DNA of 64,000 nucleotides from Rubrobacter calidifluminis (GTDB lineage Bacteria > Actinomycetota > Rubrobacteria > Rubrobacterales > Rubrobacteraceae): contig NZ_JAQKGV010000006.1 in NCBI RefSeq assembly GCF_028617075.1, positions 1 through 64,000 of the forward strand. Direction: 5' to 3'. Position numbers and translations under genes: made by a program. The notes beneath the pieces were generated by a model. The model saw only the letters and a program-made list of their open reading frames with translations, was not told the origin of the DNA and made no database searches. Positions 1 through 64,000 of this stretch are shown piece by piece. Position 1 is the first letter of the stretch; every line of letters starts with the position of its first letter.

Positions 1-116
1 CCGATCTGGGTCTGGCCGGTCTCGGGGTCGGATACCGGGTCGAGGCGCAGCACCGTACCCTCGGGGTGCTCTATCTCGCGGAAGAGCGCCTTCGCTTCCT
101 CGGTCACCGTGATCAT
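1..116 (-). CDS. HesB/IscA-like protein, N-terminal fragment
   Basis: Partial gene running off the left edge. The visible N-terminus begins MITVTEEAKALFREI and continues with a VLRLDPV stretch, which resembles the start of HesB/IscA-type Fe-S carrier proteins (helix, then a beta strand). The start at 116 is supported by a strong upstream GGAAGGAGGA Shine-Dalgarno sequence on the minus strand. The Cys motifs that would settle the family lie outside the window, so the call is tentative. Confidence 0.4.
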   Translation of the reverse strand, partial: MITVTEEAKALFREIEHPEGTVLRLDPVSDPETGQTQI

Positions 117-267
117 TGTGTTCCTCCTTCCGCCGCAGGCCCTGACCGGGACTCCGGCAGGAGCTTTCAACTCTGTATGAGCCTACCAGTTTTGGGAGAT
201 ATTCAAACCCAAGAGCAGGAAATGTCTCTGTAGGACGGCCTCCCCATCGGAGAAATCTTCTTCCCCC

Positions 268-2347
<2,080 letters not shown>

Positions 2348-3022
2348 ATGATGGGAAAAAGGCACAACAGGATACAGGTCGTTGCAGTCGTCTGCGCCGT
2401 TGCCGCCTGCCTGATCACCCTGGTCTCTTCCTGCTCCGGCGGGGGCGCGGCCCGCTCCTCTTCACCGGTTGCGAAGGGGACATCTTTCTCCGCCACCACC
2501 TCCTCCGATTCCGACTCTTCCCCCGCATCCGGTGGCGGTGGGACGCAGGCGGAGGACAGGACCTCCGGCCTCTCGGGGATTGAGTCGGCCGGACGGGCGG
2601 CCGACCGCTGGCGCAAGGACGCGAAGCTCTACGCCGTGGCGACCGCGAAGCCGGACTTCGGCCCTGACGGGCGCGCCTCTGCCTGGCTCTACTCCTACGT
2701 CTCGCCCTCTTCCAGGGCGTACGCCAGCTTCCTGGTGAGGGGAGGTAGCATCGAACGCGTCCAGCAGGGCAGGCTTCCGGAGGCCCGGGTGAAGGACATC
2801 CTCAGGCACGTGCTGCCGGCCCGGAGCAGGCTAGTGGACAGCACCACCGCACTCGGAAAGGCGGACAGGGTACGCACCTATCTGAAGGGGCATCCCGGTT
2901 CCAGGGCCACCGCGGGGGTCGACTCCTTCTCCACCGACGGCAAGCCGGCCTGGATCTTCACGGCAATAAAGAAGCGGGGCGCGGTGGAGCAGAAGATCCC
3001 GGCCCTCAAAAAGAGCTCCTGA
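2348..3022 (+). CDS. Putative secreted lipoprotein, unknown function
   Basis: 224 residues. A basic N-terminus (MMGKRHNR) is followed by a hydrophobic stretch and a lipobox-like LVSSC, so the mature protein is likely lipid-anchored outside the membrane. A Ser/Gly-rich linker (residues about 30-60) leads to a 150-residue soluble domain with SAWLYSYVSP and GKPAWIFTAIKK, suggestive of a small beta-sheet domain. I do not recognise the family. The start could equally be the second ATG at 2351. It is divergently transcribed from ligA. Confidence 0.6.
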   Translation: MMGKRHNRIQVVAVVCAVAACLITLVSSCSGGGAARSSSPVAKGTSFSATTSSDSDSSPASGGGGTQAEDRTSGLSGIESAGRAADRWRKDAKLYAVATAKPDFGPDGRASAWLYSYVSPSSRAYASFLVRGGSIERVQQGRLPEARVKDILRHVLPARSRLVDSTTALGKADRVRTYLKGHPGSRATAGVDSFSTDGKPAWIFTAIKKRGAVEQKIPALKKSS

Positions 3023-3082
3023 GCACACCGGGAGGCGTGAGGCTGGCGCGGGGCCTGCTGCGAGCGTATCATGACCGGGGTC

Positions 3083-4027
3083 ATGAGAGCGACCACGGCA
3101 CGCTCCGGTAGCGCGCGCAGGGTGAAGGCGCTCTCGCTCGCTTATATGTTGCTCGGCGGCGCGGCCTGCGCGCTGGCCAGCAGCGGTTCATACGAGCCGC
3201 CTTCCGCTCCCGTTGCGCTCTACCTTTCCACTGCCGTCCTCGTCGCCGGAGCGTTCGCGCTGCTCCTTATGCCGGGGTGGGCCTTCACCCTGCGCACCAT
3301 CGCTGGCTCTCACCTCTTCTACGCAGCTTTCGTCTCGCTCGTGATCTTCTTTACGGGAGGGGCGGTCAGCGAACTCTATCCCCTGTACCTCCCGCTCCTT
3401 CTCTCCGCCGCCCTCTGCCGCTCCCGGGTCGTGCAGCTGCTCTCCACGGCCGGTGTACTACTCGGGTACCTGCTGGCCGCACTTCCGGGGCTGCTGGTGG
3501 AGGATGCGGTCCCGCAGTCACCCGCCGTCATCGGCTTCCGGTTGCTCGTCTTCCTGGCGCTGGGAACGCTGGGGGCTCTCGGTGGTTCATCCGCCCCCGA
3601 TAGCGGCAAGGCGCTCATCAGACGGGCGGAGGCCGAGATCGCCGCCAGTCCCTCCGGGCGGGTGGCCGCCATCCTGGTCGACCCCGGGCGGCGGTTCGAG
3701 AGGCTCCCGCTGTTGATGCAGCGGGTGGGGGAGAGGGTTGCGCCTGCCTCTCCGCTCGGTGAGGGAGAGGTGTTCGGGGTGTTGCTCCGCGTCGCGGATG
3801 AAGAGGAGGCCGGGGAGGCCGCCCGGCGCTGCCTGGCCGCCGCGGCTGCACTAGGTGCCGGAGAGGTGAGGGCGGGTATGGCGCTCTACCCCGAGGATGC
3901 CGCGTCGGGACGGGCCCTGCTCGAGGCCGCCGGGGAGGCACTCGAGGCGGCCTTCGAGAGCGGGGCGCCCGGCGCGCTCGTCGCAGCCGGCAGGGCGAGG
4001 GGCACGCTGGAGAGACGAGGGGGCTGA
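3083..4027 (+). CDS. Membrane protein with degenerate GGDEF domain
   Basis: About 314 residues. Roughly five or six hydrophobic segments occupy the first 170 residues. The C-terminal ~120 residues follow the layout of the last part of a GGDEF domain: GEGEVFGVLLRVADEEEA stands where family members have the GGDEF active loop, and GMALYPEDAASGRALLEAA matches the usual G(V/I)A.YP.DA...LL..A block. The signature residues are gone (GEGEVF instead of GGDEF) and the N-terminal half of the fold is shortened, so diguanylate cyclase activity is unlikely; it may bind a ligand or be a relic. An ATG at 3071 lies in the same frame, but it overlaps a TATCAT -10 candidate (3067-3072), so the ATG at 3083 is preferred. 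Confidence 0.6.
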   Translation: MRATTARSGSARRVKALSLAYMLLGGAACALASSGSYEPPSAPVALYLSTAVLVAGAFALLLMPGWAFTLRTIAGSHLFYAAFVSLVIFFTGGAVSELYPLYLPLLLSAALCRSRVVQLLSTAGVLLGYLLAALPGLLVEDAVPQSPAVIGFRLLVFLALGTLGALGGSSAPDSGKALIRRAEAEIAASPSGRVAAILVDPGRRFERLPLLMQRVGERVAPASPLGEGEVFGVLLRVADEEEAGEAARRCLAAAAALGAGEVRAGMALYPEDAASGRALLEAAGEALEAAFESGAPGALVAAGRARGTLERRGG

Positions 4028-4039
4028 TCGGGCCGGTGA

Positions 4040-4045
4040 TATAAT
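4040..4045 (+). promoter_or_regulatory. -10 element of the pspA operon
   Basis: TATAAT 40 nt upstream of the pspA ATG, just after the preceding gene ends. No clear -35, which leaves room for an activator or an alternative sigma factor. The four downstream genes are coupled and probably depend on it. Confidence 0.5.
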
Positions 4046-4084
4046 CTTGGGCTAGTTTCAGGGTTCTCTAGCGCTGGAGGGCAG

Positions 4085-4807
4085 ATGGGAAGGTTGACCA
4101 GGGCCATCCGGGGATTCTTCGGACGGTTCCTGAGCGGGGTGGAGGAGCGCAACCCGGAGATCCTCCTCGAGAACGCCGTACAGGACGAACTGGACAACCT
4201 GAAGAAGCTTCAGGTGGCGGCGGCCCGTACCATGGCCTACGAGAAGATGCTCGCGGACGACGCCGCCAGCAAGCAGAAGCTCGTCGCCGCCCGCGAGCGG
4301 CAGGCCCAGGAGCTGCTCTCACGCGGGGAACGGGAGGCCGCGCTGGAGGTGATCCAGCAGAAGCAGGAAGCTCAGGCCAGCCTGGCCGAGCTGCAGGGGC
4401 GCCTCGAAGAAGCCCGCAAGAACTCGCAGGAGATGGAACAGGCGTTTCGCGAGCAGGAGAAACGCTACAACGAGATCGTGCGCGAGCGGGCCGCCCTGCT
4501 CGAGGAGCACCAGCGGGCCAGGGCGCTGCGCATGGCGAACGAAGCCCGGTCCAGCATCTCGCTCTCGGACTCCTCACGCGACCTCGAACGTGCCCGGCAG
4601 GCGATACGCCAGGCCTCCTACGAGGCACAGGCGGTCGGCGAGCTCGGTGTGGATGAGACCCGGCACAGGATCTCATCAGTGGAGGAGGACATAAAACGCA
4701 TTGATGCCGAGCGTGAGCTGGAGGAGATGGAGGCCCGGATGGGCCTCAGGGAACCGGGGCAGTTGGAGCCCGGTGGGGGAGAGGAGGAGAGAGGAGACCG
4801 TGGGTAG
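4085..4807 (+). CDS. pspA: PspA/IM30 (ESCRT-III-like) family protein
   Basis: 240 residues, typical of PspA/Vipp1. N-terminal amphipathic helix (MGRLTRAIRGFFGRFLSG) followed by long coiled coils with the family-like NPEILLENAVQDELDNLKKL segment. PspA proteins bind and remodel stressed inner membrane. The tail after about residue 220 is Gly/Glu-rich. Preceded by GGAGG (4076-4080) and a TATAAT. The stop overlaps the GTG of the next gene, marking the start of a four-gene operon. Confidence 0.9.
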   Translation: MGRLTRAIRGFFGRFLSGVEERNPEILLENAVQDELDNLKKLQVAAARTMAYEKMLADDAASKQKLVAARERQAQELLSRGEREAALEVIQQKQEAQASLAELQGRLEEARKNSQEMEQAFREQEKRYNEIVRERAALLEEHQRARALRMANEARSSISLSDSSRDLERARQAIRQASYEAQAVGELGVDETRHRISSVEEDIKRIDAERELEEMEARMGLREPGQLEPGGGEEERGDRG

Positions 4808-5585
4808 GGGTGGGGACCTCGCGTGGCTCGTCCCGGTCGGTGCGCTGGCGGGTGAGGGGGTCCTCTCCCTGGCACATCCGGGCATGGATCCCACCGGAGT
4901 TCTCTCGCTCGCCGCTCTGTTCGTCGGGGCCGGGGTGCCGGTCGCCGCGCGGGCTATCCTCTCGCGGGGGGATGGAGAGCGACGGATGCGCCGGGCGATC
5001 CGGCGCAGCGCGCGAGCCCTCGGGAAGGTCGCCCGCGAAGACCCCGTCGCCGCGCCGCAGGCCGGCCGTATCCTGAGGTTGCAGAGGACGCTGGTCGAAA
5101 GCTGGGAGAGCCTGCCGGCTGAGCAGCGCGCCATGCTCGCTGGAGAGGTCTTCTCCGTGGTCGAGGAGTTCGGCGAGGCCACGAGGCTTCTGCGCCGGAG
5201 AACGCTCCTCCGGCGCCATCTGCAGACCCTGGACCGGGAAGGCCTGCAGGGGCGGGTACGAAACCTGGAGCGAGACATCTCCGAGCTGCCGTATGATTCC
5301 GGGCTGCGGGAGGCTTTCGAGGAAACGCTCGCCGGGCGCCGGGAGGAGATGGCGGTGAGGGAAGAGCTCCTGGCGGGCGTGAGCTCTCTGAACGCCCGGA
5401 TCGAAGGGTTCGAGAGCCTGCTCGGTGGTCTGTGCGGGGAGCTCCTGACGCTCGACGAGGGGGTTGCCTCCGGGCGTCCGGACCTCGCCCGCATCAAGAG
5501 GCGTATCTCATACTTCAGGCGCAGCTTGGACGAGATCACACGCCAGATGGACCCTGCAAGCGACTCATCGATGGAGCCGATATAA
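4800..5585 (+). CDS. Membrane-hairpin coiled-coil protein, PspA partner candidate
   Basis: 261 residues from the GTG at 4800, chosen for its strong GAGGAGAGAGGAG Shine-Dalgarno and 8-nt overlap with pspA. Two hydrophobic segments near the N-terminus (about residues 7-25 and 30-50) are followed by about 200 residues of charged helices. I do not recognise a family. Position directly after PspA suggests a membrane anchor or sensor for it (inference). The next gene begins 1 nt after the stop. Confidence 0.65.
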   Translation: MGRGGDLAWLVPVGALAGEGVLSLAHPGMDPTGVLSLAALFVGAGVPVAARAILSRGDGERRMRRAIRRSARALGKVAREDPVAAPQAGRILRLQRTLVESWESLPAEQRAMLAGEVFSVVEEFGEATRLLRRRTLLRRHLQTLDREGLQGRVRNLERDISELPYDSGLREAFEETLAGRREEMAVREELLAGVSSLNARIEGFESLLGGLCGELLTLDEGVASGRPDLARIKRRISYFRRSLDEITRQMDPASDSSMEPI

Positions 5586-5586
5586 G

Positions 5587-6222
5587 GTGAGTGAGGAACG
5601 CGACAGGCAGAAGAGCTTTCTATCGAGGATCTTTTCGACCGGAGAGGAAGAGGAGACGATGGTCTTCTCCACCGAGGATTTCGAGTTCGAGGAGGTCGAT
5701 GAGCCCGAGGAGGCGCCCCCCCGCAGCAGCTTCACGGTCGAGCGAGCCGCCGAGATAATAAAGAGCCTGCCGGACGACGTGCCCCGGGAGAGCGCGGTGC
5801 GCATCGTGCGCCAGACGCTCGCCGCCGCAGGCATAGATATCGAGGAGCTGGCCCGCTCGGCTGACCGCAGGGAATCAAAGCTCAACTCCCGCATAGACCT
5901 CAGCCAGCGGCGCTCGGAGGAGCTGAAGAGACGCACCCGCGAGGTCATAAGCTCCCTGGAGGAGGAGATCCGCAAGGCCCGCGAGGCCCGGGACTTCGGG
6001 GTGAGCGAGGAGGAGAAGAAAATCTCCCAGGCGAGAGAGGGCCTCGCAGACGTCGCCCTGGTGCGTGAGTTCTTCGAGCTCTCCAGGACCGAGGAGGTGC
6101 CGGACGAAGAGCCGTCCGGTCCGGGGAGCTGGGACCAGGACGAGACGCAGATCATCGACCGGGAGAATCTGCGCGGCGGGCGTGGTGAAGGGGCCTCCGG
6201 GGAGGGAGAAGGAGGCCGGTGA
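5587..6222 (+). CDS. Acidic coiled-coil protein of the pspA operon
   Basis: 211 residues starting at GTG 5587, one base after the upstream stop. Acidic N-terminus, a helical core (residues about 55-175) with Arg/Glu-rich coiled coil, then a disordered tail containing DQDETQIID, a context similar to phospho-Thr sites in actinobacterial signalling proteins (inference only). No membrane segment. Function unknown. Its stop overlaps the GTG of the J-domain gene. Confidence 0.65.
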   Translation: MSEERDRQKSFLSRIFSTGEEEETMVFSTEDFEFEEVDEPEEAPPRSSFTVERAAEIIKSLPDDVPRESAVRIVRQTLAAAGIDIEELARSADRRESKLNSRIDLSQRRSEELKRRTREVISSLEEEIRKAREARDFGVSEEEKKISQAREGLADVALVREFFELSRTEEVPDEEPSGPGSWDQDETQIIDRENLRGGRGEGASGEGEGGR

Positions 6223-6668
6223 GCATCCCGCACCGCCTGGGTCGCCTGGCCCGGGGGTTCGTCTACACCCTGCAGGAGGATGAGCGCTTCGGGGAGAAGC
6301 TCCGGGTGGGGCGGGAGCGTGGCGAAGCCATAAAGAACGCCTTCGAGGCGGCCCTGCGGGGGGCCGCGGAGGAGTGGAGGAGAACCGGGGAGGAGGCGGG
6401 CGGTCGGACCCACCACTCCGGGCGTACCGCGACCACGACGTTCCGGCCCCGGCGTTACCCGCCCGAAGTGGCCGCTGCCTACCAGAAGCTGGGGTTGCAG
6501 GTGGGGGCACCGATGGAAGAGGTGAGCAGGAAGCGCCGCGAGCTGATAAAGCGTTTCCACCCGGACCGGTTCCCCGACGCGGACAGGCGCGCCCGGGCCG
6601 AGCGGCTCGCCGCCGAGATAAACGCATCCTACGACGTGATCTCCCGCCATCTCTCCCGGCGACGCTAG
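6219..6668 (+). CDS. J-domain (DnaJ-like) protein
   Basis: 149 residues. The C-terminal 65 residues form a J domain: YQKLGLQVGAPMEEVSRKRR, then the diagnostic HPD in KRFHPDRFPDA, then AEINASYDVI. J domains stimulate Hsp70 ATPase, so this protein probably brings DnaK to a specific client. The J domain is at the C-terminus; the N-terminal 70 residues are basic and helical and could bind the client. GTG start overlaps the previous stop (GTGA). The clustering with pspA suggests the client is the PspA assembly (inference). Confidence 0.85.
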   Translation: MSIPHRLGRLARGFVYTLQEDERFGEKLRVGRERGEAIKNAFEAALRGAAEEWRRTGEEAGGRTHHSGRTATTTFRPRRYPPEVAAAYQKLGLQVGAPMEEVSRKRRELIKRFHPDRFPDADRRARAERLAAEINASYDVISRHLSRRR

Positions 6669-6669
6669 A

Positions 6670-7293
6670 TTGCGGAACCCCGAGACCGAGAGGACGCGGC
6701 GCCTCTGGGAGAAGACCGCCCCGCACTACGACAGCGGGATCTCACCTTTCGAGCGCCTCTTCATCGGGGACGGGCGGCGATGGGTGTGCTCCCGTGCGGA
6801 GGGTGACGTCCTCGAGGTCGCCGTCGGCACCGGGCGCAATTTTCCCTTTTACCCCGCGGGGGTGAGCCTGAGCGCCGTGGACATCAGCCCGGCCATGCTC
6901 GCGGTGGCACGGGAGAGGGCAGGGTCGCTCGGGATGCGGGTGAACCTGGCCGAGGCCGACGCGCAGGCGCTGCCTTTCGAGGGCGAATCCTTCGATGCCG
7001 TGGTGAGCACGCTCGCCATGTGCAGCATACCTGACGAGCGTCTCGCCCTGCGGGAGATGAAGCGGGTGCTGCGCTCTGGAGGCAGACTGCTTCTGCTGGA
7101 CCACGTGCGCAGCACCTCACCGGTCGTCTTCTCTCTGCAGCGGGTGCTGGAGCCGCTCTCGGTCCGGTTCGCCGGGGACCATCTGCTCAGGCGCCCGCTG
7201 GAGCGGGTCGTCGAGCTGGGGTTCTCGGTCGAGGAGAGCCGGCGTTGCAGGAAAGGGATCGTCGAGATGCTCGCGGCACGAAAACCAGTTTAG
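6670..7293 (+). CDS. Class I SAM-dependent methyltransferase
   Basis: 207 residues. Rossmann motif I VLEVAVGTGRNFPFY, motif II region AVDISPAMLAVAR, and ALPFEGESFDAVVSTLAMC as in UbiE/Methyltransf_11 enzymes. TTG start 1 nt after the J-domain stop; no strong Shine-Dalgarno. Last of the plus-strand run, and its end overlaps the sortase end by 4 nt (convergent). Substrate cannot be deduced. Confidence 0.85.
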   Translation: MRNPETERTRRLWEKTAPHYDSGISPFERLFIGDGRRWVCSRAEGDVLEVAVGTGRNFPFYPAGVSLSAVDISPAMLAVARERAGSLGMRVNLAEADAQALPFEGESFDAVVSTLAMCSIPDERLALREMKRVLRSGGRLLLLDHVRSTSPVVFSLQRVLEPLSVRFAGDHLLRRPLERVVELGFSVEESRRCRKGIVEMLAARKPV

Positions 7294-7883
7294 GAGCTTA
7301 CGAGCTCGCCGCGGACGATGAGCCGGTACTGGAAGGTGGGGATCGGGGTGCAGGTCTGCAGCGAGACTGTCGTCCTGCCGGGCACCGGGTAGGTGACCCA
7401 GTAGTCGTCCGGGCGGACGATGATGCGATCGTAGACCCTGAAGGTGTAGGTCTTGCCGCCACGCTCTATGACGATCCTGTCGCCCGGCTTCATCTTGTTC
7501 AGCCTGTAGAACGCGTAGGGGGTGCGCGTCCAGAGGTAGCCGAGGCGGTGCCCGACGATGAACGTGTTCGACCCCTTCTGCCAGGGGTAGCCCGTCCCCG
7601 AGAGGTGCATGATGCCTATCTTGTCGAGCTCCGACTGGGTGGAGCCGTCGGGGACCGGGACGTCCTTGAGGCCCAGGCGCGGGATCGAGATCTTCATCAC
7701 CGTGGGCCCCACCCCACCGCCCGCAGGCCTCGTGCCCGCCCCCTCGCCGAGCAGTCTCTGGGGCTGAGCCTGGGGGTGTATCTCCGTCGAGGCCGTCTCG
7801 GTGCGGGGGAAGATCGGCAGGAGGGCGAACACGACGAGCCCGAGCGCCACGACGATCACTGAGACTCTCAAGCTGGTGAACAC
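7290..7883 (-). CDS. Class E-like sortase
   Basis: 197 residues. N-terminal signal-anchor (VSVIVVALGLVVFALL), Pro-rich linker, then a sortase domain with catalytic His112 (IVGHRLGYLW), Cys178 (VSLQTCTPIPTF) and Arg187 (YRLIVRG). Sortases join LPXTG-type proteins to the cell wall or polymerise pili. Start placed at GTG 7883: TATAAT at 7891-7896 on the minus strand is 7 nt upstream, so this looks leaderless; longer in-frame starts would lie inside the promoter. No LPXTG substrate gene is adjacent, so it is probably a housekeeping sortase; the prophage protein at 48515-48958 carries an LPNTG signal it could use. Confidence 0.9.
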   Translation of the reverse strand: MFTSLRVSVIVVALGLVVFALLPIFPRTETASTEIHPQAQPQRLLGEGAGTRPAGGGVGPTVMKISIPRLGLKDVPVPDGSTQSELDKIGIMHLSGTGYPWQKGSNTFIVGHRLGYLWTRTPYAFYRLNKMKPGDRIVIERGGKTYTFRVYDRIIVRPDDYWVTYPVPGRTTVSLQTCTPIPTFQYRLIVRGELVSS

Positions 7884-7923
7884 CGCCGCGATTATACCCC
7901 GGCGGGCCGGTAAAATATGAGAC
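7884..7923. promoter_or_regulatory. Divergent leaderless promoter pair, sortase / Xer-like gene
   Basis: Minus strand: TATAAT (7891-7896) ends 7 nt before the sortase GTG. Plus strand: TAAAAT (7911-7916) ends 7 nt before the ATG of the recombinase-like gene. The two -10 boxes are only 14 nt apart, so the promoters overlap and probably compete. Confidence 0.6.
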
Positions 7924-8757
7924 ATGAGAGCCGAGATCCTGGCCACGGAGTTCGCCGGGCACCTGGCCGAGGACACCGAGACGAGCCCGCGCACCGCCGA
8001 GTTCTACGAGGCGGACGTGAGGGAGTTCGTCCGCTTTCTCGCCCTGCGCGGCATAGAGGAGATCGAAGACGTCGGTGTCGGGGAGGTGATGGCCTTCCGC
8101 AACCACCTGCTCGGGCAGCGGCGCAAGCGCTTCACCGTCTACAGAAAGGACGCCGCGGTGAGGCGCTTTCTCGACTGGGTCCGGACCGCGACCGACGCCG
8201 AGCTCGACTTCGACCCGATAGAGCCGATGCACCAGCCTCTGGACCAGCAGATAACCTTCCTCGAGGACGACGAGGCCGAGCAGCTGCTCTCCTTCCCCGT
8301 CAACCGGCTCGACGATGCCCGGGACGAGGTCATGATCCGTCTGATGCTCGAAACCGGCGTGACGGTCGGGGAGATCCGGGGGCTTCTGCGCTCGGACGTC
8401 GACCTCGCCGCCGCGCAGGTGCAGCTCGGTGGGCCGGGCTCCCACCTGGCCCCCCGGGCCAGAAGGGTCTCGGAGGAGACCGTGCGGGCCCTGGAGCGCT
8501 ACCTCGCGATGCGCAAGGACGAGACCCCGGAGCTCATCGTCGGGCGCGCCGGCAGGCCGGTGGCTACCTCGAAGGCGCTGCAGAACGCGCTCTGGAAGCG
8601 CTGCGACCAGGTGGGGCTGCCGCGCATCTCGCCGATGGTGCTGCGCCACACCTTCGCCGTCCGCCTCCTGCGGCGCGGGGCCACCCTGAACGAGCTCAAG
8701 GAGGCGATGGGCGTGCGCGACACCACCAACATCGGGGTCTACAGGAAGTTCGTCTAG
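7924..8757 (+). CDS. XerC/D-like tyrosine recombinase fold, catalytic residues largely lost
   Basis: 277 residues with the full phage-integrase layout: N-terminal core-binding helices (residues 1-95) and a C-terminal catalytic fold ending in a Tyr. The active-site set is eroded: Arg I of TGxRxxE is Thr147 (TGVTVGE), the His of HxxR is Met238 (SPMVLRHTF), and the His of LGH is Val264 (AMGVRD); Arg241 and the candidate nucleophile Tyr273 remain. It may bind DNA without recombining, or use an altered chemistry (inference). ATG lies 7 nt after TAAAAT, so probably leaderless. A normal chromosome-dimer XerC/D would need intact residues. Confidence 0.75.
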   Translation: MRAEILATEFAGHLAEDTETSPRTAEFYEADVREFVRFLALRGIEEIEDVGVGEVMAFRNHLLGQRRKRFTVYRKDAAVRRFLDWVRTATDAELDFDPIEPMHQPLDQQITFLEDDEAEQLLSFPVNRLDDARDEVMIRLMLETGVTVGEIRGLLRSDVDLAAAQVQLGGPGSHLAPRARRVSEETVRALERYLAMRKDETPELIVGRAGRPVATSKALQNALWKRCDQVGLPRISPMVLRHTFAVRLLRRGATLNELKEAMGVRDTTNIGVYRKFV

Positions 8758-8810
8758 GCCCTATCACGGTACAATTTCCGCTCGCGGAAGATCAGGAGGT
8801 TATTGGCAGG

Positions 8811-9131
8811 ATGGCCGGCGGCAAGGACTTCAAGCGGAGCTCCGCGGAGATCATAACGGAGCTGCTCTCGGACGAGAGGATCAGGAAAGGCGTAGAGTAC
8901 TTCAAGGACGAGGAGTTCCGCTCCTCGCTGCGCAGGGAGGCCGCGGAGCGCCTGAAGAAGGTGCGGGAGAACATCTCGACCAAAAAGCGCACCCCCGAGC
9001 AGGCCGCCCGCGAGCGCGAGCTGACCCTGCGGCTGGCCGAGGTCGAGGCCGAGGCAGCCGAGCTGAGGCTGCGCCTCTCCGGGCTTCTGGAGGAGGAGCG
9101 GAAGATAAGGTCCGAACTCGAAGAGCTCTAG
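8811..9131 (+). CDS. Small coiled-coil protein, unknown function
   Basis: 106 residues, starting at ATG 8811 with AGGAGGT at 8794-8800. Helical N-terminal half (SSAEIITELLSDERIRKG) and a C-terminal Ala/Glu/Leu/Arg heptad coiled coil. TACAAT at 8770-8775 may be its own -10, making it separable from the upstream recombinase-like gene. No family recognised. Confidence 0.6.
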   Translation: MAGGKDFKRSSAEIITELLSDERIRKGVEYFKDEEFRSSLRREAAERLKKVRENISTKKRTPEQAARERELTLRLAEVEAEAAELRLRLSGLLEEERKIRSELEEL

Positions 9132-9208
9132 GGTTGGCCCCGTGTACAAAAATCGTCGGGAGACACCCTGAAAGGGGAGAGTCGACTAGCAACCTGATTG
9201 TTACCGGC

Positions 9209-9237
9209 TTGTAATTTGCATCTCGCTCGTGTAAAAA
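9209..9237 (+). promoter_or_regulatory. Candidate gltBD promoter
   Basis: TTGTAA (9209-9214), 17-nt spacer, TAAAAA (9232-9237), about 45 nt before the gltB start, in an unusually AT-rich gap. No riboswitch fold seen. Confidence 0.5.
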
Positions 9238-9281
9238 TTTGGCTCCACCCGTAGGCCCAGCGAGCATTGGGGAGGCGACTT

Positions 9282-13759
<4,478 letters not shown>

Positions 13760-13760
<1 letters not shown>

Positions 13761-15187
13761 TGGGTGATCCGAGAGGTTTCCTGAAGATAGGGCGCAAGCC
13801 GGTCCCCAAGCGGCCCGTCTCCGAGCGTGTCCGCGACTACCGGTGGGTCTACCGGCCGATGCCCGGGGAGGAGCTCAGGGAGCAGGCCTCGCGCTGCATG
13901 GACTGCGGGGTTCCCTTCTGCAACGCCGGGTGCCCGGTGAACAACCTCATCCCGGACTGGAACGATCTCGCCTACCGCGACCGGTGGAGGGAGGCGATAG
14001 AGAGGCTGCACCGCACGAACAATTTCCCCGAGTTCACGGGCATCCTCTGCCCCGCCCCCTGCGAGGCGGCCTGCGTGCTCTCCATCAACGACTCTCCCGT
14101 GACGATAAAGGAGATAGAGCGTTCGATCATCGAGCGGGCCTTCGAGGAGGGGTGGGTGGTCCCGGAGCCCCCGCCGCCGGAGAGGCGCACCGGCAAGCGG
14201 GTCGCCGTCGTCGGGAGCGGTCCGGCGGGGCTCGCCGCGGCGCAGCAGCTCAACCGCGCCGGGCACACGGTCGTCGTTTTCGAGAAGGACGACCGGATCG
14301 GCGGCCTCCTGCGCTACGGCATCCCGGACTACAAGATGGAGAAGTGGGTCATCGATCGCAGGCTGCGCCAGCTCGAGGAGGAGGGAGTAGAGTTCCGCAC
14401 GAGCGCGCACGTGGGCTACGACCCGACCCTTGAAGAGGTGCGCGGCGAGTTCGACGCCATCGTCCTCGCCGTGGGCGCGCTGCAGGGGCGCGACCTCAAG
14501 GTGCCGGGGCGCGAGCTCGGCGGCATCCACCTCGCGATGGAGTATCTCGTGCAGCAGAACCGCCGGGTGGCCGGCCTGCCGGTCGAGGGCGAGGAGATCA
14601 CCGCGCGCGGCAAGCACGTCATCATCCTCGGCGGTGGCGACACCAGCGCCGACTGTCTGGGCAACGCCCACCGGGAGGGCTGCGCCTCGGTCAGGGTCCT
14701 CACCCACGGTCCGAGGCCGCCCGAGTCCCCCGACCCGATGGAGTGGCCCGACTGGCCGTTCGTGCTGCACACCTACCCGGCGCACGAGGAGGGCGGCGAG
14801 CGCCGCTGGAACGTCGCGGTCGCCGGTTTCTCCGGCTCGAACGGCAGGGTCGAGCGGATGCACTGCGTGCGCACCGAGCGCACCCCGGAGGGCCGGACGG
14901 TCCCCGTGGCGGGCTCGGAGTTCGAGATGCGCGCAGATCTCGTGCTGCTCGCGATCGGCTTTACGGGCCCGGTGCGCGACAGGCTGCTCGAGGAGCTCGA
15001 CCTCGGGTACGCGCCGAACGGCGCGATAGCATCGCGCGAGGGGTTCGCGACGAAAGAGCCCGGCGTCTTCGTCGCCGGGGATGCCCGGCGCGGCGCCTCG
15101 CTCATCGTCTGGGCGATCGCCGAGGGCCGCAAGGCGGCCCGTCAGGCCGACGAGTACCTGATGGGGGAGAGCCTGCTACCCGGCTGA
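13760..15187 (+). CDS. gltD: Glutamate synthase small subunit
   Basis: 475 residues. N-terminal Fe-S Cys clusters (CMDCGVPFCNAGCP and CPAPCEAAC), FAD-binding VVGSGPAGLAAAQQ, and NADPH-binding IILGGGDTSADCLG. Passes electrons from NADPH to GltB. Translationally coupled to gltB by a 1-nt overlap. The C-terminal GVFVAGDARRGASLIVWAI FAD motif is intact. Confidence 0.97.
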
Positions 15188-15283
15188 CCCTCCGGGGATC
15201 CGAACCCACGCCGCTCCCTGCGGATATCTCCGGGCTGCCGTCTCTTCCTCGCATTGGATCTGGTATCGCCAGGGTTATGCCGT

Positions 15284-16024
15284 CTAACCCGGACGGCGGC
15301 AGAGCACGATCAGGTGGTCGCTCGCCGCGTCGAACGGCTCCCCCTCGAACCCGCCGTAGACCGCCTCGGGTTCGAACCCCGCGACCCTGAGCATCAGAAG
15401 CAGCTCGTCGCGGAAGGTCACGCGGATGGTGAGCTGGTGGCGGCGCATCTCGCGCAGCACGCCGTCCGCGCCGTAGAGCTCGTAGAAGAGCGTGATCTCC
15501 ATCAGCTGGGAGGCCGTATCGTAGCGCGAGACTGAGAGCCTCTCCAGCGTGCCGCCGTCCGGGAGCGAGCGGCTCAGGTCGTGGCGCAGCTCCGGGCCAC
15601 CGGACAGCTCCTCCGGCGAGAACGCCGAGACCTCCACGCCGAGCAGCCCGCCCGGCAGCAGGTGCTCGCGGGCGTTGCGCAGAAAGATGAGCGCGTCGTC
15701 CACCGAGAGCAGGCACAGGAACGAGTTGAACGCGCAGATGCCGAGCCCGTAGCGGTTCCCCAGCCTCACGCTGCGCATGTCGCCGCGGATCCATTCGACG
15801 CCCGGACCCTTCCTGCGCCCGACCCCGGCCATCGGTCCCGAGAGCTCGACGGCGGTCACCTCGTGGCCCGCCCCGGCGAGCCGCTTCGCTATGCGGCCCG
15901 TACCGACCCCCCACTCGACGACGGGGCCGCGTTCCCTTCCGGCGAGCGCGAGCCAGAACGGAACGTCGTGATCGTGGGCGTACTCCAGGTCGTAGAGGTC
16001 GGCGAGGGCGTCGTACTCGGGCAA
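15284..16024 (-). CDS. Class I SAM-dependent methyltransferase
   Basis: 246 residues. Begins PEYDALADLYDLEY, typical of small-molecule methyltransferases; motif I VVEWGVGTGRIAKRLAG; GLGICAFNSFLCLLS after the SAM pocket. TTG start with AAGGAG 7 nt upstream. Convergent with gltD across a 96-nt gap in which I see only a short hairpin at 15279-15297 overlapping this stop. Substrate unknown. Confidence 0.85.
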   Translation of the reverse strand: MPEYDALADLYDLEYAHDHDVPFWLALAGRERGPVVEWGVGTGRIAKRLAGAGHEVTAVELSGPMAGVGRRKGPGVEWIRGDMRSVRLGNRYGLGICAFNSFLCLLSVDDALIFLRNAREHLLPGGLLGVEVSAFSPEELSGGPELRHDLSRSLPDGGTLERLSVSRYDTASQLMEITLFYELYGADGVLREMRRHQLTIRVTFRDELLLMLRVAGFEPEAVYGGFEGEPFDAASDHLIVLCRRPG

Positions 16025-16052
16025 GTTCTGCTCCTTACGTAACGCCGGCGGA

Positions 16053-16058
16053 TATAAT
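16053..16058 (+). promoter_or_regulatory. -10 element of lemA-htpX
   Basis: TATAAT 37 nt before the lemA ATG and divergent from the methyltransferase gene. A GGAGGT Shine-Dalgarno precedes the ATG, so this message has a normal leader. Confidence 0.5.
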
Positions 16059-16094
16059 CTCCCGGTAGGTCATCTGAAAACCCGCGGAGGTCCC

Positions 16095-16655
16095 ATGGGA
16101 ACCGCCGGAACAATCATAGTAGTCGCCATCATAGCGCTCATCGTGCTCTACGTGATCTTCACCTACAACGGGCTGGTGCGGCGCAAGAACCAGGTCGAGG
16201 AGGCCTACCGGCAGATAGACGTCCAGCTCAAGCGGCGCTACGATCTGATCCCGAACCTCCTCGAAGGAGTCAAGCGCTACTTCAAGCAGGAGCAGCAGGT
16301 CCTCGAGGAGATAACGCGGGCACGCGCCGAGGCGATGAAGCCGCAGTCCCCGCGCGAGCAGGCACAGTCCGAGGCCCGGCTCTCCGGCGCGATAGGCAAC
16401 CTCTTCGCCGTCGCCGAGAACTACCCGGAGCTGCGCTCGAGCCGGGTGCTTTTGGACTTCCAGGAGGAGCTCGCCTCGACGGAGAACAAGATCTCCTTCG
16501 CCCGCCAGCACTACAACGACTCGGTGCAGGAGTACAACACGAAGATACAGAGCTTCCCAGCCGTCATCTTCGCCCGCGCGATGGGCTTCACCGAGCGGGA
16601 GTACTTCGAGGCCGAGGGCCCCGAGCGTGAGTCGGTGACCGTCTCCTACGACTAG
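16095..16655 (+). CDS. lemA: LemA family protein
   Basis: 186 residues. One N-terminal membrane helix (IIVVAIIALIVLYVIFTY) then the LemA helical bundle: YNGLVRRKNQVEEAYRQIDV, LKRRYDLIPNL, AVAENYPELRSS, ARQHYNDSVQEYN. The role of LemA is poorly known; it is very often next to HtpX/M48 proteases, as here (3-nt gap). Confidence 0.93.
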   Translation: MGTAGTIIVVAIIALIVLYVIFTYNGLVRRKNQVEEAYRQIDVQLKRRYDLIPNLLEGVKRYFKQEQQVLEEITRARAEAMKPQSPREQAQSEARLSGAIGNLFAVAENYPELRSSRVLLDFQEELASTENKISFARQHYNDSVQEYNTKIQSFPAVIFARAMGFTEREYFEAEGPERESVTVSYD

Positions 16656-16658
16656 AAG

Positions 16659-17624
16659 ATGAGAGGAGCGGCAGAGGCAACCTTCCGCGAGAGGATCGCG
16701 CGGAACAGGCGCAACAGCCTGCTTCTTTTCGTGACCTTCCTCGTCTTCGTCCTCGCCTTCGGCTACATCATCGGGTACGCCTGGGTAGGGGACCCGGCCG
16801 GAGCCTTCTTCGGGCTCGTCATCGCGTTCTTCGCCGGGGGCCTCTCCGGGCTGCTGAGCTACTACGCCGGGGACAAGATGGTCCTCGCCGCCTCCAGGGC
16901 GCGCCGCATCGAGCACGACGACGCCCCCGTTCTCTTCAACGTCGTCGAGGAGATGGCGATAGCCGCCGGGCTCCCGATGCCGAAGGTCTACGTCATCGAC
17001 GACTCCGCTCCGAACGCGTTCGCCACCGGGCGCGACCCCGAGCACGCCTCGGTCGCGGTGACCTCAGGACTTCTCGAGAAGCTCGACCGCGACGAACTGC
17101 AGGGCGTGATCGCGCACGAGATGAGCCACGTCAGGAACCTGGACATCCGCTACTCGATGCTGGTCGGCATCCTGGTCGGTACCACCGTCCTGATCGCCGA
17201 TTTCTTCCTCCGCAGCCTCTGGTGGGGCGGAGGGAGGCGCCGGAACGACCAGGGCAACGGCCAGCTGCAGCTCATCCTCATGATCGTCGCGCTGATCCTC
17301 GCGATACTCGCCCCGATCTTCGCCCGGCTGTTGCAGCTCTCGATCTCCCGCCAGCGCGAGTACCTGGCCGACGCCTCCGCCGTCGAGCTCACCCGCAACC
17401 CCAAGGGTCTCGCCGACGCGCTGGAGAAGATCGCAAAAGACCAGGAACCGCTCGAGGTCGCCAACCGTGCAACAGCCCACCTCTACATCGTCAACCCCAT
17501 AAAGCGCTTCGAGAAACACTCGCGCAGCCTCTTCTCCACCCACCCCCCGATAGAGGAGCGCATAAGGATCCTGCGCGCGATGGAGACCGGCGGCGTGCCG
17601 CAGACTGGACGGGACGCCGGATAG
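16659..17624 (+). CDS. htpX: HtpX-like M48 zinc metalloprotease
   Basis: 321 residues. Two N-terminal membrane helices, then the HExxH zinc motif in VIAHEMSHVRNLD, two more hydrophobic segments, and the third ligand region REYLADASAVELTR. Ends with FSTHPPIEERI, typical of M48B. Membrane-protein quality control in the inner membrane. Cotranscribed with lemA. Confidence 0.93.
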   Translation: MRGAAEATFRERIARNRRNSLLLFVTFLVFVLAFGYIIGYAWVGDPAGAFFGLVIAFFAGGLSGLLSYYAGDKMVLAASRARRIEHDDAPVLFNVVEEMAIAAGLPMPKVYVIDDSAPNAFATGRDPEHASVAVTSGLLEKLDRDELQGVIAHEMSHVRNLDIRYSMLVGILVGTTVLIADFFLRSLWWGGGRRRNDQGNGQLQLILMIVALILAILAPIFARLLQLSISRQREYLADASAVELTRNPKGLADALEKIAKDQEPLEVANRATAHLYIVNPIKRFEKHSRSLFSTHPPIEERIRILRAMETGGVPQTGRDAG

Positions 17625-17650
17625 GGGTTAAACTCTCTCCCTGCGACCTT

Positions 17651-17721
17651 TGCCGGGTGGTGTAACGGCAGCACGGCTGACTCTGGATCAGCTAGTCCTG
17701 GTTCGAATCCAGGCCCGGCAG
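17651..17721 (+). tRNA. tRNA-Gln (anticodon CTG)
   Basis: 71 nt. Acceptor strands TGCCGGG and CCCGGCA pair fully; anticodon stem GCTGA/TCAGC encloses loop CTCTGGA, giving anticodon CTG; T-loop GGTTCGAATCC is canonical. CCA is not encoded. Its 3' part is the prophage integration site; the sequence supplied on the prophage side restores an intact gene. Confidence 0.95.
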
Positions 17722-17725
17722 CTCC
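17674..17725 (+). repeat. attL core (52-bp direct repeat)
   Basis: Identical to 50348-50399. Covers the anticodon arm to 3' end of tRNA-Gln plus a few bases (ends GGCAGCTCC). Typical integration target for tyrosine integrases. Confidence 0.93.
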
Positions 17726-17727
17726 TC

Positions 17728-17754
17728 AAAAGCCTCCGTTTGCGGGGCTTTTTT
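17728..17754 (+). terminator. Intrinsic terminator after tRNA-Gln
   Basis: Stem AAAAGCCTC / GGGGCTTTT with a 7-nt loop and a run of six T (17749-17754). Lies just inside the prophage, so the phage brings a terminator for the reconstituted tRNA; the A tract also makes it work in the opposite direction for leftward prophage transcripts. Confidence 0.75.
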
Positions 17755-17805
17755 GTTTTGCCCTGTTGTGCGTTACCCCCATGAACCCCCGCCGACCCCC
17801 GTTGG

Positions 17806-17827
17806 GTTATGGTAAGCGTTATGGTAA
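17806..17827 (+). repeat. Left pair of GTTATGGTAA repeats (candidate integrase arm sites)
   Basis: GTTATGGTAA at 17806-17815 and 17818-17827, a 12-bp pitch, 81 bp inside the attL core. The same 10-mer occurs twice near attR. Same orientation on both sides. Fits arm-type binding sites of a tyrosine integrase. Confidence 0.7.
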
Positions 17828-17842
17828 TAATCATGGGTGACC

Positions 17843-18241
17843 TCATCGGGATAGCAGCCACTCGTCGAGTTCCTTGCGCGAGAATAGGATCCCACGCTCG
17901 GTGAGGTAGTGCTTCGGGATCTCGCCCTGGGCCACCACCTTCTCGAAGGCTTTCGGGGTTTTCTTGAGATAAGCTGCGGCCTCTTCGAAAGTCAGCCACT
18001 CGTCCGGGGCGATCTCCCTGAGCTCCCTCGCCGTCTTGGCCAGGCTTTCCGCAGTCTGAGCGATCGATGCTGCAATCGCTGCCAGTGCAGAGTTCTCAAA
18101 CTGCTGCAGCGCATCTCGTGATTCTCTGAGCGTCTTAGCGACTTGAAAGAGATCCAAAGAGCCGGGAGGCGCAGAAGGCGAGGGTGCTACATGGTGGGAA
18201 AGGGAAAGGAGGAGGTTTTCGCCTTTGGCTTCCCGGCTCAT
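17843..18241 (-). CDS. Excisionase-like HTH protein
   Basis: 132 residues. The last 50 residues form a HTH_17/excisionase winged helix: WLTFEEAAAYLKKTPKAF, EIPKHYLTERGILFSRKE, LDEWL. The N-terminal half is a predicted helical coil not usual in small Xis proteins. Lies next to attL and points to it; in the circular phage it would face the integrase across attP. Its -10 (TATACT, 18248-18253 on the minus strand) is 6 nt before the ATG and lies inside the 17-bp operator. Confidence 0.7.
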   Translation of the reverse strand: MSREAKGENLLLSLSHHVAPSPSAPPGSLDLFQVAKTLRESRDALQQFENSALAAIAASIAQTAESLAKTARELREIAPDEWLTFEEAAAYLKKTPKAFEKVVAQGEIPKHYLTERGILFSRKELDEWLLSR

Positions 18242-18242
18242 G

Positions 18243-18259
18243 TGCGTAGTATATACGCA
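18243..18259. promoter_or_regulatory. Phage operator 1 (TGCGTA-N5-TACGCA)
   Basis: Perfect 6-5-6 inverted repeat covering the xis -10 box. The same architecture occurs at 19618-19634. Extra half-sites follow in this gap: TGCGCA at 18263-18268 and TACGCA at 18294-18299, plus a separate 10-bp palindrome ATAGTACTAT at 18274-18283. Likely bound by a prophage repressor. Confidence 0.65.
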
Positions 18260-18331
18260 TTTTGCGCATTTGTATAGTACTATGTAGTCGTGTTACGCAA
18301 AGCTGGCGAGTAGAGAGGCAGGATCGCGTTG

Positions 18332-18616
18332 ATGGGAAGACAGAAAGTGCGTCAGTTTAGCCGCTCAGAGTTCGGCAAATGCCTCTACGACTTGATGCTC
18401 TCACGCGACATAGTCACTGCCAGAGAGCTAGCGGATAGGATGCAGGAGGCCGGGAAGAACACTACAGACAGAGTGATCAGGCAGTATTGGAGCGGCACGT
18501 CCAGGCCTTCGATCGCCTTCATGAAGAACCTGGCCGAGGTCCTCGAGCTGAGCAGAAACGAGAAGGCCCGGCTCGCGATGTCCGTCTACTACGACGATGA
18601 ATGGCGGGAGCTTTAG
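18332..18616 (+). CDS. XRE-type HTH regulator (Cro/CI-like)
   Basis: 94 residues from ATG 18332 (a TTG precedes it in frame). HTH region: ELADRMQEA, NTTDRVIRQYWSGTSRPS, MKNLAEVLELSRNEKARLA. Transcribed away from xis from the operator-bearing gap and running head-on into the two minus-strand genes to its right (stop codons directly adjacent). A candidate repressor or antirepressor of the lysogeny switch; which it is cannot be told from sequence. Confidence 0.65.
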   Translation: MGRQKVRQFSRSEFGKCLYDLMLSRDIVTARELADRMQEAGKNTTDRVIRQYWSGTSRPSIAFMKNLAEVLELSRNEKARLAMSVYYDDEWREL

Positions 18617-19018
18617 CTACTCTGCGCAGACCGGGGGAAGCTCACCTCGCTCCTGCATGTTCCGGATGATCGCCAGCGCCGGGTAGTCGGGGACTTTGGA
18701 AAGCCTGCGTATACCGTCCCAGGTGTTGTCGTACATACACGCAAGCCGCACGCGCTCCACCCAGTCCGGCCTCGCTCGCTCGATGATGAGCCGGAGCGCT
18801 TTTATTCGGCGGGGGTGCATATGTTCAAGGGCTCCAGGCTCATAGCAGAACATCCGCCCGCCCGAAGCCAGGCCATTTTCCAGAAGGCTTTTCGCCTCCC
18901 ACCAGAGTGCTTCGGCTTCCTCATCTGAGAGTCCATCCTTTAAGGCAAGAGTAGCAGGCGAAGGGTATTCGGTATACAAGGCATGAAGGGCTTCATCGCG
19001 GAATTCAACCCCTTCCAT
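18617..19018 (-). CDS. Prophage hypothetical protein (lysogeny region)
   Basis: About 133 residues. Helical, Trp/Arg-rich; contains LSDEEAEALWWEAKSLLE and RRIKALRLIIERARPDWVERV. No domain recognised. Start uncertain: ATG 19018 chosen; in-frame TTG 19057 and GTG 19039 would give longer forms that overlap the upstream gene more. Cotranscribed with the 19005-19487 gene. Confidence 0.55.
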   Translation of the reverse strand: MEGVEFRDEALHALYTEYPSPATLALKDGLSDEEAEALWWEAKSLLENGLASGGRMFCYEPGALEHMHPRRIKALRLIIERARPDWVERVRLACMYDNTWDGIRRLSKVPDYPALAIIRNMQERGELPPVCAE

Positions 19019-19487
19019 TACCTCCAGTACGCCGTCCACTTCCCTCTTCCTCCCCAACTTCTTTGCGCGCTTCCAAATCTAGCATATCCCGCCAGGCTTC
19101 AGGTGAGGCTTCCTCGGACTGCAAAACAGCGCAAAGACGCTCGAGATCCTCCCTCTCTTCCCGATCATGGATTTGTAGCCACGCATCGGTGAGTTCCATC
19201 GCTTGTTCTTTCGTGAGGTTGCCACCCTTGATCAACGCCCAGATAAACCTGAAAGGTGGCTTGCTTCGGGGTTGTCCTGCTTTCTCATGGCCGGCAGGCC
19301 ACTTGCGCATATATGTTCCCACGAGGCGACGATCTGCTTTATAGCCGCCGCGAGTCGCGATCTCGGCTATCTGTTCCTGTGTTTTGGCTCTGACATTCGG
19401 GGCGCTCATAACATGATCGATCGCCCATCCGAGCTCGTGCCACTCACTGGTCCTTGGCATCACCAACATCCCGTTTCGCTCCTTCAC
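19005..19487 (-). CDS. Putative phage repressor-like HTH protein
   Basis: 160 residues. Residues about 15-90 look like an extended XRE fold: LGWAIDHVMSAP, KTQEQIAEIATRGGYKADRR, VGTYMRKW, then FRFIWALIKGGNLTKEQAMEL. The C-terminus is acidic then Gly/Arg-rich. It is the first gene leftward from the gap holding the early promoter and operator 2, the usual place of a phage repressor. Family assignment is by general look only. Confidence 0.5.
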   Translation of the reverse strand: MKERNGMLVMPRTSEWHELGWAIDHVMSAPNVRAKTQEQIAEIATRGGYKADRRLVGTYMRKWPAGHEKAGQPRSKPPFRFIWALIKGGNLTKEQAMELTDAWLQIHDREEREDLERLCAVLQSEEASPEAWRDMLDLEARKEVGEEEGSGRRTGGNGRG

Positions 19488-19586
19488 TAGCCTTCACTAC
19501 ATACATACACACGATGTCATACGCAATAGTTTACCGCGAAGTTCCAAAAAATTGGCGTATAGAGCGCAAATAGTACGCAAAAAACG

Positions 19587-19634
19587 TAGACACACAAACC
19601 TGAATGAGATACACTGATGCGTAGAAGGTACGCA
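19587..19634 (+). promoter_or_regulatory. Early promoter with operator 2
   Basis: TAGACA (19587-19592), 17-nt spacer, TACACT (19610-19615), expected start near 19622. Operator TGCGTA-N5-TACGCA at 19618-19634 lies on the transcription start. More half-sites nearby: TACGCA at 19520-19525 and 19574-19579, GCGTA at 19555-19559 and 19639-19643. It would drive the early operon. Confidence 0.65.
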
Positions 19635-19707
19635 TAAAGCGTACGAAAAAAGACCGGCGGCGGTAGGAGCGCCCCGGTCACGGACCCAGAAACGGAGGTT
19701 CTGGATC

Positions 19708-20160
19708 GTGAAGAGTATAGCGGAGGAGAGGGCGCAGGTGCAGGTCCCGTCGTTCACGAATGGTGGGGAGTATGTCGTGAATCTCGACGCCGGGAAGTGC
19801 ACCTGCCCGGCGTATCGCTATCGCGGCGGCGAGTGCAAGCACCTCAGGCTGGCGCGGGCCGCTTCCCGCGCGGGTCTCGACATTTCTGGGGCTTCGCGCG
19901 GAATCCTGGCGGACGGGCGCCGGGTGGTAGTCGTGGACTCCATGGTCCACGATTATCAGCCCCGGACGTCCTCGCAGCGCTTCCAGTCCCAGATCTGGGG
20001 CTGGGGCTGGGGCACCTGGCAGCACTCGCTCTGTTTCGACGGCCGCCGCTGGCTGCGCGAGTCAACACGGATCGATGTGGGTGAGAGCCGGGTGGTAGAG
20101 GTGGACCCGGAGAACTGGCTCGAAGATCTCCCGGTCCACTGCATGGCGGGGGCGGCGTGA
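19708..20160 (+). CDS. SWIM zinc-finger protein
   Basis: 150 residues from GTG with GGAGG upstream. SWIM motif CTCPAYRYRGGECKH (CxCx..CxH) at about residues 32-46, preceded by the typical YVVNLDAGK strand. SWIM domains bind DNA or protein. The remaining ~100 residues are beta-rich with WGWGWGTW. First gene of the early operon; its TGA overlaps the next ATG. Confidence 0.75.
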   Translation: MKSIAEERAQVQVPSFTNGGEYVVNLDAGKCTCPAYRYRGGECKHLRLARAASRAGLDISGASRGILADGRRVVVVDSMVHDYQPRTSSQRFQSQIWGWGWGTWQHSLCFDGRRWLRESTRIDVGESRVVEVDPENWLEDLPVHCMAGAA

Positions 20161-20399
20161 TGGCCGCCCTCATCCGTGATTGGGCATGCGGCTGCCGGAT
20201 CGTGGTGTCCCTCGAGGAGGGTATAGACGAGCGTCATGCCTGTCCCGAGGCGGATGCGCTCCTGGCGCAAGAGGAGGAGGCGATATGGCTCGCCTCCATG
20301 ACCGGCGAGCCGGAGGATCAGAGGCGCGCGCGGGAGCTCGGCGAGCGCGTGCGGGAGCACTTCCGTAAGTACGGTCCGCCGGTGGAGGAGAGGCGATGA
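20160..20399 (+). CDS. Small early phage protein
   Basis: 79 residues. N-terminal WACGCRIVVSLEEG and a Cys/His pair (HACPEADALL) could form a small metal site; C-terminal half is a charged helix. ATG overlaps the previous stop (TGATG). Function unknown. Confidence 0.6.
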   Translation: MAALIRDWACGCRIVVSLEEGIDERHACPEADALLAQEEEAIWLASMTGEPEDQRRARELGERVREHFRKYGPPVEERR

Positions 20400-20662
20400 G
20401 ACGCCTCGACTGCTGGGAACCAGAAGAGCTCCTTCTCTACTACTTCCGCCAGGCCGGGGTGAATGTCTCCGGCGACGTGGAGGTGGAGATCAGGGCGATC
20501 GCCCGCGGCATCGTCGAGACCGCCGTAGAGGAGGCCAGGGAACAGATCCTCGACGAGATCTACGACAACATCTTCTGCGCCGGGTGCGGGGCGTTCCTGG
20601 GCCGCGAGCAGGCTCAGGGAAACGGACTCTGCGAGCGGTGCGAGGCTGAGGAGGTGTGCTGA
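20396..20662 (+). CDS. Small zinc-ribbon phage protein
   Basis: 88 residues. Helical N-terminal 60 residues, then a CAGCGAFLG...LCERC treble-clef-like CxxC...CxxC at the C-terminus. Overlaps both neighbours (ATGA and TGATG). Function unknown; perhaps a nucleic-acid-binding accessory. Confidence 0.6.
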   Translation: MRRLDCWEPEELLLYYFRQAGVNVSGDVEVEIRAIARGIVETAVEEAREQILDEIYDNIFCAGCGAFLGREQAQGNGLCERCEAEEVC

Positions 20663-20970
20663 TGGCCGCTCTGTACGACCACACAGCGGAGCCCGAGGTC
20701 ATCGAGGCCGCGGGTATGGAGGGCCCCTGCCTCGTGCCGGGGATCGAGCCGGCGATGGTCGAGCAGGGTGTTGCGTGCCTGCTGACCTGGCACCCGAAGG
20801 AGATGTGCTTCCAGGTGCTCTGCCTCGAGGCGGGGGCGATGAGGTACTGGAGGAGGACGACCGGCTCGCCGAATGTCGCCCGGATGTGGTGGGAGAGCGT
20901 GCTTTCGCTGCCGCTCTCCGACTGGGGCGTGAGGCGAATCGAGGAACTCACCGAGGGGATGGTTCCATGA
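20662..20970 (+). CDS. Early phage protein, unknown
   Basis: 102 residues, ATG overlapping the upstream TGA. Mixed alpha/beta, with CLLTWHPKEMCFQVLCLEAG and RMWWESVLSLPLSDWGVRRI. No domain recognised. Confidence 0.55.
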   Translation: MAALYDHTAEPEVIEAAGMEGPCLVPGIEPAMVEQGVACLLTWHPKEMCFQVLCLEAGAMRYWRRTTGSPNVARMWWESVLSLPLSDWGVRRIEELTEGMVP

Positions 20971-21170
20971 GCGAAGAGAGAAGGGAGCCGTACCTCCCGC
21001 CAGGCTACCGGGTTATTCTTTCCGACCCGGAGGTAGTCCAGCTGGTAGCACCTTGGGGCGACGTCATCTTTACGTGGAGCCGCTGGGGGGCGGCCCCGCG
21101 GAAGGTGGAGTCGCTCGCCTGGGACCACCACCGGCGCACCCGGAAATCCGCCATGGGGAAGGAGCGATGA
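20967..21170 (+). CDS. Small early phage protein
   Basis: 67 residues, ATGA overlap with the preceding gene. Contains PYLPPGYRVILSDPEVVQ and a basic C-terminus (HHRRTRKSAMGKER). No family recognised. Confidence 0.55.
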   Translation: MSEERREPYLPPGYRVILSDPEVVQLVAPWGDVIFTWSRWGAAPRKVESLAWDHHRRTRKSAMGKER

Positions 21171-21328
21171 GGGGCTGCAACCACGAGCAGGCGACCTACG
21201 CGCTGCGCGGACGGATGTGGACGATCCACTGCCATGCGTGCGGCGCGGATGGTCCTCTCGCGGAGACGGCGAGAGGGGCTGAGAGGAGGTTTCGTGAACC
21301 TGCCAGGGAGATATTTCGTGATGGATGA
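21167..21328 (+). CDS. Tiny zinc-binding phage protein
   Basis: 53 residues. CNHEQ...HCHACGADG gives a likely zinc site, similar in size and style to small phage zinc-ribbon or Lar-like proteins. ATGA overlap upstream. Confidence 0.5.
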   Translation: MRGCNHEQATYALRGRMWTIHCHACGADGPLAETARGAERRFREPAREIFRDG

Positions 21329-21548
21329 TCTCGCCGGGCGCTGCGTGCTCTACAGCGGCGATGCGGTCTATACGCGGGATACGGATGACTATATCGGCCC
21401 GCGTGCCGTCGCGCGGTTCGAGTCGTGCGTGAGCGACTACATGGTCGAGCGTGTCGCCAGGCTGGATCACGAGGCGCGCTTCGGCGGGCCCGGCGCGCGG
21501 ATCGCTCTGATCGAGCTCGCGAAGATCTTCATGGGAAGGGGGCGCTGA
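21294..21548 (+). CDS. Small early phage protein
   Basis: 84 residues from GTG 21294 (GAGGAGG just upstream); ATG 21321 is an alternative giving 75. Contains LAGRCVLYSGDAVYTRDTDD and a C-terminal helix. Unknown function. Stop overlaps the next ATG. Confidence 0.5.
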   Translation: MNLPGRYFVMDDLAGRCVLYSGDAVYTRDTDDYIGPRAVARFESCVSDYMVERVARLDHEARFGGPGARIALIELAKIFMGRGR

Positions 21549-21742
21549 TGGCGCTGGCTTACGAGAAGATCCAGAGCGGCGTCAGGCTCTACGAGTGCCG
21601 CGCATGCGGAAGGCATACGCCGGTACTGGTTGGGAGAGCGGGGCAGACGTACGTATCTCAGCTCCGCGCCCGGGGATGGCGGAAATACCGCCGCGGGGGC
21701 TGGCACTGCCCCGTGTGCGTCGCAAGAAGAGAGGAGCGGTAA
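21548..21742 (+). CDS. Small zinc-ribbon phage protein
   Basis: 64 residues with two Cys pairs, YECRACGRHTP and WHCPVCVARRE, a typical zinc ribbon. Basic between them (LRARGWRKYRRGG). Possibly nucleic-acid binding. Confidence 0.55.
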   Translation: MALAYEKIQSGVRLYECRACGRHTPVLVGRAGQTYVSQLRARGWRKYRRGGWHCPVCVARREER

Positions 21743-21744
21743 GC

Positions 21745-21942
21745 ATGGAAGATGCAAGCGACAAGATACAGTTCTTTGCGTACCTGCCGGAGATCCAGAG
21801 TGCGGTGAGCATCGGCAGGGACTCCTCCAGGATCAAGCTCGACGTGCCCGAGACGGATATAGCGGCGGCCATAAGGCTGGCCGCGTACGGGCGAGGCAAG
21901 AGTCTGCGTGTGACGGTGGAGATCGAGGGAGACGAGCTGTGA
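21745..21942 (+). CDS. Small early phage protein
   Basis: 65 residues, begins MEDASDKIQFFAYLPEIQSA, ends in the GTG overlap with the replication gene. Predicted alpha/beta (SRIKLDVPETDIAAAIRL, SLRVTVEIEGDEL). Family unknown. Confidence 0.55.
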   Translation: MEDASDKIQFFAYLPEIQSAVSIGRDSSRIKLDVPETDIAAAIRLAAYGRGKSLRVTVEIEGDEL

Positions 21943-22736
21943 GCGTCTGGGCGGAGAAGTGGGCATACGAGTGCCAGCCGCGCACGAGCGGCGCGAAATT
22001 CGTCCTCGTCTGTCTGGCGCATCACGCCGACGAGGAGGGTTACTGCTACCCGTCGCAGCGGCGCCTAGCGGCCATGACCGGGCTCAAAGAACGCGCCGTT
22101 CGCACACACCTCGCGGCGCTCGAGGAGGACGGGTTCATCAGACGCAAAGCGCGCCGCAGAGATGGACGGCGCACCTCCGATCTCATACAGCTTCTCATCC
22201 CTGAAGACGAGCTCAGGCTACCGGCAGAAATTGCCGCCAGCAGGAAAGCAACCGGCAAAAAACGACACGACCTACCGGCAAAAAACGACGCGAACAACCG
22301 GCAAAATTTGCCGGGGAAAGATCAGAAGAAAGGTCAGATAGAACAGTCAGAGTATGCGCTAGAAGAAGACTTCGCTAACGCTACGTCTTCTTCTAGCGGT
22401 GCGGACGGCAAGCCGCCGCACCGCGCGGATACATACGTCCGGATGATCGAGGACCAGTCACGTTTGCTAGGCGTTCCTCTCGACGATGACGAGAAGCTAC
22501 GTATCGGCTCGTATGCGAAGAACCTGATCGAGAAGAACAAGGCCGGGCCGCCACAGATGCTTCGGTGGGCGGCGCGCCTGGCGACGAGGCGGGCGGAGAA
22601 TCCGCGCATACGGCCGTCTCAGGCCTGGGCGGATGTGGCCTCGTGCTCCGGCGGAAGGCGTACGCGAGCAGGCAGTGAGTCGATAGCCGTAGTCGGGGTG
22701 TGCGAGGAAGACTACGACGACTGGACGGGGTGGTGA
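21939..22736 (+). CDS. Replication initiator-like winged-helix protein (lambda O-like)
   Basis: 265 residues. N-terminal winged helix: KFVLVCLAHHADEEGYCYPS, QRRLAAMTGLKERAVRTHLA, LEEDGFIRRKARR, the arrangement found in phage O/DnaD-type initiators. A middle segment repeats the theme LPAKN/NLPG (linker) before a C-terminal helical domain. GTG overlaps the previous stop; followed by the DnaC-like loader, as O is followed by P in lambdoid phages. Confidence 0.75.
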   Translation: MSVWAEKWAYECQPRTSGAKFVLVCLAHHADEEGYCYPSQRRLAAMTGLKERAVRTHLAALEEDGFIRRKARRRDGRRTSDLIQLLIPEDELRLPAEIAASRKATGKKRHDLPAKNDANNRQNLPGKDQKKGQIEQSEYALEEDFANATSSSSGADGKPPHRADTYVRMIEDQSRLLGVPLDDDEKLRIGSYAKNLIEKNKAGPPQMLRWAARLATRRAENPRIRPSQAWADVASCSGGRRTRAGSESIAVVGVCEEDYDDWTGW

Positions 22737-23524
22737 TGGTGGAAGATCTCGCCAGGATCTCGCAGTTGACGGAAGAAGAGCTCGACGAGCTCGCAGCCGA
22801 GCTGGCGCGCAGAGCCAGCCGGGCTCAGAAGAGCAGAAACGACTCCACGCCGGACGCTCGAGAAACAATCTGCGGGAGGTGCGGACGTCCGCAACCTCGC
22901 ACGCTCGTGATCGGCAATCCCTACCAGAAGATGTGCGAGTGTCATCAGGACGTGGCGCGGGCATGGCGGGCGATAGAGCGCGTCGATCCCGCCGGCGAGA
23001 TGACATTCGCGAGTCTGAGAGACCCCGATCCGACGGTGAAAAACGCGGCGGCGAAGCTTCAGGCGATCGTGAGCGGCCAGCGGAGCCGGGGTGTGCTGAT
23101 GTTCGGACTTCCGGGTCGGGGCAAGACGCATCTTTCGATCGCGTTTGCGCGGTCGATGCTGGAGGCCGGCAAGCTCTGCGGCGTGTACAACCTCGCGGGT
23201 TTGATCTCCCGCATCCAGTCCACATACGGCTACGAGGACGCTGAGGAGTCGAAAGCGTCCATACTCGACGAGGTGCTCAGGCACGACGCCATCGTGCTGG
23301 ACGACATCGGCAAGGAGCACCGCTCACAGGACACCGAGACGATCGTCTATCAGCTCGTAGACGCTCTCTATAACGCCCGCAAGCCGCTCATCGCATCCTC
23401 CAACCTGCCTGGCAAGGAGTTCGCGGAGCGCTACGACGCGGCCGTCCTTTCGCGGCTGAAGGGCATGTGCGAGCGGCTGGTTATCCGTGGCGAAGATCGC
23501 CGGGAGGCGGCGTGGGAATGGTAG
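22736..23524 (+). CDS. DnaC-like helicase loader ATPase
   Basis: 262 residues. N-terminal CGRCGRPQ zinc motif, then an AAA+ domain: Walker A LMFGLPGRGKTHLSIAF, Walker B HDAIVLDDIGKE, sensor region IASSNLPGKEF and the Arg-rich YDAAVLSRLKGMC. Loads host replicative helicase at the phage origin. ATG 22736 overlaps the upstream TGA. Confidence 0.88.
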   Translation: MVEDLARISQLTEEELDELAAELARRASRAQKSRNDSTPDARETICGRCGRPQPRTLVIGNPYQKMCECHQDVARAWRAIERVDPAGEMTFASLRDPDPTVKNAAAKLQAIVSGQRSRGVLMFGLPGRGKTHLSIAFARSMLEAGKLCGVYNLAGLISRIQSTYGYEDAEESKASILDEVLRHDAIVLDDIGKEHRSQDTETIVYQLVDALYNARKPLIASSNLPGKEFAERYDAAVLSRLKGMCERLVIRGEDRREAAWEW

Positions 23525-23736
23525 AGGCGACAGACAGAGAGACGGTTCTGGCTGTCTTCGAGTGCGCCGGATGCGGCCGATCCTGGAAGATCGTAGCCGG
23601 CCCGCACTGGTTACGTTTTGGGATACAAGATGTTTGTGTTTGCGGCGCAGAGATAGAAGCTCCGGCCAGATGGGAGTCTCCGCGCGGAGAGAGCGTCCTA
23701 CCGCCAGCGTTCGGTGTGCAGGAGGGGCTTTTCTGA
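23518..23736 (+). CDS. Small zinc-ribbon phage protein
   Basis: 72 residues with FECAGCGRSWKI and VCVCGAEI, a CxxC...CxC metal site. ATG inside the end of the loader gene (7-nt overlap). Function unknown. Confidence 0.55.
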   Translation: MVEATDRETVLAVFECAGCGRSWKIVAGPHWLRFGIQDVCVCGAEIEAPARWESPRGESVLPPAFGVQEGLF

Positions 23737-23756
23737 GCGGCATCGGGCGGCCGGGT

Positions 23757-24005
23757 ATGATGAGCGCCCATCGCTTCGGCCACCGCAGCGCCGCGCTCTA
23801 CCCGTACCTGGAGCAGGAAGTGGACACGCCGCGAGGGCCCGGCGTGCTGCTCCAGGTACTCGCGGGGGAAGCACACGTCCTGCTCTACCGCACCAGAGAG
23901 AAGGAGCACGGGATCGGCAGCCGCACCGTGAGGTTCCGCCCGGTCACGAGCTTCCCGGCAGCGGAGGTGAGGCCGGCTAACGAGGCCCGAAGGAGGAGCG
24001 CATGA
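23757..24005 (+). CDS. Small early phage protein
   Basis: 82 residues from ATG 23757 (a second ATG follows at 23760). Beta-rich: GPGVLLQVLAGEAHVLLYRT, TVRFRPVTSFP, like small SH3-type folds. No family recognised. End overlaps the nuclease start (ATGA). Confidence 0.5.
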   Translation: MMSAHRFGHRSAALYPYLEQEVDTPRGPGVLLQVLAGEAHVLLYRTREKEHGIGSRTVRFRPVTSFPAAEVRPANEARRRSA

Positions 24006-24370
24006 AAAACGCGCGCGTCTTGCGCGAAGAGTACCTGCGCGAGCTGGATTTTTCGATCTCCGAGAAGAACTTCACGACCCGCGTGAAGGGCATCTTCCGG
24101 GCCGCCGGCTGGCTCACGTACCACACGTGGAACTCGAAGCACTCCGATGCTGGCTTTCCGGATCTGATCTGCGTGAAAGACGAGCGGATCGTCGCCATCG
24201 AGCTCAAGGTGGGTCGTAACCGGCCCACCGGGCACCAGAGACGATGGCTCGAAGCGCTCGCGCGGGCTGGCATCGAGACATACGTCATGTGGCCGAGATA
24301 CGAGCCCGAGATCACGAAGATAGCCGCCGGGGAGTCCTCGGCGCGTGAGGGCAAGCTGGAGAAGCGCTAA
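24002..24370 (+). CDS. VRR-NUC domain nuclease
   Basis: 122 residues. PD-(D/E)xK core: GFPDLICVKDERIVAIELKV, followed by GHQRRWLEALARAGIET, the standard VRR-NUC layout. Stand-alone VRR-NUC proteins are common in phage replication regions, where they act as endonucleases on branched DNA. Confidence 0.88.
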   Translation: MKNARVLREEYLRELDFSISEKNFTTRVKGIFRAAGWLTYHTWNSKHSDAGFPDLICVKDERIVAIELKVGRNRPTGHQRRWLEALARAGIETYVMWPRYEPEITKIAAGESSAREGKLEKR

Positions 24371-24387
24371 CCGGGGAGGAGATAGGG

Positions 24388-25029
24388 ATGGGGGAGAACA
24401 GGCGCTCAATTAAACACAACGCTCAGATGGTGAGGCGGTATCTCGATGTTTGGCCGCTTCTGACCGAGAAAACATCTCGCGGCGAGGCGCAGGTGCGCGT
24501 GCAGCACGCGAAAGGCTCCTCTTCCCCGCCGGTCTCCGCACTGTTCTTCCGCTTCCTGGAGGACGAGGACAACCGCGACGCGTCCCGCATACTCTCGCCG
24601 CTTCTGCAGGAGATACTGAAGAGCGGCGCGTCCCATCGGGGCGTCTCATTCCGCGCGCTCCTCATGGACATCGCATCAGATCCCGGCGCCATGCTCCACA
24701 TCGAGCACTCCCCGCGTCACCGGGAAGCGCTCGAAAAGATGTGTGTGCTCATCGCCCATGCCATAGCCTCCCGCTACGGCGCCGGGCGTCGCATCCACGT
24801 CCGTCTGCCCCGCGCCTGCCATCCCGCGCGCAACCTCCACGACGCGGCCATGAAGCGCAGAACCTGGAAGAAAGAAGACTCGTACCGCATCCTCGCGAAC
24901 GAGTGGGCCGAGATGGTGGCGCGCGGCATAGACGAATCGGAAGCATACCGCACCGTCGCGAAGGCGCACGACACATCCTACTGGCGCGTCTGGCGTGCAG
25001 TCGAGTGGGCGAAAGAGTACGCAGGCTGA
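24388..25029 (+). CDS. Phage protein with C-terminal HTH; late-gene regulator candidate
   Basis: 213 residues. The central part is helical with basic segments (SRYGAGRRIHVRLPRACH); the last 55 residues (ILANEWAEMVARGIDES, AYRTVAKAHDTSYWRVWRA) look like a HTH. No family recognised. It is the last early gene and sits directly before a strong promoter-terminator pair, exactly where lambda encodes Q and where Gram-positive phages often encode late activators, hence the suggestion (inference). Confidence 0.5.
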   Translation: MGENRRSIKHNAQMVRRYLDVWPLLTEKTSRGEAQVRVQHAKGSSSPPVSALFFRFLEDEDNRDASRILSPLLQEILKSGASHRGVSFRALLMDIASDPGAMLHIEHSPRHREALEKMCVLIAHAIASRYGAGRRIHVRLPRACHPARNLHDAAMKRRTWKKEDSYRILANEWAEMVARGIDESEAYRTVAKAHDTSYWRVWRAVEWAKEYAG

Positions 25030-25033
25030 AACC

Positions 25034-25062
25034 TTGCGTTTTGCACGAGCATGAGGTATACT
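25034..25062 (+). promoter_or_regulatory. Candidate late promoter (pR'-like)
   Basis: TTGCGT (25034-25039), 17-nt spacer, TATACT (25057-25062), the best sigma70-type promoter in the prophage. Expected start near 25069, only about 13 nt before a terminator hairpin. Confidence 0.65.
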
Positions 25063-25081
25063 TTGCTACGATAGCTATACT

Positions 25082-25108
25082 GCCCCGGAAGCAGCCGGGG
25101 CTTTTTTT
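25082..25108 (+). terminator. Intrinsic terminator (tR'-like)
   Basis: Perfect stem GCCCCGG / CCGGGGC, loop AAGCAG, then seven T (25102-25108). Directly downstream of the promoter at 25034-25062 and 126 nt upstream of the terminase small subunit. It ends the early operon and could gate late transcription. Confidence 0.85.
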
Positions 25109-25233
25109 GTGGCCGGGCGGCGGGACCTCCTTTCCCTCTCATGCGTGCTCTTTCCTCCGGGCACACTCGTCGTTCTCCTTGGGCCGCCCGGTCTATGGAC
25201 ATGAAGATTGTTTTCGTTGATACCGGATAGGTG

Positions 25234-25737
25234 ATGGCACAAAGGTTAGCTAAAGCTCAGCGCATAGAGTACGCCCGCAAGGCCGCCGAGCTCTCTGCCA
25301 AAGGATGGATGTCCAAGGATATAGCCGTGGAGCTCGGTGTGTCCGCTGCCACGGTGCAGCGCCTGATCGACTACGCCTACGAACTCGAGCGCGACCGCTG
25401 GGTGAACGGCAAAGAAGAGGCCATCGCGCAGTACCGCGCAATCATTGACGAGGCCTGGAAGAGACTGCGCACGCTCGACTCCCGGAGCCTGAACGTCTCG
25501 GGGCTCCTGAACTCCATCCGGGCGGCCCAGGAGCGCATCGACAGGCTCCAGGGCAACGAGGCCCCCATCAAGACTCACAATGAGCACCACAACTACACAC
25601 ACAAGAGCGAAGACGAGCGAAAAGAGCGCTACGAACGCCTCTTCGCCGAGCTCGACGCCTATCGACTGGGAGTTGATGACGCGGACGGCCGAGGCGCTGG
25701 AGGCGAATCCGTACATCCCCGTAGCGCCGACGATTAA
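25234..25737 (+). CDS. Terminase small subunit
   Basis: 167 residues. N-terminal HTH (AAELSAKGWMSKDIAVELGV, SAATVQRLIDYAYEL) for DNA recognition, a helical oligomerisation core (SGLLNSIRAAQERIDRLQG) and a charged tail. Position next to the large subunit supports the call. Start at ATG 25234 (GTG 25231 also possible). Confidence 0.8.
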   Translation: MAQRLAKAQRIEYARKAAELSAKGWMSKDIAVELGVSAATVQRLIDYAYELERDRWVNGKEEAIAQYRAIIDEAWKRLRTLDSRSLNVSGLLNSIRAAQERIDRLQGNEAPIKTHNEHHNYTHKSEDERKERYERLFAELDAYRLGVDDADGRGAGGESVHPRSADD

Positions 25738-26989
25738 GCAGCTCCTCTTCCTCTCGCTACCGCACTTCGAAGCCTTCTATGGCGGGGCGGGCGGCGGCGG
25801 GAAGAGCGAGGCGCTGCTCATGGCGGCGCTGATGTACGTAGAGGAGCCCGGATACGCTGCGATTCTCTTCCGCCGCACATTCACGGACCTGGCGCTCGAG
25901 AACTCGCTGATGGACCGCGCCGCTTCGTGGCTGACGCGTACGGACGCGCAGTGGTCCGAGCGTGACAAGCGCTGGACGTTCCCGAAGGGTGCGACGCTCA
26001 CGTTCGGATACCTCGACAGCCCGCGCGACTGGCGGCGCTACGACTCTGCGGAGTTCCAGTTCGTCGGCTTCGACGAGGCGTCGCAGTTCCGCCCGCGGGA
26101 CATGAATGCACTCATCCAGCGCGTCAGGCGGCCGAAGGATGCGCGGGTTCCGCTCCGGGTGCGCTACGCTTCGAACCCCGGCGGCGAGGCGCACGACTTC
26201 CTCCTGAAGCGCTTCGTGGAGCCGAAGGAGCCCCACCCCCAGCGCGCCTTCGTTCCGGCTCTACTCGAAGATAATCCGTACCTCGACCGGGAGAGCTACG
26301 AAGCCACGCTCGAGCGCATCAGAGAGCTCGACGAAGTGCTCTACCAGCAGCGTCGCTACGGCGTCTGGATCACGGACGATGGAGACTCGATCTTTCGCCG
26401 CGAGTGGTTTGCCGGGCGCTACGATGCCTCAAACCGCGGCGTGCATAACGCCGTCGTAGCACGCTACATCTTCTGGGATACGGCGTTCAAGGAGGGCGAG
26501 GAGAGAGACTACAGCGCGTGCGTGGTCGCCGAGCTCTCGTCCGACTACACGCTGTATGTACGCGAGGTGGGGGCGTGGCGGCTCGAGTTCCCGGACCTGG
26601 TCGGCTACATGGAGGACATCGCCGCCAGGCACAACCAGGACCGGAAGCTGCGCGGGATCGTGGTGGAAGACGTGGGGGCGGGCACCTCCGCGATCCAGAC
26701 GCTTCGCGAGGCGTCGCGCTGGGTCGCACCGTATATCCAGGCGTTCAGGGTGCGGGGGAAGAAGACCGAGCGGGCCCGCGAGGCGAGCGTGTGGGCACGC
26801 CGGGGGATGGTTAAGCTGCCCGCGCCGTCCCCTGAAGTTTCGTGGCTGCACGACTTCGAGGAGCAGCTTTTCGCCTTCCCCATCACCGAACACGACGATA
26901 TGACCGACGCATTCGTGATGTCCATCCTCTACCTCCGGCACTACCTCGCCGAAGGCTGGCGCGCACGCGCAGGGACACAGGTGGCGTAG
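25676..26989 (+). CDS. terL: Terminase large subunit
   Basis: 437 residues. ATPase domain with Walker A AFYGGAGGGGKSEALL and Walker B QFVGFDEAS; nuclease domain with IFWDTAFKEGEERDYSACVV and later HDDMTDAFVMSILYL acidic residues. Drives DNA into the prohead and cuts it. An ATG at 25580 would add 32 Ser/Thr-rich residues overlapping the small subunit; the start at 25676 has GGGAG just upstream and is preferred. Confidence 0.93.
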   Translation: MTRTAEALEANPYIPVAPTIKQLLFLSLPHFEAFYGGAGGGGKSEALLMAALMYVEEPGYAAILFRRTFTDLALENSLMDRAASWLTRTDAQWSERDKRWTFPKGATLTFGYLDSPRDWRRYDSAEFQFVGFDEASQFRPRDMNALIQRVRRPKDARVPLRVRYASNPGGEAHDFLLKRFVEPKEPHPQRAFVPALLEDNPYLDRESYEATLERIRELDEVLYQQRRYGVWITDDGDSIFRREWFAGRYDASNRGVHNAVVARYIFWDTAFKEGEERDYSACVVAELSSDYTLYVREVGAWRLEFPDLVGYMEDIAARHNQDRKLRGIVVEDVGAGTSAIQTLREASRWVAPYIQAFRVRGKKTERAREASVWARRGMVKLPAPSPEVSWLHDFEEQLFAFPITEHDDMTDAFVMSILYLRHYLAEGWRARAGTQVA

Positions 26990-26992
26990 GGT

Positions 26993-28555
26993 GTGGCTAT
27001 CCTCGATCGCATCAGAGCAGCAGGAGCGGCGCTGATGGGGCGCACGCGCAACGCACCAGAAGCGCTCGCATCTGAGCCGTACGGCATCTCCGGCGACTAC
27101 GGCCCGCGCTCCACGGACCACTACCGCGTGCTGGCCCACTACTACCGCCAGAGCCGCCTCTACGAGTCACTGGCGTACGCCATCCGCCGCGACACCGCAG
27201 GCAGGCAGTATTCTGCGCTGAAGAACCTGCGCAACCCAGCCGAGCGCGCCGTGGAGTTCCACGCGGCCCTGCTCTGGGGCGGAGACCCGGCGGATGTCGC
27301 GCTCGAGACCACGACGAAAGAGGTGGCGGACGCGATAGACCGCCTCTGGCGCTACTCCAACCTCTCTGCATCGGGGCGCATCTGGTCGCGCTGGCTCCCG
27401 CTCTACGGTGACCTGTTCCTTAAGGTCGTAAAGCCCGAAGGGCGCGACCAGGTTTACATCCAGGGCATCCGGCCCGACTACATAACGGACTTCACCAAAG
27501 ACGACCGCGGTTACTTCACCTTCCTCCGGCTGGATATCCCATCCGAGCGCCGGCTCGACGACGGGACGATCCGGGAATACTGCCATACTGAGATCTGGAA
27601 GAAGGGACAGGACGGGCAGGACGGACAGTTCCTCTACTACGAGCACGACGGCTCCTCGCGCACCCCGATCGCGAGCCTGCCCGACCCCGCCGGCGGGATG
27701 GTACTCTCGGCGGCGGGGGACATCGAGGATGGCGTCTCCGGCTTTGACTTCATACCCTTCGTACACGCGAAGTTCCGTGACGTCGGCGATGCCCGCGGGA
27801 TCGGTGTCTACGCTCCGTACCTGGAGCAGATCGACGAGGCCAACCGGATGGCCACGCGGCTGCACGAGCTCCTCTTCCGCTACGACCGCGCACACCGGGG
27901 ACTGCGCTCCGTCGGCACAGACGCCTCGGGCGCTCCGCTCCCCCCGCCCTCGTTCGACTCCGCCTCGCGGGACGCCGCCGTCTCCTACTACGCCTCCGCC
28001 GGGTACGTCGCGGACGCGAGGAGACGCCCGGACGAGGTGGAGCTCGGGGGTGAGCGCTATCTGCTTTTGCCCGCGAGCGTCGAGCCGGTGGACCTGGCGC
28101 CGCAGATCGACTACGCCTCGGGGCTCGCACTCCTGGATGCGCAGCTCAAGGAGCTCTCGCAGAACATGCCCGAGCTCGTCTACTACCAGATCGGACAGCT
28201 CATCGCCACCGCGAGCGCGCAGGCCGCCACCTCCGGTGTGGCACTCCAGACCGTGATGGCGGCCGCGCTCGACCGGATGCGCGAGGCCCGCGCCAACCTC
28301 TTCGCCGCGCTGGAGCGGGCCGACGAGATGGCGCTCACGATCGGATCCGTCTACGGAGTCGAGGGCTTCACGGGCATCGGCAGCTACGAGGCCGGAGACT
28401 TTGAGCACACGATTAGCTCCCCGGAGGGGAGCGCGTCGGAGGCGCAGGCGACTGCCACCACGCCGCAGCAGAATGCCCCGGAGGTGCCGCAGGACGCTTT
28501 CGCCCGTGCTCAGGCGATTCTGGAGAGGATGAATGGTAGCCAGCCAGCAGGCTAG
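26993..28555 (+). CDS. Portal protein
   Basis: 520 residues. Portal-like features: helical wing with YRVLAHYYRQSRLYESLAYA, WSRWLPLYGDLFLKVVKPEG, PFVHAKFRDVGDARGIGVY, and the IDEANRMATRLHELLFRYDR clip/stem region. Forms the dodecameric DNA channel. GTG start 3 nt after terL. The C-terminal tail is Ala/Gln-rich. Confidence 0.85.
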   Translation: MAILDRIRAAGAALMGRTRNAPEALASEPYGISGDYGPRSTDHYRVLAHYYRQSRLYESLAYAIRRDTAGRQYSALKNLRNPAERAVEFHAALLWGGDPADVALETTTKEVADAIDRLWRYSNLSASGRIWSRWLPLYGDLFLKVVKPEGRDQVYIQGIRPDYITDFTKDDRGYFTFLRLDIPSERRLDDGTIREYCHTEIWKKGQDGQDGQFLYYEHDGSSRTPIASLPDPAGGMVLSAAGDIEDGVSGFDFIPFVHAKFRDVGDARGIGVYAPYLEQIDEANRMATRLHELLFRYDRAHRGLRSVGTDASGAPLPPPSFDSASRDAAVSYYASAGYVADARRRPDEVELGGERYLLLPASVEPVDLAPQIDYASGLALLDAQLKELSQNMPELVYYQIGQLIATASAQAATSGVALQTVMAAALDRMREARANLFAALERADEMALTIGSVYGVEGFTGIGSYEAGDFEHTISSPEGSASEAQATATTPQQNAPEVPQDAFARAQAILERMNGSQPAG

Positions 28556-29144
28556 CGAGCGGCAGACCGGGAGTCAGGGGGAGGCCCAGGCCGCCGCAGC
28601 CATCGCCGCAGCGCTCGCCGGGGGGACAGCAGCCGTGGGGCTTGCCGCGGTGATACTCGGTGCCATGCCGCTCGTTGGGCTCGGGCTGTTCGTCCGCAAG
28701 AACCCCGAGGAGGCGGCCGGCGTCGCGGCTTCCGTGGCGACGATCGTGCTCACCAAGCGCCGGGGCGGGACGAGCGCGGGTCGGATGGAGGACATCTACA
28801 GCGCGTACTACGCTCTTGCGGCCGCCAGAAGGCTCGCCGCAGCCGGCGACAGAGAGAAGGCCCTCGAGCTCGAGAAGCGCTACTACCAGATGCACCTTGA
28901 GGCGGCCAAAAGACGCCGGGCGGCGGACCGCATGACCACCGGTGCACGCTCCCTCTACGGCTACGTGCTGAGCTGGCATCACGGCCACCCGAAGGAGCCG
29001 CGCCCCACCCACCTTGCCGCCGACGGGAAGAACTTCGACACCCGCCTCGGCGTGCCGCGCTCCACCGGGGCGCTGCCCGGTGAGCTCCCGAACTGCACCT
29101 GCTACTGGGGCCCGCCGATACCGGGAGCGCCGCAGCTGCACTGA
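28533..29144 (+). CDS. Minor head protein (SPP1 gp7-like C-terminus)
   Basis: 203 residues. Two hydrophobic segments near residues 20-60 are unusual for a capsid protein. The C-terminus (LAADGKNFD, TGALPGELPNCTCYWGPP) matches the Cys-rich end of phage head-morphogenesis proteins. Overlaps the portal gene by 23 nt. The membrane-like part may mark a role in DNA injection (inference). Confidence 0.55.
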   Translation: MVASQQASERQTGSQGEAQAAAAIAAALAGGTAAVGLAAVILGAMPLVGLGLFVRKNPEEAAGVAASVATIVLTKRRGGTSAGRMEDIYSAYYALAAARRLAAAGDREKALELEKRYYQMHLEAAKRRRAADRMTTGARSLYGYVLSWHHGHPKEPRPTHLAADGKNFDTRLGVPRSTGALPGELPNCTCYWGPPIPGAPQLH

Positions 29145-29158
29145 ATGAGGAGGAGAAG

Positions 29159-29473
29159 ATGCCGGATCCCGCAGTTATAGCCATGCCAGACCCGCATGGC
29201 GGATGCAGACACCCGCCATTGCCCCATAGGGGAGGTGGTAACTGGGTCACCAGGACCGGGGGGCACCTCCCAATGGAGATCGAATGCGTCGCCCGCGCTC
29301 TCTACTGGAACCGGGGCGGGACACGCTCGGTCTCACGCGCCGTCGAGATGGCCGTCGGGATCGTGCGCAACTGGGCGGAGGGTAAGGGCAACGTAACCCC
29401 GGCAACCAGAGCACGCGCCGCCGCAGCCATCGCCCGCTGGGAGGCGATGCGCGTCTCGGCGCGCATCCACTAG
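29159..29473 (+). CDS. Phage hypothetical protein, head region
   Basis: 104 residues with a strong AGGAGGAG Shine-Dalgarno. C-terminal half is a possible HTH: GGTRSVSRAVEMAVGIVRNW, TPATRARAAAAIARWEAM. The N-terminus is Pro/His/Gly-rich. It may start later at ATG 29273. Unknown role. Confidence 0.5.
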   Translation: MPDPAVIAMPDPHGGCRHPPLPHRGGGNWVTRTGGHLPMEIECVARALYWNRGGTRSVSRAVEMAVGIVRNWAEGKGNVTPATRARAAAAIARWEAMRVSARIH

Positions 29474-29523
29474 AGAATACGTCCACCATGACGGCAAAAA
29501 CCGGACAAAAGGAAGGAAGAACG

Positions 29524-30150
29524 ATGGCAGAAGCCGAAGAGAGCAGGGCCCACGAAGAGACTACGCAACCGCCCGCGGAAAGTGGCGAGAAGAAGACGGA
29601 GGAGACCCTGCCGAAGTCGCTGGTCGAGCAGCTCATAGCCGACAGAGCGAAGCGCGCCGAGTCCTCGGCCATCTCGAAGCTCGTCGAAGAGCTCGGGGTG
29701 GAGAGCGTCGACGAGATGCGCCAGATCATCAGCGACTACCGCGAGGCCGAGGCGGAGGTAAAAGACGAGCTCGACGAGTGGCAGGAGCGCCACGGCAGGC
29801 TCGAGAAGCAGTACGCCGAGACGCAGCAGAGGCTCGAAGAGCTCACCGGGCGCTACACCACGCTACTGAAGCGGCAGGCCCTCGAGCGGGCGCTCATCGA
29901 GGCCGGTGTGAAGCGCAGCCGCCTGGCGCACGCCATAAAGCACGCGGACCTCTCGGCCATCGAGCTCTCCGAAGGGGGCGAAGCGTCAGGGGCCGGCGAG
30001 GTGGCGAAGGCCGTGAAGGAGGAGGTGCCGGAATTCTTCGAGGAGACTCGCCGGGGCGGGATCCCACCGGCTCCGGGTGGCACGAACCGCTCCGGGCTCT
30101 CGCACGAAGAGAAGCTGGCCCGCTCGAACCTGGCGCGGCTTCGCTTCTGA
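29524..30150 (+). CDS. Scaffold protein
   Basis: 208 residues from ATG 29524 with AAGGAAGGAAG upstream (an ATG at 29488 would add 12). Acidic N-terminus, long coiled coil (DELDEWQERHGRLEKQYAET), basic C-terminal segment ending SNLARLRF, as expected of a scaffold that nucleates capsid assembly. Position before the capsid gene agrees. Confidence 0.75.
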   Translation: MAEAEESRAHEETTQPPAESGEKKTEETLPKSLVEQLIADRAKRAESSAISKLVEELGVESVDEMRQIISDYREAEAEVKDELDEWQERHGRLEKQYAETQQRLEELTGRYTTLLKRQALERALIEAGVKRSRLAHAIKHADLSAIELSEGGEASGAGEVAKAVKEEVPEFFEETRRGGIPPAPGGTNRSGLSHEEKLARSNLARLRF

Positions 30151-30177
30151 GTAGAAGAAAGGAGACAGGAAGGAACC

Positions 30178-30570
30178 ATGGCAACGATCACTGTAAACGC
30201 TGCGGACGTCGCCCTCGTTCGGGTCGACTCCGCGGGCGGGGCGCGCAGCTTCCCGGCTGCCGCTGCGATCGACGCGGGGCATGTCGTCTCGCTCAACGCC
30301 TCGGGACGCGCCACCGCCTCCGGGACCAACATGGAGGGCTTCGCCGTCACCTCGGCGAAGCAGGCCGGGGCGGCTATCGACGTCATCCGAAGCGGCATCG
30401 TCGACCTCGGCGACGCCCTCGCCTCGCTCGCCTTCGGCGCTGCGGTCTATGCTGCGCCCGATGGGTCGCTCGACGATTCTTCGAATGCTGGAGCGAACCC
30501 GCAGATAGGCTACGTCACTGCGTCGAACGGTGAGATCCCTTCACGCAAGCTCCTCGCGGTGGAGGTGTGA
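30178..30570 (+). CDS. Capsid decoration/stabilisation protein
   Basis: 130 residues, small beta-rich protein (DAGHVVSLNASGRATASG, GFAVTSAKQAGAAIDVIRSG) of the DUF2190/gpD-like type. GGAAGGA upstream. Sits between scaffold and major capsid, the standard place. Confidence 0.7.
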   Translation: MATITVNAADVALVRVDSAGGARSFPAAAAIDAGHVVSLNASGRATASGTNMEGFAVTSAKQAGAAIDVIRSGIVDLGDALASLAFGAAVYAAPDGSLDDSSNAGANPQIGYVTASNGEIPSRKLLAVEV

Positions 30571-30571
30571 G

Positions 30572-31675
30572 ATGGCGGATGTAGCTTACGGCTTCGTCGA
30601 CCTCGAGCATCTGTTCAGCCAGCGCATCGCCCAGATCCCCAACGGCTATGCGCTCGTCTCGGACGCCATCGACGAGTCCACGCAGGAGTACTCCCGCGTC
30701 GTCGACGGCATGCTCGCCACCCTCGCCACTGACGTCACCGTGGCGAAGGAGCACTACCTCGAGCCCGTCGGCGGCACTTTGCAACCACTCGACGAGTTTG
30801 GCAACCCGCTCCCGGTGCAGGGACGCCGCGGATACGACGTGGCGTACCCGATCCAGGGCGCGGGTACAGCCTTCGGCACGAACCGCCTCACCAGGGCGTT
30901 TATGACCGTCGCGGAGGCCAACCAGCGCACCGTCGATGCGCAGAACCGCGATCGCGACTGGCTCAAGCGCCACATCCTCGCCGCGGCCCTCGCCGACGCT
31001 CCGTACAACTGGTTCGACCAGACGCTCGAGCAGATCGGCGTCCAGGGCGCAGGCAACCTGACGATCATGCCGCTCGCCAATGGGGACGGCGCATCTTACG
31101 TCGGGCGCGGCGGCCGCGTCCTCAGCGCGCACTCGCACCTGATGGCCCAGACGAACCCGATCTCCGACACGGACAACCCGTTCGGCGCGATCTGGGAGAA
31201 CCTGATGGAGCACCCGGCGAACCAGGGGCATCGGGTGATCGTCTACGTCGCGGACAACCTCGCGTCGGATATCGCTTCTCTGGCTTCCTTCGTCGACCCG
31301 AGAGACGCCGACGTGCAGCTCGGGGCGAACGAGTCGCAGGTGGTGAATATCCCGGACGTCGGCTTCGGTGACGTCTACCTCGGCTACGTCCGGGCGCCGG
31401 GTCGCTCCCATATCATCAGCTGGGGCGATCTCCCCGACAACTACATGCTCGCCACCGTCGAGGGTGTCCCGTTCCTCGGCAGGCGGCAGTACCCGCTCGC
31501 CGAGCTGCAGGGACTCTTCACCGAGAACCACAGTCCGGACGGGAACATCCTCGAGACGCGCATGATCCGCTACTGCGGCTTCGGCGTCCGCAACCGCGTC
31601 GGCGCCGTGGCGTTCCTCGTCGGGCAGGCCAGCTACCAGGCCCCGGCCGACCTGAAGGCCCCGCTCGCCGTCTAG
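30572..31675 (+). CDS. Major capsid protein
   Basis: 367 residues, HK97-fold-size. Contains YDVAYPIQGAGTAFGTNRLT and RVIVYVADNLASDIASLA, with strong composition for an abundant protein. ATG follows GGAGGTG. A perfect 11-bp hairpin follows the gene, as often found after capsid genes. Confidence 0.85.
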   Translation: MADVAYGFVDLEHLFSQRIAQIPNGYALVSDAIDESTQEYSRVVDGMLATLATDVTVAKEHYLEPVGGTLQPLDEFGNPLPVQGRRGYDVAYPIQGAGTAFGTNRLTRAFMTVAEANQRTVDAQNRDRDWLKRHILAAALADAPYNWFDQTLEQIGVQGAGNLTIMPLANGDGASYVGRGGRVLSAHSHLMAQTNPISDTDNPFGAIWENLMEHPANQGHRVIVYVADNLASDIASLASFVDPRDADVQLGANESQVVNIPDVGFGDVYLGYVRAPGRSHIISWGDLPDNYMLATVEGVPFLGRRQYPLAELQGLFTENHSPDGNILETRMIRYCGFGVRNRVGAVAFLVGQASYQAPADLKAPLAV

Positions 31676-31688
31676 TCTTCGCAAACCC

Positions 31689-31719
31689 GGTGGGGGAGGA
31701 CTTGCGAGCCTCCCCCACC
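31689..31719 (+). terminator. Strong hairpin after the capsid gene
   Basis: Perfect 11-bp stem GGTGGGGGAGG / CCTCCCCCACC with a 9-nt loop and no T run. More likely a partial terminator, RNase stop or mRNA stabiliser that raises capsid over downstream expression. Confidence 0.5.
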
Positions 31720-31741
31720 ACGACCTGGAGGTGATCCAGCC

Positions 31742-31951
31742 GTGCGCAGTGACATCCTCGCGAGCAGGCGGGCGCTTGCGATAAAGAAGATCGAGGCGGC
31801 TCTCGACCTTTCGCCGCCGCCTGGCATCCGGGATCCCAACCTGAAGATGCTCTACGTGCTTGAGGCCACCGCCGAGAAGCTTCAGAAGAAGCCGAACCGC
31901 GGGGCTTCGAGCGAGAAGCGGACCGGAGGGAGAAAGCGTGGCGACTCTTAG
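31742..31951 (+). CDS. Small phage protein after capsid
   Basis: 69 residues, GTG start with GGAGGTGAT. Helical, basic C-terminus (SEKRTGGRKRGDS). Overlaps the next gene. Unknown; sometimes such proteins are head-associated. Confidence 0.5.
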   Translation: MRSDILASRRALAIKKIEAALDLSPPPGIRDPNLKMLYVLEATAEKLQKKPNRGASSEKRTGGRKRGDS

Positions 31952-32222
31952 CTACAGGCGCCGCAAGAGGCTCCCGAAGAACAAGGACAACTTCGTCTTT
32001 CCCGAGAAGGCTCCCGACCCCGGCTCGTATCCGATCCCGGACATCGAGCATGCGCGCAACGCACTGGCCCGAGTTGCCCAGCACGGCAGCCCGCAGGAGC
32101 AGGCCGAGGTGAAGCGCGTCGTCTACCGGAAGTATCCGGAACTGGACCCGAAGAAGAAGCAGAAAGCGCAGGCGAAGCGGGCCGCCAGAAGACGGCTGAT
32201 GCGAAACCGAAAGGGCTCATGA
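31938..32222 (+). CDS. Small basic phage protein
   Basis: 94 residues from GTG 31938. The segment SYPIPDIEHARNALARVAQH, followed by VKRVVYRKYPEL, is a widespread phage motif (I recall it under DUF6582, not checked). Very basic ends. May bind DNA or capsid. Confidence 0.55.
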   Translation: MATLSYRRRKRLPKNKDNFVFPEKAPDPGSYPIPDIEHARNALARVAQHGSPQEQAEVKRVVYRKYPELDPKKKQKAQAKRAARRRLMRNRKGS

Positions 32223-32560
32223 GCTACATGAACTTAAGTGCGTCGGATATCCGCGAGGTGATGCCGCCGGCGAGCCGGGGTGCCGACGATGCTTTGCTTC
32301 AGCAGTTTCTCGACGAGTACCAGCAGTGGCTCGACCGCGAGCTCGGAGGTCTGCCCGACTCCGACATCGTGCTGCGCGGTATCCTGCGTGACCTCACAGC
32401 AGCGCGCGCGGCGCGCAAGATAGCAACCAACCCGCAAGAGCTTGGTATGGCCGAGTCGCTCTACAAAGATGCGATGGGGCGTCTTGAGACGTATTCTTCT
32501 GCTGCCTCAGGCCACGACTACGGCTCACCCGCCGTCTTCTTCGCGGAGGCTCCCTGGTGA
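32219..32560 (+). CDS. Head-tail connector protein
   Basis: 113 residues, helical (SRGADDALLQQFLDEYQQWL, GILRDLTAARAARKIA), size and position of a gp6/gp15-type adaptor that docks under the portal. No diagnostic motif. Confidence 0.55.
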   Translation: MSYMNLSASDIREVMPPASRGADDALLQQFLDEYQQWLDRELGGLPDSDIVLRGILRDLTAARAARKIATNPQELGMAESLYKDAMGRLETYSSAASGHDYGSPAVFFAEAPW

Positions 32561-32994
32561 GCGGGGTCAACCTCACCTTCAGCGTGCGCGGAGCAGGCGA
32601 TGCCGATCTTGCCGGCTCGCTCGTCCGCGCCAACGAGCGGGTTGCGCAGGCAGGTCTTGCGGCCGCCCGCGCCTCGCTCGCGCCGCACACCAGAACCGGC
32701 GAGACGATGCGCTCGCTCAACGCGCGCATCATGGGCCCGGACGGCGTCGAGTTCTACGACCGGGCGCCGCAGGCGCTCTTCCTCGAGGAGGGCACGCGCC
32801 CGCACGAGATCGTCCCGCGCCGGGCCCGCGCTCTGCGCTGGTACGGACCGGATGGCGCGCCGATCTTCGCCCGGCGCGTCTCGCATCCGGGCACTGCGGC
32901 CACGTACTGGCTCTCGCGCGCGCTCGAAGCCGAGGCGGATACGTTCGAGCGAATCTACGCCGGGGAGGTAGAGGGGGAGTGGTCGCGTGGCTGA
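32557..32994 (+). CDS. HK97 gp10-like head-closure/tail-completion protein
   Basis: 145 residues. FLEEGTRPHEIVPRRARAL and IFARRVSHPGT are characteristic of HK97 gp10-like proteins. Overlaps the preceding stop (GTGA) and the next gene's start. Confidence 0.75.
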   Translation: MSGVNLTFSVRGAGDADLAGSLVRANERVAQAGLAAARASLAPHTRTGETMRSLNARIMGPDGVEFYDRAPQALFLEEGTRPHEIVPRRARALRWYGPDGAPIFARRVSHPGTAATYWLSRALEAEADTFERIYAGEVEGEWSRG

Positions 32995-33451
32995 GGCAGC
33001 TCGCATCGAGCAGATCGAGGCGGTCATAAACACGCTCATCTCGCGCAGCGAGGGCGAGCCGCTACCGGGCGCCACAGACCCCGTCGTCTATCGCGACGTG
33101 CTCGATGTGGAGGTGGAGCCGCAGCAGTATCCGGCGTCCACGCTGCTCTTCAGCTACCCATCGCAGTCGGATCTCGCGACCGGAGGTATCACGCAGAACA
33201 CGTGGCGCTGGATCCAGCGCTCCTACTTCGACTTCACCGACCCCGCGACCGCGCAGCAGGAGATGAAGCGTCTCATCCCGGCGCTCCTCTCCGCGCTGCG
33301 CCACGCATCCCCAGACGATCTGCTGCTCGCCGACGGTACGCAGATAGAGCTCGTCGTGGAGGACGCCGGAGCGCCGGATCGCGCCGAAGTCGGTGAGTCG
33401 AGCGTGCTCGTGAAGAGCCTGTACATCACCGCCCAGACGGAGGAGGAGTAA
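32987..33451 (+). CDS. Tail terminator-like protein
   Basis: 154 residues. The layout HALF-length alpha/beta with VINTLISRSEGEP, TWRWIQRSYFDFTDPATAQQ and LIPALLSALR fits tail-terminator/neck proteins (gpU/gp17-like). By position between gp10-like and tail tube genes. Confidence 0.6.
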   Translation: MAEAARIEQIEAVINTLISRSEGEPLPGATDPVVYRDVLDVEVEPQQYPASTLLFSYPSQSDLATGGITQNTWRWIQRSYFDFTDPATAQQEMKRLIPALLSALRHASPDDLLLADGTQIELVVEDAGAPDRAEVGESSVLVKSLYITAQTEEE

Positions 33452-33454
33452 GCA

Positions 33455-34444
33455 GTGTCAAGAGCAGATCAGATATGGATCGCGAAGCAGAGCGATCTCA
33501 GGAGTGCGGCCACTACCGCCGCGTACTCACCGCCCGTGAACAGTGTCTCGAAGGAGTTCGACCGCGAGACGCTCAATGATGCCGAGACGCTCGGGACGCG
33601 TGCGCCGGGACCGATCGAGTATGGCGGCCGGATCTACAAGCCGCAGATCGAAGCGTCCCTCAGGCCCGCCTCGGTCGGGCTCATCTTCTCGTCGTTCTTC
33701 GGGCCGCCGACGAGCACGCAGCCCGACGCGTCGGGCGCGCCGACGGTCTACCAGCATGTCTGGGATCTCGCGCAGCTGCAGAACCCAACGCCGATCACGC
33801 TGTGGACCAAAAACGCCGACACTTCGCCGGTCATACGTGACCAGTACGTAGGAGGACTGGGAAACGAGCTCGAGCTCAGCGTCGAGGCGAACGCATTCTG
33901 GAAGTACACCGCCGGATACTTCTTCCGCGATCTCGTCGCCGACCCCACCGAGCCGACACAGGCGAAGGACACCTCGAAGAAGTTCCCGTTTACGCATGTT
34001 ACGGTCGAGTTCGGCCCGGCCGGCGGCTCATACTCTTCGCTTCCGGCGTCGAACTTCACGCTGACTTACAACAACAACCTCTCGGATGACGACTTCATAC
34101 TTGGAAGCGAGCTGGTCGATTCGATCGCGCTCGGGGATATCGAGCCGGAGCTGAAGTTCACGGCCAGAAGCGACATCCCCGGTCACTACCGCCGGGCGCT
34201 GGCCGACGAGCCGCAGTCGATGCAGCTTCGTATCACGGCTACCGGCCCGACGATCGAGAGCACATACGCGTACTCGCTTCAGATCGAGCTTCACAGCCTC
34301 CAGACGGTGGAGGCTCCGGTCTCGATCGACGGCTCGGAGACGCTGAAAGATATCGAGGTGACCGCGCACCCGGCGCTCGACGAGACGACCGGCCGCTTCA
34401 TCACGATCACTCTCACGAACACCGAAGACGGAACGGAGTACTAG
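33455..34444 (+). CDS. Major tail (tube) protein
   Basis: 329 residues. Features of long-tail tube proteins: LGNELELSVEANAFWKYTAG, TLTYNNNLSDDDFILGS, and a beta-rich C-terminus FITITLTNTEDGTEY. The size suggests an extra domain on the tube subunit. GTG start 3 nt after the preceding stop. Confidence 0.8.
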   Translation: MSRADQIWIAKQSDLRSAATTAAYSPPVNSVSKEFDRETLNDAETLGTRAPGPIEYGGRIYKPQIEASLRPASVGLIFSSFFGPPTSTQPDASGAPTVYQHVWDLAQLQNPTPITLWTKNADTSPVIRDQYVGGLGNELELSVEANAFWKYTAGYFFRDLVADPTEPTQAKDTSKKFPFTHVTVEFGPAGGSYSSLPASNFTLTYNNNLSDDDFILGSELVDSIALGDIEPELKFTARSDIPGHYRRALADEPQSMQLRITATGPTIESTYAYSLQIELHSLQTVEAPVSIDGSETLKDIEVTAHPALDETTGRFITITLTNTEDGTEY

Positions 34445-34447
34445 AAG

Positions 34448-34855
34448 TTGGGTTTCTTCGTCGACCGCAAGGAGACGTTTCCCGTCACTATCCACTCGCC
34501 TTCGGGCGAGGAGGCGACCGTGGAGCTCAGGAAGCTCACCGCCGGGGACATGGCCGATCGCCAGAGCCGCATGTTTAAGGTGGACGTGAGCATAGACCAG
34601 AAGACCGGAAAGCCGCGCGAGAACACCGAGGTGGACGTCGGCGGAGCGCGGCTGTTCACGATCTACCGCTCGATCGTCTCCTGGTCGCTCGGGAGGGATG
34701 TGAGCTACGAAGCGGTGAAGGATCTCGACTCTACGGTCGCGGATCAGATCTACGACGAGATCCGCCGGCTCAACCCCGCCATCTCGCGCGAGGAGTTCGA
34801 CCTCGCGCCGCAGGGCGAAGAGGAGGAGGACCCTACGGCGTCGCGGGCCCGGTGA
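34448..34855 (+). CDS. Tail assembly chaperone (G-like)
   Basis: 135 residues from TTG. FPVTIHSPSGEEATVELRKL and RLNPAISREEFDLAPQ fit gpG-type chaperones that coat the tape measure. A G/GT programmed frameshift is common here; the downstream gene is in the -1 frame, but I see no standard slippery heptamer at the overlap. Confidence 0.6.
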   Translation: MGFFVDRKETFPVTIHSPSGEEATVELRKLTAGDMADRQSRMFKVDVSIDQKTGKPRENTEVDVGGARLFTIYRSIVSWSLGRDVSYEAVKDLDSTVADQIYDEIRRLNPAISREEFDLAPQGEEEEDPTASRAR

Positions 34856-35130
34856 CGAGCGAGACGCGCCGCCGGGAGGAGCTCGAGCGGCAGGCAAAAG
34901 CCTGGGTCAACGGCGCCACGGAGTACTTCGAGGACTTCGAGGCGGGGGATCCCGCCTACGAGCGGCCGATGCGCTCTCTGGTGGAGTACATGGACTTCCG
35001 CCGCTTCGGCGTGCTGCCGCGCGCCGGCGGACTCAGGGATCAGTATCCCGAGACGCTAGAGGACTGGCGCATCATCTACCAGATAGAAGCAGAAAAGCAG
35101 AGAAAAGACGCCGAGAAGGAGAAACACTAG
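34852..35130 (+). CDS. Second tail assembly chaperone (T-like)
   Basis: 92 residues, GTG overlapping the stop of the first chaperone by 4 nt. Contains WVNGATEYFEDFEAGDP and SLVEYMDFRRFGVLPRAGGL. Position directly before the tape measure is the main support. May be made separately or as a frameshift extension. Confidence 0.55.
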   Translation: MTSETRRREELERQAKAWVNGATEYFEDFEAGDPAYERPMRSLVEYMDFRRFGVLPRAGGLRDQYPETLEDWRIIYQIEAEKQRKDAEKEKH

Positions 35131-37749
35131 GTGGCATCGGAGCGATATCTGCGCTTCATCGTGGCCGTGAAGAGCCAGCTCGCGGAGGTGAGCCGTGAGC
35201 TCTCCGCGGTGCGGCGCGAGGCGAGGCGCACGGATGCCGAGCGCGTAGATATCCCGGTAGAGGTGAGAGGTGCGGCTCAGGCCACCGGTGAGCTCGCCGC
35301 ACTCCACGAAGAGATGCGCTCCGTCTCAGGCGACGATGTCGTGATCCCGGTCGAAGTGCGCGGCGCGGCTCGAGCCGCAGGTGAGCTGGCTGCGCTCAAG
35401 GCCGAGACCGCAGGGCTCGGTGGGGCCGCGGCCGAAGGACGGCGTGGCATCGGACTCCTCGGCATCGCGATCGCCGGTCTCATCGCCATACTCTCCCCGC
35501 TCGCCGCCGGCGGCGTCGTGGTCGGTGCGGCAGGGGCGGGCGTGATCGGCGGCTTCGGGCTCATGGCGCTTGCCGCGATGGCGCTCGCGAAAGAGATGAA
35601 GAAGAACACGGAGGCGGCGCGCATTTTCGGATCGAGCCTCGAGCGACTTCAGAACACCTTCGCGCGCGCATTCTCGACCTCCGGCGCGACCCGAAACCTC
35701 GCGCTTCTCGCCGCAGACGTCTTCGACCTCGCCCGGCGCGCCATACCCGCGCTCGCCGATGCCGCAGCGAGAACCGGAGCGGCGCTGCGCTCGATGTTCG
35801 CGCGGCTCTCGCGGGAGCTCACCGCACCGGCTCAGCTCAGGAGCTACCGCGAGATACTCGGCGCGCTACCATCTCTCACCGCGCAGGCAGCCTCGGCTTT
35901 AGGCCGCTTCGCCGGCGCGCTTGCCAACGTCTTCGCGATCTCGATGCCGCTCGCGCGGCGCTTCGTCTCCTACCTCGACGAACTCGCGCTGCGCTTCCTG
36001 CGCTTCACACAGTCGGCGCGCGGCAGAAACGAGATCCGCAACTGGCTCGAGCAGGCTGTGCCGGCGGCCCGTGGTCTCGCCGCAGCGATAGCCGGCCTCG
36101 CCCGCGGGCTGGCGCAGCTCGGCGGTGGTGCAGCCGCCACGTTCGTCGAGCAGCTCGGCATAGCTCTCGGAAATCTAGGAACCGCGCTGCCTTCGCTCTC
36201 GCCGCTGCTGCGCGCTATCAATCTGCTACTGCGCACGTTCAACGCCATGCCGGCGCCGGTCCGAAACGTGATCGTGCAGATCATCGCGCTCAACCTCGCG
36301 CTCAGAGCGCTCGGGCTCGGCGGCACGCTCACAGCTGTACGCGCGCTCCTTCGACTTCGCGCGAGCGCTGCTGCGGCGGGTGGCGTGATGGCGCTTTTGC
36401 GTTTGCGTATCGCTCCACTCGCCGGAGCCTTCATGCGCGTGGCTGGGCCCGCGGGTCGCTTCGCCCTCGTCCTCTTCCGGCTCATCAGGACCGGGACGCT
36501 TTTGCGCGTGGCTATGTCTCTCGCCGCAGCCGCCATCGGGCTCGTCTCCGCGCCGGTTGCGATCGCGATCGGGGCGATCGCCGGCTTGGTGGCGGTCGGC
36601 TACCTCGTCTACAGAAACTGGAGCCGGATCGGCCCGATGCTCACCCGGATCTGGCGGAACATACGCGCCCGGGCCGTCGCGATCTTCGGCGGAATCAGGG
36701 CTTTCTTCGGCCGCGTTTGGGCCGGGGTGCGGGCCGTGACTGCTGCGGCCTGGCGCGTGATCCGCGTCGTGCTCATCACCGCACTCGGGCTGATCATACT
36801 CGCGATCAGATCCCGCCTCGGTCGCTCACGTCAGATAGTCGCGGCTACCTGGTCCGCTATTCGCGCCGTGACATCGCGTGCTTGGTCTGCCATCCACGCT
36901 GTGCTCGCGCGGATTCTCGGCACGTTCGGCCCGATCGCCCGTCGGGCTCTCGCCGCAGTTCGTGCCGTGGTCGTCGCCGGATGGAACTTCATCCGCTCGA
37001 GGACAATCGCCGTCTGGAACGCTATCCACGCGGTGATGGTCGCCGTCTGGTCGCGGATTCGCGCGGTCATCTTCGCGGGGGTGGCGGTGGCATCGCGCTT
37101 CGTCGCGGCCGGATGGGCCAGGGTTCACGCTATCACGGCGGCCGCCTTCGGAGCCGTGAGCAGGGTAGTGGCGGCGGCGATGGGGCGGCTTCGGGCGGTG
37201 GTCGCCGCCGGGATCTCAGCCGTGGTACGCTTCTTCGCATCTCTGTCCTCGCGCGTGGTCGGCGTGCTCTCAGGTCTCGCCTCGCGGCTCTACGCACTCG
37301 GGCGTGCCGCGGTCGCCGGTCTGATCCGCGGCATCCTCTCGATGGCCGGCGCGGTCGGATCTGCGGTCGGCAACCTGCTGCGCCGGGCGTACGAGGCCGG
37401 GCGGCGTGCGATTCAGGCTCACTCGCCGTCCCGCCTCTTCATGCAGCTCGGCGACTACACCGGTCTCGGATATATCGCCGGCGTGAGACGGCAGATCTCT
37501 GAGGTGAGACGCGCCTCGCGGGAGCTGGCGCTCGCGATGGTGCCGGATACGCCGGCTGTGCGCGTGCCGCAGCTCGCCGGGGTGAGAGGAGCGCGCGCAC
37601 GTGGCGACTCCGGTGTGCTCACCACGCGCGTCGAGTCGGTGAGCCGGATCGTGGTCGAGTTCCGCGGGCCCGGCGCCGAGCGTTTCGATGCTGACCAAAT
37701 GGCGAGCCTGCTCGCAGACAGGCTGCGCGCGAGAAGGAGGCGCGGCTAG
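35131..37749 (+). CDS. Tape measure protein
   Basis: 872 residues, the longest prophage gene. Coiled N-terminus, hydrophobic helices (residues about 105-155 and several in the middle), and an array of 11-residue Trp repeats around residues 530-680 (WSAIRAVTSRAW, WNAIHAVMVAVW). C-terminal HSPSRLFMQLGDYTGLGYIAG is a hallmark of tape measures. At about 1.5 angstrom per residue it would set a tail near 130 nm (rule of thumb). Confidence 0.9.
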   Translation: MASERYLRFIVAVKSQLAEVSRELSAVRREARRTDAERVDIPVEVRGAAQATGELAALHEEMRSVSGDDVVIPVEVRGAARAAGELAALKAETAGLGGAAAEGRRGIGLLGIAIAGLIAILSPLAAGGVVVGAAGAGVIGGFGLMALAAMALAKEMKKNTEAARIFGSSLERLQNTFARAFSTSGATRNLALLAADVFDLARRAIPALADAAARTGAALRSMFARLSRELTAPAQLRSYREILGALPSLTAQAASALGRFAGALANVFAISMPLARRFVSYLDELALRFLRFTQSARGRNEIRNWLEQAVPAARGLAAAIAGLARGLAQLGGGAAATFVEQLGIALGNLGTALPSLSPLLRAINLLLRTFNAMPAPVRNVIVQIIALNLALRALGLGGTLTAVRALLRLRASAAAAGGVMALLRLRIAPLAGAFMRVAGPAGRFALVLFRLIRTGTLLRVAMSLAAAAIGLVSAPVAIAIGAIAGLVAVGYLVYRNWSRIGPMLTRIWRNIRARAVAIFGGIRAFFGRVWAGVRAVTAAAWRVIRVVLITALGLIILAIRSRLGRSRQIVAATWSAIRAVTSRAWSAIHAVLARILGTFGPIARRALAAVRAVVVAGWNFIRSRTIAVWNAIHAVMVAVWSRIRAVIFAGVAVASRFVAAGWARVHAITAAAFGAVSRVVAAAMGRLRAVVAAGISAVVRFFASLSSRVVGVLSGLASRLYALGRAAVAGLIRGILSMAGAVGSAVGNLLRRAYEAGRRAIQAHSPSRLFMQLGDYTGLGYIAGVRRQISEVRRASRELALAMVPDTPAVRVPQLAGVRGARARGDSGVLTTRVESVSRIVVEFRGPGAERFDADQMASLLADRLRARRRRG

Positions 37750-38139
37750 ATGGCCACACCGGAACTTCGTCGAGCCTCGGACGGATATCTCATCTCGGAC
37801 CGCTGCGTCTCCTGGGAGAGATGGCAGTCCTCGTACCGCAAGGCGAGCGTGGATCTGCTCTCGGGCGATACACACATCGAGACCGTCGGCGGCAGAAGCT
37901 ACCGCGGCACCGCCACGTTTCGCTTCGACTCCACCACGCCTACCTCCTCGCTCGCGAACCAGGATATCCTCGATGACTGCGCCTACTCGGTGACGCTCCT
38001 CACCTTCCGCGATCTCCGCGGCGATACGTACGAGGTGGAGATCGAGGGCGCACTCGAGATCACGCCGGTCGAGAACAGCCGGGTGCGGGAGGTAAACCTT
38101 GTGAAGTTGACGTTCGTGCGGGGACGGAAGATCGGATGA
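37750..38139 (+). CDS. Distal tail-region protein
   Basis: 129 residues, beta-rich: TATFRFDSTTPTSSLANQDI, RDLRGDTYEVEIEGALEI, REVNLVKLTFVRGRKIG. Position after the tape measure suggests a tail-tip component. Family not recognised. Confidence 0.55.
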   Translation: MATPELRRASDGYLISDRCVSWERWQSSYRKASVDLLSGDTHIETVGGRSYRGTATFRFDSTTPTSSLANQDILDDCAYSVTLLTFRDLRGDTYEVEIEGALEITPVENSRVREVNLVKLTFVRGRKIG

Positions 38140-39113
38140 AGCCGCTCTCCAGCGCGCTCCTGAAGAAGATCGACGACCTCAGGAAGACCTGGGGCAACGA
38201 CGCCGCGCCGGCTTGGGTGCTCGAACTCTACCGGGATCGCGAGAAGATGCTCGGGATCGTAGACGCGGCGCGCATCACCGGTGGTGGCGTCGAATCGAAT
38301 ATAGACGTGAACCCGACCGTGGCCCAGGATTCGGACGGACACTACGAAGTGCTCTTCGAGCGTGGCGGCCAGATCTACCGCATGGCGTCTTCCGCCACGA
38401 ACGACCCCGAGATCACGTGGAATGCCCCGGCCGCACTCTTCGCCGGGCTGAATCCGGATATCGATTACGACGGCTCGTTCTCCACCACGGGCGACTTCAC
38501 CAGTGCCGATCTTCTCTGCGTCTACGAGAACCCGGCCGGCACGCTCCTCTTCCGGCGCAGAACCGGCTCTACATGGTCCGCGCCGGTCACGATAGGCTCG
38601 GGTAGTGCTGCGTCCATCGTGCGGGCGTGGGCGGATCCGCCGGAGGTCGGGACGAACGACGACGGCATAGTCGTCGTCTACACTCGCTCCGGCCAGCTCT
38701 GCTACCGGCAGTCGTTCGATGGCGGCTCGAGCTGGAGCACGGAGGTGGCGCTCGATCTCCCGCCGGGCGGCACGAAGCGAGATCCGCATGTCTTCCGGCT
38801 CGCCGACTACACGCTCGGCGTCGTCTACGCATACGACAACGGGATCACGAGCGATATCTACATGCTGAAAACCACCCGCCACTACGTCTACATCGCATCT
38901 CCCGACGAGACCGTGCCGGCTGGCGTCTCGAACTTCCGTCAGTTCGAGTTCGTGCTGTTCGAGCTCTCCGCGCAGGATGAGACCGTGCCGGCGTCCGTCG
39001 GTGCGTTCCGGCAGGCAGAGTTTCCGGATGCTCCGCAGGGCGCACCCGGCGAGACGGTCCAGGTCAGCGTCGGCGGGTTCCGCCAGGTCGAGTATACGGG
39101 AGTGAATCCATGA
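38136..39113 (+). CDS. Tail protein with BNR/Asp-box and C-terminal triple repeat
   Basis: 325 residues. SFDGGSSWSTEVAL is an Asp-box (SxDxGxxW) as in beta-propeller proteins, with neighbouring strands HYEVLFERGGQIYRMASSA and LLFRRRTGSTWSAPVTIG as related blades. The C-terminus carries three repeats: ETVPAGVSNFRQFEF, ETVPASVGAFRQAEF, ETVQVSVGGFRQVEY. Probably receptor- or glycan-binding at the tail tip (inference). Confidence 0.6.
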   Translation: MKPLSSALLKKIDDLRKTWGNDAAPAWVLELYRDREKMLGIVDAARITGGGVESNIDVNPTVAQDSDGHYEVLFERGGQIYRMASSATNDPEITWNAPAALFAGLNPDIDYDGSFSTTGDFTSADLLCVYENPAGTLLFRRRTGSTWSAPVTIGSGSAASIVRAWADPPEVGTNDDGIVVVYTRSGQLCYRQSFDGGSSWSTEVALDLPPGGTKRDPHVFRLADYTLGVVYAYDNGITSDIYMLKTTRHYVYIASPDETVPAGVSNFRQFEFVLFELSAQDETVPASVGAFRQAEFPDAPQGAPGETVQVSVGGFRQVEYTGVNP

Positions 39114-40135
39114 AAAACTACGAGATATGGACTCCGCCGCGCGCGTCAGTGAGGCTCCACAACCACTTCCACGTCGAGCTGATAGACGCGAAAAGCCGTG
39201 CGGTCGTTCGCGAGGCAGAGGCGTACAACGTGGTCACGAACGAGGGACGCAAGGCGCTCGCCGGGAACGGCACTCTATCCTCATCGGCGATGAACTTCAT
39301 GGGCGGCTGCGTGGTCGGGTCTGGCACGAGCACGCCGGCTCCAACGGATACGACGCTCGCGCAGCAGCGCTCATACGCCGAGACGGCCACGAGTGCGCAG
39401 GTCGAGAGCTATACGCAGTACATGGCCGACGAGGCGAATCAGGTGTGGTGGATGCGGCGGAAATACCAGTTCTCCGAGACCGTCGCAAACTACACGCTCG
39501 GAGAGGTCGGACTCTATAACGCCTACAACCCAAACGGCCAGAGCGCCAACAACCCCAGCCCGTATACCGTCTATACCCGCGCGCTCTTCCGCGACGCGAA
39601 CGGCAACCCGATCACGGTCACGAAAACGGGGAGCCAGATCATGACGATCACCGCGACCGTATACCTCACACGCGGCACCGCGGATACGAACATGGTGCTG
39701 CTCGACAAGTGGTTCACCAACCAGGTCAAGGGTACGTCGAACCAGTATGTGGGTGTCCGTCTTGGGAATGGCACCGCCACCCCAAGCCGCTCGGACACCA
39801 CGCTCTCCGGCACCGAGGTGGCGGCGAAGTACGGTAGCTACGGCGCGAGTTTCACGATCAACCGGCAGTGGTGGGACGGAACGGCGTGGACCACTACGCG
39901 CCCGACCGGCAAAGACTACGTCACGAGCTACTCGGTGGACTGGGACCTCGCGGAGTGCAACGTGACGTTCTCCGAGCTGTTCTGGTATCAGATGGGTGGC
40001 TACGGCAGCTCTAATGCGACGACCGATAATGTGCTTCTTCACATGGTCTTCCCGTGTGGCAACGTGACGCAGAGCAGTTACACCAAGACCAACCAGGTGA
40101 AGCTCAGGCAGTACTTCGAGCTGGTGTGGGGCTGA
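39110..40135 (+). CDS. Tail protein with internally duplicated domain
   Basis: 341 residues. Two halves share the motif G.GT.TP...DTTL (VGSGTSTPAPTDTTLAQQ and RLGNGTATPSRSDTTLSG), each followed by beta-rich sequence rich in Tyr, Trp and Thr. Motif is common in phage tail/appendage proteins. ATGA overlap with the previous gene. Confidence 0.6.
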   Translation: MKNYEIWTPPRASVRLHNHFHVELIDAKSRAVVREAEAYNVVTNEGRKALAGNGTLSSSAMNFMGGCVVGSGTSTPAPTDTTLAQQRSYAETATSAQVESYTQYMADEANQVWWMRRKYQFSETVANYTLGEVGLYNAYNPNGQSANNPSPYTVYTRALFRDANGNPITVTKTGSQIMTITATVYLTRGTADTNMVLLDKWFTNQVKGTSNQYVGVRLGNGTATPSRSDTTLSGTEVAAKYGSYGASFTINRQWWDGTAWTTTRPTGKDYVTSYSVDWDLAECNVTFSELFWYQMGGYGSSNATTDNVLLHMVFPCGNVTQSSYTKTNQVKLRQYFELVWG

Positions 40136-40138
40136 GTC

Positions 40139-41461
40139 GTGGCGCTCGAGATCGACCCGGCGTACCCGGTGCGCGTCACCGCGGGAGGGCAGAACTTCCA
40201 CCCGGCCGCGGTCGAAACGAGTCGTGGTCTGCTCGCTCTCGTCTATCAGCGCGACGGCGAGGTGTGGCGCACGTACTCACTCGACCGCGGCGCATCTTGG
40301 GCTGCGCCCGAGCAGCTCGTCTCATCACCTCCCGCCGCATCCGACGATGCGGCCCCGGTCGTCCGCTACAACCACCGCGGCGGCTTCACACTCGTCTTCA
40401 GCCGCGGCGACGCAGCCGACCGGGACGTCTACTTCGAGGAGATAAACGAGGTCGTGGCGGTCTCCGGTGATCTCGTCTCGGCGCGTATCTCCCGCTCGAC
40501 GGACGCATCGTCGAAGGGCGCGGATATCGTGATCGCTAATCCGAGACGGCGTTACGATCCGGAAGTGGCGCACACGCGCTGGAGCGGCGTGTTCTTCCCC
40601 GGGACCAGGTTCGTGCTGAAGGCCGGCTACGGCGGCGAAGTCACGACCCGCTTCGCTGGCTACATGGACGAGGTGGAGATAGACGATGAGGCCGCCACAA
40701 TCAGCATCACCGGCCGCGGCGTCTTTCGCCAGCTGCTCGACCAGTCTGTGGGGCGGGATCTCTACTACGCGAACGCGAAGGCGACGAAGGTGGTGGCCGA
40801 TCTCGCGATCGAGGCCGGGATCGACGCCGATCTCATACAGATCCAGGACTCCACCGTCACCTACTCGGCCGAGGTGGACCGGGAGCGTACGTACATGGAC
40901 GTCATCTCGGAGATCCGGGACCTGCTCGGCTACGAGCTCATCGAGACGGATGAGGGCGGCATGATCTTCCGCGCCCCGCCGGTGGTTGGCGGCGCGAGCT
41001 GGTTCTACGAGGAAGATGTGAACATGTTCAGCCGCACGCGCTCGTTCTCCGATGAGGACGTATACACGCGCGTGCGCGTCTACCGCAGAGACCAGAAGAA
41101 GAGCGATGGCACGGTGGCGCGGGCGGGCTTCACGGTGGAGCGCATCGTCGACACGCCGTTTCTCACGCCGGCCAGCAAGATCTACTGGAAGGAGGTCGAC
41201 GAGTCAGTCTCGGAAGCTCAGGCCAGCGTGATGGCAGATCAGATAGCGCGCGCCATCTCGCTGGACGGCAACACCATCCAGATCGCCGCGCCGCTGAACG
41301 TCGCACTAGAGGTGGGGGACGTCATAAACGTGCGGCGCCGCTCGATCGCCCAGAGCGGCGTCTACATCGTCGAGGAGCTCGATGACGACATGGCGCTTCC
41401 CGACGACGGCACCGACTCGCCGGCGTTCGCATCGACTATCACCGCGAGGAGGGCAGGATGA
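40139..41461 (+). CDS. Tail hub-like protein with N-terminal Asp-box
   Basis: 440 residues. N-terminal 95 residues repeat the propeller theme of the gene at 38136 (YSLDRGASWAAPEQL). The rest resembles tail hub/late-control-type proteins: ISRSTDASSKGADIVIANPR, FAGYMDEVEIDDEAATISIT, DVISEIRDLLGYELIETDEG, PLNVALEVGDVINVR. Probably at the base of the tail tip. Confidence 0.6.
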   Translation: MALEIDPAYPVRVTAGGQNFHPAAVETSRGLLALVYQRDGEVWRTYSLDRGASWAAPEQLVSSPPAASDDAAPVVRYNHRGGFTLVFSRGDAADRDVYFEEINEVVAVSGDLVSARISRSTDASSKGADIVIANPRRRYDPEVAHTRWSGVFFPGTRFVLKAGYGGEVTTRFAGYMDEVEIDDEAATISITGRGVFRQLLDQSVGRDLYYANAKATKVVADLAIEAGIDADLIQIQDSTVTYSAEVDRERTYMDVISEIRDLLGYELIETDEGGMIFRAPPVVGGASWFYEEDVNMFSRTRSFSDEDVYTRVRVYRRDQKKSDGTVARAGFTVERIVDTPFLTPASKIYWKEVDESVSEAQASVMADQIARAISLDGNTIQIAAPLNVALEVGDVINVRRRSIAQSGVYIVEELDDDMALPDDGTDSPAFASTITARRAG

Positions 41462-42198
41462 GACGAGATCTCGGTCGCGAGATAGACCGCTACGGGCAGT
41501 TCTCTGCGAAGAAGGTTTCGCGCAGCATCGTCCGGCTCGCGGCCGGGGAGGTGAAAGAGCTCGGGAAGGATCCGCAGGCGCGATACGCGCAGGAGAGCGT
41601 CACGGCTCCAGCTCAGAACGCATACCGGGCGCTCTCGAACTCGCCGCTCGTGGCTGGCTCGCTCTCGCTCGTGCGCACCTCGGACGGACTGCAGTACACG
41701 AGCGGCACTGACTTCGCCGAGGACGCGTCGGGCGGTCGCTTCCAGAATCTCGCGATCCCGAGCGGCACGGCGCTCACCGCCACCTACTTCTACTACCAGT
41801 CCAGCGCAGGCGGCGCGATGAGCGATGCCGCCATCCTCGCCGCCATCGAGCGCGTGGACGGGAGCGGATCGGGTCTCGACGCCGACCTGCTCGACGGCCA
41901 GCATGCGAGCTCGTTCAAGCCTGCGTCGTACGTGCCGAGCTGGGCGGAGATCTCGCAGAAACCTGCCACCTTCCCCCCCGCACCGCACAAAAGCACGCAT
42001 GCGGCCGGCGGATCCGATGCGCTCGCCCCAGCCGATATCGGCGCTGCGGCTCTCGATGGGAACGGCCATGTGCCGGCCACGCAGCTCGGCAGCGGAACGG
42101 CGGACTCCACGACGTATCTGCGTGGCGACGGCACCTGGGCAAAGCCGCAGGGCGGAGCCGCAACATCTTTCGCCGCGCTCTTGAAGGGAGGAATCTGA
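41458..42198 (+). CDS. Tail fibre-like protein
   Basis: 246 residues with three classic fibre motifs: SGLDADLLDGQHASSF, HKSTHAAGGSDALAPADIGA and STTYLRGDGTWAKPQGG. These trimerise and position receptor-binding tips. N-terminal helical region attaches to the tail. GTG/ATG overlap upstream. Confidence 0.75.
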   Translation: MRRDLGREIDRYGQFSAKKVSRSIVRLAAGEVKELGKDPQARYAQESVTAPAQNAYRALSNSPLVAGSLSLVRTSDGLQYTSGTDFAEDASGGRFQNLAIPSGTALTATYFYYQSSAGGAMSDAAILAAIERVDGSGSGLDADLLDGQHASSFKPASYVPSWAEISQKPATFPPAPHKSTHAAGGSDALAPADIGAAALDGNGHVPATQLGSGTADSTTYLRGDGTWAKPQGGAATSFAALLKGGI

Positions 42199-42201
42199 CA
42201 T

Positions 42202-43110
42202 ATGTCGTATACGAGCGGAACGCTCTCGTCTTCTACGTCCACACCGGGTGCGGATCTACTCTCCCAGCTCGAGTCCATGCTCACATCACATGCGAACTGG
42301 GACTACGTGCAGGACGTGACGATCTCTGGCTCCACCTACCGGGTATGGAAGAATCGCGGGAGCGGCACGGGAGCCAACTCTTTCGGCCAGGACTTCTACG
42401 TCCACTTCCGCGTCGACTCCTCGCAGAACCTGAACGTATCCGCCTCGGAGGGATTCGTCACAGCGAGCGGAAATGCGATCCGACCTGTGGCCGGCAGAAG
42501 CTACGGGCAGGTGCTGAACGCGAACGGCTCATTCGGCGATGAGACGAGCGGCGTCGCGCTGAACTCGAGTAGCGTGCCGTATGCGTACGTGCAGGCGGCA
42601 TCCTCTGCGCCGTATTACATCAGCGTGACGGCGAACCGGATCTGCCTCGCCGCCGGATCCGGCTCGGCGTTCTATGTCGGCCTCTTCGACTCTCTGCTCC
42701 CGAACGAACCGTTCCCCCTGTGCATCAGCGGAACGAGCAGCCTGGGGACCTTCTACTACACGGCGGATGGCGGCACATCCCGGCAGCCCGGAAAGTCTGC
42801 CGGAAACACCGACGCATACAATTTCTGCCATAAGCTTTCCGCGTGGACAGTGACTTCCGGAGATACGCAGACAATAGACATCGCCATCGGCGCTCCGCTG
42901 GCGAGCCGCGTTCTGCTTGCGCCGACCCAGCAGAACCCGACCACGTACGGTACCGCTCGGGGGCTTCTCTACGACTGCTTCTACCTGCCCAACGGCGCCA
43001 ACGCGACCCGAAACGGCGACACGATGACGGTCGGGAGCGATGTGTACGCGAAGATGATGTTCGGCACATCGAACCTGCCAGCCGGCGTCTGGGTGAACAC
43101 GGCGGTGTAG
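42202..43110 (+). CDS. Phage tail/appendage protein
   Basis: 302 residues, Ser/Thr/Gly/Asn-rich beta structure: LLSQLESMLTSHANWDYVQD, TYRVWKNRGSGTGANSFGQD, FYVHFRVDSSQNLNVSASEG. Resembles phage virion proteins that describe fibre ends; no enzyme motif. Just after the fibre gene. Confidence 0.55.
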   Translation: MSYTSGTLSSSTSTPGADLLSQLESMLTSHANWDYVQDVTISGSTYRVWKNRGSGTGANSFGQDFYVHFRVDSSQNLNVSASEGFVTASGNAIRPVAGRSYGQVLNANGSFGDETSGVALNSSSVPYAYVQAASSAPYYISVTANRICLAAGSGSAFYVGLFDSLLPNEPFPLCISGTSSLGTFYYTADGGTSRQPGKSAGNTDAYNFCHKLSAWTVTSGDTQTIDIAIGAPLASRVLLAPTQQNPTTYGTARGLLYDCFYLPNGANATRNGDTMTVGSDVYAKMMFGTSNLPAGVWVNTAV

Positions 43111-43111
43111 C

Positions 43112-43579
43112 ATGGCGGACTACGGCACGGCTGTTCTCCCGGCGCGTCGGAATCCCATCATCCCGGCTCTCCCGGTCGGCTACACCACGTACCAGTTCGG
43201 CTCTGCGGTCCTTCCGGCCGGCGGGGGCGCGAGCCCGGCACCAGGCTCCACGGATACGCGCGCGCCGGGTGACTATCTGGCGCGATTCTTCGGTGGCATC
43301 GCGCCGACAGCGAGGACCGCGGTCTATCAGGCGAAGCAGAACGTGCGCGGCGTGATCCGGCACATCCGCTTCGTGAATCCGAACCAGGCTGCGGCGACCG
43401 TCTCGGTCTGGGTCGGTGGTGTCCTCCTCGAAAACGCACTCAGCGTCCCGGCCGGCGGGAAGGCATCCCAGGACGTCTCGGAGTGGCTCGTAGGTGGCGG
43501 GGAGACGATAGACCTTCGCGCCAGCGCGAGCGGTATCTACGCCGCCATCTACGGCGTGGAGGAGGTGCTCCCGGCATGA
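43112..43579 (+). CDS. Small virion-associated protein
   Basis: 155 residues. Beta-rich C-terminal half (RHIRFVNPNQAAATVSVWVG, GGETIDLRASASGIYAAIYG) like phage head-tail or fibre-tip beta-sandwich proteins. Pro-rich start. Role inferred from position. Confidence 0.5.
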   Translation: MADYGTAVLPARRNPIIPALPVGYTTYQFGSAVLPAGGGASPAPGSTDTRAPGDYLARFFGGIAPTARTAVYQAKQNVRGVIRHIRFVNPNQAAATVSVWVGGVLLENALSVPAGGKASQDVSEWLVGGGETIDLRASASGIYAAIYGVEEVLPA

Positions 43580-43586
43580 AAGCGTC

Positions 43587-43898
43587 ATGACGCCGCCACA
43601 GAGCCTGGTAGAGCAGATCCTGGATCGCGGCGGGGTCGTCGTTCTCCTCCTGCTCATCCTCTGGGCGCTCACCTACGCGAGAGTGCTCATCCCCGCGACC
43701 TTCTACGAGCTCGAGCGCAAGCGCAACGACGCGCTCGATTCCGAGAACGAGAAGCTCCAGCAGCTCGTGCTCAAGCTCACCGAGGAGAACGCCGGCATGA
43801 AGAGCGAGATCGCTTCGCTGCGCGAGCAGGTCGAGGCCATGAAAAAGGAGATCCACGATCTCCGGAAAGAGCTGGCTGATGCCAAGAAGAAAACTTAG
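43587..43898 (+). CDS. Single-span membrane coiled-coil protein
   Basis: 103 residues. One membrane helix (VVVLLLLILWALTYARVLI) then a long Lys/Glu coiled coil to the C-terminus. Found in many actinophages near lysis genes; could be a spanin-like or holin-accessory protein. Confidence 0.55.
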   Translation: MTPPQSLVEQILDRGGVVVLLLLILWALTYARVLIPATFYELERKRNDALDSENEKLQQLVLKLTEENAGMKSEIASLREQVEAMKKEIHDLRKELADAKKKT

Positions 43899-44100
43899 CT
43901 GGCTTTTCTCATGGGCCTATCCGCCGCGTGCGCGGCGCGAGGTAGAGGAGCGCCTGGAGAAGCAGCTACGCGAGATAGAAAGGCGGCGGCAGGTGAGGGT
44001 GCGGATGAGGAAAGCGCTCACGGAGGAAGATTTCCTGCGCGCGATGAACATACTCGAGGAGGAGCGGCATGCAGCGGATCGCAGAGAAGATAGCCGCTAG
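43879..44100 (+). CDS. Small basic helical phage protein
   Basis: 73 residues, overlaps the membrane-coil gene by 20 nt and the next by 32 nt. Arg/Glu-rich helix (EERLEKQLREIERRRQVRV). Unknown. Confidence 0.45.
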   Translation: MPRRKLSWLFSWAYPPRARREVEERLEKQLREIERRRQVRVRMRKALTEEDFLRAMNILEEERHAADRREDSR

Positions 44101-44542
44101 GCTCCCGCTTCTCTTCGTCGTCGTCCCGATCGCCGTCGGGGTGGTGGTGTTCTTCATCGACGAGACGCGCTATCTGGAGGTCTCACGCATCGTGGTCTAT
44201 GTGCTCTTCGCCATCGCTGCCACGGTGCTGGCGATCGGGCATTTCCGGTTGCTCGGTCGCTCAGAGGACGGCAAGGCAAGCGTCTGGCTCATCGCATTCG
44301 CGTACTCGAAGATGTTCCTCGCGGCGGCGCTCTGGGCCGTGGCGCTGCTGGTGACGCTCTCTGTCAGCGTCGGGCCCATCCGGGCGCACGAGCTTCTCGT
44401 CGCACACATCCTCTACGCCTTCGTCGCGGCGGCGATGGCGGGGACGGTGCTCTCTGCCTCCGTCTTCGCCATAGGCTACCGACTCGGCCGCCTGAATCAC
44501 CGCATCTGGCCGTATCCATGGAGGCGGGATGGGCGGGACTAA
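44069..44542 (+). CDS. Four-helix membrane protein, phage
   Basis: 157 residues with about four membrane segments (LLFVVVPIAVGVVVFFI, IVVYVLFAIAATVLAIG, FLAAALWAVALLVTLSV, YAFVAAAMAGTVLSASVFAI). Possible second holin or superinfection-exclusion protein; sequence does not decide. Confidence 0.5.
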   Translation: MQRIAEKIAARLPLLFVVVPIAVGVVVFFIDETRYLEVSRIVVYVLFAIAATVLAIGHFRLLGRSEDGKASVWLIAFAYSKMFLAAALWAVALLVTLSVSVGPIRAHELLVAHILYAFVAAAMAGTVLSASVFAIGYRLGRLNHRIWPYPWRRDGRD

Positions 44543-44613
44543 AGATTTTCTGCGTATGAACGATATAAGTAAAAGCCGCAGCAGTTCAGCAGGAAAGGCG
44601 AGGTTGACGAGAT

Positions 44614-45372
44614 TTGGGTATTCTGATCTCCCTTTTTATAAGGATGATGTTGCTCCCGTTGTTTATTGGTCTATGGCTCTTGAGAGTTCTTCTGCATACC
44701 GGGGTTCATTTTGCTTTCTCCCTGAAGAAAGGTTCTCGCCTGTCGAGGCGCAGGAGAAAAACGGGAGACGGTTCGACAGCGAAGGTATTGCTAGCTGTCA
44801 TCGTAGGGCTTGGTCTTTTCGGATACAACGTATGGCTTGGGCTGTTTTACAGCTTCCTGCTTGCAGGGTATCTGATCCTCAAGAGCAGGCCTCCCAGGAC
44901 ACCAGAAGCCCGTGAGCTGCTCGGGATGCTGGAGCAGGTACCGAACATGAACGGTGAAGCGTTCGAGGACTACGTAGCGCTCATCTTTAGAACACTCGGT
45001 TACCCGCGCGTGCTGGGGCTCGGCGGCTCCGGGGATCAGGGTGTGGATATCATCATCGAGGACAACACCGGGCACCGCGTAGCCATCCAGTGCAAGAACT
45101 ACAAAAGAGCTGTTGGCAACAAGCCCGTCCAGGAAGTCTACGCTGGCATGCGTCACCATGAGTGTGATGAAGGGTGGGTCGTAGCCCCACAGGGATTTAC
45201 AGCTGGAGCGTACGAGATAGCTTCCTCCACGGGCGTGAAGCTCTTTGACCGCAGGTCGATTCTCGCCTGGATTAGGATGATAGATGAACGCGAGCGAAAG
45301 GAGCAACAGGAGAAAGAAGGCGAGCAGAGAACAGCCAGCGCGGGTCATCCATTCGAGACCGGGAAATCCTGA
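44614..45372 (+). CDS. Membrane-anchored Mrr-like restriction endonuclease
   Basis: 252 residues. Two membrane regions in the first 90 residues flank a basic stretch (SLKKGSRLSRRRRKTG), then an Mrr_cat/PD-(D/E)xK domain: NGEAFEDYVALIFRTLGY, GGSGDQGVDIIIEDN, VAIQCKNYKR and VQEVYAGMRHHECDEGWVV. Putative catalytic Asp and QxK are present. TTG start; lower GC and less biased codons than neighbours, and its own terminator follows, indicating later acquisition. Possibly an anti-phage cargo gene. Confidence 0.75.
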   Translation: MGILISLFIRMMLLPLFIGLWLLRVLLHTGVHFAFSLKKGSRLSRRRRKTGDGSTAKVLLAVIVGLGLFGYNVWLGLFYSFLLAGYLILKSRPPRTPEARELLGMLEQVPNMNGEAFEDYVALIFRTLGYPRVLGLGGSGDQGVDIIIEDNTGHRVAIQCKNYKRAVGNKPVQEVYAGMRHHECDEGWVVAPQGFTAGAYEIASSTGVKLFDRRSILAWIRMIDERERKEQQEKEGEQRTASAGHPFETGKS

Positions 45373-45402
45373 CTTGCGCTGAGCCAGCCATATAGCTTCC
45401 CG

Positions 45403-45430
45403 AAGCCCCCCACAAGGGGGCTTTTCTTTT
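45403..45430 (+). terminator. Intrinsic terminator after the Mrr-like gene
   Basis: Stem AAGCCCCC / GGGGGCTT, loop CACAA, then TTTTCTTTT. Separates the structural/cargo run from the protease-lysis genes; the region just after it (45431-45462) must then hold or receive another promoter, or be read by antitermination. Confidence 0.8.
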
Positions 45431-45462
45431 GGGACTTCGGCAGCGGATCAGAAAGGAGCCAA

Positions 45463-46149
45463 ATGGCTGCATTCGCAGGTAAACTGGGCCGGATCGTTGG
45501 TCCCGAGGACCAACGAGATTACCGGCTCCAGGAATTCATGGCCTACGGCGAGGCCACGAGCAAGCTCGAGGGCGACGTGGGTTGGGGCTATAGAGGTTTC
45601 CCCGTACTGGATCAGGAGCGTGAGGGAGCATGCACGATGTTCTCCACGTGCAACGCAGCCAACGCCCTGCCACACAAGAAAAATCTCACCTCGCAGGATG
45701 CCTTCGACGGCTATCACGCTGTTACGGAGTGGGATGAGATCCCCGGCTCCTGGAAGAGCAACCCCCCGCAGGAGGGAGCCATCCCGAGAGACGCCTGCAA
45801 GGAAGCCAAAAAGCGCGGCTGGATCAACACCTACGCCTTCGAGTACGACGTGAACGCGATTCTGGCGTGGCTCTTGGGCCACGGTCCAATCATCCTCGCG
45901 CTCGACTGGTACTCGGGCTATGACAATCCCGGCCCCGACGACACCATAGAGCGCTCGGGCTACGTGCGCGGCGGTCACGCCATCTGCGTGATCAGAGCTC
46001 AGGTGGGTGTAGGCCCCGTGGACCGCGTACGCCTCAAGAACTCGTGGGGCGGGATGTGGGGCAAGAACGATTATGCCTGGATGCCGGTGTCGCTCCTGTC
46101 GTGGGTCATGAAGAACCCCAACAGCACGGCGATCGCCATCGTGGACTGA
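45463..46149 (+). CDS. Papain-like (C1 family) cysteine protease
   Basis: 228 residues with the papain catalytic set: Gln51 and Cys57 (LDQEREGACTMFSTCNA; same 6-residue spacing as in papain), His172 (VRGGHAICVI) and Asn193 (LKNSWGGMWG). No signal peptide or propeptide is evident. C1 proteases are uncommon in phages of bacteria; roles could be wall-protein cleavage at lysis, entry, or head maturation. Strong AGGAG upstream; own cistron after the terminator. Confidence 0.8.
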   Translation: MAAFAGKLGRIVGPEDQRDYRLQEFMAYGEATSKLEGDVGWGYRGFPVLDQEREGACTMFSTCNAANALPHKKNLTSQDAFDGYHAVTEWDEIPGSWKSNPPQEGAIPRDACKEAKKRGWINTYAFEYDVNAILAWLLGHGPIILALDWYSGYDNPGPDDTIERSGYVRGGHAICVIRAQVGVGPVDRVRLKNSWGGMWGKNDYAWMPVSLLSWVMKNPNSTAIAIVD

Positions 46150-46171
46150 CCGGCCGGAAAGGAGAAATAGG

Positions 46172-46972
46172 GTGAAGTACGAAGCAGATTGTCTGAGCAG
46201 CGGCCGCCCGCCCCAGGAGGAGACGAAGATGGCGGGCAAGCAGGTGCGAGCACAGGCCTCCTGGAAAGCAGACTACCCCGGTGCCGTCGTCTACGACATA
46301 CCGTCTTCAGCCTGGACGTATGCCAATCGCCCGCACGATCTGGCCATCACCTACGTCGTGATCCACTACACCCAGGGAGAGAGCTTCCACCCGATCTCGT
46401 TCGGCCCCGGCGGCCTCGCGCACTACGGCGTGGGAGACGACGGGAGCGTGGATCAGTACATCCAGGAGCGCTACATCGCCTGGCATGCGGGCAACTGGTA
46501 CTACAACCAGCACTCGGTGGGGGTCGAGCATACCGGCTACGGCCGACCCCAGGACTGGACCGAGGCGAAGCTCAGAGGTAGCGCGAAGCTCGTAGCGAAC
46601 ATCTGCGAGCGCTACCGCATCCCGATAGACCGCTCGCACATAATCGGGCATAGCGAGGTGCCTGACGCAGATCACACGGACCCGGGCCCGAACTTCCCGT
46701 GGCTAAAGTACATGCGGCTCGTGCGAAACTATCTTGGCGGTGGTTCTCCGACCTCTCGACTCTACCGCGTGCAGTGCGGAGCTTTCGGCAACAAGCAGAA
46801 CGCCGAAAAGCTCGTAGCAAAGCTGAAGTCCGCCGGCTACGACGCATACGTGATGGAAGCAGACGGCTTGTGGCGGGTGCAGACCGGGGCGTTCACCGAG
46901 AGGAAGAACGCGGAGAACATGGTCGCGAAGCTGAAGAAAGCGGGCTTCGACGCGATCGTGGTCGGGGGATGA
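46172..46972 (+). CDS. N-acetylmuramoyl-L-alanine amidase endolysin with SPOR domain
   Basis: 266 residues. Amidase_2/PGRP domain: TYVVIHYTQGESFHP (His ligand), LAHYGVGDDGSVDQYI, AWHAGN, VGVEHTGYG, IIGHSEVPDADHTDPG (His and final ligand). The C-terminal ~70 residues form a SPOR-type peptidoglycan-binding repeat pair (RVQCGAFGNKQNAEKLVAKL and RVQTGAFTERKNAENMVAKL). Cleaves the stem peptide from the glycan for lysis. GTG 46172 has AAAGGAG; ATG 46229 with GGAGGAG is an alternative. Confidence 0.9.
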   Translation: MKYEADCLSSGRPPQEETKMAGKQVRAQASWKADYPGAVVYDIPSSAWTYANRPHDLAITYVVIHYTQGESFHPISFGPGGLAHYGVGDDGSVDQYIQERYIAWHAGNWYYNQHSVGVEHTGYGRPQDWTEAKLRGSAKLVANICERYRIPIDRSHIIGHSEVPDADHTDPGPNFPWLKYMRLVRNYLGGGSPTSRLYRVQCGAFGNKQNAEKLVAKLKSAGYDAYVMEADGLWRVQTGAFTERKNAENMVAKLKKAGFDAIVVGG

Positions 46973-47169
46973 GAGCGATGAGAGACGTATCGCCGAAGGT
47001 GACCGGGGCGACGATCGGCGCGGCGTTGACCACGCTCGTGCTCTACGCCATCGAGACGATCTGGCACGTGGATCTGCCCGCGAGCGTGGAGGGCGCCATT
47101 CTGACGCTCCTGGTCGCGCTCGTGACGTTTGTCGCCGGCTATCTACCGGAGGACCCGAAGCGGCGCTGA
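46969..47169 (+). CDS. Phage holin
   Basis: 66 residues, two membrane helices (GAALTTLVLYAIETIW and GAILTLLVALVTFVAGYL) with a short basic tail PEDPKRR: class II-type holin. ATGA overlap with the endolysin. Would form pores releasing the amidase. Confidence 0.8.
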   Translation: MRAMRDVSPKVTGATIGAALTTLVLYAIETIWHVDLPASVEGAILTLLVALVTFVAGYLPEDPKRR

Positions 47170-47189
47170 TCCTTCATTCTATGGGGACT

Positions 47190-47501
47190 TTATTCCCATT
47201 CGTGTGGGTTTTTAACTTCAGGGATCTTGCGGGTCCTTTTAAATTCTTCATACCGAGCTTTTGCGTTTCTAACCCATCTCTCTATACGCTCAGGTTCTGC
47301 GAATTGTCCGTTAAGATACACCATGACGGCTCTTTTAGCCGTTTCCTCCTTGTCATCATAAGGACAGATCTTAAAAAGAGTCTTACCCGGCACATATCCC
47401 TTCTGTATGCTCTCGATCTCTCTTGCAACGGTGTATATCCATGGTCTCATATACAGTTGACCTTTGTTGTCCTTATCCAACTCAATGAGATAGCAAGTCA
47501 T
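47190..47501 (-). CDS. Hypothetical prophage cargo protein
   Basis: 103 residues, minus strand, lower GC than its surroundings. MTCYLIELDKDNKGQLYMRP, KGYVPGKTLFKICPYDDKEE, charged C-terminus. No recognised domain. Opposite to the late genes, so probably expressed in the lysogen. Confidence 0.5.
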   Translation of the reverse strand: MTCYLIELDKDNKGQLYMRPWIYTVAREIESIQKGYVPGKTLFKICPYDDKEETAKRAVMVYLNGQFAEPERIERWVRNAKARYEEFKRTRKIPEVKNPHEWE

Positions 47502-47518
47502 TTATCTCTTCTCCTAAT

Positions 47519-48508
47519 TCATCGTTTTGCCGCTCGATATCCTGCAGCCTCGGCATCCTGCGGTGTGGCGTAGCACCTCACCGGGGTAGTTTCGTCGTAA
47601 TATGCACCACCTGGCACATGGTAGATCCCCGACTGGTTGGCTTTCACCGGGTATCCTGGCGGGCAGTCGTACTTCGTGGCTGGCGGCACGCCACTCGCAG
47701 CTGATCCCGCAGGCTGGGAGCTGGCCGGGCTTTGTGGTACTGGCGGAGGGCTGCTCGTGAGAGCGGTAGAGCACCCGCCTCCTATCCCGTTTCCTCTATC
47801 GGTTTCCTGGCAGAGCTGGCTAGGCGGGAGTCCCCAGAGCCCGCGTCCTTCTGCCCGGGCCTGTCTCTGGGCCGCCAGAAAGCGATCCACGTACTTCACG
47901 TTTGGCGGGAACGTTGCCACCTGCGCGTATCCTTGCCTGACGAGTACCTCGTTGAACATCGTGTTCGGAGAGGTCCACACATAGGCCAGTAGACGGCCGT
48001 ACGGGTCCACTTTCTCCACGTCGGTTTCGAGAGCCACCTTCTTCCCCAACAGATGAGAAGTGGTGAAGTCCGCCGCCTGTGGGCCATAGGGTTGCACAGG
48101 TGTTCCTGGCTTGTGGGTCTCGGGCGTATCCACGCCGATCAACCGCACGTCGGTGAGGCCATCTATCGGTGGTGAGATGTAGATCGTATCTCCATCCACC
48201 ACGCGAGTCACGGTCACCACCGTCCCCCTGGAGGCCAGCCCGGAGGCCGGCGTATGGGGGGAGCTCGCCGGCTTGCTGTTTGCCGCTGGAGCAGAGCTCG
48301 CCGGCGTTTTCCGGTGTGTGGCCGGTGGGGTGTGCCTTACAGTGTGTGTTGTGGCCGGCTTTGCACTCGCCCCGCTACTGCTCTTGGCCTGCACTGTTGC
48401 GCTGCTTGAGACGGACGGTGAGCTACTGGATGAAACGGCGCCCTGCTCCGAGCACCCGGTGAGGAGCGCGAGGAGCAGGGCTACCAGTGCAGGCAGGAGC
48501 TTTTTCAC
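47519..48508 (-). CDS. Secreted staphylococcal-nuclease-like lipoprotein
   Basis: 329 residues from GTG. Lipoprotein signal with lipobox LLTGC (Cys19), a Ser/Thr/Pro linker of about 70 residues, then a thermonuclease domain: VVDGDTIY, VRLIGVDTPETH (Arg122, Glu130), DPYGRLLAYVW (Arg172), all at SNase spacing. The C-terminal 45 residues (CPPGYPVKANQSGIYHVPGG and RCYATPQDAEAAGYRAAKR) form a small metal-binding-like module (Ada/'sunset' type, from memory). An extracellular, surface-held nuclease encoded by the prophage against the direction of late genes. Confidence 0.85.
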   Translation of the reverse strand: MKKLLPALVALLLALLTGCSEQGAVSSSSSPSVSSSATVQAKSSSGASAKPATTHTVRHTPPATHRKTPASSAPAANSKPASSPHTPASGLASRGTVVTVTRVVDGDTIYISPPIDGLTDVRLIGVDTPETHKPGTPVQPYGPQAADFTTSHLLGKKVALETDVEKVDPYGRLLAYVWTSPNTMFNEVLVRQGYAQVATFPPNVKYVDRFLAAQRQARAEGRGLWGLPPSQLCQETDRGNGIGGGCSTALTSSPPPVPQSPASSQPAGSAASGVPPATKYDCPPGYPVKANQSGIYHVPGGAYYDETTPVRCYATPQDAEAAGYRAAKR

Positions 48509-48514
48509 TGTGTG

Positions 48515-48958
48515 TTAGCTTCGCCTCGCCAAGATCATGAGCAGAGCGCCTGCAGCGAGAACCCCGGTGCCGATCGGAAGCAGCAAGCTCGGCCCGCCGG
48601 TGTTGGGAAGCGGCAGGTTCCCGCCGGCGTTCAGGGCTGTCCCGGTGGACGGCGTAGAGTATTGTTGCGCGGCTGGCGTGCTGGATGCCGGAGTGCTCGT
48701 AGCGGGTGTGGAGCTCGTCGGAGAACTCGCCGGAGCGCTGCTGCCACCTGGCAAGCTCTCGCAGGCTATCCCGTCGTGGTCGGCATCGAGGTTGTCGAAG
48801 TTATTTGAGGCACTGCCGCCATGTGCGTCGAAGTACGCCTGTGCCTGCTGTTGAGTTGCAAAGTCCGAGCAGTCTTTATCCGGCTGTGCCAACACTGCTG
48901 GAGCAAAAACTAGCATCGCCAGTGCACAAAGTGCACTGAGATATACTAACCTCCTCAT
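48515..48958 (-). CDS. LPXTG-anchored Excalibur-domain surface protein
   Basis: 147 residues. Signal peptide (MRRLVYLSALCALAMLVFAP), Excalibur calcium-binding domain with Cys30 and the DxDxDG loop (LDADHDGIACE, Asp58-Asp62, Cys66), a Ser/Thr/Pro wall-spanning linker, and an LPXTG sorting signal: LPNTG at 117-121, hydrophobic helix, RRS tail. Six nt upstream of the SNase lipoprotein and clearly cotranscribed. Excalibur domains are often fused to extracellular nucleases; here both parts are separate but adjacent. Confidence 0.85.
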   Translation of the reverse strand: MRRLVYLSALCALAMLVFAPAVLAQPDKDCSDFATQQQAQAYFDAHGGSASNNFDNLDADHDGIACESLPGGSSAPASSPTSSTPATSTPASSTPAAQQYSTPSTGTALNAGGNLPLPNTGGPSLLLPIGTGVLAAGALLMILARRS

Positions 48959-49076
48959 ATCCCTCCCTTCGATTCCTGCCTGCCTACTGGCATTCTATGA
49001 GTGCCGGGTTTCCAGGGTCAAGAGCCAGGTGGCCAAACTTCTTGCGAGCGCTCGCACTGTTCGGGAAAATGAGCGC

Positions 49077-50264
49077 ATGGCTAGAGCAAACGGGGAAGGG
49101 AGCGAGCCGCGCCGGAGGAAAGACGGACTATGGCAGTCGAACTACACCGTCTATATTGACGGTAAGCGCAAGCTCAGGAGCGTATACGGGCGTACAAAGA
49201 ACGAGTGCCGCAAGAAGCTCAGGGAGAAGCTGGCTGAGCGTGATGGCGGGATCGTCTTTGACACGAAGAACCTCACCGTTGCCGAGTACCTGGACCGCTG
49301 GCTGGCGTGGTTCAGGGTCCGCGCCAGGAGCGTGCGCACCTACGACGACTACGAGTATGTCATCAGGTGCCACGTCCATCCCGAGCGCATCGGACGTCTC
49401 AAGCTGGACAGGCTGACCGGGGCACATATAGACGAGCTCTATGCTGCCAAGCTTCACTCGGGCCTCTCCAGCGAGACGGTCCTGCACGTCCACAGGACCC
49501 TGAGGCGCGCGTTCAACCAGGCCGTGCGCTGGAGGATGATACCTCGCAATCCGGTCCTCGACGCCACGCCCCCGCCGAAGAGGAAGCGCCCGGCAACAGT
49601 GCTCTCCGGTGAGCAGGTCCTCCAATTCATTGAGCGGGCGGGAACGCGCCGGCTTTTCCCCCTCTACGTCCTTGACGCACTCACAGGTCTGAGAAGCGGG
49701 GAGATTCTGGGGCTTTCCTGGGAAGACCTCTCGCGCGACGCCGAAGGTCCGCTACTTCGGGTCCACAGGCGCCTGCTGAGCTCCTCCGAGGGCGTCAGGC
49801 TCGTGGAAGGTACGAAGACGGGCGCCGGCATGACTGTGAGGCTGCCGGAGCTTGGCGAGGCGGTCCTGCGCATACACCGCAAGCGACAGCTCGAAGAGAG
49901 AATGCGCGCGGGGCCAGCCTGGCGGGAGACGGGCTTGATCTTCACCACCCGTCGCGGCGGGTGGATACATCCCAACAACGTCTCCGGCTACCTGCGCAAG
50001 GACCTCGAGGCTGCGGGGCTACCCCCGGTCCGCTTCCACGATCTCAGACACTCACTGGCCACCATCATGGCCCTCGACGGTGCACACGTCGCCGTCGTCG
50101 CTGGTATGCTCGGGCACGCGAGCCCCACCACCACCCTCAACACCTACACTCACTTCGTGCCCGGCATGCAGGCCATGGCCGTCAAGCGCCTCAACGAGCT
50201 CTTTCCGGCCTCCTTGGTCGCCGATCTCGAGGATTTGCCTGATCTCTCTCAGGAGCCGTCCTGA
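49077..50264 (+). CDS. int: Phage tyrosine integrase
   Basis: 395 residues. N-terminal arm-binding region (RKDGLWQSNYTVYIDGKRKL), SAM-like core-binding domain (TVAEYLDRWLAWFRVRARSV), catalytic domain with all residues: Arg (TGLRSGEI), Lys (VEGTKTGAG), HxxR (FHDLRHSLATI), His (LGHASPTTT) and Tyr (LNTYTHF). Start at ATG 49077 fits integrases; GTG 49029 would add 16 residues. Its stop is 83 bp from attR. Confidence 0.93.
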   Translation: MARANGEGSEPRRRKDGLWQSNYTVYIDGKRKLRSVYGRTKNECRKKLREKLAERDGGIVFDTKNLTVAEYLDRWLAWFRVRARSVRTYDDYEYVIRCHVHPERIGRLKLDRLTGAHIDELYAAKLHSGLSSETVLHVHRTLRRAFNQAVRWRMIPRNPVLDATPPPKRKRPATVLSGEQVLQFIERAGTRRLFPLYVLDALTGLRSGEILGLSWEDLSRDAEGPLLRVHRRLLSSSEGVRLVEGTKTGAGMTVRLPELGEAVLRIHRKRQLEERMRAGPAWRETGLIFTTRRGGWIHPNNVSGYLRKDLEAAGLPPVRFHDLRHSLATIMALDGAHVAVVAGMLGHASPTTTLNTYTHFVPGMQAMAVKRLNELFPASLVADLEDLPDLSQEPS

Positions 50265-50271
50265 GCAGCGC

Positions 50272-50292
50272 GTTATGGTAACGTTATGGTAA
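50272..50292 (+). repeat. Right pair of GTTATGGTAA repeats (candidate integrase arm sites)
   Basis: GTTATGGTAA at 50272-50281 and 50283-50292, an 11-bp pitch, 55 bp before attR. Same 10-mer and orientation as the left pair at 17806 and 17818. Confidence 0.7.
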
Positions 50293-50347
50293 TACAACGA
50301 CTGACCGCTCCTTTTATCCTTTATCTAAGGCAAATGCTTGCTGAACG

Positions 50348-50399
50348 CGGCTGACTCTGGATCAGCTAGTCCTGGTTCGAATCCAGGCCCGGCAGCTCC
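50348..50399 (+). repeat. attR core (52-bp direct repeat)
   Basis: Exact copy of 17674-17725; a 3' tRNA-Gln fragment lacking the 5' acceptor and D arm, so not a functional tRNA. Marks the right prophage end. Confidence 0.93.
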
Positions 50400-50464
50400 C
50401 TGAAAGAGGCCCGCGACCGGAGGTGCGGGCTGCCGTCCTCTGCTCCAGGCGGCGTCGAGCGGCA

Positions 50465-50770
50465 TCATCTACCACTCCATCTTCCGGCTTCGATCTTCGC
50501 CCTCTCCAGATCGTAGCTGCTCTGGAGGTTCAGCCAGAAGCTCTCACTGGTCCTGGACCAGCGAGCCAATTTCAGAGCCATCTTGGCCGAAAGCCCCCTT
50601 TTCTCGTTCACGATCTCGTAGATGCTCTGGCGGGGCACCCCGAGTGCCTTCGCGAGCCGGTCTGCGTTCATCTTGAGCGGAACCAGCCACTCTTCGCGCA
50701 GGATCTCGCCGGGGTGCACCGGGAGGTAGACCCTTGCCTCCCTCTCTATCTCCTTGCTCCAGTCTCCCAT
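50465..50770 (-). CDS. higA: HigA-like XRE antitoxin
   Basis: 101 residues from ATG 50770 with GGAGGAAGG. VYLPVHPGEILREEWLVPLK, RLAKALGVPRQSIYEIVNEK and SESFWLNLQSSYDLERAK are the standard HigA/VapI signature. It represses its operon and neutralises HigB. No intact toxin lies upstream; only about 30 in-frame residues resembling a HigB end remain (see 50771-50863). Confidence 0.85.
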   Translation of the reverse strand: MGDWSKEIEREARVYLPVHPGEILREEWLVPLKMNADRLAKALGVPRQSIYEIVNEKRGLSAKMALKLARWSRTSESFWLNLQSSYDLERAKIEAGRWSGR

Positions 50771-50863
50771 TCCTTCCTCCTGGTGGTCCGCGAGCGCTAC
50801 TTCGTAGACGTCTTTGCCACAGGGATCTCTGTTCGAAGCCGGGATTTTCTTTCGTTCCCGCAC
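50771..50863 (-). pseudogene. HigB-like toxin C-terminal remnant
   Basis: In frame with higA and without a stop before it: GKDVYEVALADHQEEG resembles the conserved C-terminal strand of RelE/HigB toxins (WxDG.AYDVEIVDYH). The catalytic part is absent because the neighbouring gene ends at 50868. Short, so only suggestive. Confidence 0.4.
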
Positions 50864-50867
50864 ACTT

Positions 50868-51578
50868 TCAGTGCAGCTCGCGCCCTAGATGTTCGAGGTG
50901 CGCCCGGGCGGAGAGCCTGGCGTAGGGGCGCATCTCCTCCGGAACTTCGGGGTAGGCCAGCTCCACCACCTCCTCGAGCGAGGCCGCGCCGGCTTCCAGC
51001 GCGGCCAGGACCCTCCGCTCACGCTCTTTGCGGTGCGCGATGTACTCCTCGACTTTCGCCTTGCCATCCGCTACCTCCGGGCCGTGACCAGGGAGGATGC
51101 GGGCGGGGGAGAGTGTCCGGACCCTCTCGAGCGAGGCCATGTACGCCCCGAGGTCGCCCTCCGGCGGGGCGATGATGATGCTGCCCCTGCCGGCGATGAG
51201 GTCTCCTGAGAGCAGGGTGCGGCTCTCGGGGTGCCAGAAGCAGAGATGGTCGGGAGAATGCCCCGGTGTGTGGAGTGCGATAAGCTCTCCCACCCTGGCT
51301 CCGTCGTCGAGGCCGGATCCGAAGGAGAGCACCTGTGCCCCGCAGAGCCTGGAGAGCCGGACCGCCCCGGCCGAGTGGTCCGGGTGGGAGTGGGTGAGGA
51401 GTATGGTCTCGACCGGATCCGCGGAAGCCACCCTCTCGAGGTGCACCTCGTCGTCCGGACCCGGGTCGATGACCGTACCCGCGAAGACGTAGGTGTTCGT
51501 GCCTTCGAGCGTGAGCGGGCCGGGGTTGGGGGCCGCGATCCTCCGGAACTCGTGCGGGGCGTGCTCGCCGGACATCAT
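50868..51578 (-). CDS. Metallo-beta-lactamase-fold hydrolase (LACTB2-like)
   Basis: 236 residues. GTNTYVFAGTVIDPGPDDEV, zinc ligands ILLTHSHPDHSAGAV, LHTPGHSPDHLCFW and LLSGDLIAGRGS, ILPGHGPEVADGKAK: a standard MBL fold of the LACTB2/RNase-like branch with a C-terminal winged helix. ATG overlaps the methyltransferase stop (ATGATG). Substrate unknown (thioester, nucleic acid or other). Confidence 0.85.
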   Translation of the reverse strand: MMSGEHAPHEFRRIAAPNPGPLTLEGTNTYVFAGTVIDPGPDDEVHLERVASADPVETILLTHSHPDHSAGAVRLSRLCGAQVLSFGSGLDDGARVGELIALHTPGHSPDHLCFWHPESRTLLSGDLIAGRGSIIIAPPEGDLGAYMASLERVRTLSPARILPGHGPEVADGKAKVEEYIAHRKERERRVLAALEAGAASLEEVVELAYPEVPEEMRPYARLSARAHLEHLGRELH

Positions 51579-52498
51579 CCGCCCCGGCGGCTCGCCGCGA
51601 GGTGCACCCGGGGGCCGTGTCGGTTGTCCGGGAGCAGGGCGATGGTCTCTATGCGGGTGTAGCCGCTCCCGGAGAGCAGACGGTGGAGTTCGTCCAGCGT
51701 CGGCCAGAAGGCCGTGGGGGAGAGGCCGCTCTGTGGGTCTCCGGGGTCTTCCTCGCGCACCCAGCCCATAAGACCCTCCCTCTCGGTGAGGTCCCATTCA
51801 GGACGGGCGTACTGGGTGTCGAGGTAGAGGTTCGGGGAGATGGATGAGAGGCGCTGCACGAAGCGCCGCGGATGCGAGAGGTGGTAGAGTAGCCCGCAGC
51901 AGAAGACGGCGTCGAAGGTGCCGTAGGAGGAGAGGTCGTCCTCCTCCAGGTCGGTCGTGTGGAAGGATACGTTCTTCACCCCGAAGAGGCCTTTCAGAAA
52001 CTCCGCCCGCTCCACGTTCCCGGGCCTTCCCTCTAGCCCGACCACCTCCCGGGCCCTTCTGGCGAGCTCGAGCGTCATCGCCCCCTCCAGCGAGCCGGGC
52101 TCGAGCACCCGGCCCCGGGAGGCCTCCGGGAAGGCCTCGAAGAACTCTCTGAGACGGGGGCTTGAGTGACGGGTGGCGCGGCCGTAGACCCTGCCGTCTA
52201 TCCGCACGCCCGTGACCCACGGCCCGCGCCGCTCGAAGGCGTCGGCGAGCAGGTAGTGGAGCATCCTCCTCTCCTCGTCGCGGGTTTGCTCGAGCTCCCC
52301 GAGCCGGGTTTTCAGGTCGGAGATCCTCTTCGCCCGCTTCTGGGAGGTCCTGCGGGCGGCGTGCAGACCCCGCTTCAGGGTTCGGAGGTGGTCCTGCGGC
52401 AGATCACGCCCGAGCCCCGCCTCCAGCCTCAGGAAGGCCTCGAGCGGGCCCAGGGAGAGCCTCCTGTCCACAGAGATGTGAGGCACGATGGACTCCAA
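51575..52498 (-). CDS. Class I SAM methyltransferase with N-terminal coiled coil
   Basis: 307 residues. First 80 residues helical/basic (LKRGLHAARRTSQKRAKRIS), then motif I RVLEPGSLEGAMTLELARRA, EVVGLEGRPGNVERAEFL, and DAVFCCGLLYHLSHPRRFV, like CmoB/DUF1698-type enzymes. TTG start; GTG at 52486 is an alternative. Coupled to the MBL hydrolase. Confidence 0.75.
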   Translation of the reverse strand: MESIVPHISVDRRLSLGPLEAFLRLEAGLGRDLPQDHLRTLKRGLHAARRTSQKRAKRISDLKTRLGELEQTRDEERRMLHYLLADAFERRGPWVTGVRIDGRVYGRATRHSSPRLREFFEAFPEASRGRVLEPGSLEGAMTLELARRAREVVGLEGRPGNVERAEFLKGLFGVKNVSFHTTDLEEDDLSSYGTFDAVFCCGLLYHLSHPRRFVQRLSSISPNLYLDTQYARPEWDLTEREGLMGWVREEDPGDPQSGLSPTAFWPTLDELHRLLSGSGYTRIETIALLPDNRHGPRVHLAASRRGG

Positions 52499-52561
52499 AC
52501 CGCCTGACCGGGAAGATGTTAACAGGGTGTGACGGGTTTGACCGGCGAGAATTGATTCTTC

Positions 52562-53539
52562 TCATTCCCGGGAGACCACCAGCAGGGTCTTCCCGACGGT
52601 CTCGCGAGACTCTATGGCGGCGTGGGCCTCGGCGACACGTTCGAGCGGGAAGGTCTGCCCGATGACCGGGCTTATACGTCCCTCTGCGGCCTCGGAGAGC
52701 GCCCGGCGGACCAGGCGCTTCGCCTCTGTGGGGGCGAACTGTACCCGTTCGATCCCGCAGACGGTTATCCCGCGCCGCTGCGCCTCTTTGGGGTCTATCC
52801 CGGCGAAGGCGCCGCCGGGCGTCCCGTGGGCGGAGAACCACCCACCGCGAGCTGTGACCTCGAACGCTTCCCTGCCGAGATGCCCTCCGGCCCCGTCGAA
52901 TACCACATCGGGTCCCGCGCCGCCGGTCATCTCGCGTACCCGCTCGGGCCAGCCCGGCTGCGAGTAGTCTACCGCCGCATCGGCCCCCAGCCTCCGGATG
53001 AGGGCCAGTTTCCGCTCCGTGCGAGCCGCCCCGATGACCCGGGCGCCCGCCACGTGCGCCAGCTGCACCAGCAGGGTGCCCAGGCCGCCGGCCGCGGCCA
53101 CGACCAGCACCCATGTCCCCGGCTCGATCGGGGCTTCGTCGGCAAGGCCGAGCGCTGTGGCCCCATCGTGCAGGAGCGCCGCAGCCTCGGGCAGACCGAG
53201 CCCGTCCGGCACCGGGATCAGAGCCCCCTCCGGGACCGCAGCCTGCTCCGCGTAGCCGCCGCCGTCGGTCCTGGCGACGACGCGCCGCCCGATCCAGCCG
53301 GGGTCCACGCCCTCGCCGGTCGAGACAACCTCCCCCGCAACCCCGCCTCCCGGCACGTACGGCGGCTCTACCGGGAACCACTCCGTACCCCATCCGCGCC
53401 GGAGCTGGGTCTCGAGGAAGAGCACCGGAGCCACCGAGACCCCGACCACCACCTCCCTCGCGGCGGCTTTCGGATCCGGCGCCTCCTCCACCGCGAGTAC
53501 ATCGGGGCCTCCGAACCGTGTCGCGTAAACCACCCGCAT
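52562..53539 (-). CDS. Zinc-independent MDR oxidoreductase (quinone reductase-like)
   Basis: 325 residues. GroES-like N-terminus (REVVVGVSVAPVLFLETQLR, PYVPGGGVAGEVVSTGEGVD), then NADPH Rossmann VLVVAAAGGLGTLLVQLAHV and ARTERKLALIRRLGADAAVD. Lacks the structural zinc Cys cluster of alcohol dehydrogenases, so a QOR/crotonyl-type enzyme. GGAGGAAAGG upstream. Substrate unknown. Confidence 0.88.
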   Translation of the reverse strand: MRVVYATRFGGPDVLAVEEAPDPKAAAREVVVGVSVAPVLFLETQLRRGWGTEWFPVEPPYVPGGGVAGEVVSTGEGVDPGWIGRRVVARTDGGGYAEQAAVPEGALIPVPDGLGLPEAAALLHDGATALGLADEAPIEPGTWVLVVAAAGGLGTLLVQLAHVAGARVIGAARTERKLALIRRLGADAAVDYSQPGWPERVREMTGGAGPDVVFDGAGGHLGREAFEVTARGGWFSAHGTPGGAFAGIDPKEAQRRGITVCGIERVQFAPTEAKRLVRRALSEAAEGRISPVIGQTFPLERVAEAHAAIESRETVGKTLLVVSRE

Positions 53540-53699
53540 TGTTTTACCTTTCCTCCTCTCAGGTGACCCTCGTGTCGAAGCCCGGACACAGCGATTTTCT
53601 CATCGGGCTCTGTCCATGCGTCGGAGTCTGAGGCCTGGATGGCAGATTTGCATCGTAAGGGGGTACGGTTCTGGTCCTGGCCCTCCGTACAGGTTCCTC

Positions 53700-54791
53700 T
53701 CAGGGACGATCGAAGAGCGTCGGCTGATCTCCTGGCACCCGGAAGGCGGCGACCGAGAGCTCGGGGAATCGATCGGAGATCCCGGCCCTGCGCCGGCTTA
53801 TGTGGAAGAGCTGCGCGATGTGTTCCGCGATGGGTCCCTCGCCCCGCATGCGCGACCCGAAGCGCGGATCGTTGAGGCTGCCGCCCCTCATGGACCTTAT
53901 GCGGCTTAAGACCTTCTCCCTGCGCTCCGGAAAGTTGCGTGAGAGCCAGTCCTCGAAGACCTTCGCGACCGCCCCCGGCAGGCGCACCGGGACGCAGGCG
54001 GCGAAGGTTGCTCCGGCCTCCGCGGCGGCGGAGAGCAGCGCGGGCAGCTCGTGGTCGTTCAGACCGGGGATGATAGGGGCGGTCATCACCCCGACCGGGA
54101 TGCCGGCTTCGGAGAGTTTCCTCATCGCGTCCAGGCGTCGCCGGGGGCTCGAGGTTCTCGGCTCCATGCGACGTCTCAGGTCTTCGTCGAGGGTCGTCAG
54201 GCTCACGGCGACGGATATCGCGCCGTGCTTCGCGAGCTCTTCGAGGAGGTCTATGTCGCGGGTTACGAGGTGGTTTTTGGTCACGACGGCCAGGGGGTTG
54301 CGGAACTCCGCGAGCACCTCGACGCAGCGGCGGGTGATCCCGAGCTTCCTCTCGACCGGCTGGTAGGGGTCGGTGACCCCGCTCAGGGAGAGGACCTTCG
54401 GCTTCCAGCGGGGTGAGGAGAGCTCTTTTCGCAAAAGCTCAGGGGCATCTTCTTTGACGAGGACCCGGCTCTCGAAGTCCAGCCCGGCCGAGAACCCCAG
54501 GTACTCGTGGGTCGGGCGGGCGTAGCAGTAAGCACAGCCGTGCTCGCAACCCCGGTAGGGGTTGATGCTGGCCTCGAAGCCGATGTCCGGGCTGGCGTTG
54601 CGAGTAATGACGGAACGCGAACGATCGCGCAGGTATACGGTCTCTGGTCTGTCGGGAGCCTCGTCTTCGACAGGCTCCGGCACGACTTCGATCCTCTCGA
54701 ATCGATTGGTGGGGTTCATGGAGGCCCCACGCCCCATCATCCTGCGCCGTCCCGTCACCCGACTCTCCTTTTTGTGAGAGACAAACTCCAT
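53700..54791 (-). CDS. PA0069-family radical SAM protein
   Basis: 363 residues. INPYRGCEHGCAYCYARPTH gives the CxxxCxxC cluster of radical SAM enzymes; LSLSGVTDPYQPVERKLGIT and VVTKNHLVTRDIDLLEEL are typical of the PA0069/SplB-like group; the C-terminal YDPRFGSRMRGEG-like block (NDPRFGSRMRGEGPIAEHI) is conserved. Start placed at ATG 54791, 9 nt after TATACT on the minus strand. Function of the family is not settled. Confidence 0.85.
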   Translation of the reverse strand: MEFVSHKKESRVTGRRRMMGRGASMNPTNRFERIEVVPEPVEDEAPDRPETVYLRDRSRSVITRNASPDIGFEASINPYRGCEHGCAYCYARPTHEYLGFSAGLDFESRVLVKEDAPELLRKELSSPRWKPKVLSLSGVTDPYQPVERKLGITRRCVEVLAEFRNPLAVVTKNHLVTRDIDLLEELAKHGAISVAVSLTTLDEDLRRRMEPRTSSPRRRLDAMRKLSEAGIPVGVMTAPIIPGLNDHELPALLSAAAEAGATFAACVPVRLPGAVAKVFEDWLSRNFPERREKVLSRIRSMRGGSLNDPRFGSRMRGEGPIAEHIAQLFHISRRRAGISDRFPELSVAAFRVPGDQPTLFDRP

Positions 54792-54829
54792 TCCGATCGG
54801 AGTATATTTCAGTTTCCTGGCTGACGTGA

Positions 54830-55034
54830 TTGGGCCTGCAACTTTTGAAGAACCAGCAGATCCCCCGCCCCTACGTCTTCGAGCCACCGGAGGAGACGAG
54901 GATGGAGTACGGGCCGGGTGGAGTACGCCGGTCCCCTGGAGGAGTTCCTGCCGCTGCTCTGTCTGGGCCAGCTCACCCACGTCGGGCGGCGTGCCGTCTT
55001 CGGGCTCGGGCGCTACCGCGTGCTCGCTGCGTGA
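54830..55034 (+). pseudogene. cas6-like remnant (internally deleted)
   Basis: Two pieces of a Cas6-type CRISPR RNA endonuclease in different frames. Piece 1 (from 54833): LQLLKNQQIPRPYVFEPPEE, then MEYGPGG, like the N-terminal side PxPYVxxPP....YxPGE. Piece 2 (GTG at 54918 to stop 55032-55034): VEYAGPLEEFLPLLCLGQLT then HVGRRAVFGLGRYRVLAA, the characteristic Cas6 C-terminus with its Gly-rich FGLGRY loop. The middle of the gene is missing. No CRISPR array or other cas gene is in the window. Confidence 0.6.
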
Positions 55035-55044
55035 GCGGGTTGCA

Positions 55045-55050
55045 TATAAT
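55045..55050 (+). promoter_or_regulatory. -10 element of the acyl-CoA dehydrogenase gene
   Basis: TATAAT 35 nt upstream of the ATG at 55086, just after the cas6-like remnant ends. No convincing -35. Confidence 0.45.
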
Positions 55051-55085
55051 CGTTTTCTGAGCAGGCGCGAAGACGGGGGTGATGC

Positions 55086-56261
55086 ATGAACTTCGAGCTG
55101 AGCAGGGAGCAGCGGGAGGTGAGGGAGGAGGCGGCGCGCTTCGCCGACGAGGTGGTGGCGCCGGGGGCGGCCGAGCGGGACCAAAACGACGTCTATCCGC
55201 AGGAGATCTTCGAGAAGCTCGCCGCGATGGGCTTCATGGGACTCTGCGTGCCCGTAGAGTACGGCGGGGCCGGGAAGGACTTCCTCTCCTACGTGCTCGC
55301 CATCGAGGAGCTCAGCCGCGCCGACGCCGGGGTGGGGGTTACGCTCGCGGTGCACACCAGCGCCGGAACGCTCCCTATCCTGCAGTACGGCACCGAGGAG
55401 CAGAAGCGGCGGTGGGTGCCGCCGCTCGCCCGCGGCGAGAGAGTGGGCTGCTTCGCCCTCACCGAGCCCGGGGCGGGCTCCGACGCCGCTGCGATCGAAG
55501 CGAAAGCCGAGCGGGCCCCCGGCGGCTACCGCATAAGCGGGCACAAGCAGTGGATCACCAACGGCCGGGTCGCGGGGACCATGATCCTCTTCGCCCGCGC
55601 CCCGGAGGGCGTGACCGCCTTCATCGTGCCGATGGACGCGGAAGGGATCTCTTTAGGCAGGCACGCGAGGAAGATGGGCGTCATCTCCGCCACCACCGAC
55701 GACGTCCTGCTGGACGGCGTCTTCGTCCCGGAGGAGGACGTGCTCGGGGAGGCGGGGAAGGGCCTGCACGTCGCGCTCGGGACGCTGGACCCGGGGAGGA
55801 TCGGGATCGCCGGGCAGGCGCTCGGGATCGCCGAGGCCGCCTTCCGGTATGCATCGCGCTTCGCGGTCGAGAGGAGCGCGTTCGGCAAACCCATAGCCGG
55901 GCACCAGGCTATCTCCTTCAAGCTCGCCGACATGCAGGTGAAGATAAGGGCGGCGCGGCTTCTCACCTACGAGGCCGCCTGGATGAAGGACCGGGGGATG
56001 AGCGTCACCGAGGCCGGCGCGCGGGCCAAGCTCTACGCTTCGCAGGTGGCCAACGAGATCGCCTACGAGGCGGTGCAGATCCTGGGCGGCAGGGGGTACA
56101 TGAAGGACGAGGGGCCGGTGGAGAGGCTCTACCGGGACGCGCGGGTCACCGAGATCTACGAGGGCACCAGCGAGGTGCAGCGCATCGTCATCTCCCGCTC
56201 CATCCTGCGCGGGGTCTCCTCAGAGAAGGGCGTGCAGCAGCAGGTCCAGCACCGCGGCTGA
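55086..56261 (+). CDS. Acyl-CoA dehydrogenase
   Basis: 391 residues. FAD-dependent alpha,beta-desaturation of acyl-Co[77 protein letters not shown] and the catalytic-Glu block [17 protein letters not shown] (short/medium-chain type position). The 3' end overlaps the PiT-like gene tail-to-tail by 42 nt. Confidence 0.95.
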
Positions 56262-57152
56262 GACGGTCCCGAGCAGCGGCGAGAGGATCCAGTTCAGGGC
56301 GATGTTGCGCAGCGCGCCGCGGTTGAGCTTGCTGCGGTCGGTCGCGAGCCCCACCCCGGCGAGCCCGCCGACGACGCTCTGGTTGATCGAGGCGTTGTAC
56401 CCGAAGGCGTTCAGCGTCGAGATCGCCGCGGCCTTGGCGAACTGGGCCGTCGCGGCGAGCGGCACGTCCAGCGGCAGGATCTCGTGCCCGATACGCTCCA
56501 GGAGCCTTCTGCCCCAGCTCACCACCCCCAAAGCCATGAAGACCCCGCCCCAGAGCGCCGCGACCCTGGGGGAGAAGATCCCGGCGTCGGCGAGCGAGGC
56601 GGCGGCGTTGCTCACGTCGTTCGAACCCATCGTGAACGAGCTGTAGAGCGCGGTCACGACGAGGAACGCCGCGAGCGCCCCCCGGCCCCGCCGGGCGATG
56701 CCGAGCCCCGCGCGCGCCAGGACGAACCCCAGGACGAGCGACAGCACCGGTCCCGCGGCCCAACCCAGGACCACGAGCCCGAAGAGCCCCCCGCGCACCG
56801 GAAGGCCCGCGGCGAGCGCCGCCCCGAGGAGCGAGAACGCGTAGATCTGGATCGTCGAGACCGGGAGCCTGTAGTAGGTGGAGGCTATGGTCACCAGCGA
56901 GGCGGCTATCTGCGAGGCCGCGACGTCCTCCGCCGGGGCGCTCTCGATGAGGTCCGCGTAGGTCCCGATGACGTTGAGCCCGGCGGCCGTCGCCCCGATG
57001 ACGACGCAGACCGCCGCGAGCCCGAGCGCCCGCCGGAGCGTGAGCACCCCCGCGCCGTAGGCCGTACCCATCACCGAGCCGGTGTAGTGGCTGCCCATGC
57101 TCCACGCGAACAGCGCGCTCGCGGCCAAAAGCAGGACTTCCAGCAGGCTCAT
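56220..57152 (-). CDS. PiT-family anion transporter with altered first signature
   Basis: 310 residues, about nine membrane helices. The second PiT signature is intact-looking ([19 protein letters not shown]; Asn178, Asp179, Asn182), as is [20 protein letters not shown]. The first signature, normally NGANDVANAFGT, reads [20 protein letters not shown] with the Asn-Asp pair gone. Phosphate is the family default; the change could alter ion coupling or substrate (sulfate permeases are known in this family). ATG is 7 nt after TATACT, probably leaderless. Confidence 0.8.
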
Positions 57153-57159
57153 GCGAGCA

Positions 57160-57165
57160 AGTATA
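57160..57165 (-). promoter_or_regulatory. -10 element of the PiT-like gene (leaderless)
   Basis: TATACT on the minus strand followed by 7 nt and the ATG at 57152. On the plus strand TATAGT (57183-57188) lies in the same gap and may serve the mutase gene. Confidence 0.6.
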
Positions 57166-57244
57166 CAAAGTGGTGTGGGATGGTATAGTCATGCTTGACC
57201 GCCCGTACAGAGGGAAGAGGGAAGCGACCTGCAGGAGGAGCGCC

Positions 57245-58890
<1,646 letters not shown>

Positions 58891-58894
<4 letters not shown>

Positions 58895-59769
58895 GGTATC
58901 CCGGCGTTGTCTATGAGGTGGGTCCGGCCGACCCGGGCGGCGATGATCGCCCGGGCCGGCCTCTCTCCGAGCCTCTCGAGCCTCTCCAGGCTCTCCGCGT
59001 CGACCACCGCGGCGTACTGCAGCCCGACGAGCGGCTCTCTGCCACAGACCTCCAGCATCGCCGCCTCCAGCTTCTTCGCCGAGCGCTCGCCCTCCCGCGC
59101 CAGCTCGGCGCACCGTCCGAGCGCCCTGGAGAGGGAGAGCGCCGCCTCCCTCTCTTCGGGGGAGAGGTAGACGTTGCGGCTGCTCATCGCGAGACCATCC
59201 TCCTCGCGCACCGTCGGGCAGCCCACCACCTCCACCCCGAGCTGAAGTTCCCGCGCCATCCTGCGCACGATGACGAGCTGCTGGTAGTCCTTCTCCCCGA
59301 AGTACGCCCGGTGCGGCCTCACCGCGGCGAAGAGCATCGTGACGATCGTGGCGACGCCCCGGAAGTGCCCCGGCCTCACCTCCCCCTCCCACATCTGACC
59401 GAGCCTGCCCGGATCCACCGAGGCACGCCCTCCGGAGGAGAGGTCGGGGTCCTCCTCCCCGTACATCGCCTCGATGGTCGGGGAGAAGACGGCGTCCGCG
59501 CCCTCGCGGGCGAGCAGGGCCCGGTCGCGCTCGAGGTCGCGGGGGTAGGTCTCGAAGTCCTCCCCCCGTCCGAATTGGGTTGGGTTGACGAAGACCGAGA
59601 CCACGACCCTCTCACACTCTGAACGGGCCCGGCGGACGAGCGAGAGGTGTCCCTCGTGCAGCGCGCCCATCGTGGGGACGAGCCCCACGGTCTGCCCGGA
59701 GGCGCGCCAGCGCTCCGAGAGGTCGCGCATCTCCTCCGGGGTCGAGGCCGTCTCTAGCCCTGCTCCCAC
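58891..59769 (-). CDS. panC: Pantothenate synthetase
   Basis: 292 residues. ATP-dependent joining of pantoate and beta-alanine. [20 protein letters not shown] (HxGH), [36 protein letters not shown], and [15 protein letters not shown] (KMSKS-like) are all present. GTG start overlaps the panB end by 16 nt. Last of the pan operon. Confidence 0.95.
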
Positions 59770-60602
59770 CGGCGGCGCTCCTCCTCGTCGAGGTTCCAGC
59801 CGTGCTCCGGCGCGGGGAACGCGCCGGAGCGGACCTCCGCGACGAACTCTCCGGTGGCCCGCTGGAGAACCTCCCGTACTTCGGCGTAGCGCCGGACGAA
59901 GCGCAGCGGCGGTCCAGCAGAGAGGCCGACGAGATCGTGCCAGACGAGCACCTGCGCGTCGCAGGCCGCCCCGGCCCCGATGCCGATCGTGGAGATGGAG
60001 AGCTCTTCGGTGATCCGCCGGGCGACCTCGGAGGGGACCGCCTCCAGAACCACCGCACAGCAGCCGGCTTCCTCGACGGCTCTGGCGTCCTCCAGCAACC
60101 TCCGGGCCGCCTCCGCGCTTTTGCCCTGCACGACGCTCCCGAAGCTGAGCGAGGACTGAGGGGTGAACCCGAGGTGCCCGACGACGGGGACGCCCATCCC
60201 GACGAGCGCCCGGATGCCTTCCAGGGCGGCCCGGTCGGCACCCTCGAGCTTTACCGCCTGCGCTCCGGCCCGCACGAGGGCGGCGCCGTTCTCGGTTGCG
60301 CTCTCCAGCGTGGCGTAGCTCCCGAAGGGAAGGTCTGCGACCACCGGGACGTCCGGGCGCGGCGAGCTCGCTACCCCGCGGACCACCGCCCCGGTGTGCC
60401 GCAACATATCCTGCATCGTGACCGGGATGGTGCTCTCGTAGCCGAGGATGACGTTGCCTAAAGAATCCCCGACCAGGATCATGTCCACCCCCGCCTCGCA
60501 GCAGAGAGCCGCGGTCGGGGCGTCGTAGATCGAGACCATGGCGAGGCGCCGGCCTTCGGCGCGGGCGTCGGCGAGCAGACGGGGGAGGGATCTCCCGGGC
60601 AA
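59754..60602 (-). CDS. panB: 3-methyl-2-oxobutanoate hydroxymethyltransferase
   Basis: 282 residues. First pantoate step from ketoisovalerate. MVSIYDAPTAALCCEAGVDM, LVGDSLGNVILGYESTIPVT, VVADLPFGSYATLESA, VKLEGADRAALEGIRAL, GHLGFTPQSSLSFG, and TIGIGAGAACDAQVLVWHD. TTG start with GAGGAG upstream. Confidence 0.95.
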   Translation of the reverse strand: MPGRSLPRLLADARAEGRRLAMVSIYDAPTAALCCEAGVDMILVGDSLGNVILGYESTIPVTMQDMLRHTGAVVRGVASSPRPDVPVVADLPFGSYATLESATENGAALVRAGAQAVKLEGADRAALEGIRALVGMGVPVVGHLGFTPQSSLSFGSVVQGKSAEAARRLLEDARAVEEAGCCAVVLEAVPSEVARRITEELSISTIGIGAGAACDAQVLVWHDLVGLSAGPPLRFVRRYAEVREVLQRATGEFVAEVRSGAFPAPEHGWNLDEEERRRWEQG

Positions 60603-60724
60603 GCTCAGCTCCTCGGCTCGACGTCGTCTACTGGTGCCACGCGCGGTATGTTAGCAGATGATTCCCTCCGCAGGGTTGCTCGGTTAGAATGTCCTGCCGT
60701 CATGGGCATTGCTGGAGCGGACGG

Positions 60725-61393
60725 ATGAGCGGGGTCGAGGAGGCACCCCTGGCGCTCGTGGTGCGTACCCCGGACGAGCCGGGAATACTGCACGCGCTCA
60801 CCAGCGTCATACTCGACCACCGGGCGAACATCACCTACATAGACATCTCCGAGCGGCGGGGAGGGGAGTCGAGGATCTACCTCGAGCTGGAGGACGTACC
60901 CTCCCCGGAGGTGCTCGTGGCGGACATCGAGGGGCTGCCGGTAGTCCGGGAGGTCGAGCGGGCCCCTTCGTTCGCCAAGGTCTACGGCAAGAGGATCATC
61001 GTCGTCGGCGGCGGGGCGCAGGTGGGGCAGGTCGTCGTCGGGGCGGTCGCGGAGGCCGACCGGCACAACATCCGGGGCGAGAAGATCTCGGTGGACACCA
61101 TCCCGCTCGTGGGGGAGGAGAACCTGGCGGCCGCGGTGCGCGCGGTGGCGCGCCTTCCGCGGGCGGTGGCGCTGGTTCTGGCCGGGGCGCTCATGGGCGG
61201 GGACGTGGCGCGGGCGGTCTACGAGATAAGGGAGCGGGGCATCATCGTGCTCTCGCTGAACATGGCCGGCAGCGTTCCGGAGGCGGCGGACCTCGTCGTG
61301 AGCGACCCGGTGCAGTGCGGCGTGATGGCGGTGATGGCCGTAGCCTCCTCGGCCCGCTTCGACATAGACAGACAGCGGGGCCGCCGCTACTGA
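60725..61393 (+). CDS. ACT-domain protein (DUF5612-like)
   Basis: 222 residues. N-terminal ACT domain: LALVVRTPDEPGILHALTSV, ANITYIDISERRGGESRIYL; C-terminal ~140 residues with a Rossmann-like RIIVVGGGAQVGQVVVGAVA and VALVLAGALMGGDVARAVYE, VLSLNMAGSVPEAADLVVSDP. From memory, this layout is DUF5612, best known in methanogens. ACT domains sense amino acids, so a regulatory role is plausible. GGAG 7 nt upstream of ATG; divergent from panBC. Confidence 0.7.
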   Translation: MSGVEEAPLALVVRTPDEPGILHALTSVILDHRANITYIDISERRGGESRIYLELEDVPSPEVLVADIEGLPVVREVERAPSFAKVYGKRIIVVGGGAQVGQVVVGAVAEADRHNIRGEKISVDTIPLVGEENLAAAVRAVARLPRAVALVLAGALMGGDVARAVYEIRERGIIVLSLNMAGSVPEAADLVVSDPVQCGVMAVMAVASSARFDIDRQRGRRY

Positions 61394-61397
61394 GCTC

Positions 61398-62153
61398 TCA
61401 GGGGAGCCGGCCGGCGGGCACCCCTCCCTGCACGGCCCAGTAATAGATTATGTAGGCCCCGGCGAGCACGAGCAGCGCGGCCGAGGCGAACCGGACGTAG
61501 GGCAGCGCCCCGCGCACCCACTTCACGATCCCCTGCTTGAAGAGAGCCAGAGCCAGGGTGAGCCCGACGAGCACCACCGCCATCCCGAGGGCGAAGTCCA
61601 GGAAGCGCCCGATGCCGGTGAGCGTCCCGCCCGAGGCGAGGCTGCTCCCGACGAGGACGAGGAAGAGCGGGAGGGCGCAGCTCATCGAGGCGAGACCGTA
61701 GGCCACCCCGAAGAGGAAGAACCCCCTCACGCTGACCTCCTTCGCCGGGCTCGGGGCGAGCCGCTCGAAGGTCCCGACGTAGAGGCTGCGCCCGGCGAGC
61801 ATCCACAGCCCGACCAGCACGAGCGCCACCCCGATCGCGACCCCGACGGCGGGCATCGCCGAGAGCACCGCGGCGCCGCCGGCGGAGATCACGGCCCCTA
61901 TCGCGGTGAACAGGAGCACGAACCCTGAAGAGGCGACCGCACCGACCACAAGCGCCCGCCCCAGCCGCGAGGGCAGGGACCGCCCGTCGAGATCCTCTCC
62001 CGAGCCGAGGTAGAGCGAGAGGTAGGCGGGGAGCATCGCGAACCCGCAGGGGGTCACGGCGGCGACCATCCCGGCGGCGAAGGCGAGACCGAACGGCAGG
62101 GCGCCGCCGATCCCCGAGAACCAGTTGGCCACAAGCGACTGCAGCCCGCTCAC
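61398..62153 (-). CDS. ccdA: CcdA-like thiol-disulfide membrane transporter
   Basis: 251 residues, six membrane helices. The redox Cys pair is Cys36 (AAVTPCGFAMLPAYLS) and Cys159 (LASMSCALPLFLVLVG), moving reducing power from cytoplasmic thioredoxin to the outside. Coupled to the TlpA-like gene by ATGA and likely reduces it. Last gene of the mercury-type operon. Confidence 0.88.
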   Translation of the reverse strand: MSGLQSLVANWFSGIGGALPFGLAFAAGMVAAVTPCGFAMLPAYLSLYLGSGEDLDGRSLPSRLGRALVVGAVASSGFVLLFTAIGAVISAGGAAVLSAMPAVGVAIGVALVLVGLWMLAGRSLYVGTFERLAPSPAKEVSVRGFFLFGVAYGLASMSCALPLFLVLVGSSLASGGTLTGIGRFLDFALGMAVVLVGLTLALALFKQGIVKWVRGALPYVRFASAALLVLAGAYIIYYWAVQGGVPAGRLP

Positions 62154-62713
62154 AGACCCTCCTTCTCGAGCACCTGCTCCAGCTTGCTCTTCGGGGTGGG
62201 GGCGGCGTCGCGGTAGACGATCTTACCCTTGCGGTCGATGATGATCGTGGTGTCGAGGGAGCTCACCCCGAGCCGGTGGGCGACCTTACCGCTCCTGTCC
62301 ACCGCCCAGGGCAGCGGCCTTATGTTCCCGGCCCGGCGGAAGGCGGCTATAGTCTTCGCGTCGTCCCTGGGGTCGACCGAGATGATGAGGAGGTCGAGTC
62401 CCTTCTTGTGGTAGCGGGGGTAGAGTTCGGACCAGGCCTTGCTCTCGGGGATGCACGAACCGCACCAGCCGGCCATGAAGTACAGCGCGACGACCCTGCC
62501 CTGCTCCTTCGAGAGTTCGAAGGTCTTGCCGTCCAGGGTCTTTATGCTGAAGTTCGGGGCCTGCCTGCCGGGGGCGGCTTGCGCGGCAGCCGATGCCGGG
62601 GGGGCGCTCCGCGGGGCCGGGGCGCCGCCGCTCGCCTGCGCGCCGCAGCCTGCGAGCGTGAGCACGAGGAGCACCAGCCCGGCTGCAAGGAGGGTGCTGC
62701 GTCCCATTCTCAC
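62150..62713 (-). CDS. TlpA/ResA-like thioredoxin lipoprotein
   Basis: 187 residues. Lipoprotein signal (LLAAGLVLLVLTLAGC, Cys23), Ala/Pro linker, then a TlpA-type thioredoxin fold with active site FMAGWCGSCIPESKA (Cys84, Cys87), the conserved LLIISVDPRDDAKT strand and cis-Pro region LDTTIIIDRKGKI. Extracytoplasmic; partner of CcdA next door. Coupled to the MerE-like gene (4-nt overlap). Confidence 0.9.
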   Translation of the reverse strand: MRMGRSTLLAAGLVLLVLTLAGCGAQASGGAPAPRSAPPASAAAQAAPGRQAPNFSIKTLDGKTFELSKEQGRVVALYFMAGWCGSCIPESKAWSELYPRYHKKGLDLLIISVDPRDDAKTIAAFRRAGNIRPLPWAVDRSGKVAHRLGVSSLDTTIIIDRKGKIVYRDAAPTPKSKLEQVLEKEGL

Positions 62714-63033
62714 CGCTTCCCGCTCTCCTTAGCGGCGAGGGCGGGATCCTCCCGGCCGTTTATCGGTTGTGCCGGTCGCCGGACCGGACGGCGGCACGCT
62801 TCCGTACGCCCCTGCTCCTTCTTGCGTCCCGCGAGGTAGAGGCCCACGGCGAGCGCGGCGACGAAGTACGCGCTCGCCCCGGCGACGACGAGTCCCGTAT
62901 GGGCCGCGAGCGCCGCTCCCAGCGCGGTGCCGCCGAGCAGCCCGATCAGGATCGGGAGGGTGATGGCCAGGTGGCAGGGGCAGACGACGATCGCGCTCGC
63001 CGCCAGCACGTAGCCCACGATCTTCCGCTTCAT
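62710..63033 (-). CDS. MerE-like mercury transport protein
   Basis: 107 residues. First membrane helix carries the mercury-type CPCH (AIVVCPCHLAITLPILIGLL, Cys18, Cys20) characteristic of MerE; second helix LVVAGASAYFVAALAVGLYLAG; hydrophilic C-terminal tail longer than in MerE (about 78 residues). Would move Hg(II) or methylmercury across the membrane. ATGA overlap with the regulator. Confidence 0.75.
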   Translation of the reverse strand: MKRKIVGYVLAASAIVVCPCHLAITLPILIGLLGGTALGAALAAHTGLVVAGASAYFVAALAVGLYLAGRKKEQGRTEACRRPVRRPAQPINGREDPALAAKESGKR

Positions 63034-63434
63034 CGGCCCCGCTCCCCGGTCCAGGTGCACTCGCCGGTGATCTCGCACGCCTCGACGTGCTCGCGGTTGT
63101 CCGCGAGAAGCTCCTCGCTGAGCCTGAGGATCTCGAGCACCCGCTCGTCGGATATCGCGTAGTAGGCCCGCCTCCCCTCGCGCCGCGCCCGCACGTAGCC
63201 GCACCACGAAAGGCACTGCAGGTGTACCGAGACCCGCGGCTGGGTCGCCCCGACGGCCTCGACGATCTCCGAGACGCTCGCCTCGCCGCGGCGTGCCAGG
63301 TACGCGAGAATCGACATCCTCGTCGGGTCGGCGAAGCCGTCGAAGAGCTTGGCTGCGACCTTCATGTCCGGGCTCTCCTTCCCGATTCTGGCCCCCGCGA
63401 GCGGCGGGCTCTCCTCTATTCTCTCTTCCGGCAC
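63030..63434 (-). CDS. ArsR/CmtR-like metalloregulator
   Basis: 134 residues from GTG 63434 with GGAGGTGGAG upstream. ArsR winged helix: FADPTRMSILAYLARRGEAS, ATQPRVSVHLQCLSWCGYVR, REGRRAYYAISDER. Cys74 and Cys78 sit in the recognition-helix pair (CLSWC) as in CmtR; Cys120 and Cys126 (VEACEITGECTW) near the C-terminus complete a likely soft-metal site. Actinobacterial mercury operons are known to use ArsR-type repressors. The regulated promoter probably lies beyond the right edge, upstream of merB. Confidence 0.85.
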   Translation of the reverse strand: MPEERIEESPPLAGARIGKESPDMKVAAKLFDGFADPTRMSILAYLARRGEASVSEIVEAVGATQPRVSVHLQCLSWCGYVRARREGRRAYYAISDERVLEILRLSEELLADNREHVEACEITGECTWTGERGR

Positions 63435-63453
63435 TTCGTCTCCACCTCCTCTT

Positions 63454-63999
63454 CTAGCAGCACGCCCCCTCGCCGGACCAGTCCCGGGCGAGGGCGAACG
63501 CATCCTCCAGCGTCAGGGCGAGCGTGATCGCCTCGGGCTCCTTCTCCTTCGCCCACCGTTCATAATCCTCGAGCGAGCGGAAGGCGTTCAGGTACGGGCA
63601 GAGCACCTCCTGGACCGGCCCGGCTCCTCTCCTCGCCACGCCGAAGGAGACGACCGCGCTTTCGGGGTTCGCCTCGACGCCGTCCCCGGTGACGAACGCG
63701 GTGACCTCACCGCCCGCCGGGCTCTGCGAGCGGACCTCGACCGGCTCGCCGCGCAGCGCGAACGGGAGCATCAGCGCGTCCATGAAGCAGTGGGTGTGGA
63801 GGGTCTCGCCGGGCAGGCGCGTCTCGTGGCGGGTCTTCTCCTGCGAGACGAGATCCTCCACCCGCGGGACCGCAAGCTCGCGGGCGAAGGCGCCGCTCAG
63901 GTCGCCGGGCGTCTCGAGCTCCGCGAGATGCGGGAGCCCGAAGACCTCCCGCAACCGCTCCCGCATCTCCTCCGGCAGCCTTGTATCTTCGTAGCCCAT
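63454..63999 (-). CDS. merB: MerB-like organomercurial lyase
   Basis: 181 residues. The MerB catalytic set is present: Cys71 and Asp74 ([14 protein letters not shown]) and Cys134 ([20 protein letters not shown]). The 63-residue spacing between the two Cys equals that of MerB Cys96 and Cys159. Would cleave C-Hg bonds releasing Hg(II). It is about 30 residues shorter at the N-terminus than the common MerB and ends in an unusual Cys-Cys tail (EGACC). Start ATG at the last bases of the window; a leader or earlier start cannot be excluded. Confidence 0.82.
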
Positions 64000-64000
64000 C

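What the first reader, a model, noticed from the sequence alone, without database searches (positions are those of the whole stretch)
47519..48958. Lysogenic-conversion pair: secreted SNase lipoprotein plus LPXTG Excalibur protein
A lipid-anchored nuclease with intact Arg122/Glu130/Arg172 and a wall-anchored calcium-binding Excalibur protein form a minus-strand operon next to int, opposed to late genes. Excalibur and SNase domains are often fused, so the two may act as one split surface nuclease. The host sortase at 7290-7883 could anchor the second. Possible roles: degrading DNA of incoming phage or feeding on external DNA.
Basis: partly seen in the sequence, partly recalled or inferred. Interest (0 to 1): 0.65.

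Follow-up and report, generated by a model that had tools for sequence, protein, structure and literature searches.

The report
Prophage-borne surface DNase gene pair
A dormant virus in a heat-loving Rubrobacter-type bacterium carries two genes for cell-surface proteins, one a DNA-cutting enzyme held in the membrane and one a calcium-binding protein with a cell-wall anchor signal, which probably destroy loose DNA at the cell surface; it is a new variant of a trick already known from other viruses such as Bacillus SPbeta.

Summary
Inside a complete, tRNA-Gln-integrated prophage (att repeats 17674/50348), a minus-strand pair lies between endolysin and integrase: an LPNTG-anchored Excalibur protein (48515-48958), then 6 nt later a lipoprotein staphylococcal-type nuclease (47519-48508) with every catalytic residue. 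(1) The nuclease's C-terminus is a 'sunset' domain (NF051437). (2) The same genome holds a second pair in a second, mosaic-related prophage with a different (serine) integrase; there the nuclease has an Excalibur domain where the window's has sunset. (3) A third prophage, in a sister genome, keeps the nuclease (80-85% identical, intact) but its Excalibur gene is deleted to a 20-codon in-frame scar. All three copies are transcribed away from int behind a sigma70-like promoter and are under strong purifying selection. The 'split nuclease' idea is therefore disfavoured, and the sortase at 7290 is one of eight and not specially linked. The best reading is a lysogenic-conversion surface DNase of the SPbeta YokF kind that degrades external DNA, most plausibly limiting transformation (which YokF does in B. 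subtilis); phosphate scavenging and superinfection exclusion are not excluded. New variant of a known kind.

The parts
17651..17722 (+). tRNA-Gln(CTG), integration site; left attachment repeat 17674-17732
   Evidence: ARAGORN; 59-nt direct repeat, 95% identical to 50348-50406
50348..50406 (+). right attachment repeat (tRNA-Gln 3' copy), right end of prophage
48515..48958 (-). secreted, LPNTG-anchored Excalibur protein, 147 aa
   Evidence: PF05901 31 bits; paralog 87-88% identical in second prophage; dN/dS 0.057
48758..48877 (-). Excalibur Ca-binding domain (DxDxDGxxCE loop)
48596..48610 (-). LPNTG sorting motif
   Evidence: translation, alignment
47519..48508 (-). lipoprotein staphylococcal-type nuclease, 329 aa
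   Evidence: PF00565 100 bits, phrog_20876 nuclease 127 bits, NF047694 149 bits (below its cut-off of 250)
48452..48463 (-). lipobox LTGC (Cys19)
   Evidence: translation; invariant GC in alignment
47834..48148 (-). SNase catalytic domain
   Evidence: catalytic residues
47525..47647 (-). C-terminal sunset domain (replaced by Excalibur in the C11 paralog)
   Evidence: NF051437 55-59 bits, cut-off 27
48992..49021 (-). sigma70-like promoter TTGACC-18-TAGAAT upstream of the pair
   Evidence: TTGACC-18-TAGAAT in the C11 copy, TTGTGT-17-TAGAAT in the G002 copy
47190..47501 (-). 103-aa ORF 17 nt downstream, possible third gene of the transcript; not conserved in the two related prophages
   Evidence: no family, no homolog
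49029..50264 (+). tyrosine integrase, divergent from the pair
   Evidence: PF00589 69 bits
46172..46972 (+). amidase-SPOR endolysin, last large late gene, convergent with the pair
   Evidence: PF01510, PF05036

Best explanation
A lysogenic-conversion cassette. From its own promoter in the repressed prophage it places a membrane-tethered, Ca-dependent, sugar-nonspecific SNase on the outside of the lysogen, together with a wall-anchored Excalibur protein. The nuclease cuts double-stranded DNA reaching the wall-membrane space. The most likely selective value to the prophage is limiting natural transformation, which could replace the lysogenic locus with an empty one, as reported for SPbeta YokF and for integrated-element DNases of Campylobacter and Vibrio. 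The Excalibur protein is an accessory (a wall-side Ca-folded docking or spacing module), not an essential half of the enzyme. Shown here: anatomy, prophage location, intact catalytic residues, conservation, promoter-like sequence, dispensable partner. Inferred: expression in lysogens, export, activity, anti-transformation benefit.
For: Complete prophage with att repeats. Same cassette between integrase and amidase, divergent from int, in two prophages of one genome with unrelated integrases, plus a third prophage. Prophages are mosaic: C11 shares head genes (portal 71%, major head protein 82%), G002 shares tail genes, all three share the nuclease. dN/dS 0.05-0.08 in the SNase domain, 0.03 in sunset, 0.06 in Excalibur. 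Promoter hexamers kept while the spacer diverged. Catalytic residues intact. Independent phages place tethered SNases in the lysogeny module: AP45 and A403; SPbeta YokF is a prophage lipoprotein SNase; IMG/VR contigs with SNase 7-900 nt from an integrase. YokF lowers transformation about tenfold and Campylobacter/Vibrio element DNases by 2-3 orders (PMC4774983). Host encodes comEA-comEC, dprA and PilB/PilT-type ATPases.
Against: No proof that this organism is naturally transformable (ComEC, DprA and T2SSE-type ATPases also occur in many control genomes including E. coli). The host has chromosomal SNases of the same kind (C15 solo SNase-sunset lipoprotein, 52%), so the function may simply duplicate a host nutritional nuclease. 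No expression or activity data.
Confidence: 0.5

Rival explanations
1. Nutritional moron: the surface nuclease lets the lysogen harvest phosphate and nucleosides from environmental DNA, benefiting host and prophage together.
For: SNase-type surface nucleases do this: YhcR with NucA/NucB reclaims eDNA phosphate in B. subtilis (PMC11458576); the SNase lipoprotein Hvo_1477 supports growth on DNA and yokF/yncB deletion reduces it (PMC3929857). Host-chromosomal paralogs in the genus.
Against: No nucleotidase or phosphate gene in the cassette; host already has such nucleases; placement beside integrases in unrelated phages suggests a benefit tied to lysogeny.
Confidence: 0.25
2. Superinfection exclusion: the tethered nuclease cuts DNA of other phages as it crosses the wall-membrane space, or the surface proteins block injection like Ltp.
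For: A surface lipoprotein encoded by a temperate phage is the hallmark of Ltp-type exclusion proteins (PMC3952083, abstract); the CbpL protein combines Excalibur with an Ltp domain (PMC5137146).
Against: No Ltp domain (PF07553) in either protein. Phage DNA is normally shielded by the injection channel (general knowledge). No defence-system model on the Excalibur protein; the SNase matches only the candidate PADLOC model C3a212 SNc+LTD.
Confidence: 0.15
3. Two-component 'split' surface nuclease: the Excalibur protein is required for nuclease activity or localisation.
For: Excalibur fused to SNase in many relatives, LPxTG-Excalibur immediately upstream of SNase in at least three lineages (roughly 0.01 expected by chance), one ORF with Excalibur then SNase in a single protein (L153).
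Against: SNase domain complete; third prophage keeps an intact nuclease with the Excalibur gene deleted; genus-wide solo SNase-sunset lipoprotein on the chromosome.
Confidence: 0.1
4. Passenger host genes with no benefit, picked up by imprecise excision.
For: Homologous genes exist on chromosomes of the family.
Against: dN/dS 0.03-0.08 over the conserved domains, presence in three mosaic prophages with conserved promoter hexamers.
Confidence: 0.05

Closest known systems
YokF of Bacillus phage SPbeta
   Same: Prophage-encoded lipoprotein with SNase domain and a linker to a small C-terminal extracellular domain; near one end of the SPbeta record (5582-6472 of 134416); reported to lower transformation (PMC4774983)
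   Different: YokF ends in Excalibur, the window protein in sunset; YokF has no LPxTG-Excalibur partner gene beside it; only about 39% identity, confined to the SNase region
SNase-Excalibur membrane proteins of Aeribacillus phage AP45 and Anoxybacillus phage A403
   Same: Surface-tethered SNase in the lysogeny module beside the recombinase
   Different: Apparent transmembrane rather than lipid anchor, Excalibur fused, no separate anchored partner
Prophage streptodornases (Sda/Spd) of streptococci
   Same: Secreted prophage DNase as lysogenic-conversion gene (PMC4774983); location between lysin and attachment site is my recollection, not tested
   Different: Unrelated nuclease family, freely secreted (from memory)
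YhcR of B. subtilis
   Same: SNase-type surface nuclease; Ca-dependent eDNA degradation (PMC11458576, PMC3929857)
   Different: Chromosomal, itself sortase-anchored
Ltp of Streptococcus thermophilus phage TP-J34
   Same: Temperate-phage surface lipoprotein (PMC3952083)
   Different: Not a nuclease; Ltp domain absent here

Membership tests
Staphylococcal nuclease family (SNase, PF00565) | Family profile above curated cut-off | tested here: met
   100 bits against cut-off 21
Staphylococcal nuclease family (SNase, PF00565) | Catalytic and Ca ligands (S. aureus D21, R35, D40, T41, E43, R87) | tested here: met
   D107, R122, D127, T128, E130, R172
Staphylococcal nuclease family (SNase, PF00565) | Ca-dependent nuclease activity | not testable with these tools
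   needs protein
Excalibur (PF05901) | Two conserved Cys and DxDxDGxxCE loop | tested here: met
   C30, D58, D60, D62, G63, C66, E67; motif definition from PMC5137146
Excalibur (PF05901) | Ca-dependent folding | not testable with these tools
   shown for CbpL (PMC5137146), not for this protein
Sortase substrate (LPxTG) | Signal peptide, LPxTG, hydrophobic stretch, positive tail | tested here: met
   LPNTGGPSLLLPIGTGVLAAGALLMILARRS; same layout in relatives
Sortase substrate (LPxTG) | Match to a curated anchor model | tested here: inconclusive
   only weak hits below cut-offs
Bacterial lipoprotein | Lipobox with invariant Cys after signal peptide | tested here: met
   LTGC19; Cys conserved in C11 and G002 copies
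sunset domain (NF051437) | Profile above curated cut-off | tested here: met
   55 bits against 27
YokF-type SNase-Excalibur lipoprotein | C-terminal Excalibur on the nuclease itself | tested here: not met
   window nuclease has sunset there; C11 paralog does have Excalibur
YokF-type SNase-Excalibur lipoprotein | Encoded by a prophage | tested here: met
Ltp superinfection-exclusion lipoprotein | Ltp domain PF07553 | tested here: not met
   no hit
Mobile-element transformation-inhibiting DNase | Reduces transformation of the carrier | not testable with these tools
   analogy to YokF, Dns, IdeA (PMC4774983)

The most novel reading that the evidence does not exclude
A phage-spread two-protein surface device in which the wall-anchored, Ca-folded Excalibur protein docks or licenses a membrane-tethered nuclease whose own tail (sunset or Excalibur) is an interchangeable docking module, so that Ca in the environment gates a lysogen's DNA-entry barrier.
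Probability: 0.12. Interest if true: 0.6.

Novelty: new variant of a known kind. Interest (0 to 1): 0.36.

Why it matters
Temperate phages repeatedly acquire surface DNases beside their integrase. This case adds two prophages in one thermophilic actinobacterial genome carrying the same nuclease plus a wall-anchored Excalibur partner, a swap between sunset and Excalibur tails, and a natural deletion of the partner. That makes the unknown role of Excalibur and sunset domains testable by comparing natural variants, and adds a lineage to the idea that mobile elements police DNA uptake by their hosts.

Tried and rejected
Split nuclease: rejected as main reading because of the G002 scar and the complete SNase domain. 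Sortase 7290 as a dedicated partner: rejected, 8 sortases in the genome and it lies outside the prophage. Third ORF 47190-47501 as a conserved cassette member: not found in either related prophage. Excalibur protein in cultured phages: only one relative in the phage collection, itself an SNase fusion; the single-protein viral scan found none, the alignment scan found 14. Sunset fold: AlphaFold model (mean pLDDT 77) matched best the E. coli Ada N-terminal domain in three entries, but at E about 2, not significant; Pfam Ada_Zn_binding is also weak (E 0.035). No paper on the sunset domain in the library. Integrase proximity in viral contigs (15 of 80 SNase ORFs within 4 kb; 5 of 8 of those carrying Excalibur or sunset) has no background rate and many contigs are cut, so it is descriptive only. 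The adjacency expectation is a rough count-based estimate.

Full report
Observation. 48515-48958(-) encodes a 147-aa secreted protein with one Excalibur domain (PF05901, 31 bits against 22) and an LPNTG sorting signal. 47519-48508(-) starts 6 nt further on and encodes a 329-aa lipoprotein (LTGC19) with a staphylococcal nuclease domain (PF00565, 100 bits against 21). D107, R122, D127, T128, E130 and R172 are present and align with the active-site blocks of S. aureus nuclease. The Excalibur protein has both conserved cysteines and the complete DxDxDGxxCE loop, the features shown by NMR to fold on Ca in CbpL (PMC5137146).

They match NCBIfam NF051437, the sunset domain, at 55 bits against a cut-off of 27. 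I found no paper on this domain. A predicted structure resembled only the Ada N-terminal domain, without significance.

Setting. The element is a complete siphophage-like prophage: terminase, scaffold, major head protein, tape measure, amidase-SPOR endolysin, tyrosine integrase. It is bounded by tRNA-Gln (17651-17722) and a 59-nt direct repeat at 17674 and 50348. The pair is convergent with the late genes and divergent from int.

A second and a third copy. The same genome has a second pair on contig C11 (L036:8734-9198 and 9207-10166, +), again between a recombinase and an amidase-SPOR gene. That prophage uses a serine recombinase, shares head genes with the window prophage (portal 71%, head protein 82%) but not most tail genes, and its nuclease ends in an Excalibur domain where the window's ends in sunset. 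A sister MAG (G002, Rubrobacteraceae bacterium HOT.MB2.74) carries a third prophage sharing tail genes with the window prophage. Its nuclease-sunset lipoprotein is 80-85% identical overall and 94% in the nuclease domain, with the catalytic block intact. Directly upstream, where the Excalibur gene should be, a 20-codon reading frame (MRRLIYLAAGDLHMIVARRR, L089 about 2813-2875) joins the first and last few codons of the Excalibur gene in frame. The partner was lost and the nuclease kept. This is a MAG, so an assembly artefact cannot be fully excluded.

Selection and expression. Between prophages the SNase domain shows dN/dS of 0.05-0.08, sunset 0.03, Excalibur 0.06. In the 70 nt between the pair and int there is a TTGACC-18-TAGAAT promoter-like sequence. 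The C11 copy has the same hexamers and spacing and the G002 copy TTGTGT-17-TAGAAT, while the spacer sequences have diverged. This fits expression from the prophage itself, independent of the late genes; expression was not measured.

Is the pair a real association? In 39 Rubrobacteraceae genomes an LPxTG-Excalibur gene (or LAxTG in L087) lies immediately upstream of an SNase gene on the same strand in the prophage cassette and in two further loci (L045, L087), where the rough chance expectation is 0.01. Excalibur is also fused to SNase in many proteins of the family and of viral contigs, once as Excalibur followed by SNase in one chain (L153). So the two domains do belong together functionally. 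But solo SNase-sunset lipoproteins are found on all three chromosomes of the genus, and the scar shows that the nuclease persists without the partner.

Phage parallels. SPbeta YokF is a lipoprotein with SNase and Excalibur domains. Phages AP45 and A403 of thermophilic bacilli carry membrane-anchored SNase-Excalibur proteins between repressor and recombinase. In IMG/VR, 15 of the 80 SNase ORFs examined lie within 4 kb of an integrase or recombinase, several within 100 nt; there is no background rate for this. L194 and L228 are viral SNase-sunset proteins.

Mechanism. Shown: an intact, surface-directed, prophage-borne nuclease gene under purifying selection with its own promoter-like sequence. 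Inferred: the enzyme is exported, lipid-anchored, Ca-dependent, and cuts double-stranded DNA at the cell surface. [quoted passage not shown] The host has comEA-comEC, dprA and PilB/PilT-like ATPases, which is permissive but not proof of competence. Harvest of phosphate from DNA (PMC11458576, PMC3929857) and superinfection exclusion (PMC3952083) remain open.

Verdict. Observation confirmed, interpretation partly supported. This is a new variant of a known kind: a YokF-like prophage surface nuclease with a separate wall-anchored Excalibur partner and an exchangeable tail domain.

Noticed in passing
L036:3966-4730 and L290:13715-18000 (G000 contig C11): The second prophage (about 47 kb, serine recombinase) is inserted at the 3' end of a cas6 gene and separates it from cas8/cas7/cas5/cas3-like genes. 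The empty site is seen in sister genome G001 (L297), and G002 (L296) has another element at exactly the same point, so this cas6 end looks like a recurrent attachment site. Cas names are by eye and gene order, not by a family search.
   Followed up: partly
L089:1-193 (G002 contig C155): The contig with the third prophage begins in a cas6 fragment (codons about 128-152) just outside its tyrosine integrase, while an intact cas6 lies on another contig; a second cas6-targeting element or a mixed population.
   Followed up: partly
L089:4132-4542: Secreted protein resembling a lamin-tail domain between the nuclease and the late genes of the third prophage; the window SNase also matches the PADLOC model 'SNc+LTD'. 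LTD assignment is by eye.
   Followed up: no
window 44614-45372 and 45463-46149: Late-operon Mrr-type restriction nuclease (PF04471, 96 bits) and a papain-like protein, both 93% identical in the G002 prophage; the Mrr gene is absent and the papain-like protein diverged (31%) in the C11 prophage.
   Followed up: partly
L087:3602-4255, L088:778-1200, L045:4356-4631, L044:5475-6020, L097:603-1409: A family of HTH-like regulators recurs beside chromosomal Excalibur and SNase loci of Rubrobacteraceae.
   Followed up: partly
L131, L132, L135: SNase proteins that themselves end in LPETG sorting signals in related genomes.
   Followed up: no
L274/L223 (IMGVR_UViG_3300017553_000001): Viral contig with two paralogous secreted proteins in tandem 57 nt apart, one ending in Excalibur, the next SNase-Excalibur.
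   Followed up: partly
window 47525-47647: Sunset domain shows weak, non-significant resemblance to the Ada N-terminal DNA-repair domain in both sequence and predicted fold.
   Followed up: partly
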